Source of the DNA: Aureimonas sp. SK2
Lineage (GTDB): Bacteria; Pseudomonadota; Alphaproteobacteria; Rhizobiales; Rhizobiaceae
Reading direction: 5' to 3'
NCBI RefSeq assembly: GCF_029813115.1
Contig: NZ_JAPZDS010000001.1
Coordinates: 124,001 to 188,000, forward strand
Length of the DNA stretch: 64,000 nt
The translations under genes were made by a program, and so were the position numbers. Below, one piece after another: positions 1-64,000 of the stretch (position 1 is its first letter; each line of letters begins with the position of its first letter). Under the pieces are notes generated by a model. That model saw only the letters and a list, made by a program, of their open reading frames with translations. It did no database searches and had not been told where the DNA came from.

Positions 1-755
<755 letters not shown>

Positions 756-1000
756 TGAAAGCTTGATATAAGGTCGCTAGGTTCGTTCGAACTTTCGGCT
801 GCGCCGTGCGGCCCTCGCGTCTCCATGCGAGGATCGTCCACAACCGGGAGGGGAGGCGACCCGCCTTCCTTCCGCCGGTCCTTTCCCGTAGCGATTCCCT
901 GGCAGGCGGGATCGACCTGCGAGATGGGCCGGACGGGTGCTGGATCGCCGCTCTGGCTCGATCCGTTCCCGGTACCGACCTCGAGTGAGTGCAGCGCTTC

Positions 1001-2812
1001 ATGGCGAATCTGACCGCCGTCCTCCGCAAGACCATCGACGGCTTGCCGAATGCCACGCCGCAACTGCGGGCCAAGGTCTACGAAAAGGCCCGGGCGGCCA
1101 TCACCCGCCAGATCCAGTCCGCCGATCCGCCGCTGGCCGAGCACGTGGCGGAGCAGCGCTACCGCGTGCTGGAGGAGGCGATCGCCGAATCTGAGGCGCA
1201 TTACCTGGCGCTGAGCGGGGAAGGGGTGGCGCAGGACGCGCCGTCGCCCCCGCCCGAGGCGCCGGAGCCGCCGCGCGCCGCACCCGCCGCGCCGCCGCCG
1301 CCCGCGCCGGTGCGCGAACCCCCGCCGCCTCCGTTTCCGCGCGCGACGCCCACGATGCGGCCGCCGGCCGCGCCCGCGCAGACCTTTGCGCCGTCGCAGC
1401 CGGAGCGTGCTTCGCCTCCGGCTCCCGAAGCGCCGCGTTTCGAGCGCTCGAGCGAGGCACAGCGGCCTTCCGGCCTGGAGCCGTCCGTTCCCGTGGAGCC
1501 GCGCGCGTCGGACGAGATGGATGCGCCCGTCGGCGTGATCGGTCCGGCACCGGCCGAGCCGCCGCTGCGCCAGACGCGCCCCGACGCCGCCGCCGAGCGG
1601 CTGCCAGTGCCCGACCGCGCGCCCCGCACCAACCTTCGCCCCGCAAGCCCCATGCCGGCGCCGGCGGAGAGCCGCAGCGCCTCGCCCTCGCCGGGCGCCA
1701 TCCTGTCCGGCATTCCGGAGGCCGATCTCGCCGCTCCGCGCTATCCCGCACGGCGTGCGACCGCCCGCAACCGCACGCCGCTGATGGCGGCCGTCGCCGT
1801 GGTTGCGCTGCTCGGGCTCGGCGCCCTCGGCTGGGCCTATCTCGACGACATCCGTTCCGTGGTGCTCGGCTCGCCGCAGACCGCCTCCGCGCCTGTGGGA
1901 ACCGGACAATCGACGGACAGCGCCGAGGCGCCGGCCCCGACCGACGGCACGGTGCCCGAAACGGCCGCGCCGCCGAGCGGCACCGTGACGGACGTGGCGC
2001 CGGCCACCCCGACCACGACGCCGCCCGCGCCGGGCGGACGCCAGTTCACGCAGCGCCTCCTGCCCGACGGCACCGAAGTGGACGAAGGTCCGGGGGCGAG
2101 CGCGCCCAACGCCTTTGAGGAAGGTACTGACGTCGCGGCGGCCACCATTGCCGCGCCGACCGAGACGGCGCCCCCAGCCGCCGCGGCGCCCGCCACGGTG
2201 CCGGAGGCCGCACCCGCTACGCAGCCGCCCGCCAATGCGCCCACGGGAACCCCGGCTGCCGTGCCCGTCGGCCAGCGCGCGGTCTTCTACGAGGAGCGGT
2301 CGGCCGACCGCGAGGGTACGCAGCAGAGCGGCAACGTGGTCTGGAGCCTGGCCAGCGAGCCGCCCGCCGACGGGCAGCCGCCCGAACCCGCCATCCGGGC
2401 GAGCGTCGACGTGCCGGACTCCAACCTGCGCATGACCATGACCATCCGGCGCAACGCCGACGCGACCCTGCCCGCCAGCCACGTGATCGAGATCATGTTC
2501 GACACGCCCGCCGGCTTCCCCGGCGGCGCGATCGAGAACGTCCAGCGTCTCGCCCTCAAGCCGACGGAGCAGGCGCGCGGCGAGCCGCTGATCGGCGTCG
2601 CCGGCAAGATTTCCGACGGCTTCTTCATCATCGCGCTGAACGATCTGCCGCAGGCGGTCCAGAGCAACCTCGCCCTTCTCGGCCGCGAGGAGTGGATCGA
2701 CATCCCGATCGCCTACGCGTCGGGGCAGCGGGCGCTGATGTCGATCGAAAAGGGCATCACCGGCGACCGGATCTTCCGCGAGGCCATCGAAGCCTGGAAC
2801 GGGCGCACCTGA
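1001..2812 (+). CDS. Proline/alanine-rich single-pass membrane protein, function unknown
   Basis: About 603 residues. I do not recognise a named family. The first 70 residues are an ordinary charged helical segment. Roughly residues 75-250 are low-complexity and rich in Pro, Ala and Arg. One transmembrane helix follows near residues 258-280 (LMAAVAVVALLGLGALGWAY), then a second Pro/Ala/Thr linker, then a folded-looking C-terminal domain of about 180 residues. The layout suggests a cytoplasmic head and a periplasmic tail joined by long flexible linkers. ATG at 1001 was preferred; an in-frame GTG at 989 would add four residues, and neither has a strong ribosome site. A similarly placed hypothetical gene occurs between purA and rpoH in related genomes, from general memory. 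A long antisense frame here is a shadow. Confidence 0.8.
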   Translation: MANLTAVLRKTIDGLPNATPQLRAKVYEKARAAITRQIQSADPPLAEHVAEQRYRVLEEAIAESEAHYLALSGEGVAQDAPSPPPEAPEPPRAAPAAPPPPAPVREPPPPPFPRATPTMRPPAAPAQTFAPSQPERASPPAPEAPRFERSSEAQRPSGLEPSVPVEPRASDEMDAPVGVIGPAPAEPPLRQTRPDAAAERLPVPDRAPRTNLRPASPMPAPAESRSASPSPGAILSGIPEADLAAPRYPARRATARNRTPLMAAVAVVALLGLGALGWAYLDDIRSVVLGSPQTASAPVGTGQSTDSAEAPAPTDGTVPETAAPPSGTVTDVAPATPTTTPPAPGGRQFTQRLLPDGTEVDEGPGASAPNAFEEGTDVAAATIAAPTETAPPAAAAPATVPEAAPATQPPANAPTGTPAAVPVGQRAVFYEERSADREGTQQSGNVVWSLASEPPADGQPPEPAIRASVDVPDSNLRMTMTIRRNADATLPASHVIEIMFDTPAGFPGGAIENVQRLALKPTEQARGEPLIGVAGKISDGFFIIALNDLPQAVQSNLALLGREEWIDIPIAYASGQRALMSIEKGITGDRIFREAIEAWNGRT

Positions 2813-2817
2813 ACGAG

Positions 2818-2850
2818 AAAAGGCCGGTCCCGCGAGGGACCGGCCTTTTT
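2818..2850. terminator. Bidirectional intrinsic terminator
   Basis: A perfect stem of AAGGCCGGTCCC and its complement around a GCGA loop, with A-run before and T-run after, sits between the converging 1001-2812 gene and rpoH. It can stop transcription from both sides. Confidence 0.9.
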
Positions 2851-2872
2851 GTTTCGCCCTGCGCCGCCAGCG

Positions 2873-3784
2873 TCAGGCGTGGGCGTCTTCCACCACGCGC
2901 AGCGAACGGCGGGCGGCCTCGGCCGTGTCCTGCACGGCCTTCTGCACCTTCTCGAAGGCGCGCACCTCGATCTGACGCACGCGCTCGCGGCTGATGTCGA
3001 ACTCGCCCGAAAGCGCTTCCAGCGTCAGCGGATCCTCCGCAAGGCGGCGAGCCTCGAAGATGCGCCGCTCGCGGTCGTTGAGCACGTCCATCGCCTGGTG
3101 CAGCATGCCGCGACGCTGCTCCAACTCGTCCTGCTCGACCAGGATATCCTCCTGGCTCTCGGACTGATCGACCAGCCAGTCCTGCCACTCGCCCGACTCA
3201 CCCTCCGTGGCGCGGATTGGCGCGTTGAGCGAAGCGTCGCCCGACAGGCGGCGGTTCATCGAGACCACTTCCTCCTCGGACACGCCGAGGGAGGTCGCGA
3301 TCTGCTGGACCTGATCCGGACGGAGGTCGCCCTCGTCCAGCGCCTGGATGCGGCTCTTCATCTTGCGCAGGTTGAAGAACAGGCGCTTCTGGTTCGCGGT
3401 GGTGCCCATCTTCACGAGGCTCCACGAGCGCAGGATGTATTCCTGGATCGACGCCTTGATCCACCACATCGCATAGGTCGCCAGCCGGAAGCCGCGGTCG
3501 GCGTCGAAGCGCTTGACCGCCTGCATCAGACCGACATTGCCTTCCGACACGACCTCGCCGATCGGCAGGCCGTAGCCGCGATAGCCCATCGCGATCTTCG
3601 CCACGAGGCGCAGATGGCTCGTCACCAGCTTGTGCGCCGCGTCACGGTCGTCGTGCTCGGCATAGCGCTTGGCCAGCATGTATTCTTCGTTCGGTTCCAG
3701 CATCGGAAAACGCCGGATCTCGTCGAGATAGCGGCTGAGGCCGCCTTCGCCCGACGCGATGCTGGGAAGATTGGCTCTCGCCAT
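2873..3784 (-). CDS. rpoH: RNA polymerase sigma-32 factor (heat shock)
   Basis: 303 residues, the usual RpoH length. It directs core RNA polymerase to heat-shock promoters. Region 2 is clear (GYRGYGLPIGEVVSEGNVGL then ATYAMWWIKASIQEYILRSW), and the RpoH-specific box QKRLFFNLR lies at residues 132-140. Region 4.2 near residue 270 has the helix-turn-helix DISRERVRQIEVRAFEKVQ. Start ATG at 3784. It converges on the preceding gene and shares its terminator. Many rhizobia carry two rpoH genes; only one is in the window, so rpoH1 versus rpoH2 cannot be decided. Confidence 0.97.
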   Translation of the reverse strand: MARANLPSIASGEGGLSRYLDEIRRFPMLEPNEEYMLAKRYAEHDDRDAAHKLVTSHLRLVAKIAMGYRGYGLPIGEVVSEGNVGLMQAVKRFDADRGFRLATYAMWWIKASIQEYILRSWSLVKMGTTANQKRLFFNLRKMKSRIQALDEGDLRPDQVQQIATSLGVSEEEVVSMNRRLSGDASLNAPIRATEGESGEWQDWLVDQSESQEDILVEQDELEQRRGMLHQAMDVLNDRERRIFEARRLAEDPLTLEALSGEFDISRERVRQIEVRAFEKVQKAVQDTAEAARRSLRVVEDAHA

Positions 3785-3911
3785 ATGGAACCCTCCTTCT
3801 GCCTGGATCGCTCGTATCCCGAGCCAATCGGCCGCGAGGTGCCCTGAAGGCGCACCCCGCCGAGCTTCGATATGGTGACTCTATGCCCCGATTACACGGC
3901 CTGAACGGGGC

Positions 3912-3933
3912 GAACGAAGGTTACATTTCGTTC
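3912..3933. promoter_or_regulatory. Short palindrome upstream of rpoH
   Basis: GAACGAA and TTCGTTC form perfect 7-base arms separated by 8 bases, in the 198-base gap between rluD and rpoH, about 130 bases before the rpoH start. It could be a regulator site for rpoH. There is no T-run, so it is not an obvious rluD terminator. Confidence 0.3.
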
Positions 3934-3982
3934 ACTTGAAGAAGACGGCCACAGGACGGTCGCGCCGGTATCGCGCGGCCGG

Positions 3983-5011
3983 TCACGCGTCCAAACGGGC
4001 CAAGGCGTCCAGGAGTTCCTGCATGTCGTCCGGAAGATCGGTCTCGAACTCCAGCGCCTCGCCGCTGACCGGATGCTCGAACGCGAGGCGGAAAGCATGC
4101 AGCGCCTGGCGGGGAAAAGCCGAGACCACGTCGCCGACATCGCCCAGCTTCTTCGCCTTGGTGCGGAAATGCGCGCCGTAGACCTCGTCGCCGATCAACG
4201 GGTGGCCGATATGGCTCATGTGAACGCGGATCTGGTGGGTGCGGCCGGTCTCCAGGATGCAGGCGATTAGCGAGGCGTTGGCGCCCTCGGTGCCGAAGCG
4301 CTCCAGCACTTCGAAATGGGTCACGGCATGGCGGGCATCCGGCCGGCCCTCCGGCACGACTTGGCGCTTCGTGCGGTCGGAGTTGGAGCGCCCGAGCGCG
4401 GCCTCCACCGTGCCGACGGGCCGTGACGGCACGCCCCAGACCACGGCCTGGTAAGCGCGCTCCATGCGCCCGTCCTGGCCATGGGCGGCGAACTGCTTGG
4501 CGAGCGAGCGGTGCGCGGCGTCGGATTTGGCGACCACCATGACGCCGCTCGTGTCCTTGTCGAGCCGGTGAACAATGCCCGGCCGCTTCACCCCGCCGAT
4601 GCCCGACAGCGTGTCGCCGCAATGGAAGAGGAGCGCGTTGACCAGGGTGCCGGTCCAGTTGCCGGGGCCGGGATGGACGACGAGGCCGGCCGGCTTGTCG
4701 AGGATGACGAGGTGCTCGTCCTCGAAGAGGATGTCGAGAGGGATGTCTTCGGGGGTCGGTTCGGGCGCCTCGGCCTCCGGCAGTTCCAGACGCACCGTCT
4801 CGCCGGCGACCACCTTGCGCTTCGGAAGGAGGACCGGTGCGTCATCGATCCGCACCTGTCCGTCCTCGATCAGGGACTGGAGGCGCGAGCGCGACAACTC
4901 GCCGCCGAGCGCTGCGGCCAGGAACTGGTCGAGGCGGCGGCCGGCGTCCTCTTCGCCGACGCGGAACTCGCTTGCGTCGGTTTCGTCTCCCCCTGTACCA
5001 ACGATCGACAT
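3983..5011 (-). CDS. rluD: 23S rRNA pseudouridine synthase, RluD family
   Basis: 342 residues. RluD-type enzymes convert uridines in helix 69 of 23S rRNA to pseudouridine. An S4-like RNA-binding domain lies at about residues 20-80 (RLDQFLAAAL..LSRSRLQSLIEDGQV). The catalytic domain has the family motif HRLDKDTSGVMVVAK, with the catalytic aspartate near residue 151, and the downstream GRTHQIRVHMSHIGHPLIGD block. The ATG at 5011 has GGAG about nine bases upstream. It is divergent from the small membrane gene at 5039 with only 27 bases between starts, so promoters must overlap. RluD and RluC are close relatives; RluD is preferred for the full-length S4 plus catalytic layout. Confidence 0.92.
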   Translation of the reverse strand: MSIVGTGGDETDASEFRVGEEDAGRRLDQFLAAALGGELSRSRLQSLIEDGQVRIDDAPVLLPKRKVVAGETVRLELPEAEAPEPTPEDIPLDILFEDEHLVILDKPAGLVVHPGPGNWTGTLVNALLFHCGDTLSGIGGVKRPGIVHRLDKDTSGVMVVAKSDAAHRSLAKQFAAHGQDGRMERAYQAVVWGVPSRPVGTVEAALGRSNSDRTKRQVVPEGRPDARHAVTHFEVLERFGTEGANASLIACILETGRTHQIRVHMSHIGHPLIGDEVYGAHFRTKAKKLGDVGDVVSAFPRQALHAFRLAFEHPVSGEALEFETDLPDDMQELLDALARLDA

Positions 5012-5038
5012 CTGACACTCCAGCGGCGCGGGAAAAAC

Positions 5039-5404
5039 GTGACGGGAAACCTAGACAGCGGCAGTGCGCCGAACGATCCGGCCTTCGAGAAGGTGCGGCG
5101 CAAGATGGTCCGCCTGCTGGCGATCTCCATCGCGGTCCTGTTCGTCGGGCTTATCGCGGTTCTCAGCGCCGTTGTCTATCGCACCTCGGACGGCGAGGGC
5201 GCCCGCCGGGCCGGCGGCACGCTGCCGCCGGTCGCGATCGGGGTCGGCGCCCGAATCACGAATGTCGCGCTCGACGGAAACAACGCGCTCCTGACCGTGG
5301 AGCGGGCCGACGGCGGACAGGATCTGATCCTCCTCGACCTCGCGACCGGCACTGTGGCCTCGAGATACCCCGTCCAGGCGGCGGAGCCGGCGCCCGCCAA
5401 CTGA
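5039..5404 (+). CDS. Small single-pass membrane protein (DUF6476-like)
   Basis: 121 residues from a GTG start; an ATG at 5105 would give a shorter form that begins just before the membrane helix. The N-terminal part is polar, then one transmembrane helix (LLAISIAVLFVGLIAVLSAV), then a periplasmic domain of about 70 residues with short beta-like repeats (ITNVALDGNNALLTVERADG, then LILLDLATGTV). Divergent from rluD. The position next to rluD and the KMVRLL-helix pattern recall the rhizobial DUF6476 family, but that is from memory. Function unknown. Confidence 0.7.
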   Translation: MTGNLDSGSAPNDPAFEKVRRKMVRLLAISIAVLFVGLIAVLSAVVYRTSDGEGARRAGGTLPPVAIGVGARITNVALDGNNALLTVERADGGQDLILLDLATGTVASRYPVQAAEPAPAN

Positions 5405-5462
5405 ACGGCAGATTCCGCTTGCCAAGCCGGAACGGGCTGGCTATATCCCCGATCACTGGTTC

Positions 5463-5537
5463 GCGCCCATCGTCTAGCGGTTAGGACGGCGCCCTCTCAC
5501 GGCGCAAACAGGGGTTCGATTCCCCTTGGGCGTACCA
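5463..5537 (+). tRNA. tRNA-Glu (anticodon CTC)
   Basis: Complete cloverleaf of 75 bases with CCA encoded. The acceptor GCGCCCA pairs with TGGGCGT (one G-T pair). The anticodon stem GCGCC/GGCGC encloses the loop CTCTCAC, giving anticodon CTC for GAG codons. The T-arm GGGGTTCGATTCCCC is standard. The segment just downstream looks like decayed inserted DNA, so this tRNA may have been an integration target. Confidence 0.97.
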
Positions 5538-5813
5538 GTCGATCTTCCTGCGATTAGAATGGTTCGAGCGATCCGGCGGCTTCCGTCCGACGAACCTCCT
5601 GCATTTGCTTCCCACACTGCGAACCGTTTTCCGCGCATGGGCGTCGAATCGCACCGTGCTCTTGGGGGCCGTCTCGAACGGTAGGGCAGGGGATGAAGCG
5701 GGTGGATCGAATTGCCGGATGGGCGGTGATGGCGGCCGCCGTGGCGGGTTGCCGGACCGCCGAACAGGTCGAGCAGGACCGGAGCGCGTCTGCGAGTTTT
5801 CCAGGGACGCACG

Positions 5814-6040
5814 ATGGCGGACTTCAGCAACGAGACTGGCCCGACGCCCCCGACCTTCCAGGCGATCATCTGCGGGCGCGTGTACGTCGTGACGGTCCGC
5901 CCGTCGTCTCGAGCTACGGCGGCTATTCCAAGGTCACGGCCTGCCGCCTGCTCATCCAGACCAAGCCGACCGGGACGGCTGATGCGTGGACGATCGGCGA
6001 GACGACCCTTACCGGCCCGTGCGGCCTGCTTCCGATCTGA
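5814..6040 (+). pseudogene. Frameshifted small ORF, function unknown
   Basis: Codon third positions are almost all G or C in the frame that starts ATG at 5814 (MADFSNETGPTPPTFQAIIC) up to about base 5900. After that the same signature continues in the frame ending at 6040 (VSSYGGYSKVTACRLLIQTK to GLLPI). This suggests one protein of about 75 residues split by a one-base shift near 5890-5905. AGGGA precedes the ATG. The alternative is the unbroken 115-residue frame 5693-6040, which begins with a lipoprotein-like signal (AAAVAGC), but its middle third has poor codon use. No family recognised. Confidence 0.45.
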
Positions 6041-6078
6041 GGGACGCCCCATACCGGTGCCGTGTGCGACGCGGACGC

Positions 6079-6103
6079 AAAAAATGGCCGCACGTAGCGG
6101 CCC
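6079..6103 (-). terminator. Terminator for the DUF3597 remnant
   Basis: Read on the minus strand: GGCCGC, loop TACGT, GCGGCC, then six T after one A. It lies 28 bases past the stop of the minus-strand DUF3597 ORF. Confidence 0.7.
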
Positions 6104-6130
6104 CTCCTTTATCGGCTCCAAGACGATCGT

Positions 6131-6601
6131 TCAGTCCCGCATCTCGGCTGGCACCGTGCCGTCGTTCTCGACGGCCTTCTTCATCAGCGCCTTCTGAAGC
6201 CAGACGTTCATGATCGCGCTGTCGCCTGGATCGCCGGTGTAGCCCAACTCGGGCGCCAGCTCCTTGCGCTCGGTCTGGCTGCTGTCGAGCCCGAGCGCCT
6301 TCACGGTGTCGCCGACCGAATGGCTCCATTCAAGCTTCCCGCCACTATCCCTTACGGCCTTGTCGAGCGTGGCGGCGGCGTCGACGCCTCGCGCCAGCGT
6401 CAAAACGGTGGATGCGCTGCCGCCCGACGTCGGTGCCGTCGTCTGCGGTGACACCGGCGCCGAAGACGTTGGTGCACCTGCCGCAGGGGGGCGGAGCTGA
6501 TAGGTGCCTGCGGCTCGGGTAACGAACCGGACGGAGCCGCATCGGTCCGGTCCGCATGACGAGGGCAAGCGGTCCGATTGAGCAGGCTGTCTGGACGACA
6601 A
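6131..6601 (-). pseudogene. DUF3597-family protein lacking its normal N-terminus
   Basis: The last 90 residues match what I know of DUF3597: KLEWSHSVGDTVKALGLDSS, then RKELAPELGYTGDPGDSA and MNVWLQKALMKKAVENDGTV, ending near PAEMRD. This is a small alpha-helical domain of unknown role, often expressed in stationary phase. A Pro/Ala/Thr linker precedes it as usual. Normal members begin with a short amphipathic segment like M-x-I-F-x-x-I; here the N-terminus is unrelated arginine- and cysteine-rich sequence, and no neighbouring frame supplies the missing start. It is probably a 5'-truncated remnant. Expression from a fortuitous start cannot be excluded. Confidence 0.6.
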
Positions 6602-6724
6602 TAGACGTTTGCGCCCTCGACGTTTCGACCCTGTTTTTCCTTAGCCGAAGGCGCAAGCGACCGTCTCCTAACGGGACGGTGATGATCGGCTGATAGGAAC
6701 GAGGCTCCCAACCGGAGGCCTTCC

Positions 6725-8416
6725 GTGATCCCTTCGCCCCTCAGCGACCGCATGTATCGGCTCATGGTCGAGGCTGTGACGGACTACGCGATCTACATGC
6801 TCGATCCCGATGGCGTGGTGCTGAACTGGAACGCGGGGGCGCAACTGGCGAAAGGCTACCAGGCGCACGAGATCGTCGGATGCAATTTCGCGACCTTCTA
6901 CCCGCAGAAGGAGCGCGACCGAGCCATTCCCGAATTAAACCTCGCGCACGCTCGCGAGCACGGACGATTTGCAGACGAAGGCTGGCGACTGCGCAAGGAC
7001 GGCACGCAGTTCTGGGCGCATGTCGTGATCGATGCGATCCACGATGAGGCCGGGGGGCTGATAGGCTTCACCAAGATCACCCGCGATATGACGACGCAGC
7101 GCGAGACCGAGCATCGCCTGGCGCATCAAGCCGGCCACGATGCGCTGACGGGGCTCTTCAACAGAGCGAACTTTCTCGAACGTCTCGACAACGAAGCCCC
7201 GCAACTCATCTACGGCGGAAGCCTTGCGGTGCATTACATCGATCTCGACCGGTTCAAACCCGTCAACGATTCCTTCGGACACGCCGTCGGCGATCATGTC
7301 CTTCGAACGGTCGGGGCGCGGCTGAAGGCGGTCATCCCAGCGAAGAGCATCGTTGCCCGTCTCGGAGGCGACGAGTTCGCGGTCGTCCAACTCGGTTCGC
7401 CGACAATGGAGGATGCGTTAGCGCTGGCCGGTCGCATCGTGGAGACGCTGTCTGAACCTATTCCCGTTCGCAATGCCATCGTCGTCATCGGGGCAAGCGT
7501 CGGCGTTGCCCATGCACCGAGCCATGGACACGAGGCCGCGGACCTCCTTCGGAACGCAGACTTGGCCCTCTACGCCGCAAAGGAGAAGGGACGGGGACGC
7601 TTCGAGGTCTACGATGAGAGCATGAGTGCGCAGGCTCTGTCGCGCGGCGTGATGGAACTAAAGCTACGACAGGCCCTGAAGCTGCACGACTTCGACGTCC
7701 ACTACCAGCCTGTCGTCGATGCCAGGACGCTGCAGACGGTCGGCTACGAAGCTTTGCTGCGCTGGCAGGACCAGACAGGCACGCAGATCTCGCCAGCGGA
7801 GTTCGTTCCGCTGGCGGAAGAACTCGGGCTGATGCCGGAGCTCGGCGCATGGGTGCTGCGAACGGCCTGCCGCGACGCGGTCAACTGGCCTGGGGAGACA
7901 TCGGTCGCGGTCAACGTGTCCACGACCCAACTGCGCGACCGCAGCTTCATTGAGGTCGTCAAGGCGACCTTGGCCGCCTCACAGCTTCCTCCGCACAGGC
8001 TGGAGCTGGAAATCACCGAAACGGCCGTCCTCTCGGACCCGGATCTCGCCAACGAGATTCTGACGGAACTTCGTGCCCTGGGTGTCGGGATCGCGCTCGA
8101 CGACTTCGGAACCGGTTTCTCGTCGTTGCGGATGGTGAAGGAATTGCCGCTGACGCGCATCAAGATCGACCGCAGCTTTGTCACGGGCATCAACGAGACG
8201 AGCAAGTCGACGAGCGTCGTCCGCTCGGTGATCACGCTTTGCGAAGCCTATGGTCTTTCCACGACGGCCGAAGGGGTCGAGACGGAGGAACAGCTGGCCG
8301 CCCTCCAGATGCAGAACTGCGGCCACTTGCAGGGCTATCTTCTCGGCCGCCCGCAACCCGAGGCGTATTGGCGCCGGTCGGGTTCTGACCGTTCCAAGTC
8401 TCTCGGCGGCGGCTAG
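6725..8416 (+). CDS. PAS-GGDEF-EAL cyclic-di-GMP signalling protein
   Basis: 563 residues, no membrane segment. A PAS domain spans roughly residues 8-125 (AVTDYAIYMLDPDGVVLNWN, FATFYPQKERD, GFTKITRDMT). A GGDEF domain follows with an intact RLGGDEF at about residue 212, preceded by DALTGLFNR. An EAL domain follows with EALLRW near 342, NVSTTQLRD, ELEITETA, DDFGTGFSSL and [10 protein letters not shown]. Both catalytic signatures look intact, so it may make or break cyclic di-GMP, with PAS as sensor. GTG start at 6725 has GGAGG just upstream. It is flanked by damaged genes and IS debris and its base composition looks less GC-extreme than its neighbours, so it may be acquired cargo. Confidence 0.93.
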   Translation: MIPSPLSDRMYRLMVEAVTDYAIYMLDPDGVVLNWNAGAQLAKGYQAHEIVGCNFATFYPQKERDRAIPELNLAHAREHGRFADEGWRLRKDGTQFWAHVVIDAIHDEAGGLIGFTKITRDMTTQRETEHRLAHQAGHDALTGLFNRANFLERLDNEAPQLIYGGSLAVHYIDLDRFKPVNDSFGHAVGDHVLRTVGARLKAVIPAKSIVARLGGDEFAVVQLGSPTMEDALALAGRIVETLSEPIPVRNAIVVIGASVGVAHAPSHGHEAADLLRNADLALYAAKEKGRGRFEVYDESMSAQALSRGVMELKLRQALKLHDFDVHYQPVVDARTLQTVGYEALLRWQDQTGTQISPAEFVPLAEELGLMPELGAWVLRTACRDAVNWPGETSVAVNVSTTQLRDRSFIEVVKATLAASQLPPHRLELEITETAVLSDPDLANEILTELRALGVGIALDDFGTGFSSLRMVKELPLTRIKIDRSFVTGINETSKSTSVVRSVITLCEAYGLSTTAEGVETEEQLAALQMQNCGHLQGYLLGRPQPEAYWRRSGSDRSKSLGGG

Positions 8417-8464
8417 CAGAACCAGAATCGGCACCGCTTCATCCACCGCTGCGCCTTCCACTGC

Positions 8465-8524
8465 GCGAGATCCTACCGGTCCATCATCTCGATCGGGAAG
8501 AAACACGCGCTGTTGGCCGGTCCT
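8465..8524 (+). pseudogene. Possible IS66-type transposase fragment
   Basis: About 20 residues read RSYRSIISIGKKHALLAG, which resembles the RSIRPIAxGRKNxLFAGS block near the C-terminus of IS66 TnpC proteins. The match is short and judged by eye only. Confidence 0.3.
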
Positions 8525-8527
8525 CGG

Positions 8528-8714
8528 GCTCCTTGAGCCGCTTCTCCTGATCGGACTTCAGGCCGCCGCACATCTCGTGCCAGCGAAGTCAGGTGAACCG
8601 CGTCACGTCGATCGTGCGGATCACCTCCGCCACCGGTCGCCCTTGCGACACCAGAACGTCCACCTGCCGGGGCTTCGCGACGATCTCTCCGGGATGGTGC
8701 TTCTTCCTTGGCAT
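8528..8714 (-). pseudogene. IS3-family transposase OrfA remnant
   Basis: From ATG at 8714 the translation runs MPRKKHHPGEIVAKPRQVDV, LVSQGRPVAEVIRTIDVT, then a TGA at 8591-8589 (codon 42), then LRWHEMCGGLKSDQEKRLKE. This is the N-terminal helix-turn-helix half of IS3/IS407-group OrfA (typically MPRKR.. EIVAKLRQVDVL.. RW..EYGGLKSDQVKRLKEL). The in-frame stop and the loss of everything past the leucine-zipper start mean it is dead. No OrfB and no inverted repeats were seen. Confidence 0.75.
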
Positions 8715-8843
8715 TCCTGGCATCTCCGAAGACTCAAAAAGCCGACTTCAGGGAGGGCCGCTCTGCAGGGGCAGACCAGTATCGCTTGTCTGCACGTTCA
8801 GTTTGTCGGATTGGGCGGGGCGGCGCTCGTGCGGAGATAAGTG

Positions 8844-9683
8844 ATGACTGGGAATGGCACCGGCAGTCCTGCCGTGATCGACATCACCGATCCGCAGGAC
8901 GAGCGAATCGCGGGCTTTCGCGACGTGCGCGAGCGCGACCTGACCCGTGCAGGACAGTTCATCGCCGAAGGCTCGGTGGTGCTCGACCAGATCCTCGCCT
9001 CCCGCCGCTTTCGAGCGGTATCGCTCCTGGTGCTGCGCGAGCGGCTGGCCGGCCTCGTGCCGCGCCTCGGCGCGCTGCCGGCCGGGGTGCCGATCTACTG
9101 CACGGAGCGCGCGGTGTTCGACCGGATCGCCGGCTTTCCCGTGCATCGCGGGGTGATGGCTCTGGCGGAGCCGGTCGCCTCGACGGCTGCGGCCGACCTC
9201 GATGCGGCGCTGGCCGCGACGCTGGCTGCGAGCGGCAGCGTCGTTGTCGCCTGCGGCCTGTCCAACCACGACAACATGGGTGCGATCTTCCGCAATGCGG
9301 CGGCGTTCGGGGCGGGGGCGGTGATCCTCGACGAGCGCGCCTGCGACCCGCTCTACCGCAAGGCCATCCGGGTGTCGGTCGGAACCGTGTTCACGGTGCC
9401 CTTCGCGCGCTGGGGCGGCGCTTCCACCATAGTTGAGCGGCTCGGCGGGCTGGGCTTCGAATGCCTGGCGCTGTCGCCGGGCGCGGCCGAGCCGCTGCGC
9501 GGCATCGGTGGCCGGCAGGCGCGGGCGCTGTTTCTCGGAGCGGAAGGCGAAGGGCTGGACGCAAGGGTCATGGCGCGTTGCCGGCCGGTGCGCATCGAGA
9601 TGGCACCCGGTCTCGACAGTCTCAACGTCGCGACTTCCGCCGCGCTCGTCCTGCACCACCTGTTTTCGCCGGCGTCGTCCTGA
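8844..9683 (+). CDS. TrmH/SpoU-family RNA 2'-O-methyltransferase
   Basis: 279 residues. These enzymes methylate ribose in tRNA or rRNA with S-adenosylmethionine and have a trefoil-knot fold. The N-terminal half is a substrate-binding L30-like domain (FIAEGSVVLDQIL). The catalytic half carries the three SpoU motifs: GLSNHDNMGAIFRNAAAFG, LGAEGEGLD and SLNVATSAALVLHH. The target base cannot be told from sequence. ATG at 8844 with GCGGAG seven bases upstream was chosen over the GTG directly before it. It converges with the next gene, sharing 62 bases at the 3' ends. Confidence 0.92.
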   Translation: MTGNGTGSPAVIDITDPQDERIAGFRDVRERDLTRAGQFIAEGSVVLDQILASRRFRAVSLLVLRERLAGLVPRLGALPAGVPIYCTERAVFDRIAGFPVHRGVMALAEPVASTAAADLDAALAATLAASGSVVVACGLSNHDNMGAIFRNAAAFGAGAVILDERACDPLYRKAIRVSVGTVFTVPFARWGGASTIVERLGGLGFECLALSPGAAEPLRGIGGRQARALFLGAEGEGLDARVMARCRPVRIEMAPGLDSLNVATSAALVLHHLFSPASS

Positions 9684-10623
9684 CCGGCTTCTCTTCGTCC
9701 TGAAGGCGGCGGACGCGGTCTGCGAGGAGCGGCTCGCCCGCATCGGCCGCAGGCGGGGGCGCATCGGCGATCATCCGGGCGAGCTGCGAATCGGCGCCTT
9801 CGACCTTGATGCGCTCGTGGATGACGCGGGCGGCGATATCGCCGATCCGCTCCCGGATCTCCGCATGTTCGGCGTGGGAGGCAGGCGTCTTGTCCGCGCT
9901 GCCGCGCGCGATGGCGGCTCGCAGGCGGCTGTTCCCCGAAGGCGCGGCATCCGGCTCGGAGACGGGAGCCGGGGCGTCGAGTTGGGGCTCGGCCAGCGGC
10001 TTCGGCAAGGCCATTGCGGCCACAAGGGGCATGGTGGCCGCCGCGCCTGGGGCCTCGGCCGGGGCAGGTGGAAGGGGGGCGGGCGTCAGCTCGACGATGC
10101 GCGCCTCGGCTGTGGCCAGGCGGAACCGCTGCTCGTCGAAGGCCTGGCTGAGGCGCTGGAACTTGGCGTCCAATGCGGCGAGCTCGCTTTCGCGTCGCTC
10201 AAGCCTCCCCCGAAGATCCTGCCGTGTGGCAAGAAGGGCGTCGCGCTCGGCGACGAGCACGCGCAGATCCTCCTCCAGGCGACCGGCGCGACCGGCGCTT
10301 TCCGCGATCTCCCGTTCCAACTCGGCTTGCCGGGCGCGGAGCTGGCCGTTCTCCAGGATCGCGCGCCCGGCCTCGGCGCGCTCGCGCACGGCCGCATCCT
10401 GCACGGCGCGGTGGCGCATGGCGTCGCGATGGATGTCGAAGGCGGCGCGGGCCCGGACGGCGTCGAGTTCGCCGCGCATCTCGCGCACCGTTGCGGGGAT
10501 CGTCGCGTGGAACTCCCGCCGCGCCAGGCGTTGCGCGTTGCTCCAGAGGATGGGTGCGAAGATCAGGGCGACGAAGCTGGCGACCAGCGCGCCGAGCGCG
10601 AAGACAAGCGCGGTTGCGATCAT
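9622..10623 (-). CDS. Membrane-anchored coiled-coil protein, function unknown
   Basis: 333 residues. One N-terminal transmembrane helix (TALVFALGALVASFVALIFA, residues 3-22) is followed by about 150 residues of heptad-like coiled coil rich in Glu, Arg, Ala and Leu (roughly residues 45-185). A Pro/Ala linker and a basic C-terminal tail follow. The form recalls envelope-spanning scaffold proteins, but no family is recognised. Its last 62 bases overlap the end of the SpoU gene on the other strand. A long plus-strand frame over it is a shadow. Confidence 0.78.
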   Translation of the reverse strand: MIATALVFALGALVASFVALIFAPILWSNAQRLARREFHATIPATVREMRGELDAVRARAAFDIHRDAMRHRAVQDAAVRERAEAGRAILENGQLRARQAELEREIAESAGRAGRLEEDLRVLVAERDALLATRQDLRGRLERRESELAALDAKFQRLSQAFDEQRFRLATAEARIVELTPAPLPPAPAEAPGAAATMPLVAAMALPKPLAEPQLDAPAPVSEPDAAPSGNSRLRAAIARGSADKTPASHAEHAEIRERIGDIAARVIHERIKVEGADSQLARMIADAPPPAADAGEPLLADRVRRLQDEEKPVRTTPAKTGGAGRARRKSRR

Positions 10624-10749
10624 GGACTACTCGACCTCGTGCCTGGCTCGCGCGATCGAAGACCGAGCCGCCGCCGCGAAACGGCAACGGTGCGCCAAAG
10701 GGTCCCCACCCGACTTCTTACGTCAAGTCCGCCCGGTCTGCCTAGAAGG

Positions 10750-11343
10750 TCAGAACGGGTTCCAGGTCGCCGAAGGTGTCAGCTTGAGGTAGCCGACGTT
10801 CACGCCGAGCCGAGCGCCGACGCCGGTGCGGATCGGGACGAGCGTGATCGCGTTGCGCTGAAGGAAGGTCATGCCGACGCCGCCGACGAGATAGGCGCTG
10901 CCGCTGACGCCGATATAGCGGCCGTAGACGCCCTCGACGGACGGCAGGTTGTAGACCAGCATCATGGTGCGCGCGCCGTCGCCTCCGGCGTCGAACCCGA
11001 CGGACGGCCCCTGCCAGAAGATGCGGTGCTCGCCCGCGTTCTTGGTGAAGAGCGTGCCCTCGCCGAACCGGAGGCCGCCGATAAAGGCGCCCGAGCCCTC
11101 TTCGCCGAGGATGTAGCCGTTGGGCAGTCCGCGTTCCTGGAAGGCCCGCTCGATCACGGTGGCGAGGCCGCCGGCTGTGGCGCCGAAGAAGCGATGCCCC
11201 TCGCCGACGATCTCCTCCATCGTGTAGCCGCCGCTCTGCTGCGCGGCGGCCGGCGTCGGGGCGAGCACGACGGCGGCGGGAAGGGCGGCTGCGGCCATGG
11301 CCGCGAAGGCGAGGCGGCGGACCAGCCGGATCGTGCGTTTCAT
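10750..11343 (-). CDS. eipA: EipA-like periplasmic envelope-integrity protein (DUF1134)
   Basis: 197 residues. A signal peptide is visible (LAFAAMAAAALPAAVVLAPT, cut after AAA). The mature part matches DUF1134: YTMEEIVGEGHRFFGATAGG, GYILGEEGSGAFIGGLRFGE, GVYGRYIGVSGSAYLVGGVG and LGVNVGYLKLTP. In Brucella the DUF1134 protein EipA is a soluble eight-stranded beta-barrel in the periplasm, needed for envelope stress resistance, and its gene is directly activated by CtrA. Here it lies divergently beside chpT and a few kilobases from ctrA. ATG at 11343 has GGAAGGA upstream; the longer open frame to 11553 has no support. Confidence 0.88.
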   Translation of the reverse strand: MKRTIRLVRRLAFAAMAAAALPAAVVLAPTPAAAQQSGGYTMEEIVGEGHRFFGATAGGLATVIERAFQERGLPNGYILGEEGSGAFIGGLRFGEGTLFTKNAGEHRIFWQGPSVGFDAGGDGARTMMLVYNLPSVEGVYGRYIGVSGSAYLVGGVGMTFLQRNAITLVPIRTGVGARLGVNVGYLKLTPSATWNPF

Positions 11344-11548
11344 CGGTCGAATCCTTCCGAAAGCTCTGGGTGCCTGGACGCAGGTCTCTCCACAACTTGC
11401 GCGCTCCATGGTTTCCGCTTTGCTAACGCGTCGCGAAAGTCGGTCGCGCGGGTGTCGTTCCGGCGCCACAGGCGTCGGAAAGGCTGCGATCGCCGCGCCT
11501 ATGCCTCGCGGGGACGGCGGACGCGTGATAGTGCGATCGTGTCGAATT

Positions 11549-11564
11549 TTCATCGAATGTTAAC
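11549..11564 (+). promoter_or_regulatory. Candidate CtrA box upstream of chpT
   Basis: TTCATCGAATGTTAAC fits the CtrA consensus TTAA-N7-TTAAC with one mismatch. It lies 16-31 bases before the chpT ATG and about 205 bases from the eipA start, so it could serve either gene. A repressor-like position for chpT is possible. Confidence 0.4.
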
Positions 11565-11579
11565 CAAGACGGAACGCCG

Positions 11580-12257
11580 ATGACGAACCTGCCCGCATTG
11601 TCCGCGCCGGATCTGGCGGCCCTCCTGGCCAGCCGCCTCTGCCACGACATCATCTCTCCGGTGGGGGCGATCCAGAGCGGGCTCGAGCTTCTGGACGACA
11701 TGCCGGACGATCCGGAATCCATGGCCCTCGTCCGCAGCTCGACGAAGAGCGCGGTCGCAAAGCTCCAGTTCGCCCGCATCGCCTACGGCGCTTCCGGCTC
11801 GTCCACCGCGCAGATCGACATGGGCGACGCCAAGACGGTGGCCGAAGGCCTCATGTCCTTCGAGAAGGCGAGCCTCCAATGGACGGGCGAGCGGGCCTAT
11901 GTGCCGAAGAACATCGCCAAGCTCGTGCTGAACCTTCTGGTCGTCGCCAACGCCTCGGTGCCGCGCGGGCGCGAGGTGGAGGTGACGATCGAGCAGTTGG
12001 AGCCGGTCGCCCGCTTCACCATCGCCGCGCGCGGCAAGCCGCTGCGCGTGCCGGCCAAGTTCCGTGAGCTCCTGGCCGGCGACGCGACCCCGGATTCGAT
12101 CGACGCCCATGGCATCCAGCCTTACTACGCGCTGCTCCTCGCCCGTGAGGCAGGGCTGACCGTCTCGCTGGAGCAGGGCGAAGAATCGGTCCTCTTCCGG
12201 GTGGAGCCGGCCGCGCAAGCCGCGGAGCCTTCGCTCGAAACCGACGGACCGCGTTGA
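11580..12257 (+). CDS. chpT: Histidine phosphotransferase ChpT
   Basis: 225 residues. ChpT passes phosphate from the CckA kinase to CtrA and CpdR. The N-terminal helical dimerisation domain contains the phospho-accepting histidine in RLCHDIISPVGAIQSGLELL (His22). The C-terminal part keeps a degenerate kinase ATPase-like fold without ATP motifs (VPKNIAKLVLNLLVVANASV). Length and motif match the family well. Divergent from eipA and followed at 97 bases by a receiver-like gene. Confidence 0.93.
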   Translation: MTNLPALSAPDLAALLASRLCHDIISPVGAIQSGLELLDDMPDDPESMALVRSSTKSAVAKLQFARIAYGASGSSTAQIDMGDAKTVAEGLMSFEKASLQWTGERAYVPKNIAKLVLNLLVVANASVPRGREVEVTIEQLEPVARFTIAARGKPLRVPAKFRELLAGDATPDSIDAHGIQPYYALLLAREAGLTVSLEQGEESVLFRVEPAAQAAEPSLETDGPR

Positions 12258-12353
12258 GGAAACGTTCGCCTTCCCTGTGAACCGCTCCCTAAAGAACGGC
12301 TGCTAGGCTCCATTCGAAGTGCCGGATTGGGTCCGGCGGATCGGAGCCGCGTC

Positions 12354-12746
12354 ATGTCCACCTGCCTCGTCATCGACGAATCCAGCATCGTCGCCAAGGT
12401 CGCCAGCCGCATCCTGTCGGGTCTCGATCTGCAGACAGTCGCGGCGTCCACGGTCCTGGACGCCTCGCGGCTCCTGGCCGAGCCGGCGGCGGCAGCGCCG
12501 GCGCTGGTGCTCCTGTCCGCCTCGCTGCAGGGGACGACGGTGGACGCAAGCGTCAAGGCGCTGCGGGCCAACCCGAAGACCGCCAGGGCGAAGATCCTGG
12601 TCTCGCTGGTAGAGTCCAACCTTGGCACCATGACGCGGGCCAAGCGCGCGGGGGCCGATGGCTTCATCTTCCGCCCATTCGACCGCGCCTCGCTGATCGC
12701 CTGGGTGGAGCCCTTCCTCGAGGCGAAGGAGCCGGTCGCGGCCTGA
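12354..12746 (+). CDS. Degenerate receiver-domain protein
   Basis: 130 residues, a stand-alone response-regulator receiver fold. The acidic pocket is present (LVIDES, Asp8-Glu9), but the phosphorylated aspartate is missing: the beta-3 end reads LVLLSASLQG, with Ser55 where Asp is expected. The usual KPF lysine is replaced in FIFRPF by Arg. It is therefore probably not phosphorylated in the normal way. Placed between chpT and ctrA, it could act as a constitutive adaptor or decoy in the CckA-ChpT-CtrA relay; that is inference. ATG at 12354 is preceded by GGAG. Confidence 0.8.
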   Translation: MSTCLVIDESSIVAKVASRILSGLDLQTVAASTVLDASRLLAEPAAAAPALVLLSASLQGTTVDASVKALRANPKTARAKILVSLVESNLGTMTRAKRAGADGFIFRPFDRASLIAWVEPFLEAKEPVAA

Positions 12747-12769
12747 CGCCGGCACCGTTCCCGACAAGC

Positions 12770-12802
12770 GAAAGCCCGCCGTCCGGTAGGAGGCGGGCTT
12801 TC
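12770..12802. terminator. Bidirectional terminator between receiver gene and ctrA
   Basis: AAAGCCCGCC and GGCGGGCTTT form a perfect 10-base stem around an 11-base loop. It serves both converging genes. Confidence 0.85.
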
Positions 12803-12824
12803 GTCGATGCGTGTTCGGATGGGA

Positions 12825-13520
<696 letters not shown>

Positions 13521-13898
13521 CAGTTAAATCCTCTGCATCAGCCCGGCCGGGGCGGGTCTTCCGACTGGGTTGGAGTTCGTCTCGAAGCTGAAGGCATCGT
13601 GCCAGTGAATGGTTAACAATGCCTTCCGTCCCGATCCTCTGTTCAACCGAGTCTTTCGATCTGTGTCCGCATCGCGGCGAAGGTGTGGGATTGCGATCCG
13701 TGTGATGACCCTGTCCCCCTTGCGTCGCTTTGAACCCGATCGATTTACCCTGCCTTAAATCATCCATGGCTATGATTAACGGCACGCGTAAACAGACGGT
13801 TAAGGTCTAGCCGACGAGGCTTGCCCGAAGCCGCCGATGCACCGCGAAACGGGGGCTCATGTTCCAGAACCCCTATGGAACAAGGAGGTGAGGGCGTC
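13521..13898. promoter_or_regulatory. ctrA: Divergent promoter region of ctrA and the FliJ-like gene
   Basis: 378 bases without a gene. It contains CtrA-type half-sites GGTTAAC (13611-13617), GATTAAC (about 13774) and GGTTAAG (13799-13805), and a GAGTC site at 13649-13653 of the GANTC class methylated by CcrM in Caulobacter. No site fully matches TTAA-N7-TTAAC. Local AT content is raised around 13610 and 13740-13800, as expected for promoters. Confidence 0.55.
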
Positions 13899-14258
13899 AT
13901 GGCCAAACGTGATAATCTGGTGCGGCTGACGCGCTTCAAGGTCGCCGAGAAGCGCAGGCAGGTCGACCAGTTGCAGATGATGCACAACGAATTCGAGCGG
14001 ATGGCTGGCGAACTCGACGCCCAGATCGCGAGCGAAGAGAAGAAGTCCGGCATCACGGACATCAACCATTTCGCCTATCCGACCTTCGCCAAGGCCGCGC
14101 GCACCCGCCGCGACAACCTGACGAATTCGGTCGGCGATCTGCGCATCCAGATGAACGCCGCGCGGATCGCGCTGGAAGAGGCCGAGGCCGAACTCGTCAA
14201 CGCCGAGAAGCTGGAGCAGCGCGACGCAGGCGAGGATCGCCGCACCGCCGTCGCCTGA
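13899..14258 (+). CDS. fliJ: FliJ-like flagellar export chaperone
   Basis: 119 residues, almost entirely helical with charged heptads (EKRRQVDQLQMMHNEFERMA; RIALEEAEAELVNAEKLEQR). It resembles rhizobial FliJ, the small coiled-coil stalk protein of the flagellar type III ATPase complex. AAGGAGG directly before ATG 13899 fixes the start. It lies divergently from ctrA; no other flagellar gene is in the window. Coiled-coil families are easily confused, so the name rests partly on the known ctrA-fliJ neighbourhood. Confidence 0.7.
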   Translation: MAKRDNLVRLTRFKVAEKRRQVDQLQMMHNEFERMAGELDAQIASEEKKSGITDINHFAYPTFAKAARTRRDNLTNSVGDLRIQMNAARIALEEAEAELVNAEKLEQRDAGEDRRTAVA

Positions 14259-14280
14259 GGCGACCGCCAAGACTTCAACG

Positions 14281-14320
14281 AAAAAAGGCCCGAGCGCTTG
14301 GCGCCGGGCCTTTTTCTTTT
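14281..14320 (+). terminator. Terminator after the FliJ-like gene
   Basis: A-run, GGCCCG, an inner GCGC-TTG-GCGC hairpin, CGGGCC and a long T-run. A strong intrinsic terminator. Confidence 0.9.
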
Positions 14321-14353
14321 GTCCTGTCGACACGCAAGCAGGATGCGGCCACG

Positions 14354-14381
14354 AAAAAGGCCGGCACCTTTCGGGCCGGCC
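14354..14381 (-). terminator. Terminator after sciP
   Basis: On the minus strand GGCCGGC, loop CCGAAAGGT, GCCGGCC, then five T. It lies 28 bases past the sciP stop. Confidence 0.85.
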
Positions 14382-14409
14382 TGATCTCGTCTCACCGAAG
14401 TCGGATCGA

Positions 14410-14700
14410 TCAGTGGAAATCGATCTTCTTGCGGTATTCCTGGAGCTGCGTCGTGCGCAGACCCGCAAGGCCGTGGCTGTCGATCGAGGCCTGCCACGAA
14501 AGGAACTCTTCCACGGTCAAGGTGTATCGCGAGCATGCCTCGTCGAGGCTGAGCAGCCCGCCGCGCACCGCCGCGACCACTTCCGCCTTGCGGCGGATCA
14601 CCCAGCGCCTCGTATTGGAGGGGGGGAGGTCGGCGATCGTCAGCGGACTTCCATCGGGTCCAATGACGTATTTCACTCTTGGTCTAACCTGATCGGTCAT
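14410..14700 (-). CDS. sciP: SciP-type CtrA inhibitor (DUF1153)
   Basis: 96 residues with the DUF1153 signature: YVIGPDGSPLTIADLPPSNT, RRWVIRRKAEVVAAVRGGLL, SLDEACSRYTLTVEEFLSWQ, then LRTTQLQEYR. In Caulobacter SciP is a small helix-turn-helix protein that binds CtrA and limits CtrA-dependent transcription. ATG 14700 (MTDQVRPR) is preferred to an upstream in-frame start. It lies divergently from mnmA and near ctrA. Strong assignment. Confidence 0.93.
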   Translation of the reverse strand: MTDQVRPRVKYVIGPDGSPLTIADLPPSNTRRWVIRRKAEVVAAVRGGLLSLDEACSRYTLTVEEFLSWQASIDSHGLAGLRTTQLQEYRKKIDFH

Positions 14701-14952
14701 TGAACTCTCTACATTACGCAAAGACCTAATCGCCATCCGAAGCTAGACCAGCGGCTCTAAACATTCCGCTAAGCCCTTAGTAGCAATTCGATAACAGGTT
14801 GAATCAAGCTTCCCCTGCGCCCAGATGGAACGGCGGAACACGGCGCCCGTGCCTGTCCGGCCCAAGCAAAACCAAGTGGTTGGCACGCCGGGGCGGGCGC
14901 ATTAGAAGAAAACGAACTGCCGGCCCGGCCGGCGCAGCCGAGTTTGCCTGCC

Positions 14953-16128
14953 ATGCTGAACAGCCTCGACCTGCACAAGGCACCCGCCGAGACGCGTGTC
15001 GTGGTCGCCATGTCCGGCGGCGTCGATTCGTCGGTGACGGCCGCGATTCTGAAGGACGAGGGCTACGAGGTCGTCGGAATCACGCTCCAGCTCTACGACG
15101 GCGGCGCCACGCCCAAGCGCGCCGGCGCCTGTTGCGCGGGCCAGGACATCGCCGACGCGCGCCGGACGGCGGAGATCCTCGGCATCCCGCACTACGTTCT
15201 CGACTACGAGCAGCGGTTCCGCGAAGCGGTCATCAACCCGTTCGCCGAAAGCTATCTTGCAGGCGAAACGCCGATCCCCTGCGTCGCCTGCAACCAGACG
15301 GTCAAGTTCCGCGATCTTCTGGCCACCGCGCGCGATCTCGGCGCCGATGCGCTGGCGACGGGGCATTACATCCTGTCGCGGCCCAACGGCGGACATCGGA
15401 GCCTCTACCGCCCGGCCGACCTCGACCGCGACCAGAGCTATTTCCTCTATGCGACGACGCAGGAGCAGGTCGATTTCCTGCGCTTTCCGCTCGGCCGGCT
15501 GACCAAGCCGGAAACGCGCGAGATCGCCGCCCGCTTCGGCCTCGGCGTCGCGTCGAAGCCCGACAGCCAGGACATCTGCTTCGTGGCCAACGGGCGCTAC
15601 AGCGACGTCATCTCGCGGCTGCGGCCGGACGCCGGGGAGCCGGGCGAGATCGTCCATGTGGATGGGCGGTCGCTGGGGCGGCACAGCGGCATCGTTCATT
15701 TCACCATCGGCCAGCGGCGCGGCCTCGGCATCGCGTCGGGCGAGCCGCTCTATGTCGTGGGCATCGACGCGCGGACCAACCGCGTGACCGTCGGCCCGCG
15801 CGCGGCGCTCCAGACGCGGCGGCTCGCGCTTCGTGCGGTGAACTGGCTCGGATTCGCGCCCATGCCCGCCGCCGGCGGGGAGGGAATCGACCTCTTTGTG
15901 CGCATCCGCTCCACGCGGCCGCCGGCACCCGCTCGCCTCGTCGCCAGCGAGGACGGGATGCCGGTCGTGGAACTCCTGGCGGGAGAGGACGGCGTGTCGC
16001 CCGGTCAGGCCTGCGTCTTCTATGCGGGAGAAGGCGAGGGCGCGCAGGTGCTCGGGGGCGGCGTCATCGCCCGCACCGAGCGCGGCGCCCTCGTCGATGC
16101 CGCGGCCGGCGAAAGCCTCGTCGCCTAA
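14953..16128 (+). CDS. mnmA: tRNA-specific 2-thiouridylase MnmA
   Basis: 391 residues. MnmA uses ATP and relayed persulfide sulfur to thiolate U34 of Glu, Gln and Lys tRNAs. The PP-loop ATP motif SGGVDSS is at residues 21-27. The catalytic cysteines are in [12 protein letters not shown] and [33 protein letters not shown] and [20 protein letters not shown] are also family blocks. ATG 14953 chosen; a TTG at 14944 would add three residues. Its substrate tRNA-Glu also occurs in the window, but that is coincidental. Confidence 0.95.
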
Positions 16129-17081
16129 GGCTGAACAGCGCGCGGCGAGGCGGTCTGGAGAATGCGGACCGTTTCGACCGCCTCGTCCGCCCCCGTGCGG
16201 GGCGCCTCGCGCGTCTCCACGCAGTGGAGGAAATGGCGCAGCTCGCGGTCGAGCGGCAGGCCGGGCTCGGTTTCCAGATAGTCCGGGTCCGCCGCGCGGA
16301 AGGCGAAGGCGTCACCCTCGCGCCAGACGCGGTGGCCATGGAACGCGAGCTTCTGCCCCTCGGGCGCGAGGTCGTCGAAGGTCAGCATGCCTTCCGTGCC
16401 GATGACGGAGAACCGCCGGTCGCGGAAGGGCGAGACGCGTGAGACGTGGATCTCGGCGGCAATACCGGATGGGAACCGCAGCACGATGTCGGCCGCGTCG
16501 GTCTCGTCGCTGAGGACCGTGCGGCGCAGGGTCTCGATCGAGGCGGGATGTTCGCCCGCGATCCGCAGCACCAGCGACAGGTCGTGGGGCGCTAGGTCCC
16601 ACACCGCGTCCATGCCGAGAAAGCGGCCGAGGCCGAGACGCGTCGAGACGATGTGGCGCACCGCTCCGACGCGTCCCTCGCGCACCGCCGCGTCCAGCCG
16701 CTCGAACACGGGATGGAAGCGAAGGACATGGCCGACCATGAGGATACGTCCCGCCTCGCGGGCCGCCTCGGCCGTGCGCGCCGCATCGGCCGGGTCGAGG
16801 CCGATCGGCTTCTCGATCAGGACGTCCTTGCCGGACGCGAAGGCGCGCCGCGCGCTCGGCCCGTGCAGCGAAGGGGGCAGGGCGAGGACGAGCGCATCGA
16901 TAGAGCTGTCCGCGAGCACCGCGTCGAGATCGAGCGCAGGCACGGAGAAACGGGCGGAAAGCTCGGCGGCCTTGGACGGGTTGGCGTCGGACAGGGCGGC
17001 GAGGGCGCCGATCTCCTTCAGGGTGCGCACATGGTTCTGGCCCCAGTGCCCACAACCGACGACGGCGACGCGCGGTGTCAT
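16125..17081 (-). CDS. Gfo/Idh/MocA-family NAD(P)-dependent oxidoreductase
   Basis: 318 residues. The Rossmann motif [17 protein letters not shown] is at the N-terminus, and the family EKP motif in [20 protein letters not shown] positions the catalytic lysine. The middle part ([16 protein letters not shown]) and the C-terminal sheet domain match sugar dehydrogenases such as those acting on UDP-linked amino sugars or inositols. The substrate cannot be read. GGAG five bases before ATG 17081. Its start lies 34 bases after the stop of the upstream GGDEF-EAL gene, so they may share a transcript. Confidence 0.85.
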
Positions 17082-17115
17082 GACAGCTCCATCCGCATTC
17101 CTCATGGGCGCGTGC

Positions 17116-19143
17116 CTATCGCCCGGCGGAGGCCTCCGCAAGCGCGGCCGGAACGGGGACTTTCTCCGGCGCGGTCGTCAGGTCCGCCATCCAGTCGAAA
17201 AACGCGGCCGGCGGCATCGGCCTGGCGATGAGGTATCCCTGCAGGGCATCGCAGCCGGCCGAGCGCAGGAACTCCCGCTGTTCTTCGGTCTCGACGCCCT
17301 CTGCGATGCAGGGGAGGTCGAGCGAGCGGCACATGGCGATGATGGCGCCGAGCAGATCGCGTCGCGCGAGCGCGTTGTCGCCCGATACGAAGCTCCGGTC
17401 GATCTTGACCCGCCCGATCGGCAGTTCTCGCAGGTAGCTGAGGCTGGCGTGACCCGTGCCGAAGTCGTCGATCGCGACCTGGGCACCCATCGCATTGAGC
17501 AGGCCGAGCGATTCGCGCGCGGCTGCGAAGTCGCGCAGCATGGCCGTTTCCGTCAGCTCGAAGACGATGCGCGCGGGCGCGATGCCCGATTGGCGCAGGC
17601 GCGAGACGAGCGACAGGATCGTGCCGGGCGAGGTAAGGTCGTGCGCCGAGAGATTGAAGCAGATGCTGACCGTTTCGGGCAGGCGCGCCGCGCCCTCAAG
17701 AGTCTTCTCGAAGAGCTTCACCGTCAGGCGGTGCACCAGGCCCGCCCGCTCCGCGACGGGAATGAACACGGCCGGGCTGATCGCGCCGAGCGTCGGCGAC
17801 GACCAGCGCGCGAGCGCCTCGACGGCCGAGACCCTGTGCGTTCGCGCGTCGATCACGGGCTGGAGATGGACGCAGAGTTCACTGTCGAGGTCGGCGCCCT
17901 GAAGCGCGGCCTCGATGGCCCGGTCGGAGCGCACGGCCGCCTCGTGGGCGGCGGAGTAGAGCGTCGGCTGACCACGCCGCGCACTCTTGGATTGGTAAAG
18001 CGCGTAGTCCGCGCGCTCGTAGAGCGAATCCGTCATCTCGTTCGGGATGTCGGCCAGCGCGACGCCGCAGGACGCGCCGATCGAGACCGAGACGTCGTCG
18101 CGGCAATAGGGCTCCGACAGGCGTCGGCAGAGTTCGTCGAGCCGCCGCATCGCCGTTTCGCCGTCGGCTTCGATCAAGAAGGCGAACTCGTCGCCGCCCA
18201 CGCGTGCGACACTCTCAGTTCGTGAAAACTCGGCCGTCAGGCGCTGGCCGACCTCGGTCAGGATGCGGTCGCCGATGATGTGGCCGAACGTGTCGTTGGC
18301 GGCTTTGAAGCGATCGAGGTCGATCACGCCGAAGGCGAGCGGCGGACTGGCCGCCGTGCGGCCGGCCAGGCGCGCCTCCACCTCGGAGAAGAAGAGCCGG
18401 CGGTTCGGCAGTCCGGTCAGCATGTCGGTATGCGCGAGCACGGTCACCTCGCGGTTCAGCCGGTCCATCTCGGTCTGGCTGCGTACGAGCTTGGCGAAGG
18501 CCGAGAATCCATTGAGCAGCACGCGGAGCGCGACCAGCGACACCAGGAGGATGTTCAGGGCGATCGCGATATAGACTGGGCTCGGGGACAGGACGAGGTA
18601 GTAGAAAAAGTAGGGGACGGTCGTCGATGCGGCGACCAGGATCGCCCCTTGCGGGAGGTGGGAGAGGCAGAAGATGCAGCCGATCACCGTGATCCCGACG
18701 AACATGGCCACGTGCGCGCGCTCGTCCGGCCCGCCGAACCGCGTCAGGCCCAGCGCCCACACGATATAGGCCACCGACAGCAGGCAGCCGAGGAGGATGG
18801 TCCGCCGCAGGATCCGCAGGACGGCGGCGCGGTCGAAATCGAGCGGGTCGTAGCGCAGCCAGGTAACGGCGCGGATCCCGCTCACCGCGGCCAGCGCGCC
18901 CGGAACCCATACCGACATCCATGCCGGTGCGACGCCCATATGCGTATAGCCAAGGGCCATCGCGTTGACGCTGAGGAGGGCATAGAGCAGAGGCACCTGC
19001 GAGCGAAGCTCGTCGAACTGCTTCGCCGCCACGTCCGGATCGACCGAGGACAACGTCAGCCACTGGAATGCGCGAAGGACCATGAGGTGCCCGGTGCCGA
19101 TAATCACATTCACGACATTGTCGGGCAGGTCTTGAGATTCCAT
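17116..19143 (-). CDS. Membrane-bound GGDEF-EAL cyclic-di-GMP protein
   Basis: 675 residues. The first 220 residues contain six or seven transmembrane helices (for example [17 protein letters not shown] and [20 protein letters not shown]). A short coiled linker leads to GGDEF ([22 protein letters not shown] at about residue 310) and EAL ([10 protein letters not shown], then [35 protein letters not shown]). Both catalytic motifs look intact, so it may be bifunctional, or one domain may be regulatory. Membrane anchoring suggests envelope or cell-pole signalling. It is one of two GGDEF-EAL proteins in the window; cyclic di-GMP controls holdfast and CtrA activity in relatives. Confidence 0.93.
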
Positions 19144-19231
19144 GATTCGAGCGCCGAAAAGCGCTGTCGAATCAAACGAACGTCTGAAACGTACAAAGGC
19201 GCGGGGATGTCGTGGTCGGTGAGAGAAGGCT

Positions 19232-19308
19232 TGGTAGCAGTGGGCAGATTTGAACTGCCGACCTCCGGGTTATGAATCCGGCGCTCTCACCAACTGAGCT
19301 ACACTGCC
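19232..19308 (-). tRNA. tRNA-Met (anticodon CAT)
   Basis: Complete cloverleaf of 77 bases on the minus strand with CCA encoded. Acceptor GGCAGTG pairs with CACTGCT (one G-T pair). Anticodon loop TTCATAA gives CAT. The first acceptor pair is formed, so this is an elongator-type methionine or tilS-modified isoleucine tRNA rather than the initiator; the general pattern favours elongator Met. Confidence 0.93.
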
Positions 19309-19445
19309 ACGCGGATGACGGGTCTTTGCCACATCCGAAGCGCCCGCCGTTGTGCAACGGCGGGTTGGGGGCGATATACGGACGCTCCGGCGCGCCTGTC
19401 AAGACGGATCGGCGGCGGGGCGTGGCGTTTCCGGGCGAGGGGTAG

Positions 19446-20021
19446 ATGCAGAGCTTGCCGGTCGGGTTCTTCGAGCAGGACGCCGTGTCGCTGGCGCGGG
19501 CGCTGATCGGCGCCGAACTCTATGTCGAGGGGGCGGGCGGTCGGATCGTCGAGACCGAAGCCTACCGCGCGGACGATGCCGCGTCCCATTCGTTCCGCGG
19601 CGTGACGCCCCGGAACCGCGCGATGTTTGGGCCGGTCGGGCACGCCTATGTCTACCGGTCCTACGGCATCCACTGGTGCCTCAACATCGTGTGCGACGGG
19701 GCGTCGGCGGGCAGCGCCGTGCTCCTGCGTGCGATCGAGCCGCTCGCCGGTCTCGACGCCATGAGCCGCCGGCGAGGGACGCGAACCGCCCGGCTCCTGT
19801 GCTCCGGCCCTGGACGGCTGACCCAGGCGCTCGGCATCGACGGCGGGCATGACGGCCTGGCCATCGACCAGGCGCCCTTCGCCTTCGCGCCATCGGCCGT
19901 GGCGCACCCCGTGCAGGCCGGCCCGCGCATCGGCATCACCAAGGCGGTGGACGAGCCCTGGCGCTTCTGCCTGGCGGGCTCGCCCTGGCTCAGTCGCCCC
20001 GTCCGCATCGCGGCGGGATAG
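19446..20021 (+). CDS. DNA-3-methyladenine glycosylase, AAG/MPG type
   Basis: 191 residues, a normal length. This enzyme removes alkylated purines to begin base-excision repair. Family blocks: RALIGAELYVEGAGGRIVET with EAYRADDAASHSFRGVTPRN (catalytic glutamate), MFGPVGHAYVYRSYGIHWCL, VLLRAIEPLAG and GPGRLTQALGI. It starts 137 bases beyond the tRNA-Met gene and stands alone. Confidence 0.93.
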   Translation: MQSLPVGFFEQDAVSLARALIGAELYVEGAGGRIVETEAYRADDAASHSFRGVTPRNRAMFGPVGHAYVYRSYGIHWCLNIVCDGASAGSAVLLRAIEPLAGLDAMSRRRGTRTARLLCSGPGRLTQALGIDGGHDGLAIDQAPFAFAPSAVAHPVQAGPRIGITKAVDEPWRFCLAGSPWLSRPVRIAAG

Positions 20022-20105
20022 TCGCTCGTTTGTCATGGACGGTGCCCGCGAGGCCCTGTAGGTCCTCGGCGTTCCATGCCCGTAGTCCGTGATCAGCGAG
20101 TCACC

Positions 20106-21065
20106 ATGTCGCCGCGACCCGCCCCCACCGCCGTTTCCCGTCGGTCCGCCCTTCTCGGCGTCGGGTTCATGCTGCTCGGCTGCTTTATGTTCTCGGTCAA
20201 CGACGCGATGGGCAAATGGCTGGTCGGCACCTATTCGGTGGGCCAGGTGCTGCTCCTGCGCAGCATTTCGGCGCTTCTGATCCTCGTCTACTTCCTTCGC
20301 CGGGTGGACCTGCGCAGCGTCGTTCGGCCGGAGCGGCCCGGCCTTCATTTCCTGCGCGCGGCGGGCTCGGCTTTGGAGACGGGCTTCTTCTATTGGGCGC
20401 TGAGCTATCTGCCGCTGGCCAACGTCATGACCTTCTATCTCGCGGGGCCGATCTACGTGACGGCGCTTTCGGCCCTGATCCTGAAGGAACGCGTCGGCTG
20501 GGTGCGCTGGAGCGCCGTGCTGGTGGGGTTCGGCGGCGTGCTGATCGCCCTGGGGCCGGATCTCGCGAGCGCCGGCTGGCCGGCGCTGATCGCGGTGGCC
20601 GGCAGCTTCTGCTACGCACTGCTCATGATCTCGACCCGCATTCTTTCCGGTGCGGGCGAGACGACGCTGATCACCTGGCAGACGGTGATGGCGCTCCTGT
20701 TCGGCGCGATCCTGGCGCCGATGCACTGGGTCGCGCCCACGAGCTTCGACCTCGGCTTTCTGTTCCTGCTCGGCATCGTGGCCATGGCCGCGCACGCCGC
20801 CGTCAACCGCTCGCTGCTCCTGGCGCCCGCCTCGACGGTGGTGCCCTACCAATACACGCTGATCGTCTGGGCGCTCCTGTTCGGTGTCGTGATCTTCAAC
20901 GAGACCCCGCGCACCTCCATGCTGATCGGCGCGGCCGTCATCACCGCTTCGGGCGTCTTCATCTTCCTGCGAGAGCAGCGGTTGAAGGCCGGCGGGGCGA
21001 CCGAAGCGGCGGCCGGCACAGCGGGGGCGCCGGACGACATCCAGATTCCGCCGGCCAAGGGCTGA
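20106..21065 (+). CDS. EamA-family (drug/metabolite) transporter
   Basis: 319 residues from ATG 20106; an in-frame ATG at 20076 would add ten. Two tandem EamA domains with ten predicted transmembrane helices are visible, for example LLGVGFMLLGCFMFSVNDAM, PLANVMTFYLAGPIYVTALS, ALIAVAGSFCYALLMISTRI and VVPYQYTLIVWALLFGVVIF. The cargo is not predictable. A polar tail of about 30 residues ends the protein. Confidence 0.85.
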   Translation: MSPRPAPTAVSRRSALLGVGFMLLGCFMFSVNDAMGKWLVGTYSVGQVLLLRSISALLILVYFLRRVDLRSVVRPERPGLHFLRAAGSALETGFFYWALSYLPLANVMTFYLAGPIYVTALSALILKERVGWVRWSAVLVGFGGVLIALGPDLASAGWPALIAVAGSFCYALLMISTRILSGAGETTLITWQTVMALLFGAILAPMHWVAPTSFDLGFLFLLGIVAMAAHAAVNRSLLLAPASTVVPYQYTLIVWALLFGVVIFNETPRTSMLIGAAVITASGVFIFLREQRLKAGGATEAAAGTAGAPDDIQIPPAKG

Positions 21066-21078
21066 GCCTTCCACAACG

Positions 21079-21111
21079 AAAACCGCCGACCCGCGTGAGC
21101 GGGCCGGCGGT
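21079..21111 (-). terminator. Terminator for the outer-membrane protein gene
   Basis: Paired blocks CCGCCG/CGGCGG and CCCGC/GCGGG with one mismatch and a 4-base loop. On the minus strand it is followed by TTTT. It sits 90 bases past the stop at 21201. Confidence 0.7.
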
Positions 21112-21200
21112 CGTTGACGGAGGCGAAACCGGGCAGGCGACCCGCCTCCGCATCCGGCCCCCGGCGGCAGGACATGTGTGCCGGGGACCGAACGGTTCGA

Positions 21201-22403
21201 TCAGTTGAAGCGGAACGAGGCCTTGGCCCAGACCGTGTGGAAGTCGAAGTCGTCGTCGGAGACGACGCCGAGATCGCCGTAGTCGGCATTGTTGAAGGTC
21301 TGCGCGAGATCCTTCGACCCGAGGTTGGTGTAGAGATATTCGAGCCCGAGGCTGAAGTTTTGTGCCACCAGGAAATCCGCGCCGGCGCCGACGGCATAGC
21401 CGACGCGCGTGTCGGAGTTGGAGACCCCGCCGACGAAGGAATTGACGATCGTGGTCTCGACATCGCCGAAGGCGACGCCGCCGGTGGCATAGACGAGAAC
21501 CCGGTCGAAGCCCGCGCCGGCCCGGAGGCGGGCGGTGGCGAGGTAGTCGAGTTCCTGGCGCGCGGCGATGGTGTTGACGCCGTCGGTCAGGCCGCCGTAG
21601 CGCTCGACATCGACATAGGACAGGTCGGCCACCGCACCGATCACGAAGGTGCCGCCGCCGAGCGAGGCGGCGAGCTCGTAGTCGTAGCCGATATGGACGC
21701 CGCCGATGAAGCCGTCGCTGTCGTCGTTGAAGCTCGACACGCCGGGCAGCGAGGCGAAGGGGACGCGCTGCTCGGGCGTGGCGGGGATCGCCTCGACGGC
21801 CGGGGAACCGGACGTCGCCGGCTGGTCAGGCGTCGCCGGGACCGGGTCCACGGCGGGCGAGCCGGGATTGGCGGGGATGACCGTCGTGCGGCCGGGGATC
21901 TCCACCGCGACGGCCGCACCGAGCGCGGCGTTCGGGTCGCCGCCGGCGGCCGCGATCGCGGCCGAGAGTTCGGCGCGCGTCAGTTGCTGCTGCGTCACCA
22001 CGCCGCCGGATTCGATCGCGCCCGAACAGGCGGCGGCCGGGCCAGCGCCGGCGCAGGCGAAGGAGAATTCGGTGCCGGGCAGGGTCACCGTCTGCTCAGG
22101 CGTCGCCGGGACCGCCGGGCGACCGGGCGAACCGGGATTGCCGGGAATGAAGGGCGTCGCGGGCACCGCGTCGCGGCCGGGACGGCCGGGCGAGCCGGGG
22201 ATCACCACGAAGATATCCGGAAGGCCGGAATTGCCGGCATTGAAGGCGCCGCCGAGCTGGCCGCCCACATAAAGGCCGGTCCAGGTGGGCGCGGCGACGA
22301 GCACGGGCTCTTCGGGGGGCGGGACGTAGTCGACGATGTCGGCGGCCAAAGCTTGGGTCGTGGCCGCAGCCGACAGCGCCAGGAGGGCTGCGAGCTTCTT
22401 CAT
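21201..22403 (-). CDS. Outer-membrane beta-barrel protein with a Pro/Gly/Ala-rich insert
   Basis: 400 residues. Signal peptide MKKLAALLALSAAATTQALA. The barrel begins with TWTGLYVGGQLGGAFNAGNS, typical of Omp25/OmpW-like rhizobial surface proteins, and ends with WAKASFRFN. Between the first strand and GGVHIGYDYELAASLGGGTF lie about 170 unusual residues with repeated blocks such as IPGSPGRPG, AVPATP, IPGNPGSPGRPAVPATPEQ and IPANPGSPAVDPVPATPDQ. A pair of cysteines (SFACAGAGPAAACSG) sits inside the insert. If the fold is a barrel, the insert would form a large surface loop. It follows hfaD in the same direction after a hairpin. A holdfast or adhesion role is possible by context only. Confidence 0.85.
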   Translation of the reverse strand: MKKLAALLALSAAATTQALAADIVDYVPPPEEPVLVAAPTWTGLYVGGQLGGAFNAGNSGLPDIFVVIPGSPGRPGRDAVPATPFIPGNPGSPGRPAVPATPEQTVTLPGTEFSFACAGAGPAAACSGAIESGGVVTQQQLTRAELSAAIAAAGGDPNAALGAAVAVEIPGRTTVIPANPGSPAVDPVPATPDQPATSGSPAVEAIPATPEQRVPFASLPGVSSFNDDSDGFIGGVHIGYDYELAASLGGGTFVIGAVADLSYVDVERYGGLTDGVNTIAARQELDYLATARLRAGAGFDRVLVYATGGVAFGDVETTIVNSFVGGVSNSDTRVGYAVGAGADFLVAQNFSLGLEYLYTNLGSKDLAQTFNNADYGDLGVVSDDDFDFHTVWAKASFRFN

Positions 22404-22443
22404 GGAAATCTCCGAAAGGTCGGCGGAAGGAAAGAGGGCGGGT

Positions 22444-22473
22444 CCGGGCGCGCCTGGGGAAGGGCGCGCCCGG
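22444..22473 (-). terminator. Hairpin between hfaD and the outer-membrane protein gene
   Basis: CCGGGCGCGCC and GGCGCGCCCGG form a perfect 11-base stem with an 8-base loop in the 87-base gap. There is only a weak pyrimidine tract after it, so it may be a partial terminator or RNA-processing element. Confidence 0.5.
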
Positions 22474-22490
22474 CTGGATCGCTCGCGCGA

Positions 22491-23411
22491 TTACGGCGTG
22501 CCGGCGTTGCCGTTCGAGCCCGAGCCACCGGTGGTGGTCGTATTGTTGTTGGTCGTGGTGGTCGACGAGGTGTCGCCAGCGACGATCGTGATCGAGCCGG
22601 GCAGGCCGTTCGTGATCGTGCCAGTGTTGACCGCGCCGATGGCCGTGGTGGCCGTGCCGGCGATCGCGACCGAGGTCGCGCCCGAGATCGTCACGCTGCC
22701 GTCGACGACGGCGTTGTTGACGGCCAGGTTCGCGGCCACGATGGCGGCCGGACCCGAGGCCAGGCTGTCGGTGACGTTGTTCGCGATGTCGGACGTGGCG
22801 CCGTCGATCAGCAGTGACGTCGCGGCGGCAGCGGCGCTGGCCTCCGTGTTCGACGTCGAGGCGGCCGAGTTGGCGGCTGACGACGAGAAGTCGACATTCG
22901 CGCCGACGGTGTCCTCGGTGGACGTGTCCGAGAACTCGCGGGTCGACAGCGCGGCGAGCGAGGTGACGCCGGTGCTGACGGCACCGATCGCCGTGGTCTG
23001 GATTACGTCGGTCGAAGCGATGCTGGTGCCCAGGATCTCGAGGCCGAGGTCGACCGCTGCGGAGGCGCCGACGCCGACCGCCGGGATGATGCCGGTGCCC
23101 GGGGTGATGGCGAGAGACGCGGCCGTCGATGCATCCACATCCAGGCCGATGCGCTGCGCGTTCAGCGCAACGTCGACGCCGAGAACGTCGATGTCGAGCA
23201 AGCCCTCGGTGGAGAGATCGACGCTGCCGTCTACCGTGTTGTTGTTCACGGCCGCGTTGATGTAGACGCCGCCCAAGCCGTCCGTGTCGGCAGCAACGTC
23301 AGCCAACGTGCCGTCGAGGTCGATGATGACGTCCACGGCCTGGGCGTTGGCGCCCGTCGCGAAGGCGAGAATCGCGAGTGTCGAAGCGCCCGCGAGAATG
23401 ATCTTCTTCAT
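22491..23411 (-). CDS. hfaD: HfaD-like secreted holdfast-anchor protein
   Basis: 306 residues. Signal peptide with cleavage after TGANAQA. The mature part is Ala/Thr/Ser/Asn/Asp rich with repeating beta-type units (INAAVNNNTVDGSVDLSTEG; LAVNNAVVDGSVTISGATSV; TTAIGAVNTGTITNGLPGSI), almost no aromatics and no cysteine. The tail is a Thr/Asn/Gly stretch. It is last in a minus-strand set after an HfaA-like and a CsgG/HfaB-like gene, the order of Caulobacter hfaA-hfaB-hfaD, where HfaD helps fix the polysaccharide holdfast to the outer membrane. The name rests on gene order and repeat style, not on a clear motif. Confidence 0.6.
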   Translation of the reverse strand: MKKIILAGASTLAILAFATGANAQAVDVIIDLDGTLADVAADTDGLGGVYINAAVNNNTVDGSVDLSTEGLLDIDVLGVDVALNAQRIGLDVDASTAASLAITPGTGIIPAVGVGASAAVDLGLEILGTSIASTDVIQTTAIGAVSTGVTSLAALSTREFSDTSTEDTVGANVDFSSSAANSAASTSNTEASAAAAATSLLIDGATSDIANNVTDSLASGPAAIVAANLAVNNAVVDGSVTISGATSVAIAGTATTAIGAVNTGTITNGLPGSITIVAGDTSSTTTTNNNTTTTGGSGSNGNAGTP

Positions 23412-23471
23412 GCCATAACTCCAATTTATCTCTGGAGCCGCCCGCTCCCTGACCTGGCGGCGTGGTAATTG

Positions 23472-23499
23472 GACAGGTGTCTTCGATGGGGGACCTGTC
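23472..23499. repeat. Inverted repeat between hfaB and hfaD
   Basis: GACAGGT and ACCTGTC are perfect 7-base arms separated by 14 bases in the 127-base gap. It may form an mRNA hairpin that adjusts relative amounts of the two proteins, or be a protein site. Confidence 0.35.
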
Positions 23500-23538
23500 G
23501 TCTTCGGCGGGGCGTTGCAGCGCTCCGCCGAAATCCTG

Positions 23539-24576
23539 TCAGTTGGTGAGGACGGCCTGCGCCTTGGCGCGCTCGATCGCGCTCTTGTCCTCGCCGTTGG
23601 ATGCCGGGAACGCGCCGCGGCTGTCCGGATTGGGATTGTCGGCGGGCGGCGTGCCGGGGCTCGCGGCATCGGCCGCCGCCTGCATGGAGGCCGCCGCGGC
23701 CGCGCGCGTCTCGGGCCGCGAGGGCACGGTGATGGGCGCGGCGACACCTGGTAGCGACGCCGCTGCGGCCTGCGCCGTCTTGGTGTGGTCGATCTGGCCG
23801 TGCGCCCGGTCGATGTAGGAGCGGCACTCGGCGTAAGTGCCGGGCTTCATCACCTGCGTCAGCAGCTCGAAGGTCGCGAGATAGACCATCTGGCGCAGCG
23901 CGAAGTGGATCGCCTCGCGCTCGCGCCCCCCGATGTCGGCCGAGACCAGCTTGTCGCCGACGAAGCGGCCGACGCCGATGCCCGCTTCCGACGAGAAAAT
24001 CTGCTTGTTGAGCGGCACGTTGGCGACGATCCGGCCCGAGCCGGCTTCGGTCAGCGACACGTCGAGCCCGACCAGGATGCGGTTCTGGCGGTAGCGGCCG
24101 CCGACGCCCGCGACCTCCACCTCGGCACCCGAGCCGGGGATGAAGTCGAGCGAGTTGATCGAGCCCGTGATGTAGAAGTTCGCCGGAACGATGCGCCTCT
24201 GGTCGCGGATGCGCCACTCCACCTCGACCGTGGTGATGCGCGGATCGCGCCGGTTGACGACGGTGGTGCCGGCCTTGAACAGAGCCGATTGGACCATGTC
24301 GCCGGCTCCTTGCGTGATGAACTTGCCGACGCCGCCGTCGGTGAAGCTCTCCTTGCCGGTCTGGTCGGAGACCGCCCCGACGGCGAAGACGAGGTTCGGC
24401 GCGATCTTCCCCTTCAGGCAACTGAGCGCCTTGTCGAAGGGCGTGACGATGTCCGAGATCGGCGGCCCGTCGACCAGAACCGCGTTGCTCTTCACGCTGG
24501 CGAGGCCAGGGGCACCGGCGCAGCCGGCGAGAAGGGACGTCGCGACGAGAGCTGCGACGAGGCGAGACGCGCGCAC
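23539..24576 (-). CDS. hfaB: CsgG/HfaB-family outer-membrane lipoprotein
   Basis: 345 residues from a GTG at 24576. A lipoprotein signal is clear (ALVATSLLAGCAG, lipid on the Cys). CsgG-type features follow: FDKALSCLKGKIAPNLVFAV, a parallel of the CsgG core GGxGxFITQGAGDMVQSALF, TVVNRRDPRITTVEVEWRIR, ILVGLDVSLTEAGSGRIV, and EREAIHFALRQMVYLATFEL. CsgG forms the curli secretion pore; HfaB does the equivalent for holdfast anchor proteins HfaA and HfaD in Caulobacter. A Pro/Ala-rich tail of about 90 residues is extra. The GTG is 11 bases after the hfaA stop with GAGGG upstream, so the two are translated together. Confidence 0.82.
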   Translation of the reverse strand: MRASRLVAALVATSLLAGCAGAPGLASVKSNAVLVDGPPISDIVTPFDKALSCLKGKIAPNLVFAVGAVSDQTGKESFTDGGVGKFITQGAGDMVQSALFKAGTTVVNRRDPRITTVEVEWRIRDQRRIVPANFYITGSINSLDFIPGSGAEVEVAGVGGRYRQNRILVGLDVSLTEAGSGRIVANVPLNKQIFSSEAGIGVGRFVGDKLVSADIGGREREAIHFALRQMVYLATFELLTQVMKPGTYAECRSYIDRAHGQIDHTKTAQAAAASLPGVAAPITVPSRPETRAAAAASMQAAADAASPGTPPADNPNPDSRGAFPASNGEDKSAIERAKAQAVLTN

Positions 24577-24587
24577 CGGTCGAGCCC

Positions 24588-25022
24588 TCAGTTGCACGTC
24601 GATGCACCGACGTCGCGCGGCCGGCTGTCGATGCTGACCGAGCCGTTCAGGCAGCCGTGGTTGGACGACGTGTTGCTGAGGTTCAGCCCGATATCGACGG
24701 CGTCCTTCACGTCGATGTTGTTGGTGGCCGTGTTGACCGAGCCGATCGTCGTCGTCTGCTGCCCGATCTCGGTCGAACTGGAGCTGTTGTTGGTGACGTT
24801 GTACTGCGGCGCCTTGCTGATGCTGTCGTAATAGTCGCCTTCGCCCTTGCGGATGATATCGGCTTGCAGCAATCGCAGGTTGCGATCGGCATTCGACTTG
24901 AACCCGTAGCTGCCGCTCCAGTCGACGGCCGCGTTGTTGGTGGTCTGCGCGTTCGCGGCTGCGACTGGAAGACCGAGAAGAATGACGGAGCCGAGGCAGG
25001 CGCTGCCGATCGATCGCAACAT
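24588..25022 (-). CDS. hfaA: HfaA-like secreted holdfast-anchor protein
   Basis: 144 residues. Signal peptide SVILLGLPVAAANAQ. The mature part is small, Asn/Ser/Thr rich and has repeating segments ending in short beta units (SYGFKSNADRNLRLLQADII, SSSTEIGQQTTTIGSVNTAT, NIDVKDAVDIGLNLSNTSSN) and two cysteines near the end. First gene of the hfa set; AAGGG precedes ATG 25022. HfaA in Caulobacter is a curlin-like amyloid-forming subunit. The call is supported by the HfaB/CsgG partner directly downstream. Confidence 0.68.
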   Translation of the reverse strand: MLRSIGSACLGSVILLGLPVAAANAQTTNNAAVDWSGSYGFKSNADRNLRLLQADIIRKGEGDYYDSISKAPQYNVTNNSSSSTEIGQQTTTIGSVNTATNNIDVKDAVDIGLNLSNTSSNHGCLNGSVSIDSRPRDVGASTCN

Positions 25023-25335
25023 GGTCGTTTGCCCTTTTCCGGCCAAGCCGCGGCGTTCCCCGCGATCCGAGATCCCGAGAGTGCGTCTGCTGCTGGCTTG
25101 TTCTCTGGTGCTCGGCCAATCCCCCGGCCGTTCCCTCGAAGGGAGCTATCCACGGACTGCTCTCGACCTGCAACTATAAAGTGCAACCTTGTCTCAAGAA
25201 TGCAACCTGTGTTGCTCGGTAGGCACAACCTTCGAGGGTGTTGGGAGGTGGGGTGGCGGAAGGGTTTCTTTGCCCCGTTTTTCCCCTTCCGGCCGCGTGC
25301 CGACACGATCTCCCCCTCACCGGAGATCGCTCGCC
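25023..25335. promoter_or_regulatory. Divergent control region between hfaA and the DUF2793 gene
   Basis: 313 bases without a gene. It contains a cluster of TGCAAC motifs: 25169-25174, 25182-25187 and 25201-25206 on the plus strand, with a GTTGC in reverse at 25211-25215. A relatively AT-rich stretch (CAACTATAAAGTGCAACC) lies among them. This looks like an operator array for the hfaA promoter. No known regulator consensus was recognised. Confidence 0.45.
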
Positions 25336-26187
25336 ATGTCCCAATCGCCCCGCCTGTCCCTGCCGCTGCTGATGCCCCAGCAGGCGCAGCGTCACCTCAC
25401 CCTGAACGATGCCTTCCGCCTGCTGGACGTGCTGGTGCAGACCGCCGTCGTCTCGGCCACCCGGAGCGACGAGCCTTCGTCACTCGTGGAAGGCGAGCTC
25501 TACATCCTTCCGCCGAGCGCGGCCGGCGCCCATTGGGGCGAGATGGAGCCGGGCTCGCTGGCGCTAGTCGAGAACGGCGGCTTCGTGGAGATTGCACCCG
25601 TGAAGGGGCAGATCGCCTATGTCGCCGATACGAGGACGCTGCTCCTCTTCGACGGTGCCGCCTGGGATCCCGAACCCTTCGCGCGGGACGAGTGGCCGGC
25701 GATCGGCATCAACGCGGAGCCCTCGACCGCGAACCGCCTGACCGTCGCGGCCGATGCGGAACTCCTCACATACGACGCGCGCACGCCGGGCTCGGGCGAC
25801 GCGCGCAAGGTCGTCAACAAGCAGGCGGCGGAGCGCACGGCGTCCGTCCTGTTCCAGACCGGCTTTTCCGCCCGGGCGGAGCTCGGGCTGATCGGCGAGG
25901 ACCGGCTCGCCCTGCGCGTCTCGGCGGATGGAGAGACGTTCCGGTCGGCCCTCAAGGCCGATGCCGCGCAGGGGTACGTTTCGGTGGCGCAGGAAGCGGC
26001 GCCGGTCTGTGCCCTCGACGTGGGTGGCGCGGTGCGCGTCGCGGCCTATCTGAAGAGCGCGCTGCCGCCGGCCAGCGCGGGGGCGGGGCAGGTCGTCTTC
26101 GTGTCCGACGAGGCGGGCGGCGCGGTTCTGGCCTTCAGCGACGGCGCGGCTTGGCGAAGGGTCACGGATCGCGCCATCGTGACCTGA
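25336..26187 (+). CDS. DUF2793-domain protein (phage/GTA tail-associated family)
   Basis: 283 residues. The N-terminal half matches DUF2793: [67 protein letters not shown] and FDGAAWDP. The C-terminal half ([24 protein letters not shown] repeats, then [20 protein letters not shown]) resembles tail-fibre or receptor-recognition repeats. DUF2793 proteins sit near the tail end of rhizobial GTA and prophage clusters. Here it is about 28 kb from the GTA genes and stands alone beside anmK. ATG 25336 has GGAG ten bases upstream. Confidence 0.75.
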
Positions 26188-26296
26188 GGCGCGCGGTCGG
26201 GACTGGCCCGCCAGCTTGGCGCCGGGCAAGGCATGCCACAGCCTTGGGCCGGCGACCGGCGAATCGTCGCCGGGCATGCTTTGGAGTGATGATCGA

Positions 26297-27433
26297 ATGT
26301 CGATGTGGGCGATCGGGTTGATGACCGGAACGGTGCTCGACGGCAATGTCGACATCGCCATGCTCTGCACGGACGGCGAGACGATCCACGAATTCGGTCC
26401 GACCCTGCTGGCGCCGTATCCAAGGGACATCCGCCCGCTCCTGAAGGAGACGCTCGCCGCCGCTGCGCGCTGGAGCTTCGAGGGTCCCGAGCCCGCCATC
26501 TTCGATACGGCCGAGGAGGCGCTGACGGTCGCCCAGTCGGACGCGGTCGCCGCCTTTCTGGAGGACGAGGGCCTGCCGAGCGTCGACTGCGGCGTGATCG
26601 GCTTCCATGGCCAGACGGTGCTCCATCGCGCGCCTGCGGGCGACCGCCCCGGCGACACCCGCCAGCTCGGCGACGGAGAGGAGATGGCGCGACGGCTCGG
26701 CATCACCGTGGTCTACGATTTTCGTAGCCGCGACGTGGCTTTCGGCGGCCAGGGCGCGCCGCTCGCCCCGATCTATCACAAGGCGCTGCTCGCCCGGATC
26801 GGGGCCGGCGAGGACACCGCCTTCCTCAATCTCGGCGGTGTCGCGAACATCACCTGGGTTTCGGCCGACGGCGAGATGCACGCCTTCGACACCGGCCCGG
26901 CCAACGCCCCGCTGAACGACTGGGTGCAGGCGCATGCGAAGCGCGACATGGACCGCGACGGGCTCCTCGCCGCCGCCGGCCATGTGGACGAGGCGCGGCT
27001 GGCCAAGCTGCTGGAGCACCCGTATCTCTCGGCGCCATACCCTAAATCCCTGGACCGAAACGACTTTACGTCTCACATGGCCGACGGGCTGTCGCTGGAG
27101 GACGGTGCTGCGCTCCTCACCGCCTTCACGGCAGGCGCCGTCGGAAAGGCGCTGGACCGCCTGCCGCGGCGCCCGCGCAGGCTGGTCGTCGGCGGCGGCG
27201 GACGGCGCAATCCCGTGCTGATGCGCGAGATCGCGAAGCGGTCGGGCGCCGAAGCGGTGGATTGCGATGCGCTCGGTCTTCGCGGTGACGCGATCGAGGC
27301 GGAGTGCTTCGCCTTCCTGGCGGTGCGCGTGCTGCGCGGCCTGCCGATCAGCTTTCCCTCCACGACGGGCGCCCCGCAGCCGCTCACCGGCGGGCGCATC
27401 GCGCGCCCGGTCGGGGTTCCCAGCGCGTCCTAG
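26297..27433 (+). CDS. anmK: Anhydro-N-acetylmuramic acid kinase
   Basis: 378 residues. AnmK phosphorylates and opens 1,6-anhydro-MurNAc released from peptidoglycan so it can be recycled. Family motifs: [80 protein letters not shown] and [15 protein letters not shown]. The common SGTSxDG is TGTVLDG here, a mild variant. GGAG precedes ATG 26297 by ten bases; longer in-frame starts have no ribosome site. Confidence 0.93.
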
Positions 27434-27525
27434 GCGCGCGAAAAGCACGCATCCCTTCCTTTCCACGCATCCAAGCCGCCCCAACTGCGTTCCCGATTTG
27501 GAAACGTTACAGGAAGCGGACGACG

Positions 27526-28029
27526 ATGCGACTGAAGGTCAACGGATCGGAGCACGATCTCGACGTGGATATCCGCACGTCGCTGCTCGATGCCCTGCGC
27601 GATCATCTCGCGCTGACGGGATCCAAGAAGGGCTGCGACCATGGCCAGTGCGGCGCCTGCACGGTGCTGGTCAACGGGCGCCGCGTGAACTCCTGCCTCA
27701 CGCTTGCGGTCATGCACGAGGGGGACGAGATCACCACGATCGAGGGCCTCGGCGCCCCCGGCCACCTGCATCCGATGCAGGAAAGCTTCCTCCATCATGA
27801 CGGTTACCAGTGCGGCTACTGCACGCCCGGCCAGATCGTCTCCGCCGTCGGCATGCTGGGCGAAGCGCGCGACAACTGGCCGAGCCATGCGTCCGAGGCG
27901 CTGGACGGCCCGGTCGAACTCACGGACGCCGAGATCTCCGAGCGCATGAGCGGCAATCTCTGCCGCTGCTCGGCCTATCCCAACATCGTGGACGCCATCC
28001 GCGATGCCAGCGGAAAGGGCGCGGCATGA
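27526..28029 (+). CDS. paoA: Aldehyde oxidoreductase, [2Fe-2S] subunit
   Basis: 167 residues. The small iron-sulfur subunit of a xanthine-oxidase-family molybdoenzyme. The plant-ferredoxin cluster motif is CDHGQCGACTVLVNG with a fourth cysteine in VNSCLTL; the second cluster is bound by CGYCTPGQ and CRC. E. coli PaoA has a Tat signal; none is seen here, so the enzyme is probably cytoplasmic unless the start is misjudged. First of three overlapping genes. AGGAAG precedes ATG. Confidence 0.92.
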   Translation: MRLKVNGSEHDLDVDIRTSLLDALRDHLALTGSKKGCDHGQCGACTVLVNGRRVNSCLTLAVMHEGDEITTIEGLGAPGHLHPMQESFLHHDGYQCGYCTPGQIVSAVGMLGEARDNWPSHASEALDGPVELTDAEISERMSGNLCRCSAYPNIVDAIRDASGKGAA

Positions 28030-29009
28030 AGACCTTCGACTACCAGCGCGCCACCAGCGCCGCCCAAGCCGCCTCCGTGGCCGCCGATGCCGCGACGAAG
28101 TTCATCGCCGGCGGCACCAACCTCCTCGACCTCATGAAGCTGCAGGTGGAGACGCCGAGCCGCCTGGTCGACATCACACGGCTGCCGCTCAAGACGATCG
28201 AGGCGGACGGGGAGGGGCTACGGATCGGCGCCCTCGTCACCAACAGCGATCTCGCCGCCGACGAGCGCATCCGCCGCGACTACGCCGTCCTGGCGCGCGC
28301 GCTGCTTTCGGGCGCCTCAGGCCAGCTCCGCAACAAGGCGACGACCGGCGGCAATCTCCTCCAGCGCACGCGCTGCGGCTACTTCTACGAGACGAGCGCC
28401 CGCTGCAACAAGCGCGAGCCGGGCTCGGGCTGCGACGGACGCGGCGGCTTCAATCGCATCCTCGCCATTCTCGGCACGTCCGAGCACTGCATCGCGACCC
28501 ACCCGTCCGACATGGCGGTGGCTATGCGCGCGCTGGATGCCGAAGTGCTGACGATCAAGGCGGACGGCACGGAGCGGCGCATTCCGATCGCAGATCTGCA
28601 CCGTCTGCCGGGAGATGCGCCCCATATCGAGACGAACCTCGAGCCGGGCGAGCTGATCACCGCCATCCGCCTGCCGAAGCCGCTCGAAGGGCGGCATCTC
28701 TACCGCAAGGTCCGCGACCGGGCATCCTATGCCTTCGCGCTCTTCTCCGTGGCGGCCGTTGTCCGGATGGACGCGGGGCGGATGGCCGACGTGCGGCTCG
28801 CCTTCGGCGGGATCGGCACGGTGCCCTGGCGCTCGAAGAGCGTCGAGGAGGTGCTGATCGGCGAGGAGCCGGGCGAAGTCGTCTTCGCTCGGGCGGCCGA
28901 TCTCCTTCTCTCCGATGCCCAAGGCTACGGCAACAACGACTTCAAGATCGACCTGGTGCGCCGGACGCTTCCGGCGGTGCTCGCCGACGCCGCGCAGGGA
29001 GGGGTATGA
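28026..29009 (+). CDS. paoB: Aldehyde oxidoreductase, FAD subunit
   Basis: 327 residues. FAD-binding domain of the CO-dehydrogenase/xanthine oxidase type (FIAGGTNLLDLMKLQVETPS; LRNKATTGGNLLQRTRCGYF). The segment TRCGYFYETSARCNKREPGS and the following GC supply cysteines that in E. coli PaoB bind an additional [4Fe-4S] cluster, which distinguishes it from ordinary XdhA-type subunits. ATG overlaps the paoA stop by four bases. Confidence 0.9.
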   Translation: MKTFDYQRATSAAQAASVAADAATKFIAGGTNLLDLMKLQVETPSRLVDITRLPLKTIEADGEGLRIGALVTNSDLAADERIRRDYAVLARALLSGASGQLRNKATTGGNLLQRTRCGYFYETSARCNKREPGSGCDGRGGFNRILAILGTSEHCIATHPSDMAVAMRALDAEVLTIKADGTERRIPIADLHRLPGDAPHIETNLEPGELITAIRLPKPLEGRHLYRKVRDRASYAFALFSVAAVVRMDAGRMADVRLAFGGIGTVPWRSKSVEEVLIGEEPGEVVFARAADLLLSDAQGYGNNDFKIDLVRRTLPAVLADAAQGGV

Positions 29010-31252
29010 TGGACACGACCAACAGCTTCAAGATGGACGAGCCGATCGGCGAGACGCGGCTCGACCGCAACGTCCAGAACGTCATCGGCAAGGGCGTCGA
29101 CCGGTTCGAAGGGCCGCTCAAGGTCTCGGGCCGGGCGCCCTATGCCTATGAGAACCTTCCCGGCGAGCGCGTGGCCTACGGCTACATGGTGCTGTCCACC
29201 ATCGGTTCGGGCAAGGTGAAGTCGATCGAGACGATGCGCGCGCGCTCGGCGGCCGGTGTTCTCACCGTGATCGTCGACAAGCGATCCCCGCGGGCCGCCG
29301 CCGATCCCAACGACGCCGCGCCCAAGCCCGCGGCGGGCGAGGTGACCCATTACGGCCAGCCGCTCTGCCTCGTGGTCGCGGAAAGCTACGAGGTGGCCCG
29401 CGACGCGGCCAGGCTCGTGGAGGTCGAGTACGAGAGGGAAGAGGGGCGATACGATCCGATCGCCGACCAGGACAAGGCGCATCGCCCGCCGGACGGTGCC
29501 ACGCCCGCGACCACGGAGAAGGGCGACTTCGAAACCGCCTTCTCCCAGGCCGCAGTCACGCTGGACGCGACCTACACGACGCCGAGCCAGAGCCACTCGG
29601 CCATGGAGCCGCACGCGGCCGTCGCGCACTGGGAGGGGAAGAAGCTCAAGCTCTACGGCTGCTACCAGCTCGTCTCCACCAATGTCGGGCAGCTCGCCAA
29701 GGCGCTGGGCATTTCCAAGTCCGATGTCGAGATCGTCGCGCCCTATATCGGCGGCGGCTTCGGCGGCAAGCTCGGCATCGGCCCGGAATCGGTCTTCGCG
29801 GCCATGGCGGCGCAGGAAATAGGGCGCCCGGTCAAGATCGCCCTCACGCGGCAGCAGGTGTTCCAGACCACCTCGCGCCGCTCCGACACGATCCAGCGCA
29901 TCCGCCTCGGCACCACGGCGGACGGCGTGATCACGGCCATCGGCCACGACACGATCGCGAGCAACACGCCGGGGGACGAGTTCTTCGAACCGGCCGGTAT
30001 TTCCACCGTCTTCCTCTACGGCGGCGAGAACCGGCGGATCACCCATCGTAAGACCGACGTGAACATCCTTCTGTCGTCGTCCATGCGGGCGCCCGGCGAG
30101 GCCGTCGGCATGCTGGCGCTGGAGAACGCGATGGACGAGATGGCCGAGAAGCTCGGCCTCGACCCGATCGAGTTCCGCAAGCGCAACGAACCGGAGGTCG
30201 ATCCGCAGGACGGCCTGCCCTTCTCCTCGCGCAAGCTGGTGGAGTGCATGGACGTCGGCGCGAAGCGGTTCGGCTGGGACAAGCGCAACAAGGAGCCCGG
30301 CACGCGTCGCGAGGGCGAGTGGCTGGTGGGCATCGGCATGTCCACGGCCTCGCGCAAGAACCTCCTGCAGCAGTCGTCGGCGCGCGTCACCTTGTCGGCC
30401 GCCGGCGAGGCGCTGGTCGAGACCAACATGACCGACATCGGGACGGGCACCTATACGGTTCTCCAGCAGATCGCGGCCGAGATGCTGGGCCTGCCGCTGG
30501 AGAAGGTGAGCGTGAAGCTCGGCCATTCCGGCGACCCCGACGCGCCGGGCTCGGGCGGTTCCTGGGGCGCCAATTCCTCGGGCTCTTCGGTCTTCGTTGC
30601 CTGCGAAGGCATCGTCGAGGCGATAGCCAAGAAGCTGAAGGTGAAGCCGGACGAGCTGACGCTGAAGGACGGCACGGCGATCGCCGGCAACCGGCAGACG
30701 AGCTTCGTCGACATCCTCGCCGGCGAGCCCATCTCGGTGACCGGCACGTTCAAGCCCGGCAAGGCCTTCCAGAACACGCATCAGGCCAGCTACGGCGCGC
30801 ATTTCTGCGAAGTGGCGGTCAACGCCTATACCGGCGAGACGCGGGTCCGACGCCTCCTGACCGTGGCGGCGGCGGGCCGCATCCTCAACGAGAAGACCGC
30901 GCGTTCGCAGTGCCTCGGCGGCCAGATCTTCGGCATCGGCACGGCGCTGACCGAAGAGCTGGTGGTCGACAAGCGCTCCGGCCTCATGGTCAACCACGAC
31001 CTCGCCGAATACCACGTGCCGGTGAACGCCGACGTGCCGCAGCTCGATGTGGTGTTGCTCGAGGAGCGTGATCACGCGGCGAGCCCGCTAGCCGGCAAGG
31101 GGATCGGCGAACTCGCGATCAGCGGCGTCGGCGCGGCCGTCACCAACGCCATCTACAACGCCTGCGGCGTGCGCGTGCGCGACTACCCGATGACGCTCGA
31201 CAAGGTGCTGCGAGGGATGCCGCGCGCGAGCGTGTCGCAGGCGGCGGAGTGA
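29006..31252 (+). CDS. paoC: Aldehyde oxidoreductase, molybdenum cofactor subunit
   Basis: 748 residues. The large catalytic subunit binding molybdopterin cytosine dinucleotide. Landmarks: RFEGPLKVSGRAPYAYE, SAMEPHAAVAHWEGKKLKLY, APYIGGGFGGKLG, SSSMRAPGEAVGMLALENAM, and GKGIGELAISGVGAAVTNAI, whose glutamate is the proposed catalytic base. No signal peptide. Two ATG codons in tandem at 29006/29009 overlap the paoB stop. The maturation factor normally found next (PaoD/XdhC) is not present downstream. Confidence 0.92.
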   Translation: MMDTTNSFKMDEPIGETRLDRNVQNVIGKGVDRFEGPLKVSGRAPYAYENLPGERVAYGYMVLSTIGSGKVKSIETMRARSAAGVLTVIVDKRSPRAAADPNDAAPKPAAGEVTHYGQPLCLVVAESYEVARDAARLVEVEYEREEGRYDPIADQDKAHRPPDGATPATTEKGDFETAFSQAAVTLDATYTTPSQSHSAMEPHAAVAHWEGKKLKLYGCYQLVSTNVGQLAKALGISKSDVEIVAPYIGGGFGGKLGIGPESVFAAMAAQEIGRPVKIALTRQQVFQTTSRRSDTIQRIRLGTTADGVITAIGHDTIASNTPGDEFFEPAGISTVFLYGGENRRITHRKTDVNILLSSSMRAPGEAVGMLALENAMDEMAEKLGLDPIEFRKRNEPEVDPQDGLPFSSRKLVECMDVGAKRFGWDKRNKEPGTRREGEWLVGIGMSTASRKNLLQQSSARVTLSAAGEALVETNMTDIGTGTYTVLQQIAAEMLGLPLEKVSVKLGHSGDPDAPGSGGSWGANSSGSSVFVACEGIVEAIAKKLKVKPDELTLKDGTAIAGNRQTSFVDILAGEPISVTGTFKPGKAFQNTHQASYGAHFCEVAVNAYTGETRVRRLLTVAAAGRILNEKTARSQCLGGQIFGIGTALTEELVVDKRSGLMVNHDLAEYHVPVNADVPQLDVVLLEERDHAASPLAGKGIGELAISGVGAAVTNAIYNACGVRVRDYPMTLDKVLRGMPRASVSQAAE

Positions 31253-31340
31253 GATCGCCGCGCCGTTTCAGATAGAGAGGCTGCGGCGCTGAGAGGCGCC
31301 GTGGCCTGCTCGATATGGACGCGGCCTCAATCCCCCGCAC

Positions 31341-31373
31341 CCGTCATCCTCGGGTCAAGCCCGAGGATGACGG
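31341..31373. repeat. REP-like palindrome
   Basis: Perfect 14-base arms CCGTCATCCTCGGG and CCCGAGGATGACGG around TCAAG, between the converging paoC and kdgK genes. Alphaproteobacterial genomes carry many scattered palindromes of this cgtcat..cccggg type. It may also act as a terminator or mRNA stabiliser. Confidence 0.75.
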
Positions 31374-31439
31374 CTTTCCGGGGTGGGGTACCAATTGGAA
31401 ACCCGGCCCCTGCCAACCAGCTCCGAGGCTCGTTGGCCC

Positions 31440-32396
31440 TCACCCAAGCGGCCCCTCCGCCCACATCGTATTCTCCCGCGCGACGATGGCGCCGTATTCG
31501 CCGATCACGGCGGAGGCCATGCGGTGGCCGGCTTGCGCCGCCTTTTCGAGCGATCCGCCCTTCAGCACTACCGCCATGGCCGCGCCGTTGAAGCTGTCGC
31601 CGGCGGAGGTCGTGTCCACGATGCGCTGCGCCTTCCGGCCCGCGACCTCGCGGAGCTTGCCGGGCTCGGCCACCACGGCCGGATCGCCGCCGGACTTCAC
31701 GATGGCGGCCGAGGCGCCGAAGCCGAGAAGGCGCTCCGCCGCGGCATGGGCGTCGCGGTCGCCAAAGAGCGCCTGCTCGTCGTCGAGCCCCGGCATGGTC
31801 AGGGTGGCGGCGCCGTGGGCGCCGGCGATCGTCTCGCGCGCGGCGTCGAGGCTCTCCCACAGGCGGGGGCGGTAGTTGCCGTCGAAGCCGACGATGCGCC
31901 CGGCCGCCTTCATCGCGCGGGCGAGCGAGAGGAGGCGCTCGCGGCCCGCGGGCGGAAGGATGGCGAGCGAGATGCCGGTGAAGTAGAGCGCGTCGAAGCC
32001 GGAAAGGTCCCGTGCCAGCGCTTCCTCGCGTCCGTCGGTGAACAGCCGGCGCGCGGCCGCCGCCGAGCGCCAGTAAGCGAAGGACCGCTCGCCTTGGCTG
32101 TCGCGGCTGATGGCGTAGAGACCGGTCGTTTCGCCGGGGGCGAGGTGGACGTGCTCCGTCTCGACGCCCTCGGCCTCGATGAAGGCCGGGATCTCGCGGC
32201 CGAAGGGATCGTCGCCAAGCCGGGTGACGTAATGCACCGCGACGGCCCTGTCCGATCCGAGGGCGCGGCGGCAGTAGACGGCGGCGTTCAGCGTATCGCC
32301 GCCGACCGTCCTGTGCATCGTGCCGGGCGCCTCGCCGGGCTTCTCGTAGAGTTCGATCATGCACTCGCCGAGAAAGGCGATGCGAGCGGCGGCCAT
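31440..32396 (-). CDS. kdgK: PfkB-family sugar kinase, 2-keto-3-deoxygluconate kinase type
   Basis: 318 residues. N-terminal ARIAFLGECMIELYEKPGEA and GGDTLNAAVYCRRAL match KdgK. The PfkB C-terminal signature DTTSAGDSFNGAAMA carries the catalytic aspartate. KdgK phosphorylates 2-keto-3-deoxygluconate in uronate and Entner-Doudoroff side pathways. Its ATG overlaps the rbsK stop (TGATG), so the two are translationally coupled. No transporter or aldolase is nearby. Confidence 0.85.
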   Translation of the reverse strand: MAAARIAFLGECMIELYEKPGEAPGTMHRTVGGDTLNAAVYCRRALGSDRAVAVHYVTRLGDDPFGREIPAFIEAEGVETEHVHLAPGETTGLYAISRDSQGERSFAYWRSAAAARRLFTDGREEALARDLSGFDALYFTGISLAILPPAGRERLLSLARAMKAAGRIVGFDGNYRPRLWESLDAARETIAGAHGAATLTMPGLDDEQALFGDRDAHAAAERLLGFGASAAIVKSGGDPAVVAEPGKLREVAGRKAQRIVDTTSAGDSFNGAAMAVVLKGGSLEKAAQAGHRMASAVIGEYGAIVARENTMWAEGPLG

Positions 32397-33319
32397 CAGT
32401 TCGCCTCCGCCAGGAAGGCGTCGATGCGCTCCGCGCTCGGCATGGCGCTGCGGGCGCCGAAGGACAGGCAGGCGAGCGAGGCGGCCGCTACGGCGCGCCG
32501 GATCGCCTCGGCCATGTCCAGCCCGGCGTCGAGCCCGGTCGCCAGCACGCCGCACAGCGTGTCGCCGGCGCCCGTCGTGTCCACCGGCTCGATACGCGGC
32601 GCGGCGAAGCGCTCGACAGCGCCTTCGCGGGTCACGAGGAGGGCGCCGGCACCGCCAAGCGTCGCCAGGACGGACAGGTCCGTCGCAGCCGCTACGGCCT
32701 TTGCGGTCTCCTCCGGCTCGCTCGGCGAAAGACCGAGGATGCGGGCCGCTTCGTCCAGCTCGTGTTCGTTGACGATCAGGAGGTCGGTGGACTGAAGGAG
32801 GTCCTTCAGCCGCGCCGCTTCGACGCCTTGCGGCACGGGCGCGAGGTTCAGGATGACGCGCGCGCCGACGCCTCGTCCGGCGCGCGCGGCGGCCACCGTC
32901 TCGTCGAAGGGCAGCTCCATCTGGAGGACGAGGACGGAGGAGCCGTGCTCCCAGCGGCCGGTGAGCTGGCTGGCGACCACCGCGCGGTTGGCGCCGCTCG
33001 CAACCGTGATGGCGTTCTCGCCGTCGGCGGCCACCGAAATGAAGGCGCAGCCCGTCGGCTCGTCCAGTCGGGCGAGGCTGGCGACGTCGATCCCCTCGTT
33101 CGCGAGCGCCTCGGCCTCGCCGTTCCCGAAGGCGTCGCGCCCCACGGCGCCGACGAAACGGACCCGCCCGCCGGCGCGGGCGGCGGCTACCGCCTGGTTC
33201 GCGCCCTTGCCGCCCGAAAGCTGCTCGTAGCCCGGCGCCAGGACCGTCTCGCCGGGCTTCGCGATCGCGGCCACCTTGCAGACGAGATCGACATTTACCG
33301 ATCCGAACACGACGATCAT
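32396..33319 (-). CDS. rbsK: Ribokinase
   Basis: 307 residues. Ribokinase makes ribose-5-phosphate from ribose and ATP. Clear blocks: VFGSVNVDLVCKVAAIAKPG, GGKGANQAVAAARAGGRVRF, VGAVGRDAFG, LIVNEHELDEAARILGLSPS, and PVDTTGAGDTLCGVLATGLD with the catalytic Asp. It is first of a two-gene set with kdgK. About 100 bases separate its start from the divergent ModE-like gene. Confidence 0.9.
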   Translation of the reverse strand: MIVVFGSVNVDLVCKVAAIAKPGETVLAPGYEQLSGGKGANQAVAAARAGGRVRFVGAVGRDAFGNGEAEALANEGIDVASLARLDEPTGCAFISVAADGENAITVASGANRAVVASQLTGRWEHGSSVLVLQMELPFDETVAAARAGRGVGARVILNLAPVPQGVEAARLKDLLQSTDLLIVNEHELDEAARILGLSPSEPEETAKAVAAATDLSVLATLGGAGALLVTREGAVERFAAPRIEPVDTTGAGDTLCGVLATGLDAGLDMAEAIRRAVAAASLACLSFGARSAMPSAERIDAFLAEAN

Positions 33320-33420
33320 GGCGCAGCTTCTCCCTTGGCTCTTCCTGCTCCGTAGCGAAGAGGCGGGAGGGGAACAAGCGCGGCGCTGGACAAGAGCGTA
33401 TCGCGCGTCGACAAGACGTC

Positions 33421-33816
33421 ATGACCATCGATCGAGCCCCGTCCGACCTCGACCGCGTGCCGCGCCTGCGCCTCGTCTTCGGCGAGCGGCGCATCGTCGG
33501 GCCGGGGCGGGCGGACCTTCTGGAGGGCATCGCCGAAACCGGGTCGATCGCCGGGGCCGGACGGCGCATGGGCATGAGCTACAAGCGCGCCTGGAGCCTG
33601 GTCGAGGAGCTGAACGCGACCTTCGATGCGCCGCTGGTCTCCATGAGTCGCGGCGGCAGCGGCCATGGCGGCGCGGCGCTGACCGAACTCGGCGGAGAGG
33701 TGCTGGAACGCTATCGCCGGATGCAGCGCCTCAGCGACGCGGCCATCGCGGACGATCTGGAAGCCCTGGCGCGCCGGTTGGGGCCTGGGACAGGCGATAT
33801 GTCCGATCGGAAATAA
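33421..33816 (+). CDS. modE: ModE-type DNA-binding regulator without molybdate-binding domains
   Basis: 131 residues. It matches the N-terminal winged-helix half of ModE: RADLLEGIAETGSIAGAGRR, MGMSYKRAWSLVEELNATF, and GGAALTELGGEVLERYRRM. The two C-terminal Mop domains that bind molybdate in E. coli ModE are absent, so it is a short form. Upstream of modABC and therefore likely their regulator. How it would sense molybdate is unclear. Confidence 0.82.
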   Translation: MTIDRAPSDLDRVPRLRLVFGERRIVGPGRADLLEGIAETGSIAGAGRRMGMSYKRAWSLVEELNATFDAPLVSMSRGGSGHGGAALTELGGEVLERYRRMQRLSDAAIADDLEALARRLGPGTGDMSDRK

Positions 33817-33851
33817 CGCTTGCCGAGCGGGCGGGCGCCTAGCTAGCCTAG

Positions 33852-33875
33852 CGATATGTCCTCTTGGCCATATCG
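33852..33875. promoter_or_regulatory. ModE-type operator (Mo-box) upstream of modA
   Basis: CGATATG and CATATCG are perfect 7-base arms with 10 bases between, giving a 24-base palindrome that resembles known ModE sites. It ends 10 bases before the modA ATG. A second copy of its left half, GCGATATGTCC, lies at the 3' end of the modE-like gene near 33797. Confidence 0.75.
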
Positions 33876-33884
33876 GTGCGCTCC

Positions 33885-34640
33885 ATGATTCGCAGCCTTG
33901 CCCATGCCGTTTCGCTGTCGGTTCTCGGCCTCGCGCTCCTGCCGCCCAGCGCCCTCGCGGCTTCGACGCAGGTCGCGGTCGCCGCCAACTTCGCGGACGC
34001 CGCCAGGGAGATCGCCGAGGCCTTCAAGGCGATGACGGGCGACGAGGCGGTGCTCTCCTTCGGCTCGACCGGTCAGTTCTACACGCAGATCACGCAGGGC
34101 GCTCCGTTCGAGGTCTTCCTGGCCGCCGACGACGCGCGGCCGAAGCGGGCGGTGGACGAGGGCTACGGCATCGCGGGCACGGTCTTCACCTATGCGATTG
34201 GCCAGCTCGTCCTTTATTCGACCGAGGCCGGAAAGGTGACCGGCGAGGATACGCTGAAGGCGGACGGCTTCGCCAAGATCGCCATCGCCAATCCGGAGGC
34301 CGCGCCCTACGGCGCCGCTGCGATCGAGGCGATGAAGGGATTGGGGGTCTACGAGACGCTGCAACCCAAGATCGTGCAGGGCACGTCGATCGCCCAGGCC
34401 TACCAGTTCGTGGAGACCGGCAATGCCGAACTCGGCTTCGTCGCGCTGGGGCAGGTGATCCGAGCGCAAGGCGGCTCGCGATGGGACGTGCCGCAATCGC
34501 TCTACACGCCGATCCGGCAGGACGCGGTGCTCCTGAAGACGGGCGAGGGGAACGCGGCGGCCAAGGGCTTCCTGGAGTTCCTCCGCTCGCCGGAGGCCGT
34601 CGAGATCATCCGCAGATACGGTTACCGCACGGGCGAGTAG
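33885..34640 (+). CDS. modA: Molybdate ABC transporter, periplasmic binding protein
   Basis: 251 residues. Signal peptide AVSLSVLGLALLPPSALAAS. The mature protein begins with TQVAVAANFADAAREIAEAF and has SFGSTGQFYTQITQGAPFEV, FLAADDARPKRAVDEG and YQFVETGNAELGFVALGQ, typical of ModA. It captures molybdate or tungstate. ATG 33885 is used; an upstream TTG would extend into the operator. Confidence 0.93.
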   Translation: MIRSLAHAVSLSVLGLALLPPSALAASTQVAVAANFADAAREIAEAFKAMTGDEAVLSFGSTGQFYTQITQGAPFEVFLAADDARPKRAVDEGYGIAGTVFTYAIGQLVLYSTEAGKVTGEDTLKADGFAKIAIANPEAAPYGAAAIEAMKGLGVYETLQPKIVQGTSIAQAYQFVETGNAELGFVALGQVIRAQGGSRWDVPQSLYTPIRQDAVLLKTGEGNAAAKGFLEFLRSPEAVEIIRRYGYRTGE

Positions 34641-34646
34641 GGCTGG

Positions 34647-35327
34647 ATGGACTGGAGCGAACTCTGGTCGCCGATCCGGCTGACGCTGGAACTGGCGACG
34701 CTGACGACCTTGCTTCTTCTAGTGATGGGGACGCCGATCGCCTGGTGGCTGTCGCGCTCGCGCGCCTGGTGGAAGGAGGCGGTGGCGGCCGTCGTCGCCC
34801 TGCCGCTCGTGCTGCCGCCGACGGTTCTGGGCTTCTATCTCCTGATCGCGCTGGGGCCGAGCGGCCTCGGCGGCTGGTTCGGCCCGTTCTTCGGACTGCG
34901 CACCTTCGCCTTTTCCTTTCCCGGCCTGGTGCTGGGCTCGGTGGTCTATTCCATGCCCTTCGTGGTCCAGCCGATCCGCAACGCCTTCGAGGCGGCGGGC
35001 GAGCGGCCGTGGGAAGTGGCGGTTACCTTGCGCGCCTCTCCGTGGGACCGGTTCTGGAGCGTCGCCGTGCCGCTCGCACGGCCGGGCTTCCTGACGGGCG
35101 CGGTGCTCGGCTTCTCCCACACGGTCGGCGAGTTCGGCGTGATCCTGATGATCGGCGGCAACATTCCCGGCACGACCAAGGTCCTGTCGGTCGCGATCTA
35201 CGACTATGTCGAGACGCTGCAATGGCAGAAGGCGCATGTCCTGGCGCTCGGCATGCTGGTCTTCTCCTTCCTGGTAATCTTTTCCGTCTCGATGCTGGAG
35301 CGCCGGCGCGGCGGTCTCCTGCGATGA
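34647..35327 (+). CDS. modB: Molybdate ABC transporter permease
   Basis: 226 residues with five or six transmembrane helices. The EAA loop reads [40 protein letters not shown] is characteristic of ModB. It starts six bases after modA and overlaps modC by four. Confidence 0.93.
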
Positions 35328-36427
35328 TCGCGGCGGCGTTCCAGGGGCGGCTCGGCGGCTTCTCGCTGGACGCCGCGTTCCACGCGCCGATGCGCGGTGT
35401 GACGGCGCTGTTCGGCCCGTCCGGCTGCGGCAAGACGACGATCCTTCGATGCGTCGCCGGGCTCCAGCGGCTGGACGGTGTTCTACGGATCGGCGGCGAG
35501 GTCTGGCAGGAGGGGGGGACCTTCCTCGCGCCGCATCGGCGCCCGGTCGGCTACGTCTTCCAAGAGGCGAGCCTCTTCGCGCACCGCTCGGTGCGCGGCA
35601 ACCTCCTCTACGGCTTCGAGCGCGCCACCCGCGGCGCGAGCGGACCTCCGGCGATCGGCTTCGACGAGGTCTGCGACCTTCTCGGCCTCGACCGGCTGAT
35701 CGACCGGTCGCCGCGCCATCTGTCGGGCGGCGAGCGGCAGCGGGTGTCGCTCGGCCGGGCGCTCCTTTCGCAGCCGCGCCTCCTCCTGATGGACGAGCCG
35801 CTCTCGGCGCTCGACGCGATGGCCAAGGCGGAAATCCTGCCCTACTTCGAGCGGCTCCACGCGCGGCTCGACTTGCCGATCCTGCTCGTGACGCACGACA
35901 TCGCCGAGGTCGAGCGTCTGGCGGACCGGCTGGTCCTGCTGCGGGCTGGACGTGTCGAGGCCGAGGGGCCGCTCAACGATCTCCTGACCGATCCGGCCTT
36001 GCCCTTCGCCCGCACGCGCGGCACCGCCGCGGTTCTGGTCGCGCGGGTTCTCGGGAAAGAGCCGGGCGATGGATTGCTGCGGCTCGATCTCGACGGACAG
36101 GCGGTGCTGGTCGCGGGCGTCTCACCGGAAGCGGGCACCGCCGTCCGGCTGCGGGTGGCGGCCTCGGACGTCAGCCTAACTCTGGACCGGCCCTCGCGGT
36201 CCACGATCCTCAACGTTCTCGCGGCGCGGATCGTGACGGTCGCCGAGGCGGGGGAGGCGGAGGTCGCCGTGTCGCTGGCCCTGCGCGACGGGGCGGGGCA
36301 GCGGCTCCAGGCCCGCATCACCCGCCGCTCGCTCGACGCGCTGGCGCTCGCGCCCGGCATGGACGTCTTCGCCCAGATCAAGGGCGCCTCGCTCAGCGCC
36401 TCGCCGAGCGGCTGCGCCCCTGAGTGA
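35324..36427 (+). CDS. modC: Molybdate ABC transporter ATP-binding protein
   Basis: 367 residues. Walker [10 protein letters not shown], signature [15 protein letters not shown], Walker [13 protein letters not shown] and the H-loop [13 protein letters not shown] are intact. A C-terminal Mop/TOBE-like domain ([45 protein letters not shown]) may bind molybdate and give feedback control, which could compensate for the short ModE. ATG overlaps the modB stop. Confidence 0.94.
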
Positions 36428-36435
36428 CGGGCCGG

Positions 36436-36678
36436 TCAGTCGATATAGAACGACCGCCGGCCCTCGCGCAGGGCTTCGTCGCGCGTGACGCCGATATCGC
36501 GCAACTGATCGTCCGAGAGGTCGAGCAGCGCGCGACGGCTGCGACGCAAGCCGGCCTCGCGCTTCAGGCGGGCGAGCGAGCGGAGAGCTGCCTCCCAAGG
36601 CGAGATAATCCTCGCAGGGCGATCGCACCGCGATCCGATTGTACCCCTCGAATACCAAAGCTTCAGCCAGGCGGCCAT
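36436..36678 (-). CDS. DUF1127 small protein
   Basis: 80 residues from ATG 36678; an in-frame ATG at 36699 would add seven. The C-terminal 45 residues have the DUF1127 pattern: RRSRRALLDLSDDQLRDIGV followed by TRDEALRE. Small DUF1127 proteins in rhizobia affect phosphate, carbon or envelope traits and some bind RNA. Very basic N-terminal part. It converges on modC and diverges from the MocR regulator; repeated GATTGTACCCC motifs lie over its start and within its coding region. Confidence 0.82.
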   Translation of the reverse strand: MAAWLKLWYSRGTIGSRCDRPARIISPWEAALRSLARLKREAGLRRSRRALLDLSDDQLRDIGVTRDEALREGRRSFYID

Positions 36679-36725
36679 GATTGTACCCCAATTTATCATT
36701 CGGGATGGGTTACAATCTGTACCGT
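36637..36725. promoter_or_regulatory. Candidate operator array between DUF1127 gene and MocR regulator
   Basis: GATTGTACCCC occurs at 36637-36647 and again at 36679-36689, exactly 42 bases apart (four DNA turns). A degenerate inverted copy GGGTTACAATC is at 36707-36717, followed by TGTACC. MocR-family regulators often bind spaced repeats beside their own promoter, so autoregulation plus control of the DUF1127 gene is likely. Confidence 0.55.
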
Positions 36726-36762
36726 TGACCCTGATTGTGAGGCAAGATACGTTCTTGTCACC

Positions 36763-38175
36763 ATGACAAATTGGCTTCCCACGATTGTCGCCGGTGACGG
36801 TCCGTACTATGCGCGGCTCGCGGACGCGATCGAGACGGCCGTGGACGATGGCGTCTTGGCGCCGGGTGCGCGTCTGCCGCCTCAGCGGAACCTCGCCTTC
36901 GACCTAGGGGTGACAATCGGTACAATCGGGCGAGCCTATGCGCTCCTGCGAGAGCGAGGCCTGGTGAGCGGCGAGGTCGGGCGCGGCACCTATATCCTCG
37001 ATCAAGGGAGAGGCCAGGCGGATCGTCCCAGCCTGGCCTTTTCGTCCTTCGGCGGCACGCGGCTCACAGACGCGCCGCCGGGCAAGCTGCGGATGGACAC
37101 GACCGCCGCGCCCGATCTCGGGCAGGACGCCGTGGTCGGCCCCTTGTTCGCCGAGATCGCGCGGGAGAACCCGCTGGAGATCGCCAGCTATTCGCGCACC
37201 CATCTCAACTCCTGGCTGGAGGCTGGCGTGCGCTGGCTGGGGCGCAACGGCTGGAGGCCACAGCCGGACGACATGGTGCCGACCCACGGCGCGCACGCGG
37301 CCGCGCTCGCGGTGATCGCGGCGATGACCGCGCCGGGCGACCGGGTCGCCTTCGAAACGCTGACCTACAGCCAGATCAGCCGCAGCGCCCGGCTGATCGG
37401 CCGGCGAACGGTGTCGATGGAGATGGACGAGCACGGCCTCGTTCCCGACGACTTCGAGCGCGTCTGCGCCCAGCAGCACCCCAAGCTCGCCTTTCTGATG
37501 CCGGCCGGGCACAACCCGACGCTCGCGATCCTTCCCGAGGACCGACGCCGCCAGATTGCGGACATTGCCCGGCGGTACAATGTCTGGCTGATCGAGGACG
37601 AGGTCTATGGCGGAACCACGGGCGATCCGACGCCGCTCCTGGCGAGCCTCGCCCCGGAGCGCACCTTCGTCGTCGGGGGGCTGTCGAAGAGCGTGGCGGC
37701 GGGCGTTCGCGGCGGATGGGTGGCTTGTCCACCCAACGTCGCACAGCGCTTGAAGGTGACGCACAAGCTGACGACCGGAGGGCTGTCCTTCATCCTCGCC
37801 GAGGCCGGCGCGCGCCTCGTGCTGTCGGGCGCGGCGGCCGAGCTTCGGGATCGCGTCACGGGCGAGATCGCGGCGCGTGAGGGCCTGGCGCGTCAGATCC
37901 TGGCCGAACACGAGTTCACCTCGCACCCGCATCTGCCGTTCCTGTGGCTGAAGCTGCCGTCGCCTTGGCTGTCAGGAACATTCAAGGCGGCGGCAGCGCG
38001 CGACAACGTGCTGATCGACGACGAGGACGAGTTCAAGGCCGACCGGCTGGAGCGCAGCTTCCACCGCGTGCGGATCGCCTTCTCCTCCGTCGATCGGGCG
38101 GCGATCGTGGCAGGCTTCCGGCGTGTCGGAAGCCTTCTCGAGTCGGGCGCGGCCGGCTACGACGGCGAGGTCTGA
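36763..38175 (+). CDS. MocR-family (GntR HTH plus aminotransferase-like) regulator
   Basis: 470 residues. N-terminal GntR winged helix (YYARLADAIETAVDDGVLAP, GARLPPQRNLAFDLGVTIGT, VGRGTYI) followed by a fold-type I aminotransferase-like domain of about 350 residues with the PLP lysine in VGGLSKSVAAGVRGGW and the upstream AGHNPT and EDEVYGG motifs. Such proteins sense PLP or amino-compounds. The target cannot be named. The coding region itself contains two more GGTACAAT motifs (near 36919 and 37574). Confidence 0.92.
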   Translation: MTNWLPTIVAGDGPYYARLADAIETAVDDGVLAPGARLPPQRNLAFDLGVTIGTIGRAYALLRERGLVSGEVGRGTYILDQGRGQADRPSLAFSSFGGTRLTDAPPGKLRMDTTAAPDLGQDAVVGPLFAEIARENPLEIASYSRTHLNSWLEAGVRWLGRNGWRPQPDDMVPTHGAHAAALAVIAAMTAPGDRVAFETLTYSQISRSARLIGRRTVSMEMDEHGLVPDDFERVCAQQHPKLAFLMPAGHNPTLAILPEDRRRQIADIARRYNVWLIEDEVYGGTTGDPTPLLASLAPERTFVVGGLSKSVAAGVRGGWVACPPNVAQRLKVTHKLTTGGLSFILAEAGARLVLSGAAAELRDRVTGEIAAREGLARQILAEHEFTSHPHLPFLWLKLPSPWLSGTFKAAAARDNVLIDDEDEFKADRLERSFHRVRIAFSSVDRAAIVAGFRRVGSLLESGAAGYDGEV

Positions 38176-38177
38176 GC

Positions 38178-38209
38178 GCAAAAAGGGCGCCTCGCGGCGC
38201 CCTTTTGCT
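38178..38209. terminator. Bidirectional terminator between MocR gene and RND pump gene
   Basis: AAAAGGGCGCC, loop TCGC, GGCGCCCTTTT: a perfect stem flanked by A and T runs. Confidence 0.92.
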
Positions 38210-38217
38210 GCACATCC

Positions 38218-41200
38218 TCAGTGGGCGGGCTTCGCCTCCGGCGGCGTGGAGCCCGCGTCCTTCGTCTTCGGCTTCTTGTCGCGCGCGAGCAGCTTGTAGA
38301 ACAGCGGCACGAAGAAGATCGCGACGAAGGTCGCCATCAGCATGCCGCCAATCACGCCCGTGCCGATCGAATGCCGGCTGGCCGAGCTGGCGCCGGTGGC
38401 GATGGCGAGCGGCACGACGCCGAGGATGAAGGCCATCGACGTCATGACGATCGGGCGGAAGCGCAGCTTGGCCCCTTCGAGTGCGGCGTCGAAGGCCGAT
38501 AGACCTTCCTCGCGCTTCAACTGCGCGAATTCCACGATCAGGATCGCATTCTTGGCCGCAAGGCCCACCAGCGTCACCAGACCGATCTGGAAGTAGGTGT
38601 CGATCTCGAGCCCGCGCAGCCAGATGGCGAGCAGCGCACCGAACATGGCGAAGGGCACGGCGAGGATCACCGCGATCGGCAGCGACCAGCGTTCGTACTG
38701 CGCCGCCAGGATCAGGAACACCATGACCATGCCGAAACCGATGGCGATGGCACCCGTACCGCCGGCCTGGATCTCCTGGTAGGCGGAGCCGGTCCAGGCG
38801 ATCTCGTAGCCCTCGGGAAGGGCCTCGGCCGCCGCTTCCTGCATCGCCTGGAGCGACTGCCCGGACGAGTATCCGGGAGCCGGGCCGCCCGAGACCTTGG
38901 CTGCGTTGAAGGCGTTGAAGCGCTCGATCAGATCCGGGCCGACGATGCGCTTGGTGATCAGGAGTGAATCCAGCGGCACCATGGAGCCGTTGGAGGCCTG
39001 GACATAGACGAAGCGCAGGTCCTCGGGCTTCTCGCGGAAATCGGACTCCGACTGAAGCGAAACGCGGTAGTTGCGGCCGAGCAGGGTGAAGTCGTTGACG
39101 TAGAGCGAGCCGAAGGTCGACTGCATGGTCTCGAAGATGGAGGCGATGGGAACGCCGAGCGCCTTCGCCTTCTCGCGATCGACGTCGATCTGGTACTGCG
39201 GCACGTTGGCCTCGAACGTGGTACGCACGCCCGAAAGCTCCGGCCGTTTGGCGGCCGCCGCGACGAGGGACTGCGTCGCCTCGATGAGCCCTTGGCTGCC
39301 CTGGCCGGTCCGGTCCTGGACGAAGAGGTCGAAGCCGCCCGTGGTCGAGAGGCCCTGGATCGGCGGCGGCGAGAAGGCGAGCACCATGCCGTCCTGGATG
39401 CCTGCGTTCATGCCGATGAAGGCGCCTGGCAGGTTCCGCGCGTCCATCGACGGATCGGTGCGCTCGGACCAGTCCTTGAGCGTCACGAAAGCCGCGCCCG
39501 CGCTGGACTTCTGCGAACCGGACAGGAGGTCGAAGCCGGCAAAGGCGACGACATCCTCGACCGCCGGGTGCTGGCGAATGTTGGCCGACACCTGGTTCAT
39601 CACGTCGGTTGTCCGCGACAGCGAGGCGGCCGGCGGCAGCATGGCGACCGCGAGGTTCGTTCCCTGGTCCTCGTCCGGCACGAGCGAGGACGGAATGGTC
39701 TGGAAGAGATAGACCGTGCCGCCGATCAGCGCGAAGAACAGGACGAGCGACAGGAACGCCCGGCGCATGAAGAAGGCGACGCCGTGGCCGTAGGCGTTCG
39801 TCAGCTTGTCGAACATCCGGTTGAACCAGCGGAACGGCGCCAGCGGCTCCTTGTGCTCCTTGCGCAGGATCAGGCCGCAGAGCGCGGGCGTCAGCGTGAG
39901 AGCCACGATGCCGGAGATCGTGACCGAGGTCGCGATGGTCACGGCGAACTGCCGATACATCGTGCCCGTCAGGCCACCCAGGAAGGCGACGGGGATGAAG
40001 ACGGCGCAGAGCACCAGAACGATGGCGATGACGGGCGAGGTGACCTCGCTCATCGCCTTGGCTGTCGCGTCCTTCGGGTTCAGTCCCTCGTCGCGCATGA
40101 TGCGCTCGACGTTCTCGAGCACGACGATCGCGTCGTCCACGACGATGCCGATGGCGAGAACGAGCCCGAACAGCGTGAGGAGGTTGATCGAGAAGCCGAG
40201 AGCCAGCAGGACGCCGAAGGTGCCGATGATCGAAACGGGCACCGCGATCATCGGGATCAGCGTCGCGCGGAAGCTCTGGAGGAAGAGGTAGACCACGACC
40301 AGGACGAGCACCATCGCCTCGATGAACGTGTGGATCACCGATTCGATGGAGGCGTTGATGAACTTCGTCGTGTCGTAGGGGATCGCGTAGGTGATGCCGT
40401 CCGGGAACGACTGCGACAGCTCCGACATGCGCGTATTGACGGCCTCCAGCACGTTCAACGCGTTGGCGCCCGGCTGGAGATAGAGGCCGATCGGGATCGT
40501 CTCGTTGCCGTTGTAGGTGGCGTTGAAGGCGTAGTCCTGCGCCCCCAGCTCGACGCGCGCGATGTCCTTGAGAAGCAGCGAGGCGCCGTTGGCGTCGGAG
40601 CGGATGATGATGTTCTCGAAGGCCTGCGCGTCCGGCAGGCGGCCGGCGGTCGTCACCGAATAGGTGAAGGCCAGCGGCGTGTTGGATGGCTGGGCGCCGA
40701 ACTGGCCGGCGGCGAACTGGGCGTTCTGCTCGCGGATCGCGTTGGCGACGTCGCCGGGCGTGAGCTGGTACTGGGCGAGCTGGTCGGGGCGCAGCCAGAT
40801 GCGCATGGAGTAGTTGCGCTGCCCGAAGAGCTGCGCGTTGCCGACGCCGGGCACGCGCTTCAGCTCGTCCAGCACGTAGAGGAGTGCGTAGTTCGAGACA
40901 TAGGTCGCGTCGTAGCGCGGGTCGGACGAGGACATGGTCGCGACCGCGAGGATCGACGAGGACTGCTTCGTCACGGTCACGCCGAGGCGCTGCACCTCGG
41001 CGGGAAGGGACGAGATCGCCTGCTGCACGCGGTTGTTGACGTTGATGGTCGCCTGGTCGGGATCGGTACCCGATTGGAACGTGACGTTGATGGTCGAGGT
41101 GCCCGCCGAGGAGTTCGACGAGTTCATGTAGATCATGTCCTCGACGCCGTTGACGACCTGCTCGATCGGGGCCGCGACGGTCTGCGCCACGGTTTCGGCG

Positions 41201-41358
41201 GAGGCGCCGGGATAGGTCGCGGCGATCTGCACCTGCGGCGGCACGAGCTCGGGATACTGCTCGATCGGCAGCGAGCGCATGCCCGCAAGGCCGGCCAGAA
41301 GGATGATGATCGAGATGACGGCCGCAAAGACCGGCCGGTCGACGAAGAAGCGGTTCAC
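38218..41358 (-). CDS. RND multidrug efflux pump, inner-membrane permease
   Basis: 1046 residues, the normal length of the HAE1 (AcrB/MexB/BepE) family. N-terminus [20 protein letters not shown] and repeated blocks such as [40 protein letters not shown] (proton-relay aspartates), [20 protein letters not shown] and the C-terminal half [20 protein letters not shown] are all present. A proton-driven drug exporter working with the adaptor encoded just upstream and a TolC-type channel not in this window. GTG start overlaps the adaptor stop by four bases. A 689-residue frame antisense to it is a shadow. Confidence 0.95.
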
Positions 41359-42572
41359 TGAGCGGCTCCGGCCTGGGGCGCGGCGTCGGCGGCCGCCTGC
41401 TGGGGCGCGGCGCCCTCGGCGCCCGCCTGCGGCTGGCCTTGCTGGGGCGCCTGGCCCTCGGTCGGGGTCACCGGCGAGCCAGGGCGAACCTTGATGACGC
41501 CGATGGTGACGATGCGGTCGCCGTCCTTCAGGCCGTCGGAAATCAGCAGTCGGCCCTCAAGCTCGCGCCCCACGGTGACCGGGCGCACCGCCGCGACGTT
41601 CTTGTCGTCCAGCGTGTAGACGAAGGTGCCCTGCGGACCCTGCATCAGCGCCTCGGTCGGGATGGTCACGGCGTTGGGGACGACGATGCCCTCGATCTCC
41701 ACGCGCACGAACTGGCCGGGCAGGAGCTGACTGTCCGGATTGGGCAGAACGGCGCGCGACAGGATCGTACCCGTCGACTGGTCGATGTTGGAGGAGGTGA
41801 AATCGATCGTGCCGGTCTGATCGTAGTTGGTGCCGTTGCCGAAGCGAACGGTGACGCGCAACTGATCGAGCGAACCTTCGGCCTGCCCGGACTCGATCAT
41901 GTTGCGGATGGAGAAGGCCTCCGAATCGGCGGCCGAGAAATTGACATAGGCCGGGTCGAGCTGGGTGATCCGCGTCAGGAGATCGCCGGTGTTGAGGAGC
42001 GAGCCCTCCGGCACCTGTTCGAGGCTGGTGATGCCGCTGGCCGGCGCTTCGACGGAGGCGTAGTCGAGCGAGAGCGTTGCGGTCTGGAGCTGCGCCTCGG
42101 CGGCGGCGACCTGCGCGTCGGCCAGGAGGCGCTGCGAGGTCGCGTCGTCGAGCGTCGCCGTGGAGGTCGCGCCCGAGCGCACGAGGGCCTGGGTCCGCTC
42201 CTGCGTGCGGACGGCGTTGGCCTGCGTTGCCTGCGCCTGCTGCAGTTGCGCCTCCGCCAGGGCCACCTGCGCCTCGAACGGGCGACGGTCGATCTCGAAC
42301 AGGAGGTCGCCCTCGTTGACGCGCGAGCCCTCGTTGAAGGCGCGCCGAAGCAGGATGCCGCCGACCTGGGCGCGGACTTCGACCTCACGCGACGAGGCGA
42401 CGCGCGCGGGATACTCGAAAGTGACCGGCACGTTCTCCGCCTTCACGGTCGCCACCGTCACGGCGGGGGGAGGGGGAGCGGCACCGCCGCCGGGCGCCTG
42501 CGCCAGCGCCAGCGCGGGGGCGACGAATGCCAGAAACACTGCCGTCGACAGGAGAAGGGAAGAACGAGGCAT
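41355..42572 (-). CDS. RND efflux periplasmic adaptor (membrane fusion protein)
   Basis: 405 residues. Signal peptide [20 protein letters not shown]. Lipoyl/hairpin region [20 protein letters not shown] and [20 protein letters not shown], alpha-helical hairpin rich in Ala/Gln, then beta-barrel ([25 protein letters not shown]). It bridges the permease and the outer-membrane channel. The C-terminal 40 residues are a Gln/Ala/Pro low-complexity tail. GGAG precedes ATG 42572. Divergent from the TetR regulator. Confidence 0.94.
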
Positions 42573-42623
42573 CGGGAACTCCGGGAGGCCGGACCGCGCA
42601 ATCCAGCTTGAAGATGCGGCTAC

Positions 42624-42645
42624 ATACATTCATATATGGATGTAT
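42624..42645. promoter_or_regulatory. AcrR-type operator between adaptor and regulator genes
   Basis: A 22-base palindrome with 10 of 11 matching pairs: ATACAT at one end, ATGTAT at the other, centred on CATATATG. It resembles the E. coli AcrR operator. It overlaps the most upstream possible start of the regulator, supporting the later start at 42657. Confidence 0.7.
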
Positions 42646-42656
42646 TCAAGGAGGCG

Positions 42657-43292
42657 ATGGTGCGGCGAACCAAGGCAGAAGCTCTCGAGACGCGAAGCGT
42701 GATTCTGGATGCCGCCGAGCAGGAGTTCTTCGAGCGGGGGGTAAGTCAGACAAGCCTCACCCACATAGCGTCGCGGGCCGGACTGACGAGGGGCGCGATC
42801 TACTGGCACTTCTCGGGCAAGAGCGACCTGTTCCTGGCCATGCACGAGCGCGCCTACCTGCCGCAGCGCGTCTTTCTCGACAGCCAGAACCTCCTCTCCG
42901 ACGAGCGCCCGCTGGCGGCGCTGGAGCGCACGATGCTGGAGAGCATGCGCCGGTTCGTCGCCGACGAGCGGGCCAAGCGGGTCTATTCGATTTTGGTTCT
43001 GCGCTGCGAGTATGTGGGAGAGATGGAAAACGTCATGTGCGCCCATCGCGAGGGCGAAGACCACATGATGGCGGTGATCGTCGCGGCCTTCGAAAAGGCG
43101 CGCGACCGGGGAGAACTGCGGGCGGGCCTCTCGCCGGCGCTCGTGACCAACGTGTGCATGGGCGCGATGACCGGCCTTCTGACCGAGTGGCTCCGACAGA
43201 ACGAGAGCTTCGACCTCGTCGCGGCCGCCGAACTAGCCCTGAGCGGCCTGTTCGACGGCCTGCGAACGGTGCGGCTGGCCAAGAGCGCCTGA
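42657..43292 (+). CDS. TetR/AcrR-family repressor of the efflux operon
   Basis: 211 residues. N-terminal helix-turn-helix RSVILDAAEQEFFERGVSQT, SLTHIASRAGLTRGAIYWHF, SGKSDLFLAM is close to AcrR/AmeR/BepR style. The C-terminal ligand domain is typical in length. ATG 42657 is preferred because AAGGAGG precedes it and AcrR homologues begin with a similar MxRRTKxEAxxTR; ATG 42636 lies inside the palindromic operator. It presumably represses the divergent pump genes and itself until a drug binds. Confidence 0.9.
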   Translation: MVRRTKAEALETRSVILDAAEQEFFERGVSQTSLTHIASRAGLTRGAIYWHFSGKSDLFLAMHERAYLPQRVFLDSQNLLSDERPLAALERTMLESMRRFVADERAKRVYSILVLRCEYVGEMENVMCAHREGEDHMMAVIVAAFEKARDRGELRAGLSPALVTNVCMGAMTGLLTEWLRQNESFDLVAAAELALSGLFDGLRTVRLAKSA

Positions 43293-43293
43293 T

Positions 43294-43566
43294 CTAGAAC
43301 GGCATGGCTGGCACGGCTCGAAGGGCCATCAGGCGGCGGACCGCGATGTGGCGATTGAGGTCGTAGCCGGGGTCGCCGCTCCGCGCCCTGCGCCGAAGGC
43401 GGGCATCCTCCGCCGCCAACGCCTTCCATGCCTCAATGGAATAGGGGTTCGCGCCGGCGGCCGCGGTGTCGGGTGTCAGATGCCGCCGCAGCCCTTCGCC
43501 GAAGCGACGCACCTCCTGTCGGAGGCGTTTCTCGAATCGCAGGATCGCTTCGTCGCTCGGATGCAT
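43294..43566 (-). CDS. Hypothetical protein, 90 residues
   Basis: Very basic, helical-looking protein with no recognised motif (RFEKRLRQEVRRFGEGLRRH near the start, RHIAVRRLMALRAVPAMPF at the end). Codon third positions are strongly G/C, so it is probably real. It converges with the TetR gene with a one-base gap and diverges from the GafY-like gene. Confidence 0.6.
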   Translation of the reverse strand: MHPSDEAILRFEKRLRQEVRRFGEGLRRHLTPDTAAAGANPYSIEAWKALAAEDARLRRRARSGDPGYDLNRHIAVRRLMALRAVPAMPF

Positions 43567-43770
43567 GTTGAAAATCCACGTTGAAGCCGCAGCTTCGACG
43601 CCGCCGCTGCCGCGTGGACTGAATTCCTAGAGCCGGCTGTGGATTCCGGGGATATCTGACGTGCGAGGTCAGCCGTCTCGGGCTTTGCGAACGGTGGCGT
43701 TAAAGAAAATATTCCTACACCCGTTCCGGCCTTGTTAGCGTTCGCTCATCGCAAGCCACGGAGTCCCGTC
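43567..43770. promoter_or_regulatory. Promoter region upstream of the GafY-like gene
   Basis: 204 bases. It carries an AT-rich patch (GTTAAAGAAAATATTCC around 43700) suitable for a promoter and two GANTC sites, GATTC at 43642-43646 and GAGTC at 43761-43765, the second just before the start codon. Methylation by a CcrM-type enzyme could therefore link this promoter to the cell cycle; that is inference. Confidence 0.45.
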
Positions 43771-44175
43771 ATGTCCCCCCGTTTCGACCGAGCCACTGTC
43801 GCCCATCTCCCTCCGCCCGCCGGCCGCGGCAACTTGGGCGGACAGGGGCGGCTCCAGTGCCGTGTCGCGATCGATATCGTTTCGGCGTTCCTGGGCGTGC
43901 CGGCCGCCGACATCCTGTCCGAGCGGCGCGCGCAGGCACCCATCGCCCGTGCACGGCATGTCGCGATGTATCTTGCCCATGTCAGCTTCCAGCTTTCGCT
44001 GAACGCGGTGGCGAACGGCTTCGGGCGCGATCGCAGCAGCGTGTCCTACGGGGTCGCGCGGGTCGAAGACGGGCGCGACGACCGCGCCTTCGACGCCATG
44101 CTCGGCCGGATGGAGGCGCTTGCCCTGTCCTGCCGCCGCCTGATGATCCCCGGCGCCGCCGACGAGGACTTCTGA
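43771..44175 (+). CDS. gafY: DnaA domain IV-like DNA-binding protein (GafY-like GTA activator)
   Basis: 134 residues. The core ARARHVAMYLAHVSFQLSLN, AVANGFGRDRSSVSYGVARV matches the C-terminal DnaA-box-binding domain (DnaA: R-x-AM-LA....S...IG..FGGRDHSTV). The ATPase domains of DnaA are absent. In Rhodobacter GafA, and in Caulobacter the pair GafY/GafZ, a DnaA-like HTH protein binds the GTA promoter. The DUF6456 partner three bases downstream supports GafY here. The alternative is an unrelated HTH regulator. Start ATG 43771. Confidence 0.72.
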   Translation: MSPRFDRATVAHLPPPAGRGNLGGQGRLQCRVAIDIVSAFLGVPAADILSERRAQAPIARARHVAMYLAHVSFQLSLNAVANGFGRDRSSVSYGVARVEDGRDDRAFDAMLGRMEALALSCRRLMIPGAADEDF

Positions 44176-44178
44176 CCG

Positions 44179-44631
44179 ATGGCGGCGAGCGACGAATCAC
44201 CGCTCACCCGGCTTGCATCCCGCAAGGGCACCGACGGAAAGCCGTACCTTTCCGCACCCGAAGTGGCGGCAGGCGAGCGTCTGCGGATCGACTTCACCCG
44301 CGGGGGCCTCAGCCCCAGCGTCACCCAGCGCTGGGACGACGCGCCGCGCACAGGCGGGCGGGCAGGGCCGACCGACCTGTCGGACGCGGTTCTGGATTGC
44401 CGGCGTCGGGTGGAACTGGCGCTGAAGGCGGTCGGCCCGGAACTGTCAGGCGTTCTGCTCGACGTCTGCTGCTTCCTGAAGGGGACCGAGCGGGTCGAGG
44501 CCGAACGGCAGTGGCCGGCGCGGTCGGCCAAGCTGATGCTGAAGGCCGGCCTTTCGGCCCTCGCCCGGCACTACGGGCTGGTGCACGAAGCGGAGGCGGG
44601 GCGCGGAGCGATCCGCGCCTGGAAGGGCTGA
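44179..44631 (+). CDS. gafZ: DUF6456-domain protein (GafZ-like GTA activator/anti-terminator)
   Basis: 150 residues. The DUF6456 core is visible: LSAPEVAAGERLRIDFTRGG, LSPSVTQRWD, AVLDCRRRVELALKAVGPEL, GVLLDVCCFLKGTERVEAER, WPARSAKLMLKAGLSALARH. This sigma/omega-related domain forms the C-terminal half of Rhodobacter GafA. In Caulobacter the separate GafZ protein contacts RNA polymerase with GafY and lets it pass terminators in the GTA cluster. Three bases separate it from the GafY-like gene, so they are co-translated. Confidence 0.75.
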   Translation: MAASDESPLTRLASRKGTDGKPYLSAPEVAAGERLRIDFTRGGLSPSVTQRWDDAPRTGGRAGPTDLSDAVLDCRRRVELALKAVGPELSGVLLDVCCFLKGTERVEAERQWPARSAKLMLKAGLSALARHYGLVHEAEAGRGAIRAWKG

Positions 44632-44635
44632 CTGG

Positions 44636-45058
44636 TCAGGCGGCTTCCATCGCGGCACGGGCGTCGGCCTGGATGCGCCGGACCATGGAGCGAAGGCCGT
44701 TGGAGCGCTGCGGGGTCAGGTGATCCTGGAGGCCGATGCGCCCGAAGAGGGCTTCGGCGTCGAGCGTCAGAATCTCCGGCGCCGTGCGCCCGGAGTAGAG
44801 CGAGAGCGCGACGGCGACGAGGCCCTTCACGATATGCGCGTCGGACTGGCCGGCAAAGGTGACGTGCGGAGGCGAGGCGTCGTCGGTCCGGCTGGTAAGC
44901 CAGACCTGGCTGACGCAGCCGGGCACCTTGGTCTGCTCGTTGCGATCCGCCTCCGGCATGTCCGGAAGTTCGCGTCCGAGTTCGATCAGGTAGCGGTAGC
45001 GGTCTTCCCAATCGTCGAGAAGCTCGAAGTCGGAGACGATCTCGTCGATGTCGCGCAT
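44636..45058 (-). CDS. sufE: SufE-family sulfur acceptor
   Basis: 140 residues. SufE accepts persulfide from SufS and passes it to the SufBCD scaffold for Fe-S cluster assembly. Motifs: WEDRYRYLIELGRELPDMPE, VPGCVSQVWL with the active Cys48, and DAHIVKGLVAVALSLYSGRT. Other suf genes are not adjacent. It converges with the GafZ-like gene. Confidence 0.93.
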   Translation of the reverse strand: MRDIDEIVSDFELLDDWEDRYRYLIELGRELPDMPEADRNEQTKVPGCVSQVWLTSRTDDASPPHVTFAGQSDAHIVKGLVAVALSLYSGRTAPEILTLDAEALFGRIGLQDHLTPQRSNGLRSMVRRIQADARAAMEAA

Positions 45059-45116
45059 GATGTCCTCTTTGCCCGGGCCTCATATAGGCCGGCGGACAGC
45101 GCTTGTCAGGCGGGAC

Positions 45117-45533
45117 TCAGCCGGCGGGGGCGACATAGGGGCGCGGCGGCGGCACGGCGAACCCGTGCGCCGGATGCGGGCGCTCGTGCGGCACCCCGCC
45201 GGACGCCGGCTGTGCGACTTCCGCGGTCGCGGCCGGCAGCACGGGACCCGGCTCCGTCGCTGGGGCGGCGACGCTGCCGGCCGCGAGCCCGTAGACGAAG
45301 GTCATCCCGTCCACGATGCGCGCGCCGGCGAACCGGATCGCGTCGCGCCCGCTTTCGCAGGCCATCGGCGCGCGATCGCAGAAGCCGCCGATGTCGGCGG
45401 CCGCCTGTTGCGCGGCGAAGGCGAGGGCGCCGGCCGAAAGGCCTGCCGGCACGCCCGCTTCGTCGCCCGGTCGGGGGGCGAGGAAGAAGAGCGCGAGGCC
45501 GATCAGGAAGGCGAGCTTCAGGAGGAGGCGCAT
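45117..45533 (-). CDS. DUF5330-like membrane protein
   Basis: 138 residues. N-terminal membrane or signal helix (RLLLKLAFLIGLALFFLAP), then a small domain with two cysteines (GGFCDRAPMACESGRDAIRF) and a Pro/Ala-rich tail. The cysteine spacing and helical ending recall DUF5330 proteins of rhizobia. ATG 45533 was chosen; the frame extends further but without ribosome site. Function unknown. Confidence 0.72.
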   Translation of the reverse strand: MRLLLKLAFLIGLALFFLAPRPGDEAGVPAGLSAGALAFAAQQAAADIGGFCDRAPMACESGRDAIRFAGARIVDGMTFVYGLAAGSVAAPATEPGPVLPAATAEVAQPASGGVPHERPHPAHGFAVPPPRPYVAPAG

Positions 45534-45926
45534 TTCAAACCCGATGTCTCCGCATTGTCCCGTCGCCCCACGTTCCGAACGCATGGGCGTCGTATCGGCA
45601 CAATGGGGCCGCGCTCCTTGGCGGCTGCTTCAGGACTTAACTCAAATTCGATCGATCCGTTTCGAACGGTCGCCCGCCCGGCCCGTGCCGTGGCCTCCGG
45701 CACAGCCTCCAAACCCTTGTGAACAAGGGATTTTCGGTCGGATCGGATCGTTAACCACGATCCCAATCGACGCATCGGGCATCGCGACGGCGGGCGAGGG
45801 CGGGCGTTTGCCTGCCCGGCTTATGGCTTCCTTAAAAGGTTAAGCCCAATCTCCCATCCATGGTGATTGACGGTTCGGAGGACCCATGAGGGGTCCGTTG
45901 ATCGAACCGCCGCATGTGGATTGACG
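45534..45926. promoter_or_regulatory. Gene-free region upstream of the histidine kinase
   Basis: 393 bases. It includes a 6-base-stem hairpin CCCTTG-TGAA-CAAGGG at 45714-45729 followed by ATTTT, a CGTTAACC half-site of CtrA type near 45750, and TTAAAAGGTTAAG at 45832-45844. The last has TTAA blocks four bases apart rather than seven, so it is not a standard CtrA box. No small gene was supported. Confidence 0.4.
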
Positions 45927-47645
45927 ATGGCGCATACGCGAAACAGCCGGGAAACCGGACCATCGACCGGCTTCTGGAGCGGTGTCGGCCAAGGGCTCGA
46001 CCGCGTGTCGGAAACGGTCGGCGCTTCGGTCGGGACGCCGGGCATGCGCCGCAACGGCCGGCTGGCCGCCGGCCTGATCGGCGCGAGTCTTCTGGCCGCC
46101 GTCCTGTCGCCCCTCGCGCTGGTCGTGCCGGGCGGCGCCGCCGCCCTGCCGGTTCTGCTCGGCACGGCCGTGGCGTTGCTCGCGCTCGCGAGCGCGCTGG
46201 CCGCCGGCGCGGAACTCGACCTCGTGCTGGTCGGCCTCCACCTCGTCGCCTCCGTGGTGCTCGGTCTCGTGGCGATCGCGCTGGACAGCCTGTGGCCGCT
46301 GGTCCTGGTGGCCGTCGGCCCGATCGAGGCCTGGAGCGCCGGCGCCGGCGTGCGTGCGCGGCTGATGGCACCCGCGGTTCTTGCCGCGATCGGCCTGACG
46401 GGGTTCCTGTCTCTCCACGGCATGGGGCCGGCGGGGCAGGGGCTGGCCGGATACACGCTCGCCCTGCCGCTCTGCGCGGCCTATGCCACCTTCGTCGCCT
46501 GCCGCGCCGTCTTCGGCGCGCGGGCCGAAGGGGCGGCCGACGGCGAAATCCTGGCGACGCTCGACGTGGACGGGATGACCGTGCCGCACGGCGGTGCCGC
46601 GTCCCAGGCCTTCGTGCACCGGCTCCACCTTCTCGACCGCGTGGCGTTCCTGCGCGCCCTCGACGACCTGCGCGCCGGCGCGCCGACCCGATCGCTGTCG
46701 CTTCGGCTGCGGGTGGACGGCGAGACCTTCCGCGCGGCGGACCTGCTGATCGAGCCGGTTCGTGGCAAGACGGGCGCTCTGGAGGCGATCCTGGTGCGCG
46801 AAACCCAGAGTTCCGGCGCTCCGTCCGGCGAAGGGCAGACGGACGCAGGCCGTCAGGCCGCCTTCATCGCGACCGTCTCGCACGAGCTGCGCACGCCCCT
46901 CAACGCGATCGTCGGCTTTGCCGACATGCTGGACCAGGAACTGTGCGGCCGCCTGACGGACCCCCGCCAGAAGGAGTATGTCGGGCTGATCCGCCGGTCG
47001 AGCGAGCACCTGCTCGGCGTGGTCAATGGGCTTCTCGACATGTCCAAGATCGAGGCCGGACGCTACGAGCTGCAGCTCGAGGCATTCTCGCCGGCCGAGA
47101 TCGTCGCGGCGTCGGCCGAGATGGTGCAGGGCCTGGCCGAGCGGAAAGGGCTCCGGCTCACGGTCCACGCGCCCGACACGGCCGGAACGCTCATAGCGGA
47201 TCGTCACGCCTGCCGGCAGATCCTCGTCAACCTGCTTTGCAACGCGGTGAAGTTCACGGATCGCGGAACGGTCTGCCTGACCGTGGTCCAAGACCCCGAC
47301 TTCCTGACCTTCACGGTCAGCGACACGGGCATCGGCATCGCGCAGGAGGACATCGCGCGCCTCGCGCAGCCCTTCGTCCAGCTTTCCCAGGGCGCCTCGC
47401 GGCGCTACGAGGGAACCGGGCTCGGCCTGTCGCTCGTGAAGGGGCTTGCCGAACTCCACCACGGCAGCCTCCACATCCGTAGCCAGCCGGAGCGCGGCAC
47501 CACCGTCACCGTCCGTATTCCGACCGACTGCGCCGAACGGATCCAGGCCGCCCGAACCCATTCCGACAATATCGTAGCGTTGACCGATGCCCGCAAGAAA
47601 ACCAGCCTCCTCCGCCAAGATGCGCAAGCCCTCCGCACGGCGTGA
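45927..47645 (+). CDS. Sensor histidine kinase, DivJ/PleC-like
   Basis: 572 residues. Six transmembrane helices in the first 190 residues, a PAS-like linker (about 215-300), then HisKA with FIATVSHELRTPLNAIVGFA and HATPase blocks NLLCNAVKFTDRG, FTVSDTGIGI, GTGLGLSLVKGLAELHHGSL. The hydrophobic N-terminal sensor and the context with cell-cycle genes recall DivJ, PleC and PdhS kinases that act on DivK. The exact member cannot be told. It overlaps the next gene by up to 59 bases, so they form an operon. Confidence 0.85.
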   Translation: MAHTRNSRETGPSTGFWSGVGQGLDRVSETVGASVGTPGMRRNGRLAAGLIGASLLAAVLSPLALVVPGGAAALPVLLGTAVALLALASALAAGAELDLVLVGLHLVASVVLGLVAIALDSLWPLVLVAVGPIEAWSAGAGVRARLMAPAVLAAIGLTGFLSLHGMGPAGQGLAGYTLALPLCAAYATFVACRAVFGARAEGAADGEILATLDVDGMTVPHGGAASQAFVHRLHLLDRVAFLRALDDLRAGAPTRSLSLRLRVDGETFRAADLLIEPVRGKTGALEAILVRETQSSGAPSGEGQTDAGRQAAFIATVSHELRTPLNAIVGFADMLDQELCGRLTDPRQKEYVGLIRRSSEHLLGVVNGLLDMSKIEAGRYELQLEAFSPAEIVAASAEMVQGLAERKGLRLTVHAPDTAGTLIADRHACRQILVNLLCNAVKFTDRGTVCLTVVQDPDFLTFTVSDTGIGIAQEDIARLAQPFVQLSQGASRRYEGTGLGLSLVKGLAELHHGSLHIRSQPERGTTVTVRIPTDCAERIQAARTHSDNIVALTDARKKTSLLRQDAQALRTA

Positions 47646-48390
47646 CCCTGCCGGCGGTCTCGCCGGGCAGGTGGCGCTGCTGGCCGCCCGCGCGTCGCTG
47701 GCCGGACTGGCCGCCGGCGCGCGGATCGTCGCCGCGCGCCCGGCGTTGTTCGGCGGCATCGCGGTGTTCTCCATTTCGGCGGGTCTCGTCGCCGACAACG
47801 CGCTGAACCGGCAGGCCGGCCCGCACCGGCATCCCATGCTGGTGACGCGCGGCTTCGAGCCGCAGGCGCCGGCCGTCCGCCCCGTTCGCGAGGCGGCGGC
47901 CAAGCCCGCGCCGATCGGCAACGACCCCCGCATCCTCGCTTTTCCCCTCGTGCGCGAGGTGCAGTCGCTCCTCGCCGAACAGGGTTATTACTCGGCCGAG
48001 GTGGATGGGCGTGCGGGCCAGGCCACGGACCTCGCGATCCGCGCCTTCCAGAAGGATCGGGGCCTGCGCGTCGACGGCATGGCGACCCCGCTTCTCCTGA
48101 CGCAGATCCGCGCGGCGGGTCAGGTCGAGGAAATCGATCCGACGCAGGTGGCGAGCCTGGAGAGCCCGGACGTCGCGTCCGACGCGTCGGGCGGCGGCGG
48201 CAGCGAACTCGTGCGGCAGATCCAGGCGGGGCTGTCGGACGCCAAGGTCGCCGACCTTCGGGCGGACGGCATTCTCGGCGAGCGTACCAGGGCCGCGATC
48301 CGCACCTTCCAGGCATTGGAAAGCCTCGACGTGACCGGCGAACCCTCTCAGGAGGTGCTCGACCGTCTGCGCGCCATCGCGGCGCGCTGA
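47587..48390 (+). CDS. Membrane-anchored peptidoglycan-binding-domain protein
   Basis: 267 residues from ATG 47587; ATG 47620 gives 256 and less overlap. One transmembrane helix (ALFGGIAVFSISAGLVADNA) and two PG_binding_1-type repeats: VREVQSLLAEQGYYSAEVDG with QATDLAIRAFQKDRGLRVDG, and LVRQIQAGLSDAKVADLRAD with RTRAAIRTFQALESLDVTGE. It probably tethers to peptidoglycan in the periplasm. Its placement in the kinase operon suggests a link between cell wall and cell-cycle signalling, by inference. Confidence 0.85.
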   Translation: MPARKPASSAKMRKPSARRDPAGGLAGQVALLAARASLAGLAAGARIVAARPALFGGIAVFSISAGLVADNALNRQAGPHRHPMLVTRGFEPQAPAVRPVREAAAKPAPIGNDPRILAFPLVREVQSLLAEQGYYSAEVDGRAGQATDLAIRAFQKDRGLRVDGMATPLLLTQIRAAGQVEEIDPTQVASLESPDVASDASGGGGSELVRQIQAGLSDAKVADLRADGILGERTRAAIRTFQALESLDVTGEPSQEVLDRLRAIAAR

Positions 48391-48398
48391 CCGACGGG

Positions 48399-48734
48399 AT
48401 GCGCCTGACGAGCGAGATGTTCGCGGCCTATCTGGTGCGCCGCGTGTTTTCGGATGGAGGCTTCGCGGCCGTGGTCCGCAAAGGGGCGGACGCGGCCGGC
48501 GCGGTGTTCCTGGTGCTGCGCGACCGGACGGGAGGCATCCGCCTTCTCGGCCCGGCGCCCCAATCCATGGCCGACGAGAAGGGCGACCGGCGCTTCGTGG
48601 TCGAGGACATCGCCGACGAGACGGCGCTCGACGCCCGCTTAACGCGGGAGGCGCGCTTCGACCCCGACTTCTGGGTTGTGGAACTCGAGACCGACCGGCC
48701 CGAGCGCTATCTCACGATCGTCGAGGCCGACTGA
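48399..48734 (+). CDS. DUF1491-family protein
   Basis: 111 residues with the DUF1491 pattern: RLTSEMFAAYLVRRVFSDGG, FAAVVRKGADAAGAVFLVLR, and FWVVELETDRPE near the end. Function unknown. Third gene of the kinase operon, eight bases after the peptidoglycan-binding gene. Confidence 0.88.
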   Translation: MRLTSEMFAAYLVRRVFSDGGFAAVVRKGADAAGAVFLVLRDRTGGIRLLGPAPQSMADEKGDRRFVVEDIADETALDARLTREARFDPDFWVVELETDRPERYLTIVEAD

Positions 48735-48744
48735 CGGTCTCGCG

Positions 48745-49791
48745 TCAGTTGCCCGTCTTGCGGGCCGCCGGCTGCTCGGTGCGGCGGCCGAACTCGCGGC
48801 GGACGGGCTCGAAGGAGCGGATTCCCTCGGCGGCGCCGAGGCGCGGCGCCGGCTGAAGCCGCGCGGCGTTGACCATGGAGCGGCAGTCCTCGCTCTTCAG
48901 GGTCCGGTAGAAGAGCGCCAGCTTGTCGAAGGCCGACACGTCGAGGCCGATGAAGGGCTTGAGCATCATCAGGATGCTCATGGCGTCGGCGGACGTCACC
49001 TTCAGCGCCTTGAGAGCGACCGCCAGCCGTTCGCCGGTGGCATCGGCCGCGATTTCGAGCACCGTGCGCGCGTCGATCGGCAGGGCCTGTGCCAGCATGT
49101 CGTAGAAGGCGGCTTCCTGCCGCTCCATCGCGAGAAGCATCAGGGCTTCCAGGTCGAGCGGCTGGGTCGGGGGCGGCGTGCGGCCCGTCAGCGCGAGACG
49201 ACGAAGGGCCTCGCGGACGCCATCGACCGAGGGGCCGGGGCGGCGCTTGGGCGGCGCGGGCTCGAGGAGCGGCGTCTCGGCCAGAAACTCGGGCGAAAGA
49301 GAGGGGCTGGCAGAGGACGCCGGAGCGGCGGCGGGGCGCTCGCCGGCGGTATCCGCCTCGGCCGCGGCCGGCTCGGCCGGGGCGGGGGCGACGCGCTGTT
49401 CGGGGCCCTCGGCGCGGCGGACGCGGTTGTCCAGAAGACGCAGGACACGCTCGTCGCCCGAGCGGCGCAGCCGGGTGATGTCGGCGTCGTCCAAAGCCGG
49501 GCTCGAGATCAGGAAGGGGGCGGAGACCTCGATGGATTCGCCGAGGAGGAGATCCACCAGCGCGCGCGGCACGCGCATGGAATGCGACAGCGCGGCCGCC
49601 ACGTTGCGGCGCGTGTCCGTGTCGATCCGTGTCCAGAGGGGAACCACCAGCCGGGCCATCTCGTCGGCCTGCCGCTGGCTTGGGTGGCGCAGGGCGCCGT
49701 AGGCCGTGATGGCGGCCGTCACCACCGTGTCGAACTGCTGGACCGACTGACGTTCGAGGGATCGGAAGATCCGCGGGGCGGCGTCCTTCAT
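48745..49791 (-). CDS. DUF2336-domain protein
   Basis: 348 residues, mainly helical. The N-terminal DUF2336 region has HEAT-like repeats (VVPLWTRIDTDTRRNVAAAL, SHSMRVPRALVDLLLGESIE, VSAPFLISSPALDDADITRL). A Pro/Ala/Glu linker of about 50 residues separates it from a second helical domain (MLLAMERQEAAFYDMLAQAL; KALKVTSADAMSILMMLKPF). Function unknown. A near-consensus CtrA box lies 60-75 bases upstream. It converges with the DUF1491 gene. Confidence 0.82.
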   Translation of the reverse strand: MKDAAPRIFRSLERQSVQQFDTVVTAAITAYGALRHPSQRQADEMARLVVPLWTRIDTDTRRNVAAALSHSMRVPRALVDLLLGESIEVSAPFLISSPALDDADITRLRRSGDERVLRLLDNRVRRAEGPEQRVAPAPAEPAAAEADTAGERPAAAPASSASPSLSPEFLAETPLLEPAPPKRRPGPSVDGVREALRRLALTGRTPPPTQPLDLEALMLLAMERQEAAFYDMLAQALPIDARTVLEIAADATGERLAVALKALKVTSADAMSILMMLKPFIGLDVSAFDKLALFYRTLKSEDCRSMVNAARLQPAPRLGAAEGIRSFEPVRREFGRRTEQPAARKTGN

Positions 49792-50093
49792 GGGGCTCCA
49801 GGCGTATGTGCGGGTGAGAACCGGCGTCCGGTAGAGTTAGACGGAATCTCTTAGCAACCTGTTAACCCTGCGAAGCCTGCCCCCGGCTTGCGCAGCCCCT
49901 GGAACGCCGCGAAACCGGTCTCTGTTCGACGACGTTTCATCCACACGTTGCGCGGTCAGCGCCGGACAAGGCGACTGCGACAAGGTGGCGGCGGGAGGCG
50001 ATGCGAGTCTTGCGGATCGCCCGGCGGAACCGGAAATGGAACGTCGGCGCCTCCCGGTCATATCGGAATGGGCTTCGGGAAGGGGGCGAGGGA
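49792..50093. other. Gap between DUF2336 gene and small ORF
   Basis: 302 bases holding the candidate CtrA box described separately. No RNA gene or further ORF is supported. Confidence 0.4.
49851..49866 (-). promoter_or_regulatory. Candidate CtrA box upstream of the DUF2336 gene
   Basis: TTAGCAACCTGTTAAC matches TTAA-N7-TTAAC with one mismatch. A GAATC (GANTC class) site lies just to its left. This makes the DUF2336 gene a likely member of the CtrA regulon. The sequence is written on the plus strand; the box may function in either orientation. Confidence 0.45.
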
Positions 50094-50288
50094 ATGAACA
50101 ACGTGCATCGGCTCGTCGTCCCAAAGCGGGACGAGACCCGCCGGACATCGACTCCGCTCACCCAGCGGATGGGCGAGGTGCTGATCCTGCCCTGCGTGCG
50201 ATACGAGCGGATCGAGACGCCCTCGACCTGGCGCGCGTCGACCGGCGCCGTCGGCCACGAAGGCCGGCTCCAGGACCTCACGGCCTGA
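50094..50288 (+). CDS. Small hypothetical protein, 64 residues
   Basis: MNNVHRLVVPKRDETRRTST, then LTQRMGEVLILPCVRYERIE. Codon third positions are nearly all G/C and GGGGGCGAGGG precedes the ATG, so it is probably translated. No known domain. It converges with the 50301 gene. Confidence 0.6.
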   Translation: MNNVHRLVVPKRDETRRTSTPLTQRMGEVLILPCVRYERIETPSTWRASTGAVGHEGRLQDLTA

Positions 50289-50300
50289 CCCCACCAAGCC

Positions 50301-50891
50301 TCAGCCCGCGGGGCGGCCCGCTTCCTCGTCCGTCGCGGGGCGGCAGGTGATGGAGCGCACGAAGCGGTCCACGAAGGGGCGCTCGCTTTCGCTGCCCACC
50401 AGCGAGCGGACCATGACGTATCCTTCCTGCGTCGGCAGTTCGACCGAAATGGTCTGATCGGGAAGTTCCGACCCTTCCACGCGAGCGAGATCGAGCTGTT
50501 CGCGCGTGCCGACGAGGAGGTCGAGCGCGCCTTCCAGCGCGACGCGCTCGCTGATGCTGTAGAGGTTGTCGCCGTTGCGGGCATAGACCGATGCGGTCCA
50601 GAAGCCGGTGCGCTCGTCGGCCATGATGCGCGCCGGGCCCCCTTGCAGCGAGAAGCGGCAGGCGGCGTCGATGAAGGCGGGATCCACGAAGGTGAAGCCG
50701 GCCGCCTGGGCCGCGCCGTCGGGCTGGCCGGGCCTGTCCTCGATGCGGACCACGGCAAACAGGTCTCCGAGCCGCGACAGGCGGCCCCAGGCGTCGTTTT
50801 CGGCCTGCATGGGGATCGAGAAGATGATCGCGATATGGACGATCGCCGCGCCGACCAAGCCGACGAGCAGCGCAAGAAGGAGCTTACCCAT
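50301..50891 (-). CDS. Envelope protein, DUF1254-like partner of the DUF1214 protein
   Basis: 196 residues with an N-terminal membrane or signal helix (LLALLVGLVGAAIVHIAIIF). The rest is a mixed domain (FTFVDPAFIDAACRFSLQGG, FWTASVYARNGDNLYSISER, PTQEGYVMVRSLVG) with two cysteines far apart. Such proteins are paired with DUF1214 proteins in rhizobia and are sometimes labelled DUF1254 C-terminal. ATG 50891 overlaps the upstream gene's end by eight bases. Confidence 0.68.
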   Translation of the reverse strand: MGKLLLALLVGLVGAAIVHIAIIFSIPMQAENDAWGRLSRLGDLFAVVRIEDRPGQPDGAAQAAGFTFVDPAFIDAACRFSLQGGPARIMADERTGFWTASVYARNGDNLYSISERVALEGALDLLVGTREQLDLARVEGSELPDQTISVELPTQEGYVMVRSLVGSESERPFVDRFVRSITCRPATDEEAGRPAG

Positions 50892-51471
50892 CCGCCAGGC
50901 ACCCCGTGCGCACGATAAAGGGCATGGCGATGGGAGCGGCTCCGATATCCGTGCTGATCGGGGTGTCGTAGAAGGTGAGGGCGAGAACGAAGCCGCCGGT
51001 GCCTTCCACCGCGAGCCAGTTGCCGGGCTGCGCGCGCGGGCCGACCGAGATCACGGTGCGGTTGTCGTCCGAGCGCATCCAGTTCAACGACACCAGCCGG
51101 GACGGGCGCCCCTCCGCGACGGGGATCGGGCGGCCGTCGAAGTCGAAGGCGGACAGGGTGGCGATACGGGCGGGCGGGTAGGCGCCCTCCAGCCGGTAGT
51201 CGCATTCGCGGCGAAGCTCGCGCCCCTGCGTATCCACCCTGGCCTGGAAGGCGACGCCTTCGCCGAGGCCGAGCGTCAGGTCGCCCGTGCGGGCTAGACG
51301 AGCCTTCGAATAGGGGTCGGCGGCCGGCGAGCCCGCCGTGCGGTTGGCGTGCCAGGGGCCGACGACCTGAATGTCGGCGCCCTCGAAGCTTTCCAGCATG
51401 CGGGCGGCCGACCAGGTGCCGAGACCGAGGGCCACGCCGATCGCCAGAAGGGTGAGGAGGATGAAACGCAT
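50884..51471 (-). CDS. DUF1214-domain envelope protein
   Basis: 195 residues with an N-terminal membrane or signal helix (RFILLTLLAIGVALGLGTWS). Matches DUF1214: IQVVGPWHANRTAGSPAADP, YSKARLARTGDLTLGLGEGV, ARTIxxxAFD-like ARIATLSAFDFDGRPIP, and a WLAVEGTGGFVLALTFYDTP ending. Role unknown. First of a coupled pair with the 50301-50891 gene. Confidence 0.75.
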   Translation of the reverse strand: MRFILLTLLAIGVALGLGTWSAARMLESFEGADIQVVGPWHANRTAGSPAADPYSKARLARTGDLTLGLGEGVAFQARVDTQGRELRRECDYRLEGAYPPARIATLSAFDFDGRPIPVAEGRPSRLVSLNWMRSDDNRTVISVGPRAQPGNWLAVEGTGGFVLALTFYDTPISTDIGAAPIAMPFIVRTGCLADG

Positions 51472-51553
51472 GGACGGTGTATGACCCCGATCCGACAAGG
51501 GCACCAGAGGGAGCGACGGTTCGGTGCCGCCACTCCCCTGCCGACTTGGCGCC

Positions 51554-53710
51554 TCAGCGGCTGACGCTGGGAACCGAAGTTTCGGGACGGGAGGCTGCGA
51601 ACTTTTCCAGACCGGCCGGCTCCAGCGTGATCAGGAGCTTTTCGAGGTCGGACAGGACGCGCCGAGTGTTGTTGTTGATGAGGCTCGGCCGGGCGATCTG
51701 CGGCGCCGCCTCGCCCTCGGGCTTCGGCACGTCGATCGAGCCGGGAGCCGGGATCGGATCGTCGATGAACGGGATGGGTCTGAGGTCGATGCCCTGATGG
51801 GCGGCTTCCATGAAGCGCTGCCAGGTCATGGCGGGCAGGCCGCCGCCGGTGAGCTTGTTGGTCGGCCGGAAACTGTCGTTGCCGTACCAGACGGCGGCGG
51901 TGAAGTTGCCGGTGAAGCCGACGAACCAGGCGTCGCGATAGCTCTGGGTGGTGCCGGTCTTGCCGCCGGCGCGGGTCATCGACAGGCGGGCGCGGCGGGC
52001 GGTGCCGACCTCTGGAATGCGCACGAACATCTCGTTCATGCTCTTCACGGCCTGTTCGGACAGGACGCGGCGGCGTGGCGGCATGTCGCGCTCGGCGTCC
52101 CAGAGCACATGGCCCTCGGCGTCGCTGATCTGCTGGATCGCATGGCGGTTGGAGGTGAGGCCGCCGGCGGGGAAGACCGAGTAGCCGGTCGCCTGATCGA
52201 GGATGGTCACCTCGTTGGTGCCGAGCGCGATGGTCTTGTCGCCGCGCAGTGGGGTCTCGACGCCCATGTTGCGGGCGAGCTCGGCGACCTTGCCCGGCCC
52301 GGACTCCTGGCTGAGCTTGACGGCGACGGTATTCAGCGAGCGGGCCATCGCATCTTGGATCTGCAGGCGGCCGGCATATTTCAGGCCGTAGTTCTGCGGC
52401 GACCAGTTGCCGACGCTGACCGGCCCGTCGACGATCATGTCGGTCGGCTTGTGGCCGTTCTCCATGGCCAGCGCATAGACATAGGCCTTGAAGGACGAGC
52501 CCGGCTGGCGAAGCGCGCGGGTGGCGCGGTTGAACTGGGAGAGGCCGTAGTCGCGGCCGCCGACCATGGCGACAACGCCGCCGTCGTCGGCGATCACGGC
52601 CATGGCGCCTTCGTCCACGCCAAAGGTCTTGCCGAACTGGCGCAGGTGGAAATCGACCGATTCGTCGGCGAGCTGCTGGAGGCCCATGTCGATCGTGGTG
52701 CGCGCGACGAAGGTGCGCTGGGGCAGGTCGGCCGCGATGCGCTGGATCTCCTCGAAGGCGAAGTCGAGGAAGTAGTCCGGCGACTTGATGACGGAGCGAT
52801 CCACCGCCGTCGCCGGATGGCGACGGGCGGCGACGACCTGACCCTCGGTCATGAAGCCGGAATCCACCATGGCGCTGAGAACCACGTTGGCACGGGCGCG
52901 GGCGGCCGGCAGGTTGTTGTGCGGGGCGTACTGCGTCGGCGCCTTGAAGAGGCCGGCGAGCATGGCGGCCTCGGCGAGGTTCACGTCGCGGATGTTCTTG
53001 CCGAAATAGAACTCGGCCGCCGCCGCCGCGCCGTTGGCGCCGCCGCCCATGTAGGCGCGGTCGAGATACATGCCGAGGATCTGGCGCTTGGTGAGATTGG
53101 CCTCGAGCCAGAGCGATAGGAAGGCCTCGTTGATCTTGCGCTCGAGCGAGCGCTCGTTGGACAGGAAGACGTTCTTGGCGAGCTGCTGGGTGAGGGTGGA
53201 GCCGCCCTGCACGACGCCGCCGGCCCGCGCGTTCTGGCCGAGCGCGCGACCGAGGCCGATGAAGTCGATGCCCCAATGCTCGAAGAAGCGGCGGTCCTCG
53301 GTGGCCAGCACCGCCTTGACGAAATGGTCGGGCAGCTCGTCGATGGGCACGGCGTCCGCCTTCAGGATGCCGCGGCGGCCGATCTCGTTGCCGTGCCGGT
53401 CGAGGAACAGGACGGAGTAGTCCGCCTGCTGCGGCAGGCCGGCGACCGTCTTCTTCATGGCGGGCTGGGCGAGGACGAGGAGAACGACGAAACCCGCGAG
53501 GCCGATGGTCAGCGTCTCGCAGCAGAGCTCGACCACCACGCGGTTGAAGCCGCGCACGCGCAGGCGGCGCGAAGCGATCGTGACGCTTTCCCATGTGCCG
53601 GAAAGGCCATGAAAAATCCGCCAGAGCGTGGTATCGAGCCAAGCATCGACTTCCATCAGTCGAGACGGGGCGCGCCGGCCCTTCGGCTTGGACGAGAACA
53701 GTTTCGGCAC
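51554..53710 (-). CDS. PBP1A-type bifunctional peptidoglycan synthase
   Basis: 718 residues. One transmembrane helix near residues 70-90. The glycosyltransferase 51 domain has [40 protein letters not shown] and [20 protein letters not shown]. The transpeptidase domain has the active serine in PGSSFKAY (SxxK), SLN in [14 protein letters not shown], and KTGTT. It polymerises and cross-links peptidoglycan. GT51 plus transpeptidase order defines a class A PBP. Confidence 0.94.
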
Positions 53711-53879
53711 GGTCAGCCTATCCCCCGGCGCGCCGCCGCGACGCGTCGGGCCATCTTACAAGAACCTGTCGGCGAGACAATCAGCCACCGGCGCCGCCGG
53801 TCCCGAAAGACTGCCCATTCCAACATTAAATGGGCGGATCCGAGGCGCGGTCGACGGGGTCCATGGATCGCAGAGCAAG

Positions 53880-54368
53880 ATGAACGAAACACCCTTCTGG
53901 ACGCGGAAAACGCTGGAGGAGATGACGGCGGAGGAGTGGGAGCGGCTGTGCGACGGCTGCGGCCGCTGCTGCCTGAACAAGCTCGAGGACTGGGATACGG
54001 GCGAGATCGTCTGGACCAATGTCGCCTGCCACATGCTGGACGGCCAGAGCTGCCGCTGCGCCGACTACGAGAACCGGCACGCGACCGTGCCGGACTGCGT
54101 CACCCTCAACCCCGAACTCGTGCGGTCCATCGCCTGGCTGCCGCCGACCTGCGGCTACCGCCTCGTGGCGGAAGGGCGGCCGCTCTACTGGTGGCACCAC
54201 CTCGTGTCGGGCGATCCGGACACGGTGCATGCGGCCGGCATTTCGGTGCGCGGGCGCACGGTAAGTGAGGAGGGCATGCAGCCGGAGGACTACGAGGACC
54301 ACCTGGCGGCATGGCCGGGCGAGGACCCCGAAGAGGGCGAGATGGGGGCGGATAGGAAAATCGTCTGA
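53880..54368 (+). CDS. YcgN-family cysteine-cluster protein (UPF0260)
   Basis: 162 residues. The N-terminal half shows the family cysteine cluster [20 protein letters not shown], then [40 protein letters not shown] and [20 protein letters not shown]. Likely binds metal or an Fe-S cluster; function unknown. Its stop lies about 17 bases before the presumed GTA promoter. Confidence 0.92.
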
Positions 54369-54384
54369 ATTAGGAAAATAGTCA

Positions 54385-54413
54385 TTGACAGCGTGACGGT
54401 GCCGCGATAGGTT
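54385..54413 (+). promoter_or_regulatory. Candidate promoter of the GTA cluster
   Basis: A perfect TTGACA (54385-54390), a 17-base spacer and TAGGTT (54408-54413) stand between YcgN and the first GTA gene. The weak -10 element would suit a promoter needing an activator such as GafY. Only visual evidence. Confidence 0.45.
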
Positions 54414-54440
54414 TAAGGCACAGTCGAATTGGTGCGCTTC

Positions 54441-54477
54441 AAGGGCGGTCGCTTCCCGAACGGGAACGGCCGCCCTT
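54441..54477 (+). terminator. Hairpin in the GTA leader
   Basis: AAGGGCGG and CCGCCCTT pair at the ends of an imperfect extended stem before the first GTA gene. It resembles an attenuator more than a full terminator because the T-run is short. Confidence 0.5.
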
Positions 54478-54498
54478 CGCGTTTCGGGGGATGGTCGC

Positions 54499-54879
54499 AT
54501 GGGGAAGCCGGACGAGACGCTGCTGTCGGAGCGCCTGTTCGCGGCGCTGACGGCAGAGGTCGGGGCGCTGGAGAAGCGGCCGCGGCGCGTGTCGGAGACG
54601 CCGGGCGAGCCGGTGCCGAAGAAGACGGCGGCGGAGCGCGCGGCGGAAGCCAAGGCGCGGGTCGAGGCGATCTCGCAGCTCACCCGCACGCTGGAGAAGC
54701 TTCTGGAACTGCGCCAGCTGGAGGCGCTGTCGCGCGAGACCGGGCGCCGCGAGGACGAGGCGGAGGCCGAGCACTTGCGAGCCGAGATGATGAAGCGCCT
54801 CAGGGCGATCGACGCGCGGCGGGACGGGGAGGCCGGACTGGTCGAGGCGGTCGCGTCGGGCGCCGGGGCACTCGGCTGA
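54499..54879 (+). CDS. GTA gp1, small-terminase-like protein
   Basis: 126 residues, highly charged and helical (AAEAKARVEAISQLTRTLEK, LLELRQLEALSRE). It stands where RcGTA gene g1 stands, ahead of the large terminase, and probably helps the terminase load DNA. Sequence conservation in this family is low, so the call relies on place and composition. Its stop overlaps the terL start (TGATG). Confidence 0.72.
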   Translation: MGKPDETLLSERLFAALTAEVGALEKRPRRVSETPGEPVPKKTAAERAAEAKARVEAISQLTRTLEKLLELRQLEALSRETGRREDEAEAEHLRAEMMKRLRAIDARRDGEAGLVEAVASGAGALG

Positions 54880-56171
54880 TGGACGGCGACTTCTGGACGG
54901 AGATCGAGCGGGAGCTGGAGGAGCGGCCGGCGCATGTGCTGCGGCGCGCGCTGCCGCCCTGGACAGCCTTCGCGCGGGCCGCACAGCTTCCGCCGCCGGG
55001 CGACTGGCGGCAATGGCTGCTGATCGGCGGGCGCGGCTCGGGCAAGACGCGGGCAGGCGCGGAATGGGTGCGGGCCATGGCGTTGGGCGAGGGGCCGCTG
55101 GCACGATGCGTCCACGGGCGCATCGCGCTGGTGGCCGAGACTCTGGGCGACGCGCGCGAGGTGATGGTGGAGGGCGAAAGCGGGCTGCGGTCGCTCGACT
55201 ACGCGACGCGGCCGGTTTTCGAGGCGTCGCGGCGGCGGCTGGTCTTCGCCAACGGCGCGGTGGCGCAGGTGTTCTCGTCGGAGGACCCCGACGCTCTGCG
55301 CGGCTATCAGTTCGACGCGGCCTGGGGCGACGAGCTCGGCAAGTGGACCCATGCCGACGGCTGCTTCGACAACCTGCAGCTGGCGCTGCGGCTGGGGGAA
55401 CAGCCGCGCATGGTGCTGACCACGACGCCGCGCGCGGTGCCGATCCTGAAGCGGCTCCTGGCGGAAGAGGGGACGGCCGTGACGCGGATGCGGACAGTCG
55501 AGAACGCCGGCAACCTCGCGGCCGGCTTCGTGGCGGCCATGGAGGCGCGCTACGGCGGCTCGCGGCTGGCGCGTCAGGAACTCGACGGCGAGATGATCGA
55601 GGCACGCGAGGACGCGCTGTTCGACCGGGCGGCGATCGATCGGCTGCGGGTGCGGGTCGCGCCCGAACTCCGGCGCATCGTCGTCGCGGTGGATCCGCCG
55701 GCCTCGTCCGGCCGGGCGTCCGACGCCTGCGGGATCGTGGCGGCGGGGCTGGCGGGGGACGGCACGATCTACGTGATCGCCGATCGGAGCCGGCGCGGGC
55801 TGAAGCCGCCGGAATGGGCGCAGGCGGCCGTTTCGCTCTATCGCGAACTCGAAGCCGACCGGATCGTCGCCGAGGTGAACCAGTGCGGCGAGATGGTGGA
55901 GGCAGTCCTGCGGGCGGTGGCGCCGGACGTGCCCGTCTCTGCCGTGCGGGCCAGCCGAGGCAAGTGGGTGCGGGCGGAGCCCGTGGCCGCGCTCTACGAA
56001 CAGGGGCGCGTGCGGCACGCCGGCAGCTTCGCCGACCTCGAGGACGAGCTGTGCGACTTCGGGCCGGACGGCCTGTCCAACGGCCGCTCGCCGGACCGGC
56101 TCGACGCCATGGTCTGGGCGGTGACGGCGCTGAGCCGGCCGCAAGCCGAGCCGCGCATCCGGCGTCTGTAG
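54879..56171 (+). CDS. GTA gp2, large terminase (DNA packaging ATPase and nuclease)
   Basis: 430 residues. Walker A in LLIGGRGSGKTRAGAEWVRA, Walker B region AAWGDELGKW, then the RNase H-like nuclease part (VVAVDPPASSGRASDACGIV; VAEVNQCGEMVEAVLRAV; DRLDAMVWAVTAL). It drives headful packaging of host DNA into GTA particles. Typical of the rhizobial GTA terminase. Confidence 0.93.
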   Translation: MDGDFWTEIERELEERPAHVLRRALPPWTAFARAAQLPPPGDWRQWLLIGGRGSGKTRAGAEWVRAMALGEGPLARCVHGRIALVAETLGDAREVMVEGESGLRSLDYATRPVFEASRRRLVFANGAVAQVFSSEDPDALRGYQFDAAWGDELGKWTHADGCFDNLQLALRLGEQPRMVLTTTPRAVPILKRLLAEEGTAVTRMRTVENAGNLAAGFVAAMEARYGGSRLARQELDGEMIEAREDALFDRAAIDRLRVRVAPELRRIVVAVDPPASSGRASDACGIVAAGLAGDGTIYVIADRSRRGLKPPEWAQAAVSLYRELEADRIVAEVNQCGEMVEAVLRAVAPDVPVSAVRASRGKWVRAEPVAALYEQGRVRHAGSFADLEDELCDFGPDGLSNGRSPDRLDAMVWAVTALSRPQAEPRIRRL

Positions 56172-56211
56172 TTCCAGAGCTTTACATTCTTCCGTTCAAC
56201 GGAGACTTGAG

Positions 56212-57426
56212 ATGGGTTTGACGACGAGGCTGAGAGCCCTGGCGGGGCTGGCGCCTGCGCCGCCGGGCGCGCCGGAAGTGCGATCCGGGTCGGCCGGCGG
56301 GGCGCTGGTGTTTGCCGGGGCGAGCGACGAGGCTGACTGGACGGAGCGATCCTACGGGTCGCTGGCGCGGGCGGGCTTCATGCGCAACCCGCTGGTCTAT
56401 CGCTGCGTCCGGCTGATCGCTGAGACGACGGCAGCGGTGCCCTTCGTGCTCTATGAGGGGCGGCGCGAGGTGGAGGCGCACGCGATCCTCGATCTCCTGC
56501 GCCAGCCGAACGGTTTGCAGGACGGGGCGGGACTGGTGGAGACACTGGTCGGACACTTGCTCCTTTCGGGCGCGGCGCATGTCGAGGCGAGCGTGCTCGA
56601 CGGCGTGCCGCGCCAGATCCATGCGCTGCGGCCGGACCAGGTCCGCACGGTTTCTTCGGCCGACGGCTGGCCGGAGGCGTTGGAGCATCGGGTCGGCGGG
56701 CGGGTGCGGCGCATTCCGCTGGACGGGGACGGTGGGCGGCCGGCGCGGGTGCTGGCGATCCGCCTGTTCCACCCCTTGAGCGAAGCCGACGGGTTCGCGC
56801 CCGTCGGTGCGGCGCAGACGGCGCTCGACCTGCACAACGCGGCGACGCGCTGGAACAAGGCGCTGCTCGACAATTCCGCCCGGCCGTCCGGCGCGCTGGT
56901 CTATCAGCCCGGTGACGGCGGCAACCTGTCGGGCGACCAGTTCGAGCGGCTGAAGACGGAGCTGGAAAGCGGCTATGCGGGCGCGGCGCGCGCCGGGCGG
57001 CCGATGCTGCTCGAAGGCGGTCTCGACTGGAAGGCGATGGCGCTCTCCCCGCGCGACATGGATTTCATGGAAGCGCGCAACGGGGCGGCGCGGGACGTCG
57101 CGATCGCCTTCGGCGTGCCACCCATGCTGCTCGGCATCCCGGGCGACAACACCTATGCCAATTACGCCGAGGCCAACCGCGCACTGATCCGGCTGACAGT
57201 GCTGCCGCTGGTGGCGCGGCTGTCGGCGGCGCTCGGCAACTGGCTGGGCGGGTTCTTCGACGGCGAGGCGGGGCTGCGGCTCGGCTTCGACGCGGACCGG
57301 ATCGAAGGCCTGTCGGTCGAGCGCGAAGCGCTCTGGGCGCGGCTCGGGGCGGCAGGTTTCCTCGACGACGACGAGAAGCGCGAGGCCGTAGGCTACGGCC
57401 CGCGTGCTTCGCGAACACGGGGGTGA
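56212..57426 (+). CDS. GTA gp3, HK97-type portal protein
   Basis: 404 residues. Portal features: NPLVYRCVRLIAETTAAVPF near residue 60, LRQPNGLQDGAGLVETLVGH, FHPLSEADGFAPVGAAQTAL, and AFGVPPMLLGIPGDNTYANY. It forms the dodecameric ring through which DNA enters the capsid. GGAG precedes ATG. Confidence 0.94.
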   Translation: MGLTTRLRALAGLAPAPPGAPEVRSGSAGGALVFAGASDEADWTERSYGSLARAGFMRNPLVYRCVRLIAETTAAVPFVLYEGRREVEAHAILDLLRQPNGLQDGAGLVETLVGHLLLSGAAHVEASVLDGVPRQIHALRPDQVRTVSSADGWPEALEHRVGGRVRRIPLDGDGGRPARVLAIRLFHPLSEADGFAPVGAAQTALDLHNAATRWNKALLDNSARPSGALVYQPGDGGNLSGDQFERLKTELESGYAGAARAGRPMLLEGGLDWKAMALSPRDMDFMEARNGAARDVAIAFGVPPMLLGIPGDNTYANYAEANRALIRLTVLPLVARLSAALGNWLGGFFDGEAGLRLGFDADRIEGLSVEREALWARLGAAGFLDDDEKREAVGYGPRASRTRG

Positions 57427-57433
57427 CGGGATC

Positions 57434-57778
57434 ATGGATGCGATGACGGGGGACGTGGCGTCCCCGCTGGCGCTGTTCGGCGCCAAGCTGGCGGGCGCGG
57501 TGGGAGGCTCGGTGATCTCGATCGCCTACCTTCTTCCGAAGGGACGGAGCGAGGCGCTGGCGCGGTTCTTGACCGGGGCGGTGACGGGCGTCGTGTTCGG
57601 CGGGCCGGCGGGGATCGCGCTCGGCGATCACCTCGGCCTCACCGGGCGGATCGGCGCGGCCGAGCTGCTCCTGATCGGGTCGGCGGGGGCGAGCCTCTCG
57701 GCCTGGTGGGCGCTGGGCGCGCTGCAGCGCTTTGCCGAAGGGCTCTGGGTGCGCCCGGCGCGGAGGGCGGAGCGATGA
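57434..57778 (+). CDS. Small GTA membrane protein (DUF6107-like)
   Basis: 114 residues with two hydrophobic helices (LAGAVGGSVISIAYLLPKG; TGAVTGVVFGGPAGIALGDH) and a third near the end. It lies between portal and protease, as in rhizobial GTA clusters, where a DUF6107 protein occurs. A holin-like or head-assembly role is possible but unproven. Confidence 0.68.
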   Translation: MDAMTGDVASPLALFGAKLAGAVGGSVISIAYLLPKGRSEALARFLTGAVTGVVFGGPAGIALGDHLGLTGRIGAAELLLIGSAGASLSAWWALGALQRFAEGLWVRPARRAER

Positions 57779-58323
57779 CGCGGGTGCCTTCGATCAAGCG
57801 GACGATGCCGCTGCCGACCGCCGCCGACGACGAGCCGGGGGTGATCCGGGGTTATGCGAGCCTTTTCGATCGAACCGACCGGGCGGGCGACCGCATCCAG
57901 CGGGGTGCCTTCGCCCGCTCGCTGGAGGAGCGCACGGCGGCGGGCGTGCGCATGCTCTGGCAGCACGATCCGGGCGAGCCGATCGGGCGCTGGACGACCC
58001 TGCGCGAGGACGCGAGGGGGCTCTATGCCGAAGGGCGGATCGAGCTCGGCAGCCAGCGCGGGCGCGAGGCGCTGGCGCTTATGCGCGGCGGGGCGATCGA
58101 CGGCTTGTCGATCGGCTTCCGCACGCGGCGCGCCCAGCCGCTGCGCGACGCGGCGCGTCGGCTCCTGACCGACATCGACCTTTGGGAAATCTCGCTCGTG
58201 ACCTTTCCCATGCAGGAGGCCGCGCGGGTTCGCGAGGTGCGCGGGCTGGCGCTCGACTGGGCCAAAGCCCTGCGCGAGGCGGCGCGGCGGATCGCGCCGC
58301 GCGGGTTCGCGGCCGGGACCTGA
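57775..58323 (+). CDS. GTA gp4, HK97-family prohead protease
   Basis: 182 residues. It cleaves the capsid protein N-terminus during head maturation. Motifs VIRGYASLFDRTDRAGDRIQ, GAFARSL, MLWQHDPGEPIGRW (catalytic His), GLYAEGRIELGSQRGREALA and GLSIGF (Ser). ATG 57775 overlaps the previous stop. Confidence 0.92.
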   Translation: MTRVPSIKRTMPLPTAADDEPGVIRGYASLFDRTDRAGDRIQRGAFARSLEERTAAGVRMLWQHDPGEPIGRWTTLREDARGLYAEGRIELGSQRGREALALMRGGAIDGLSIGFRTRRAQPLRDAARRLLTDIDLWEISLVTFPMQEAARVREVRGLALDWAKALREAARRIAPRGFAAGT

Positions 58324-58350
58324 GGGGTTTCCCCTTTCGACTTTTCCTTG

Positions 58351-58390
58351 AACCCCGCGGCCGGCCCCCGGCGCGGGGTTCGCTTTTTCC
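58351..58390 (+). terminator. Terminator-like hairpin between protease and capsid genes
   Basis: AACCCCGCG and CGCGGGGTT form a perfect 9-base stem with a 12-base loop, followed by CGCTTTTTCC. It should stop RNA polymerase unless read-through is promoted. Confidence 0.72.
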
Positions 58391-58406
58391 AGCCTGAGGA
58401 GACGAC

Positions 58407-59657
58407 ATGCAGACCAATATCCAGGGTGCTCCCGAGACCAAGGCCGAGGGCGGTCGCGAGGGCGCCGAGGCGCTGAACGATCTCATGGGGGCCTTCGAGG
58501 CCTTCCGCGAGGCCAACGAGGAGCGCGTCGCCAAGCTCGAGAAGCGCATGAGCGCCGACGTGCTGATCGGCGAGAAGGCCGACCGCATTTCCAAGGCGAT
58601 GGACGAGCACGAGCGGCGCCTGGAGCGCCTGGTGCTCAAGGGCATGCGCCCGCCGGCCGGCGGCGGGGAGACCGCGAGCGGCGAGCCGAGCGAGCACCGT
58701 TCGGCCTTCGAGGCCTATGTGCGCGGCGGCGACGAGACGCGGCTGCGCCGGCTGGAGGAGAAGGCGATGTCGGGCCTGGTGGGTGCCGACGGCGGCTTCC
58801 TGGTGCCGGCCGAGACCGAGACCGAGATCGGCCGACGGCTAGCGGCCGTCTCGCCCATCCGCGGGATCGCCAGCGTTCGCACGGTCTCCTCGGCCGTGCT
58901 GCGCAAGCCCTTCGCGGTGAACGGGGCGCAGACGGGCTGGGTCGGCCAGACCGACGCCCGGCCGCAGACCAGCGCGCCGGAGCTGGCCGAGCTGAGCTTC
59001 CCGACGATGGAACTCTACGCCATGCCGGCCGCAACCAACGCGCTGCTCGACGACGCGGCGGTCAACATCGACGCCTGGATCGGCGAGGAAGTGGAGCAGG
59101 CCTTCGCGGCGCAGGAAGGCGCGGCCTTCGTGACGGGCGACGGCGTTTCGAAGCCGAAGGGCTTCATGACCTATCCGACTGTGGAGGAGACAGCCTTCGC
59201 CTGGGGCAGCGTCGGCACGGTCTCGACCGGCGCGAACGGCGGCTTCCTGGCGGGCGCGGCGGGCGATGCGCTGATCGACCTGATCTATGCGCTGAAGGCC
59301 GGCTACCGGCAGAACGCCAGCTTCGTGATGAATCGCCGTACGCAGAGCGCGGTGCGCAAGCTGAAGGACGGGGACGGAAACTACCTATGGGCGCCGCCCT
59401 CGGCCGTGGGCGCGCGGGCGACGCTGATGGGGTTCCCTGTCGTAGAGGCCGAGGCGATGCCCGACATCGAGACGGGAGCCAAGGCCATCGCCTTCGGCGA
59501 CTTCGGGCGGTTCTATCTCGTGGTGGACCGGCAGGGCGTGCGTGTGCTGCGCGACCCCTACAGCGCCAAGCCCTATGTCCTGTTCTACACGACCAAGCGC
59601 GTGGGCGGCGGCATCCAGGACTTCGACGCCGCCAAGCTCCTGAACTTCGCGGCCTGA
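58407..59657 (+). CDS. GTA gp5, HK97-fold major capsid protein
   Basis: 416 residues. A charged N-terminal scaffold-like region of about 110 residues (FEAFREANEERVAKLEKRMS) that gp4 should remove, then the HK97 core: GGFLVPAETETEIGRRLAAV, FVMNRRTQSAVRKLKDGDGN, FYLVVDRQGVRVLRDPYS. The main shell protein. Confidence 0.95.
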   Translation: MQTNIQGAPETKAEGGREGAEALNDLMGAFEAFREANEERVAKLEKRMSADVLIGEKADRISKAMDEHERRLERLVLKGMRPPAGGGETASGEPSEHRSAFEAYVRGGDETRLRRLEEKAMSGLVGADGGFLVPAETETEIGRRLAAVSPIRGIASVRTVSSAVLRKPFAVNGAQTGWVGQTDARPQTSAPELAELSFPTMELYAMPAATNALLDDAAVNIDAWIGEEVEQAFAAQEGAAFVTGDGVSKPKGFMTYPTVEETAFAWGSVGTVSTGANGGFLAGAAGDALIDLIYALKAGYRQNASFVMNRRTQSAVRKLKDGDGNYLWAPPSAVGARATLMGFPVVEAEAMPDIETGAKAIAFGDFGRFYLVVDRQGVRVLRDPYSAKPYVLFYTTKRVGGGIQDFDAAKLLNFAA

Positions 59658-59668
59658 CGACGGGCGGG

Positions 59669-59700
59669 GCCGGGCGGGCGGGCGGCCGCCCGGCTCCTTC
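59669..59700 (+). terminator. Terminator-like hairpin after the capsid gene
   Basis: GCCGGGCGG and CCGCCCGGC pair with an 8-base loop, followed by TCCTTC. Pyrimidine tract but few T, so strength is uncertain. Confidence 0.45.
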
Positions 59701-59728
59701 TCCATGCGAACCCAGGATGGGACACGAG

Positions 59729-60274
59729 ATGATCTGGATCGACGAGGGGGCGGCTGGCGCCGAGCCCGTGACGCTGGCCGAGGCCAAGGCGCATATCCGC
59801 GTGGATCGCGCGGACGAGGATGCGGGCATCGCGGGTTTCGTCCGCGCCGCGCGCGAGACGATCGAGGCCCGCACGGGACTGGTGTTGGCGAAGCGACGGT
59901 TCCGGCTGTGCCTGGAAAGCCCCGGCATGGCGGACCTAGCGCTGACACGCCGGCCGACGCGCGTGGTGGTCGCCGCGCGCATCTTCGGCGAAGACGGCGT
60001 GCCGGAGGATGTGGACGCGGCGACCATACGGATCGCCGCGGGCGGATCGGCCCTGCGTCTGCCGCCGGCACTGACGGGCCGGAACGGGCGTGACATCGAG
60101 ATCGAACTCGACATGGGCGTGCCGACGGTGCCGGACATGCTGAAGCTGGCAGTGCTTCATCTCGTCGCCGTATCCTACGAGATGCGCGGTGCGGCGCCCG
60201 CCGCCATGCAGCCGGCCGTGCTGCCGCCATTGGTGCGCGGGCTGCTGGCGCCCTATCGGCGGGTCGGCTTGTGA
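59729..60274 (+). CDS. GTA gp6, head-tail connector protein
   Basis: 181 residues. N-terminal VTLAEAKAHIRVDRADEDAG and IAGFVRAARETIEARTGLVL match the phage connector family (gp6-like). It completes the neck under the portal. It overlaps the next gene. Confidence 0.9.
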   Translation: MIWIDEGAAGAEPVTLAEAKAHIRVDRADEDAGIAGFVRAARETIEARTGLVLAKRRFRLCLESPGMADLALTRRPTRVVVAARIFGEDGVPEDVDAATIRIAAGGSALRLPPALTGRNGRDIEIELDMGVPTVPDMLKLAVLHLVAVSYEMRGAAPAAMQPAVLPPLVRGLLAPYRRVGL

Positions 60275-60606
60275 TGGTGCCGCTGTTTCTGGACGCGGGG
60301 CTGCTGCGCCACTGCGCGGCGATCGAGCGCAACGAGATCGTGGCCGATGCCTTCGGTGGCGGACGGGATAGCTGGGTCGAGATCGGCGAGACCGCCGTGC
60401 GGCTGGAGCCGCTGGACGTGGACAGCGAGGAGCGGCTGGGGCAGCGGGTGGGCATTGCCACTCATCGCGTGACACTGCGGGCGCGGCCCGGTCTCGACCG
60501 GGGCATGGCGTTCCGTATCCGTGGGCGGCGCTTCGTGATCCGCACGCTGCACGACCCGGACGAGACGGGGCGATACCTCGTGTGCCGTTGCGAGGCGGAG
60601 GCATGA
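60274..60606 (+). CDS. GTA gp7, head-closure/adaptor protein
   Basis: 110 residues from ATG 60274; a GTG three bases earlier is possible. Small beta-rich protein (RVTLRARPGLDRGMAFRIRG, RRFVIRTLHDP) resembling SPP1 gp16-type head-closure proteins. It stops DNA leaking from filled heads. Stop and start codons overlap with gp6. Confidence 0.82.
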   Translation: MVPLFLDAGLLRHCAAIERNEIVADAFGGGRDSWVEIGETAVRLEPLDVDSEERLGQRVGIATHRVTLRARPGLDRGMAFRIRGRRFVIRTLHDPDETGRYLVCRCEAEA

Positions 60607-60794
60607 TCGCGCACGTAGACCTGCGGCTGCGGCGCGAGGCGTTGCGGGGGCGGATGTGCGACGCGCTTCGGCGCAAGATCCTGCGCAAGGCCGGCGAGGC
60701 GCTGGACGAGACCGAGGGCGCTCGGCCGGACCTGGTTCCTGACGAAAAGTTAACGGGCGATCGGCCGCCCGACGGGTTATCACGCAATGTATGA
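60603..60794 (+). CDS. Small GTA protein of unknown function
   Basis: 63 residues, basic N-terminus (RREALRGRMCDALRRKILRK) and acidic end. Its start overlaps the gp7 stop by four bases, which supports real translation. A corresponding small ORF is not assigned in the RcGTA scheme that I know. Confidence 0.55.
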   Translation: MIAHVDLRLRREALRGRMCDALRRKILRKAGEALDETEGARPDLVPDEKLTGDRPPDGLSRNV

Positions 60795-60839
60795 GATTGT
60801 ATATTCCTGTGACCCGAGGAGCGAAGAGGACTGAATGCC

Positions 60840-61250
60840 ATGGCGCATCCCAGCGCTGAACTCCAGACGACCATCGTCTCGACCCTGACCGGCGACCCGG
60901 CGCTTCTGGCGCGGCTCGGCGGACCCAAGGTCTTCGACCGCGTGCCCGAACGGGCGGCGTTTCCCTATCTTACCCTCGGCCGCACCGCGGTGGTGGACTG
61001 GTCCACCGGTACCGAGGACGGCGCCGAGCACATCCTGACGCTGCACGTCTGGGCCAAGGGCGGCTCGAAGCAGGACACCTACGAGATCATGGATCTCGTC
61101 TCGAACAAGCTGCACGACCAGGCGCTGCCGCTCAACGGCCACCGGCTGGTCAACCTGCAGCTCCAGTTCGCCGAGGCGCGGCAGGAGCCGGACAGCCCGG
61201 CCTATCACGGCATCCTGCGCTTTCGCGCGGTGACCGAGCCGCTGGCCTGA
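60840..61250 (+). CDS. GTA gp8, DUF3168 tail-completion protein
   Basis: 136 residues with DUF3168 blocks: AELQTTIVSTLTGDPALLAR, GGPKVFDRVPERAAFPYLTL, EHILTLHVWAKGGSKQDTYE. Probably joins tail to head. Confidence 0.9.
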   Translation: MAHPSAELQTTIVSTLTGDPALLARLGGPKVFDRVPERAAFPYLTLGRTAVVDWSTGTEDGAEHILTLHVWAKGGSKQDTYEIMDLVSNKLHDQALPLNGHRLVNLQLQFAEARQEPDSPAYHGILRFRAVTEPLA

Positions 61251-61277
61251 CATCACCGACATCACTGCAGTTTTCGC

Positions 61278-61308
61278 GAAGGGCGGTCCGAAGGGGCCGC
61301 CCTTCTTC
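61278..61308 (+). terminator. Terminator-like hairpin before the tail-tube gene
   Basis: GAAGGGCGG and CCGCCCTTC form a perfect 9-base stem, followed by TTCG. The stem is almost identical to that of the leader hairpin at 54441. Confidence 0.5.
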
Positions 61309-61334
61309 GTTTGGCCGACAGGAAAGGAACGATC

Positions 61335-61748
61335 ATGGGCGCGCAAAGGGGCAAGGATCTCCTGTTGAAGGCGGACCCGGAGGGCGACGGCACGTTTTCG
61401 ACGCTGGCGGGCCTGCGCTCGCGGCGGATTTCGTTCAACGCGGAGACCGTGGACGTGACCGATGCGGAGAGCGCCGGGCGCTGGCGCGAGCTGCTCGGCG
61501 GGGCAGGCGTGCAGCGGGCTTCGCTCTCGGGCTCAGGGATATTCAAGGACGCGGCCTCCGACGCCTCGCTGCGCCGACTGTTCTTCGAGGGAAAGGTCGC
61601 GGCCTTCCAGGCGGTGATCCCGGACTTCGGTACGGTTACGGGGCCCTTCCAGGTGACGGCGCTGGAATATGGCGGCGAGCACAACGGCGAGGTCTCGTTC
61701 GAGGTGTCGCTGGAATCGGCCGGCGCGCTCGTGTTCGCGGCGCTCTGA
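61335..61748 (+). CDS. GTA gp9, major tail (tube) protein
   Basis: 137 residues. TP901-1-like tail tube pattern: GKDLLLKADPEGDGTFSTLA, RRISFNAETVDVTDAESAGR, WRELLGGAGVQRASLSGSGI, FKDAASDASLRRLFFEGKVA. GGAAAGGA precedes ATG 61335. Confidence 0.92.
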   Translation: MGAQRGKDLLLKADPEGDGTFSTLAGLRSRRISFNAETVDVTDAESAGRWRELLGGAGVQRASLSGSGIFKDAASDASLRRLFFEGKVAAFQAVIPDFGTVTGPFQVTALEYGGEHNGEVSFEVSLESAGALVFAAL

Positions 61749-61749
61749 G

Positions 61750-62085
61750 ATGGCGGCGAACCGGAGACGCGGCGAGGTGGAGGCCGTGCTGGACGGGCGG
61801 GCGCACCGACTCTGCCTGACGCTGGGGGCGCTGGCCGAACTGGAGGACGCCTTCGCGCTGGACGACGTTTCTAGCCTGGCGCAACGCTTCGGCTCGGGCC
61901 GGCTGTCGGCGCGGGACCTGACGCGTATCATCGGCGCTGCCCTGCGCGGCGGCGGCACGCCGGCGACCGACGAGGAGGTCGCCGCCATGGCGATCGACGG
62001 CGGGGCGGCGGGCGCGGCTCGGATCGCGGCCGACCTCCTGACGGCCGCCTTCGGCGGGCCGGAGGAGCCGGCCGCCCGCCCTTGA
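61750..62085 (+). CDS. GTA gp10, tail assembly protein
   Basis: 111 residues. GTA_GP10 pattern: LCLTLGALAELEDAFALDDV, SSLAQRFGSGRLSARDLTRI. It belongs to tail assembly chaperones. ATG overlaps the gp9 stop. Confidence 0.85.
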   Translation: MAANRRRGEVEAVLDGRAHRLCLTLGALAELEDAFALDDVSSLAQRFGSGRLSARDLTRIIGAALRGGGTPATDEEVAAMAIDGGAAGAARIAADLLTAAFGGPEEPAARP

Positions 62086-62303
62086 GCGCCGCCGCGCCGG
62101 ACGAGGCCTCGAGCGCGGCGGCTTTTCCCTGGGACGAACTGTTCGCAACGGCGGTGTGCGTCCTGCGCATGACGCCGGACGCGGTTTGGCGGGCGAGCCC
62201 GCGCGAGCTGGCGCTGGCGCTGAGGCCCTTCGCCGCCCTCTCGGAGCCGCCCAGCCGGGCGCGGCTCGACGAGCTGATGCAACGCTTTCCCGACCGGAGG
62301 TGA
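62082..62303 (+). CDS. GTA small tail assembly chaperone (gp10-associated)
   Basis: 73 residues from a TTG that overlaps the gp10 stop. FPWDELFATAVCVLRMTPDA and VWRASPRELALALRP are typical of the short second chaperone (a rcc01693-like ORF). The TTG start is tentative. Confidence 0.75.
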   Translation: MSAAAPDEASSAAAFPWDELFATAVCVLRMTPDAVWRASPRELALALRPFAALSEPPSRARLDELMQRFPDRR

Positions 62304-62306
62304 GAC

Positions 62307-62900
62307 ATGGTGGACGAGGTGGACGCGCTCCGCATTTCGGTGGAAGCCGACACGGGCGGCTTCGAGCGGGCGCTCAACGATCTTTCGACGCGCGCCAACG
62401 CGTTCGGCGCGGCGCTGACGGCGGCCTTTCGCGGGGCGGCTGGGGGCGGGCGCTCCCTCGAGGGCGTGCTGCGGCAGCTCGGCGGGCGGATTTCGGCGAT
62501 CGCGCTGGACGCCGCGCTGAAACCGCTGACGCAGATGGCCGGCGGCCTGTTCGGGCAGGTTCTGTCCGGCATCGGCGGCGGGGCGGCGCGCGGCGGCAGT
62601 TCGGCGCCGGGCGGTATCGTGCCGTTCGCCAAGGGCGGAGTCGTGCGGGCGCCGACATATTTTCCGAGCGGCGGGCGGATCGGGCTGATGGGCGAGGCAG
62701 GCGCGGAGGCGATCCTGCCGCTTCGGCGCGGGCCGGACGGCTCGCTCGGCGTCGCTGCACCCGGCGGAGCGCAGGGTCGGGCGGGGCCGTCGGTGGTCTT
62801 CAACGTGACGACGCCGGACGCGCCGAGCTTCAAGCGCGCGGAGGTGCAGATCCAGGCGATGCTCGCCCGCGCGGCGATGCGCGGTCAAAGGGGGCTCTGA
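62307..62900 (+). CDS. GTA gp11, short tape-measure protein
   Basis: 197 residues. ADTGGFERALNDLSTRANAF and FGAALTAAFRGAAGGGRSLE at the N-terminus, Gly/Ala-rich middle, then VPFAKGGVVRAPTYFPSGG and GLMGEAGAEAILPLRRGPDG at the end, the tape-measure signature. The short length fits the short GTA tail. Confidence 0.9.
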   Translation: MVDEVDALRISVEADTGGFERALNDLSTRANAFGAALTAAFRGAAGGGRSLEGVLRQLGGRISAIALDAALKPLTQMAGGLFGQVLSGIGGGAARGGSSAPGGIVPFAKGGVVRAPTYFPSGGRIGLMGEAGAEAILPLRRGPDGSLGVAAPGGAQGRAGPSVVFNVTTPDAPSFKRAEVQIQAMLARAAMRGQRGL

Positions 62901-62902
62901 CG

Positions 62903-63535
62903 ATGATCGCCTCGTTCAGCGAAGAGCGGTTTCCCTTGCGCGTCGCCTTCGGCACGACGGGCGGGCCGGAGCGGCGGACGGACATCGTGCGCCTGTCGAG
63001 CGGCTACGAGAACCGCAATCAGCGCACGCGCCATTCCTGGCGGCGCTACGATGCGGGCTCGGGCGTGCGCAGCGTCGAGGACCTTGTCACGGTGCTCCAC
63101 TTCTTCGAGGCACGGCGCGGGCGGCTCGTCGGTTTCCGTTTTCGCGACCCGTTCGACGCGTCTTCGGCGGTCGGCGGTGCGACGCCCTCGGCCGGGGATC
63201 AGCCGCTCGGGGTCGGAGACGGCACGACGAAAGAGTTTTCGCTCGCCAAACGCTACGGCTCGGGCGCGGCTGAGTATCTGCGGCCGATCGAGAAGCCGGT
63301 GCCGGGGAGCGTGCGGGTCGGCGTGGACGGCGCGGCCGTCATGGCAGGGATCGTGATCGATGCGGCGAAGGGGACGGTGACGTTCGCCACCGCCCCGGCA
63401 GAAGGTGTCGTGCTCACGGCCGGGTTCGAGTTCGACGTGCCCGTGCGCTTCGACTTGGACCATCTCTCCATCAACGTCGCCGCCTTCGAGGCCGGCGACA
63501 TTCCCTCGATCCCGCTGGTGGAGATCCGGCCATGA
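62903..63535 (+). CDS. GTA gp12, DUF2460 distal tail protein
   Basis: 210 residues. DUF2460 blocks: FSEERFPLRVAFGTTGGPER, RTDIVRLSSGYENRNQRTRH, WRRYDAGSGVRSVEDLVTVL, FFEARRGRLVGFRFRDPFDA. It caps the tail tube near the base plate. Confidence 0.92.
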   Translation: MIASFSEERFPLRVAFGTTGGPERRTDIVRLSSGYENRNQRTRHSWRRYDAGSGVRSVEDLVTVLHFFEARRGRLVGFRFRDPFDASSAVGGATPSAGDQPLGVGDGTTKEFSLAKRYGSGAAEYLRPIEKPVPGSVRVGVDGAAVMAGIVIDAAKGTVTFATAPAEGVVLTAGFEFDVPVRFDLDHLSINVAAFEAGDIPSIPLVEIRP

Positions 63536-64000
63536 CCGGGATGTCGGACGCGTTTCGAGAGCGGCTGCGCCGGCCGGCGACGACGCTGGCGCAGGCCTGG
63601 CGCGTGAAGCGCACGGACGGGCGGGTGTTCGGCTTCACCGACCACGACGAGGACCTCACATTTGCGGGCACGACATTCTCGGCCCGGACGGGGTGGACGG
63701 CCGGCGAAGCGGAGGCGGCGCTGGGGCTGGCCGCCGGGACGCAAGGTGTCGAGGGCGCGCTTTCGTCGGAGGCTGTCTCGGGTGCGGACATCGCGGCTGG
63801 GCTCTTCGACGGCGCGAGCGTCGAGGTGTTCCGCGTCGATTGGCAGCGGCCGGAGCAGCATCTGCTCGTCGAGGTCGCGGACTTCGGCGAGATCACGCGG
63901 ACCGATACGGGGATGACGGTGGAACTCCGGGGACTTGCGGCGCGGCTCGACCGGCAACGCGGGCGGTTCTATCGCCGCCGCTGCGACGCGGCGCTCGGCG
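63532..64000 (+). CDS. GTA gp13, DUF2163 hub/peptidase-associated protein, 5' part only
   Basis: About 156 residues are present and the frame runs off the window. DUF2163 features: TLAQAWRVKRTDGRVFGFTD, HDEDLTFAGTTFSARTGWTA, EALSSEAVSGADI-like VEGALSSEAVSGADIAAGLF, FDGASVEVFRVDWQRPEQH, and cysteine RRRCDAALG. ATG overlaps the gp12 stop. Confidence 0.88.
   Translation, partial: MTGMSDAFRERLRRPATTLAQAWRVKRTDGRVFGFTDHDEDLTFAGTTFSARTGWTAGEAEAALGLAAGTQGVEGALSSEAVSGADIAAGLFDGASVEVFRVDWQRPEQHLLVEVADFGEITRTDTGMTVELRGLAARLDRQRGRFYRRRCDAALG

Follow-up and report, generated by a model that had tools for sequence, protein, structure and literature searches.

A probable GafY/GafZ-type activator gene pair upstream of an RcGTA-type gene cluster in Aureimonas sp. 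SK2

In Caulobacter, GafY and GafZ are encoded in one operon, are homologous to the two ends of Rhodobacter capsulatus GafA and are described as necessary and jointly sufficient for GTA production, whereby RogA represses gafYZ at GGAA-N4-TTCC repeats (PMC9632790). GafY contacts domains 3-4 of RpoD, and GafZ is an antiterminator whose element sits between the -35 and -10 regions, which is likewise the place of the lambda Q element (PMC11150451). In Hyphomicrobiales gafA is split, mostly with a DnaA-like gene before it and with sufE after it, and the GafA matches of that study carry the annotation DUF6456 (PMC9638019). A gafA homologue is reported for 196 of the 208 genomes in PMC9765227. The two-gene activator is also described as needing IHF. 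Since Caulobacter GafY/GafZ and the split gafA of Hyphomicrobiales have already been published, the pair described in the following is a further case of a known kind.

The window, i.e., the whole stretch of DNA that was analysed, comprises 64,000 nucleotides of Aureimonas sp. SK2 (C1:124001-188000 of an assembly of 4.56 Mb in 89 contigs). A first-pass annotation had suggested that two small genes located three bases apart encode a stand-alone DnaA domain IV protein and a DUF6456 protein and correspond to GafY and GafZ. The spacing and coordinates were confirmed by the reading frames and by the 3-nt spacer CCG between the gafY stop and the gafZ start, and both genes are co-directional. The pair and its immediate surroundings contain the following features:

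43294-43566, minus strand: divergent neighbour gene, 90 aa, weak DUF6477 match (E 0.0073, below the cut-off)
43704-43715, without assigned strand: RogA-type box AGAA-AATA-TTCC upstream of gafY, one mismatch to GGAA-N4-TTCC
43771-44175, plus strand: gafY-like gene, 134 aa, stop TGA at 44173-44175, modelled as DnaA domain IV alone (PF08299)
44179-44631, plus strand: gafZ-like gene, 150 aa, start ATG at 44179, DUF6456 only, without an N-terminal region
44636-45058, minus strand: sufE (PF02657, E 3.2e-46), which is also reported to follow split gafA in Hyphomicrobiales (PMC9638019)

A Pfam profile search yielded Bac_DnaA_C (PF08299, E 1.9e-14, residues 34-98) as the sole family of the gafY protein and DUF6456 (PF20057, E 8.9e-46, profile positions 4-135 of 136) as the sole family of the gafZ protein, which bears out both domain assignments; the core AMYLAHVSFQLSLN..FGRDRSSVSYG, which had been quoted for the first protein, is present in its translation. 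No AAA+ domain was found in the gafY protein by this search. The gafY structure model (pLDDT 84) agrees with DnaA domain IV, and the gafZ model may be sigma-region-4-like, with sigma region 4 in better rows of the comparison than the Q-type antiterminators. Within the assembly, DUF6456 has a single match and PF08299 has two, namely gafY and a 704-codon open frame on contig C4, which was taken as the true dnaA. Among the matches listed, the closest named relatives of the gafZ protein belong to Aureimonas (sp. AU22, 84% identity), followed by Aurantimonas and Consotaella. At 44173-44181 gafY and gafZ of this genome lie in one shared frame with a single TGA between them. Within the Aureimonas/Aurantimonas/Consotaella group the remaining 28 distinct loci all lack such a shared frame, and outside of it 9 of 85 loci have one; on this basis, stop-codon readthrough leading to a GafA-like fusion was rejected.

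The likeness to the Caulobacter and R. capsulatus proteins is drawn from families and published descriptions. Compared to GafY/GafZ of Caulobacter crescentus (CCNA_01111/CCNA_01112), as described in print, the locus is alike in gene order, in its RogA-type box and in having no omega-binding central region, and a putative dyad of the GafZ type, imperfect in the window, occupies the -35/-10 spacer of the GTA promoter. The gap between pair and cluster amounts to about 10 kb here, whereas the locus numbers in Caulobacter are far apart. With R. capsulatus GafA (rcc01865) the pair shares the two terminal domains, and a divergent neighbour gene is present in both; however, R. capsulatus GafA is one polypeptide, whereas two genes with a TGA between them are found here. 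In the course of this comparison no CtrA site was recognised by eye in the Aureimonas locus. The order of DnaA-like gene, gafA C-terminal gene and sufE is the same as described for the split gafA of Hyphomicrobiales, whose proteins are mostly 22-32 kDa in size, with a MucR or HTH gene upstream (PMC9638019). Unlike these, GafZ has 150 aa here and the upstream gene is DUF6477-like. GafZ shows no sequence match to the phage Q-type antiterminators Q21 and lambda Q, and its model compared to the Q21 fold gives a Z in the range that a common helical arrangement alone can give.

A contact of the pair with the omega subunit of RNA polymerase had also been suggested. The omega-binding region, as described for Rhodobacter GafA (PMC9638019), is without a counterpart in this locus, and alignment and length comparison showed that a matching region is missing from GafZ throughout the Aureimonas/Aurantimonas/Consotaella group. 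The sequence before the DUF6456 domain comprises at least 280 nt in 55 of 85 distinct loci outside this group and at most 44 nt in all 29 inside. Since GafZ consists here of the DUF6456 domain alone, it should act without the omega contact of Rhodobacter GafA. The group-wide absence of this region was not found in print.

The gene lying divergently beside gafA of R. capsulatus is rcc01866, a mutant of which is described to make immature particles without lysis (PMC9638019), and it is possible that the gene at 43294-43566 is its counterpart. The class search for DUF6477 (E 0.05) gave matches in 15 of 190 genomes and no match in the genome of SK2 itself. In G401, G270, G305, and G042 the DUF6477 gene is divergent and located 0.6-1.3 kb from the DUF6456 domain. 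We did not find such a putative DUF6477-like gene divergent to gafYZ reported in print.

Downstream of the pair, the window contains GTA structural genes together with a predicted control region:

54353-54361, plus strand: upstream extra copy of TAGGAAAAT
54371-54384, plus strand: box abutting the GTA -35, GGAA-AATA-GTCA here and GGAA-N4-NTCC in most genomes of the order
54385-54413, plus strand: predicted GTA promoter with -35 TTGACA (54385-54390), 17-base spacer and -10 TAGGTT (54408-54413)
54390-54400, plus strand: imperfect dyad AGCGTGACGGT between -35 and -10, the place of the Caulobacter GafZ element as described in PMC11150451
54429-64000, plus strand: RcGTA-type structural cluster, running past the window end to g15 (GTA_TIM, Rcc01698_C) in L002
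54441-54477, plus strand: leader hairpin between promoter and terS, leader z -3.3, covariation in 14 genus sequences
54499-54879, plus strand: terS candidate, 126 aa, at a conserved position

The listed terL frame starts at 54429, whereby the true start is probably later. The terS candidate matches no family above the cut-off and was assigned by position only. It is followed by terL, portal, DUF6107, S78 protease, capsid, head completion, gp17, and tail tube genes and, further downstream in the window, by GTA gp10 (PF11836), a tape-measure-like protein and DUF2460. Beyond the window there are a g13-like protein, an NlpC/P60-like stretch (E 0.00059, below the cut-off) and a 1291-aa GTA_TIM/Rcc01698_C protein. 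With its ordered head-tail genes and the GTA-specific gp10 and g15, the cluster of about 14 kb is of the RcGTA type. The distance of about 10 kb between pair and GTA genes given by the first-pass annotation is correct, as the terS-like ORF at 54499 begins 9.87 kb past the second stop. It had further been proposed that the locus is a self-contained GTA unit. This is not supported, since the space between pair and cluster is occupied by host-type genes (sufE, a DUF5330 gene, a histidine kinase, DUF1254/DUF1214 genes, a penicillin-binding protein and others). Because the same block recurs across the order, the nearness of pair and cluster represents inherited synteny. A peptidoglycan-binding protein encoded in this conserved block (47587-48390, plus strand) has endolysin-type PHROG matches (best E 7.2e-16).

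In a sample of 249 genomes of the order, relatives included, DUF6456 and GTA gp10 occur together in 156, DUF6456 alone in 45, gp10 alone in 7 and neither in 41. As only 7 of 163 gp10 genomes are without DUF6456, the tie of this family to GTAs is strong. Linkage was counted for those 127 of the 156 genomes having both families for which both positions are listed. The two families are on one contig in 66 and on different contigs in 61 of them, many being drafts. Among the 66, the distance is within 80 kb in 57 and larger in 9; in 48 of the 57 gp10 lies on the same strand, 12.8-49 kb downstream, and in 9 on the opposite strand. Considering genomes of at most two contigs (21 with both families), 12 of the 14 with both positions listed are within 80 kb, and the same applies to 20 of 34 genomes of at most ten contigs with listed positions. 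Outside of the order, both families are found in 15 genomes of the class, on different contigs in 4 and on one contig in 11, within 80 kb in 10 of the latter. Twenty loci of the order, which were picked because pair and cluster are close, were read in detail. Matches to gafZ, sufE, terL, and portal occur in that order in 20/20, gafY was detected by tblastn in 18, and the gap genes for DUF5330, kinase, PG-binding, DUF1491, DUF1254/1214, PBP, and CxxC are present to differing degree. Thus, the close position of pair and cluster is ordinary for the order and not special, and we infer that the two model species, in which they lie far apart, probably show a derived arrangement. No published statement on this linkage was found in the text passages and literature listings to which the search was confined.

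Between the upstream gene (stop at 54368) and the terS candidate, the genus conserves TAGGAAAATAGTCATTGACAGCGTGACGG...TAGGGTTC, and 13 other genus loci are identical at 24-28 positions to the 28-base window sequence. The -10 TAGGTT agrees with the consensus at 3 of 6 bases, and the GTA promoter was not reported when strict consensus promoters were scanned for. A first promoter matrix was built from 14 genus sequences and run on the 20 order loci, where the best match was upstream of terL in 17, 14 of them clear; L053, L057, and L064 were at background level and L056, L062, and L065 gave none. A second matrix was derived from 17 sequences, i.e., 3 from the genus and 14 from the first order set, and was applied to 20 held-out genomes of the order that had not been used before, 18 of them from families absent from the matrix. 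In 18 of the 20 the best match was on the plus strand and 0.68-2.2 kb before the terL domain, with scores of 23.7-65.6 for the held-out genomes compared to at most 11.8 in five block shuffles of each. The two genomes that were missed, L168 and L176, belong to a single family. Six further loci of the order yielded a match in place for L198, L202, and L206, a strong match not upstream of the terL match for L204 and none for L203 and L205. Among 14 loci from other orders L191 was clear, L188 and L194 were in place but weak, and 11 gave none. These data suggest that the region 54371-54413 is an order-wide predicted GTA promoter, which was not found in print.

In many genomes of the order, the arms of the spacer dyad change together (AGCG..CGCT, ACCG..CGGT) and reach up to 7 bp. 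The promoter core precedes the first gene by 86-128 nt, close to the position (76-125 nt ahead of the first GTA gene) that R. capsulatus GafA is described to bind (PMC6363796). The leader hairpin is strong and conserved, and a T-rich tail follows it in some genus members and not in the window. Among 49 leaders, 22 have a hairpin passing the chosen cut, compared to 21% of shuffles. The hairpin was rejected as a classical terminator and kept as a lead: the scan of 53900-56300 showed no terminator-like site, and the hairpin is clear at genus level only.

With one mismatch or none, GGAA-N4-TTCC was found upstream of gafY in 80 of 114 distinct loci, with 9.5 expected from shuffles, and the perfect box in 12 of 114, with 0.5 expected; as the loci are related, these ratios are not probabilities. 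A second candidate box with one mismatch is present here at about 43617-43628, and two RogA repeats are likewise described for Caulobacter gafYZ (PMC9632790). At its constant position ahead of the GTA -35, 14 of 21 and 5 of 14 promoters carry the box with one mismatch or none, whereby the window copy has two mismatches. A 19-base pattern, which was modelled on the GTA promoter and written with both regions already known, was searched genome-wide with at most two mismatches. It gave three sites, namely the GTA promoter (exact), the gafY upstream region at 43699-43717 on the minus strand (two mismatches), and a site between ORFs on contig C19 (two mismatches); the reversed pattern gave one match. 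According to the text of PMC9632790, Caulobacter RogA is found at gafYZ and one other promoter and not at the GTA promoter. A RogA-type box at the GTA promoter would therefore differ from Caulobacter, and its predicted presence at both the gafYZ and the GTA promoters was not found in print. A search for RogA in the SK2 genome by the S24 domain yielded five matches. One protein encoded elsewhere in the genome (L208), with helix-turn-helix plus S24, represents a RogA-type repressor candidate; by eye, its S24 part seems to keep the Ser and Lys that RogA reportedly lacks (PMC9632790). In the intergenic region, TGTGGATTC at 43638-43646 resembles a DnaA box, and by eye similar stretches are present in several genus members.

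DUF6456 is present in 21 of 21 genus genomes. From the 19 genus loci that are long enough, 14 have terL in place and 5 do not (L162-L166 from G500, G499, G495, G497, and G496, respectively). In these five, terL, portal and capsid are absent from the usual place and gafYZ is kept. In four of the five genomes there was no match to gp10, and the fifth has two gp10 matches on other contigs (E 3.1e-20 and 7e-4), compared to a best match of E 1.8e-26 or better in the other 15 genus genomes with gp10. A g8 relic is found in L162 (51% identity over 137 aa). In L150 (G506) terL and portal are in place, with no GTA gp10 match in the genome. Pairwise dN/dS of gafY and gafZ is 0.03-0.11 among L164-L166, like that of neighbour genes, and for L162 compared to L163 it is 0.29 for gafZ and saturated for gafY. 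By eye, L162 and L163 keep the gafY box with one mismatch, and in L164-L166 it is TGAA-N4-TTCA. Thus, genus members that lack the cluster keep gafYZ under purifying selection, which was not found in print, and something other than the GTA cluster seems to keep the pair.

It was considered whether the first gene is just an ordinary DnaA paralogue, or the pair a phage-type repressor, without a link to GTAs. Public annotation labels some close GafY relatives as 'chromosomal replication initiator DnaA', and for GafZ a phage family without known function gives a weak match (E 4.1e-5), which would fit; however, the first protein has neither an AAA+ match nor a PHROG match, dnaA is located separately, the DUF6456 partner is constant and the pair is syntenic with GTA genes, and on these grounds we rejected this explanation as very improbable. 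A different question is which protein reads the box common to the gafYZ and GTA promoters. It might be GafY, acting in activation and autoregulation, instead of a RogA-type repressor, since in the published account Caulobacter GafY binds both promoters and RogA only gafYZ and one other (PMC9632790), and since a contact of GafY with domains 3-4 of RpoD would suit a site beside the -35 (PMC11150451). The box is, however, a dyad (GGA-N6-TCC) that fits the RogA motif as published (PMC9632790), whereas a non-palindromic site is expected for DnaA domain IV, and the published GafY element has another sequence and lies about 115-123 bases upstream of the start (PMC11150451). Assignment of the box to GafY is a possibility of real but minority weight.

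Because gafYZ is kept under purifying selection without the cluster, GTA activation may not be its sole role. The pair might have a second conserved role, either at other targets or in replication, whereby control of the GTA would be one output among others. HdaB is the name under which the Caulobacter protein was once proposed to act in replication (cited in PMC9632790). Besides the five genus loci and the low dN/dS in three of them, 45 of 201 genomes of the order with DUF6456 have no gp10 match, which speaks in favour of such a role. On the other hand, the genome-wide search covered gp10 only and may have overlooked divergent GTA genes elsewhere, the HdaB effects are attributed to GTA production by the authors of PMC9632790, and the tie of DUF6456 to gp10 across the order is strong, as given above. 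We regard a second role as a possibility of real but minority weight.

Taken together, the families, gene order, fold, co-occurrence with GTA genes and promoter elements support well the GafY/GafZ-type identity proposed by the first-pass annotation, and the best explanation (probability roughly 0.87) is that the pair is gafYZ, a two-gene GTA activator with predicted roles at the GTA and gafYZ promoters. The predicted task of GafY, a DnaA domain IV alone, is to attach to promoter DNA and to aid sigma-70 RNA polymerase, with polymerase contacts that we infer. The predicted loading site of GafZ is the dyad in the -35/-10 spacer of the GTA promoter (54385-54413), from where GafZ would, by antitermination, allow transcription across the roughly 14-kb cluster, as was demonstrated for Caulobacter. 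A RogA-type repressor is predicted to hold gafYZ down via the GGAA-N4-TTCC box, and a closely similar box, putatively assigned to the same kind of protein, abuts the -35 of the GTA promoter itself. Against this explanation stand the persistence of gafYZ without the cluster, the imperfect dyad in the window, recovery of the promoter in 1 of 14 other-order loci, the -10 that agrees with the consensus at 3 of 6 bases, the negative strict scan, and the fact that RogA was not identified among the five S24 matches. A more far-reaching reading for Hyphomicrobiales, likelier to fail than to hold as a whole, would be that a RogA-type dimer sits directly on both locks, one at the promoter of gafYZ and one at the -35 of the promoter that drives the GTA cluster, that a minimal GafZ loads at the dyad and takes polymerase through the hairpin, that a 47-base signature is order-wide, that the linkage is class-ancestral, and that gafYZ has a second function.

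So far, GTA regulation has been worked out in detail in two model species. A promoter that is conserved and has recognisable sub-elements would allow GTA control to be tested at sequence level across the whole order, and it may help to separate kept GTAs from prophage remnants. The annotation of GafY relatives as 'chromosomal replication initiator DnaA' would be corrected. Genus members that lack the cluster and have a selected gafYZ offer a direct way to ask about roles besides the GTA. If the more far-reaching reading is true, the 47-base promoter signature would be an order-wide mark of a regulated GTA, and a further gafYZ function would keep the pair selected after loss of the cluster.
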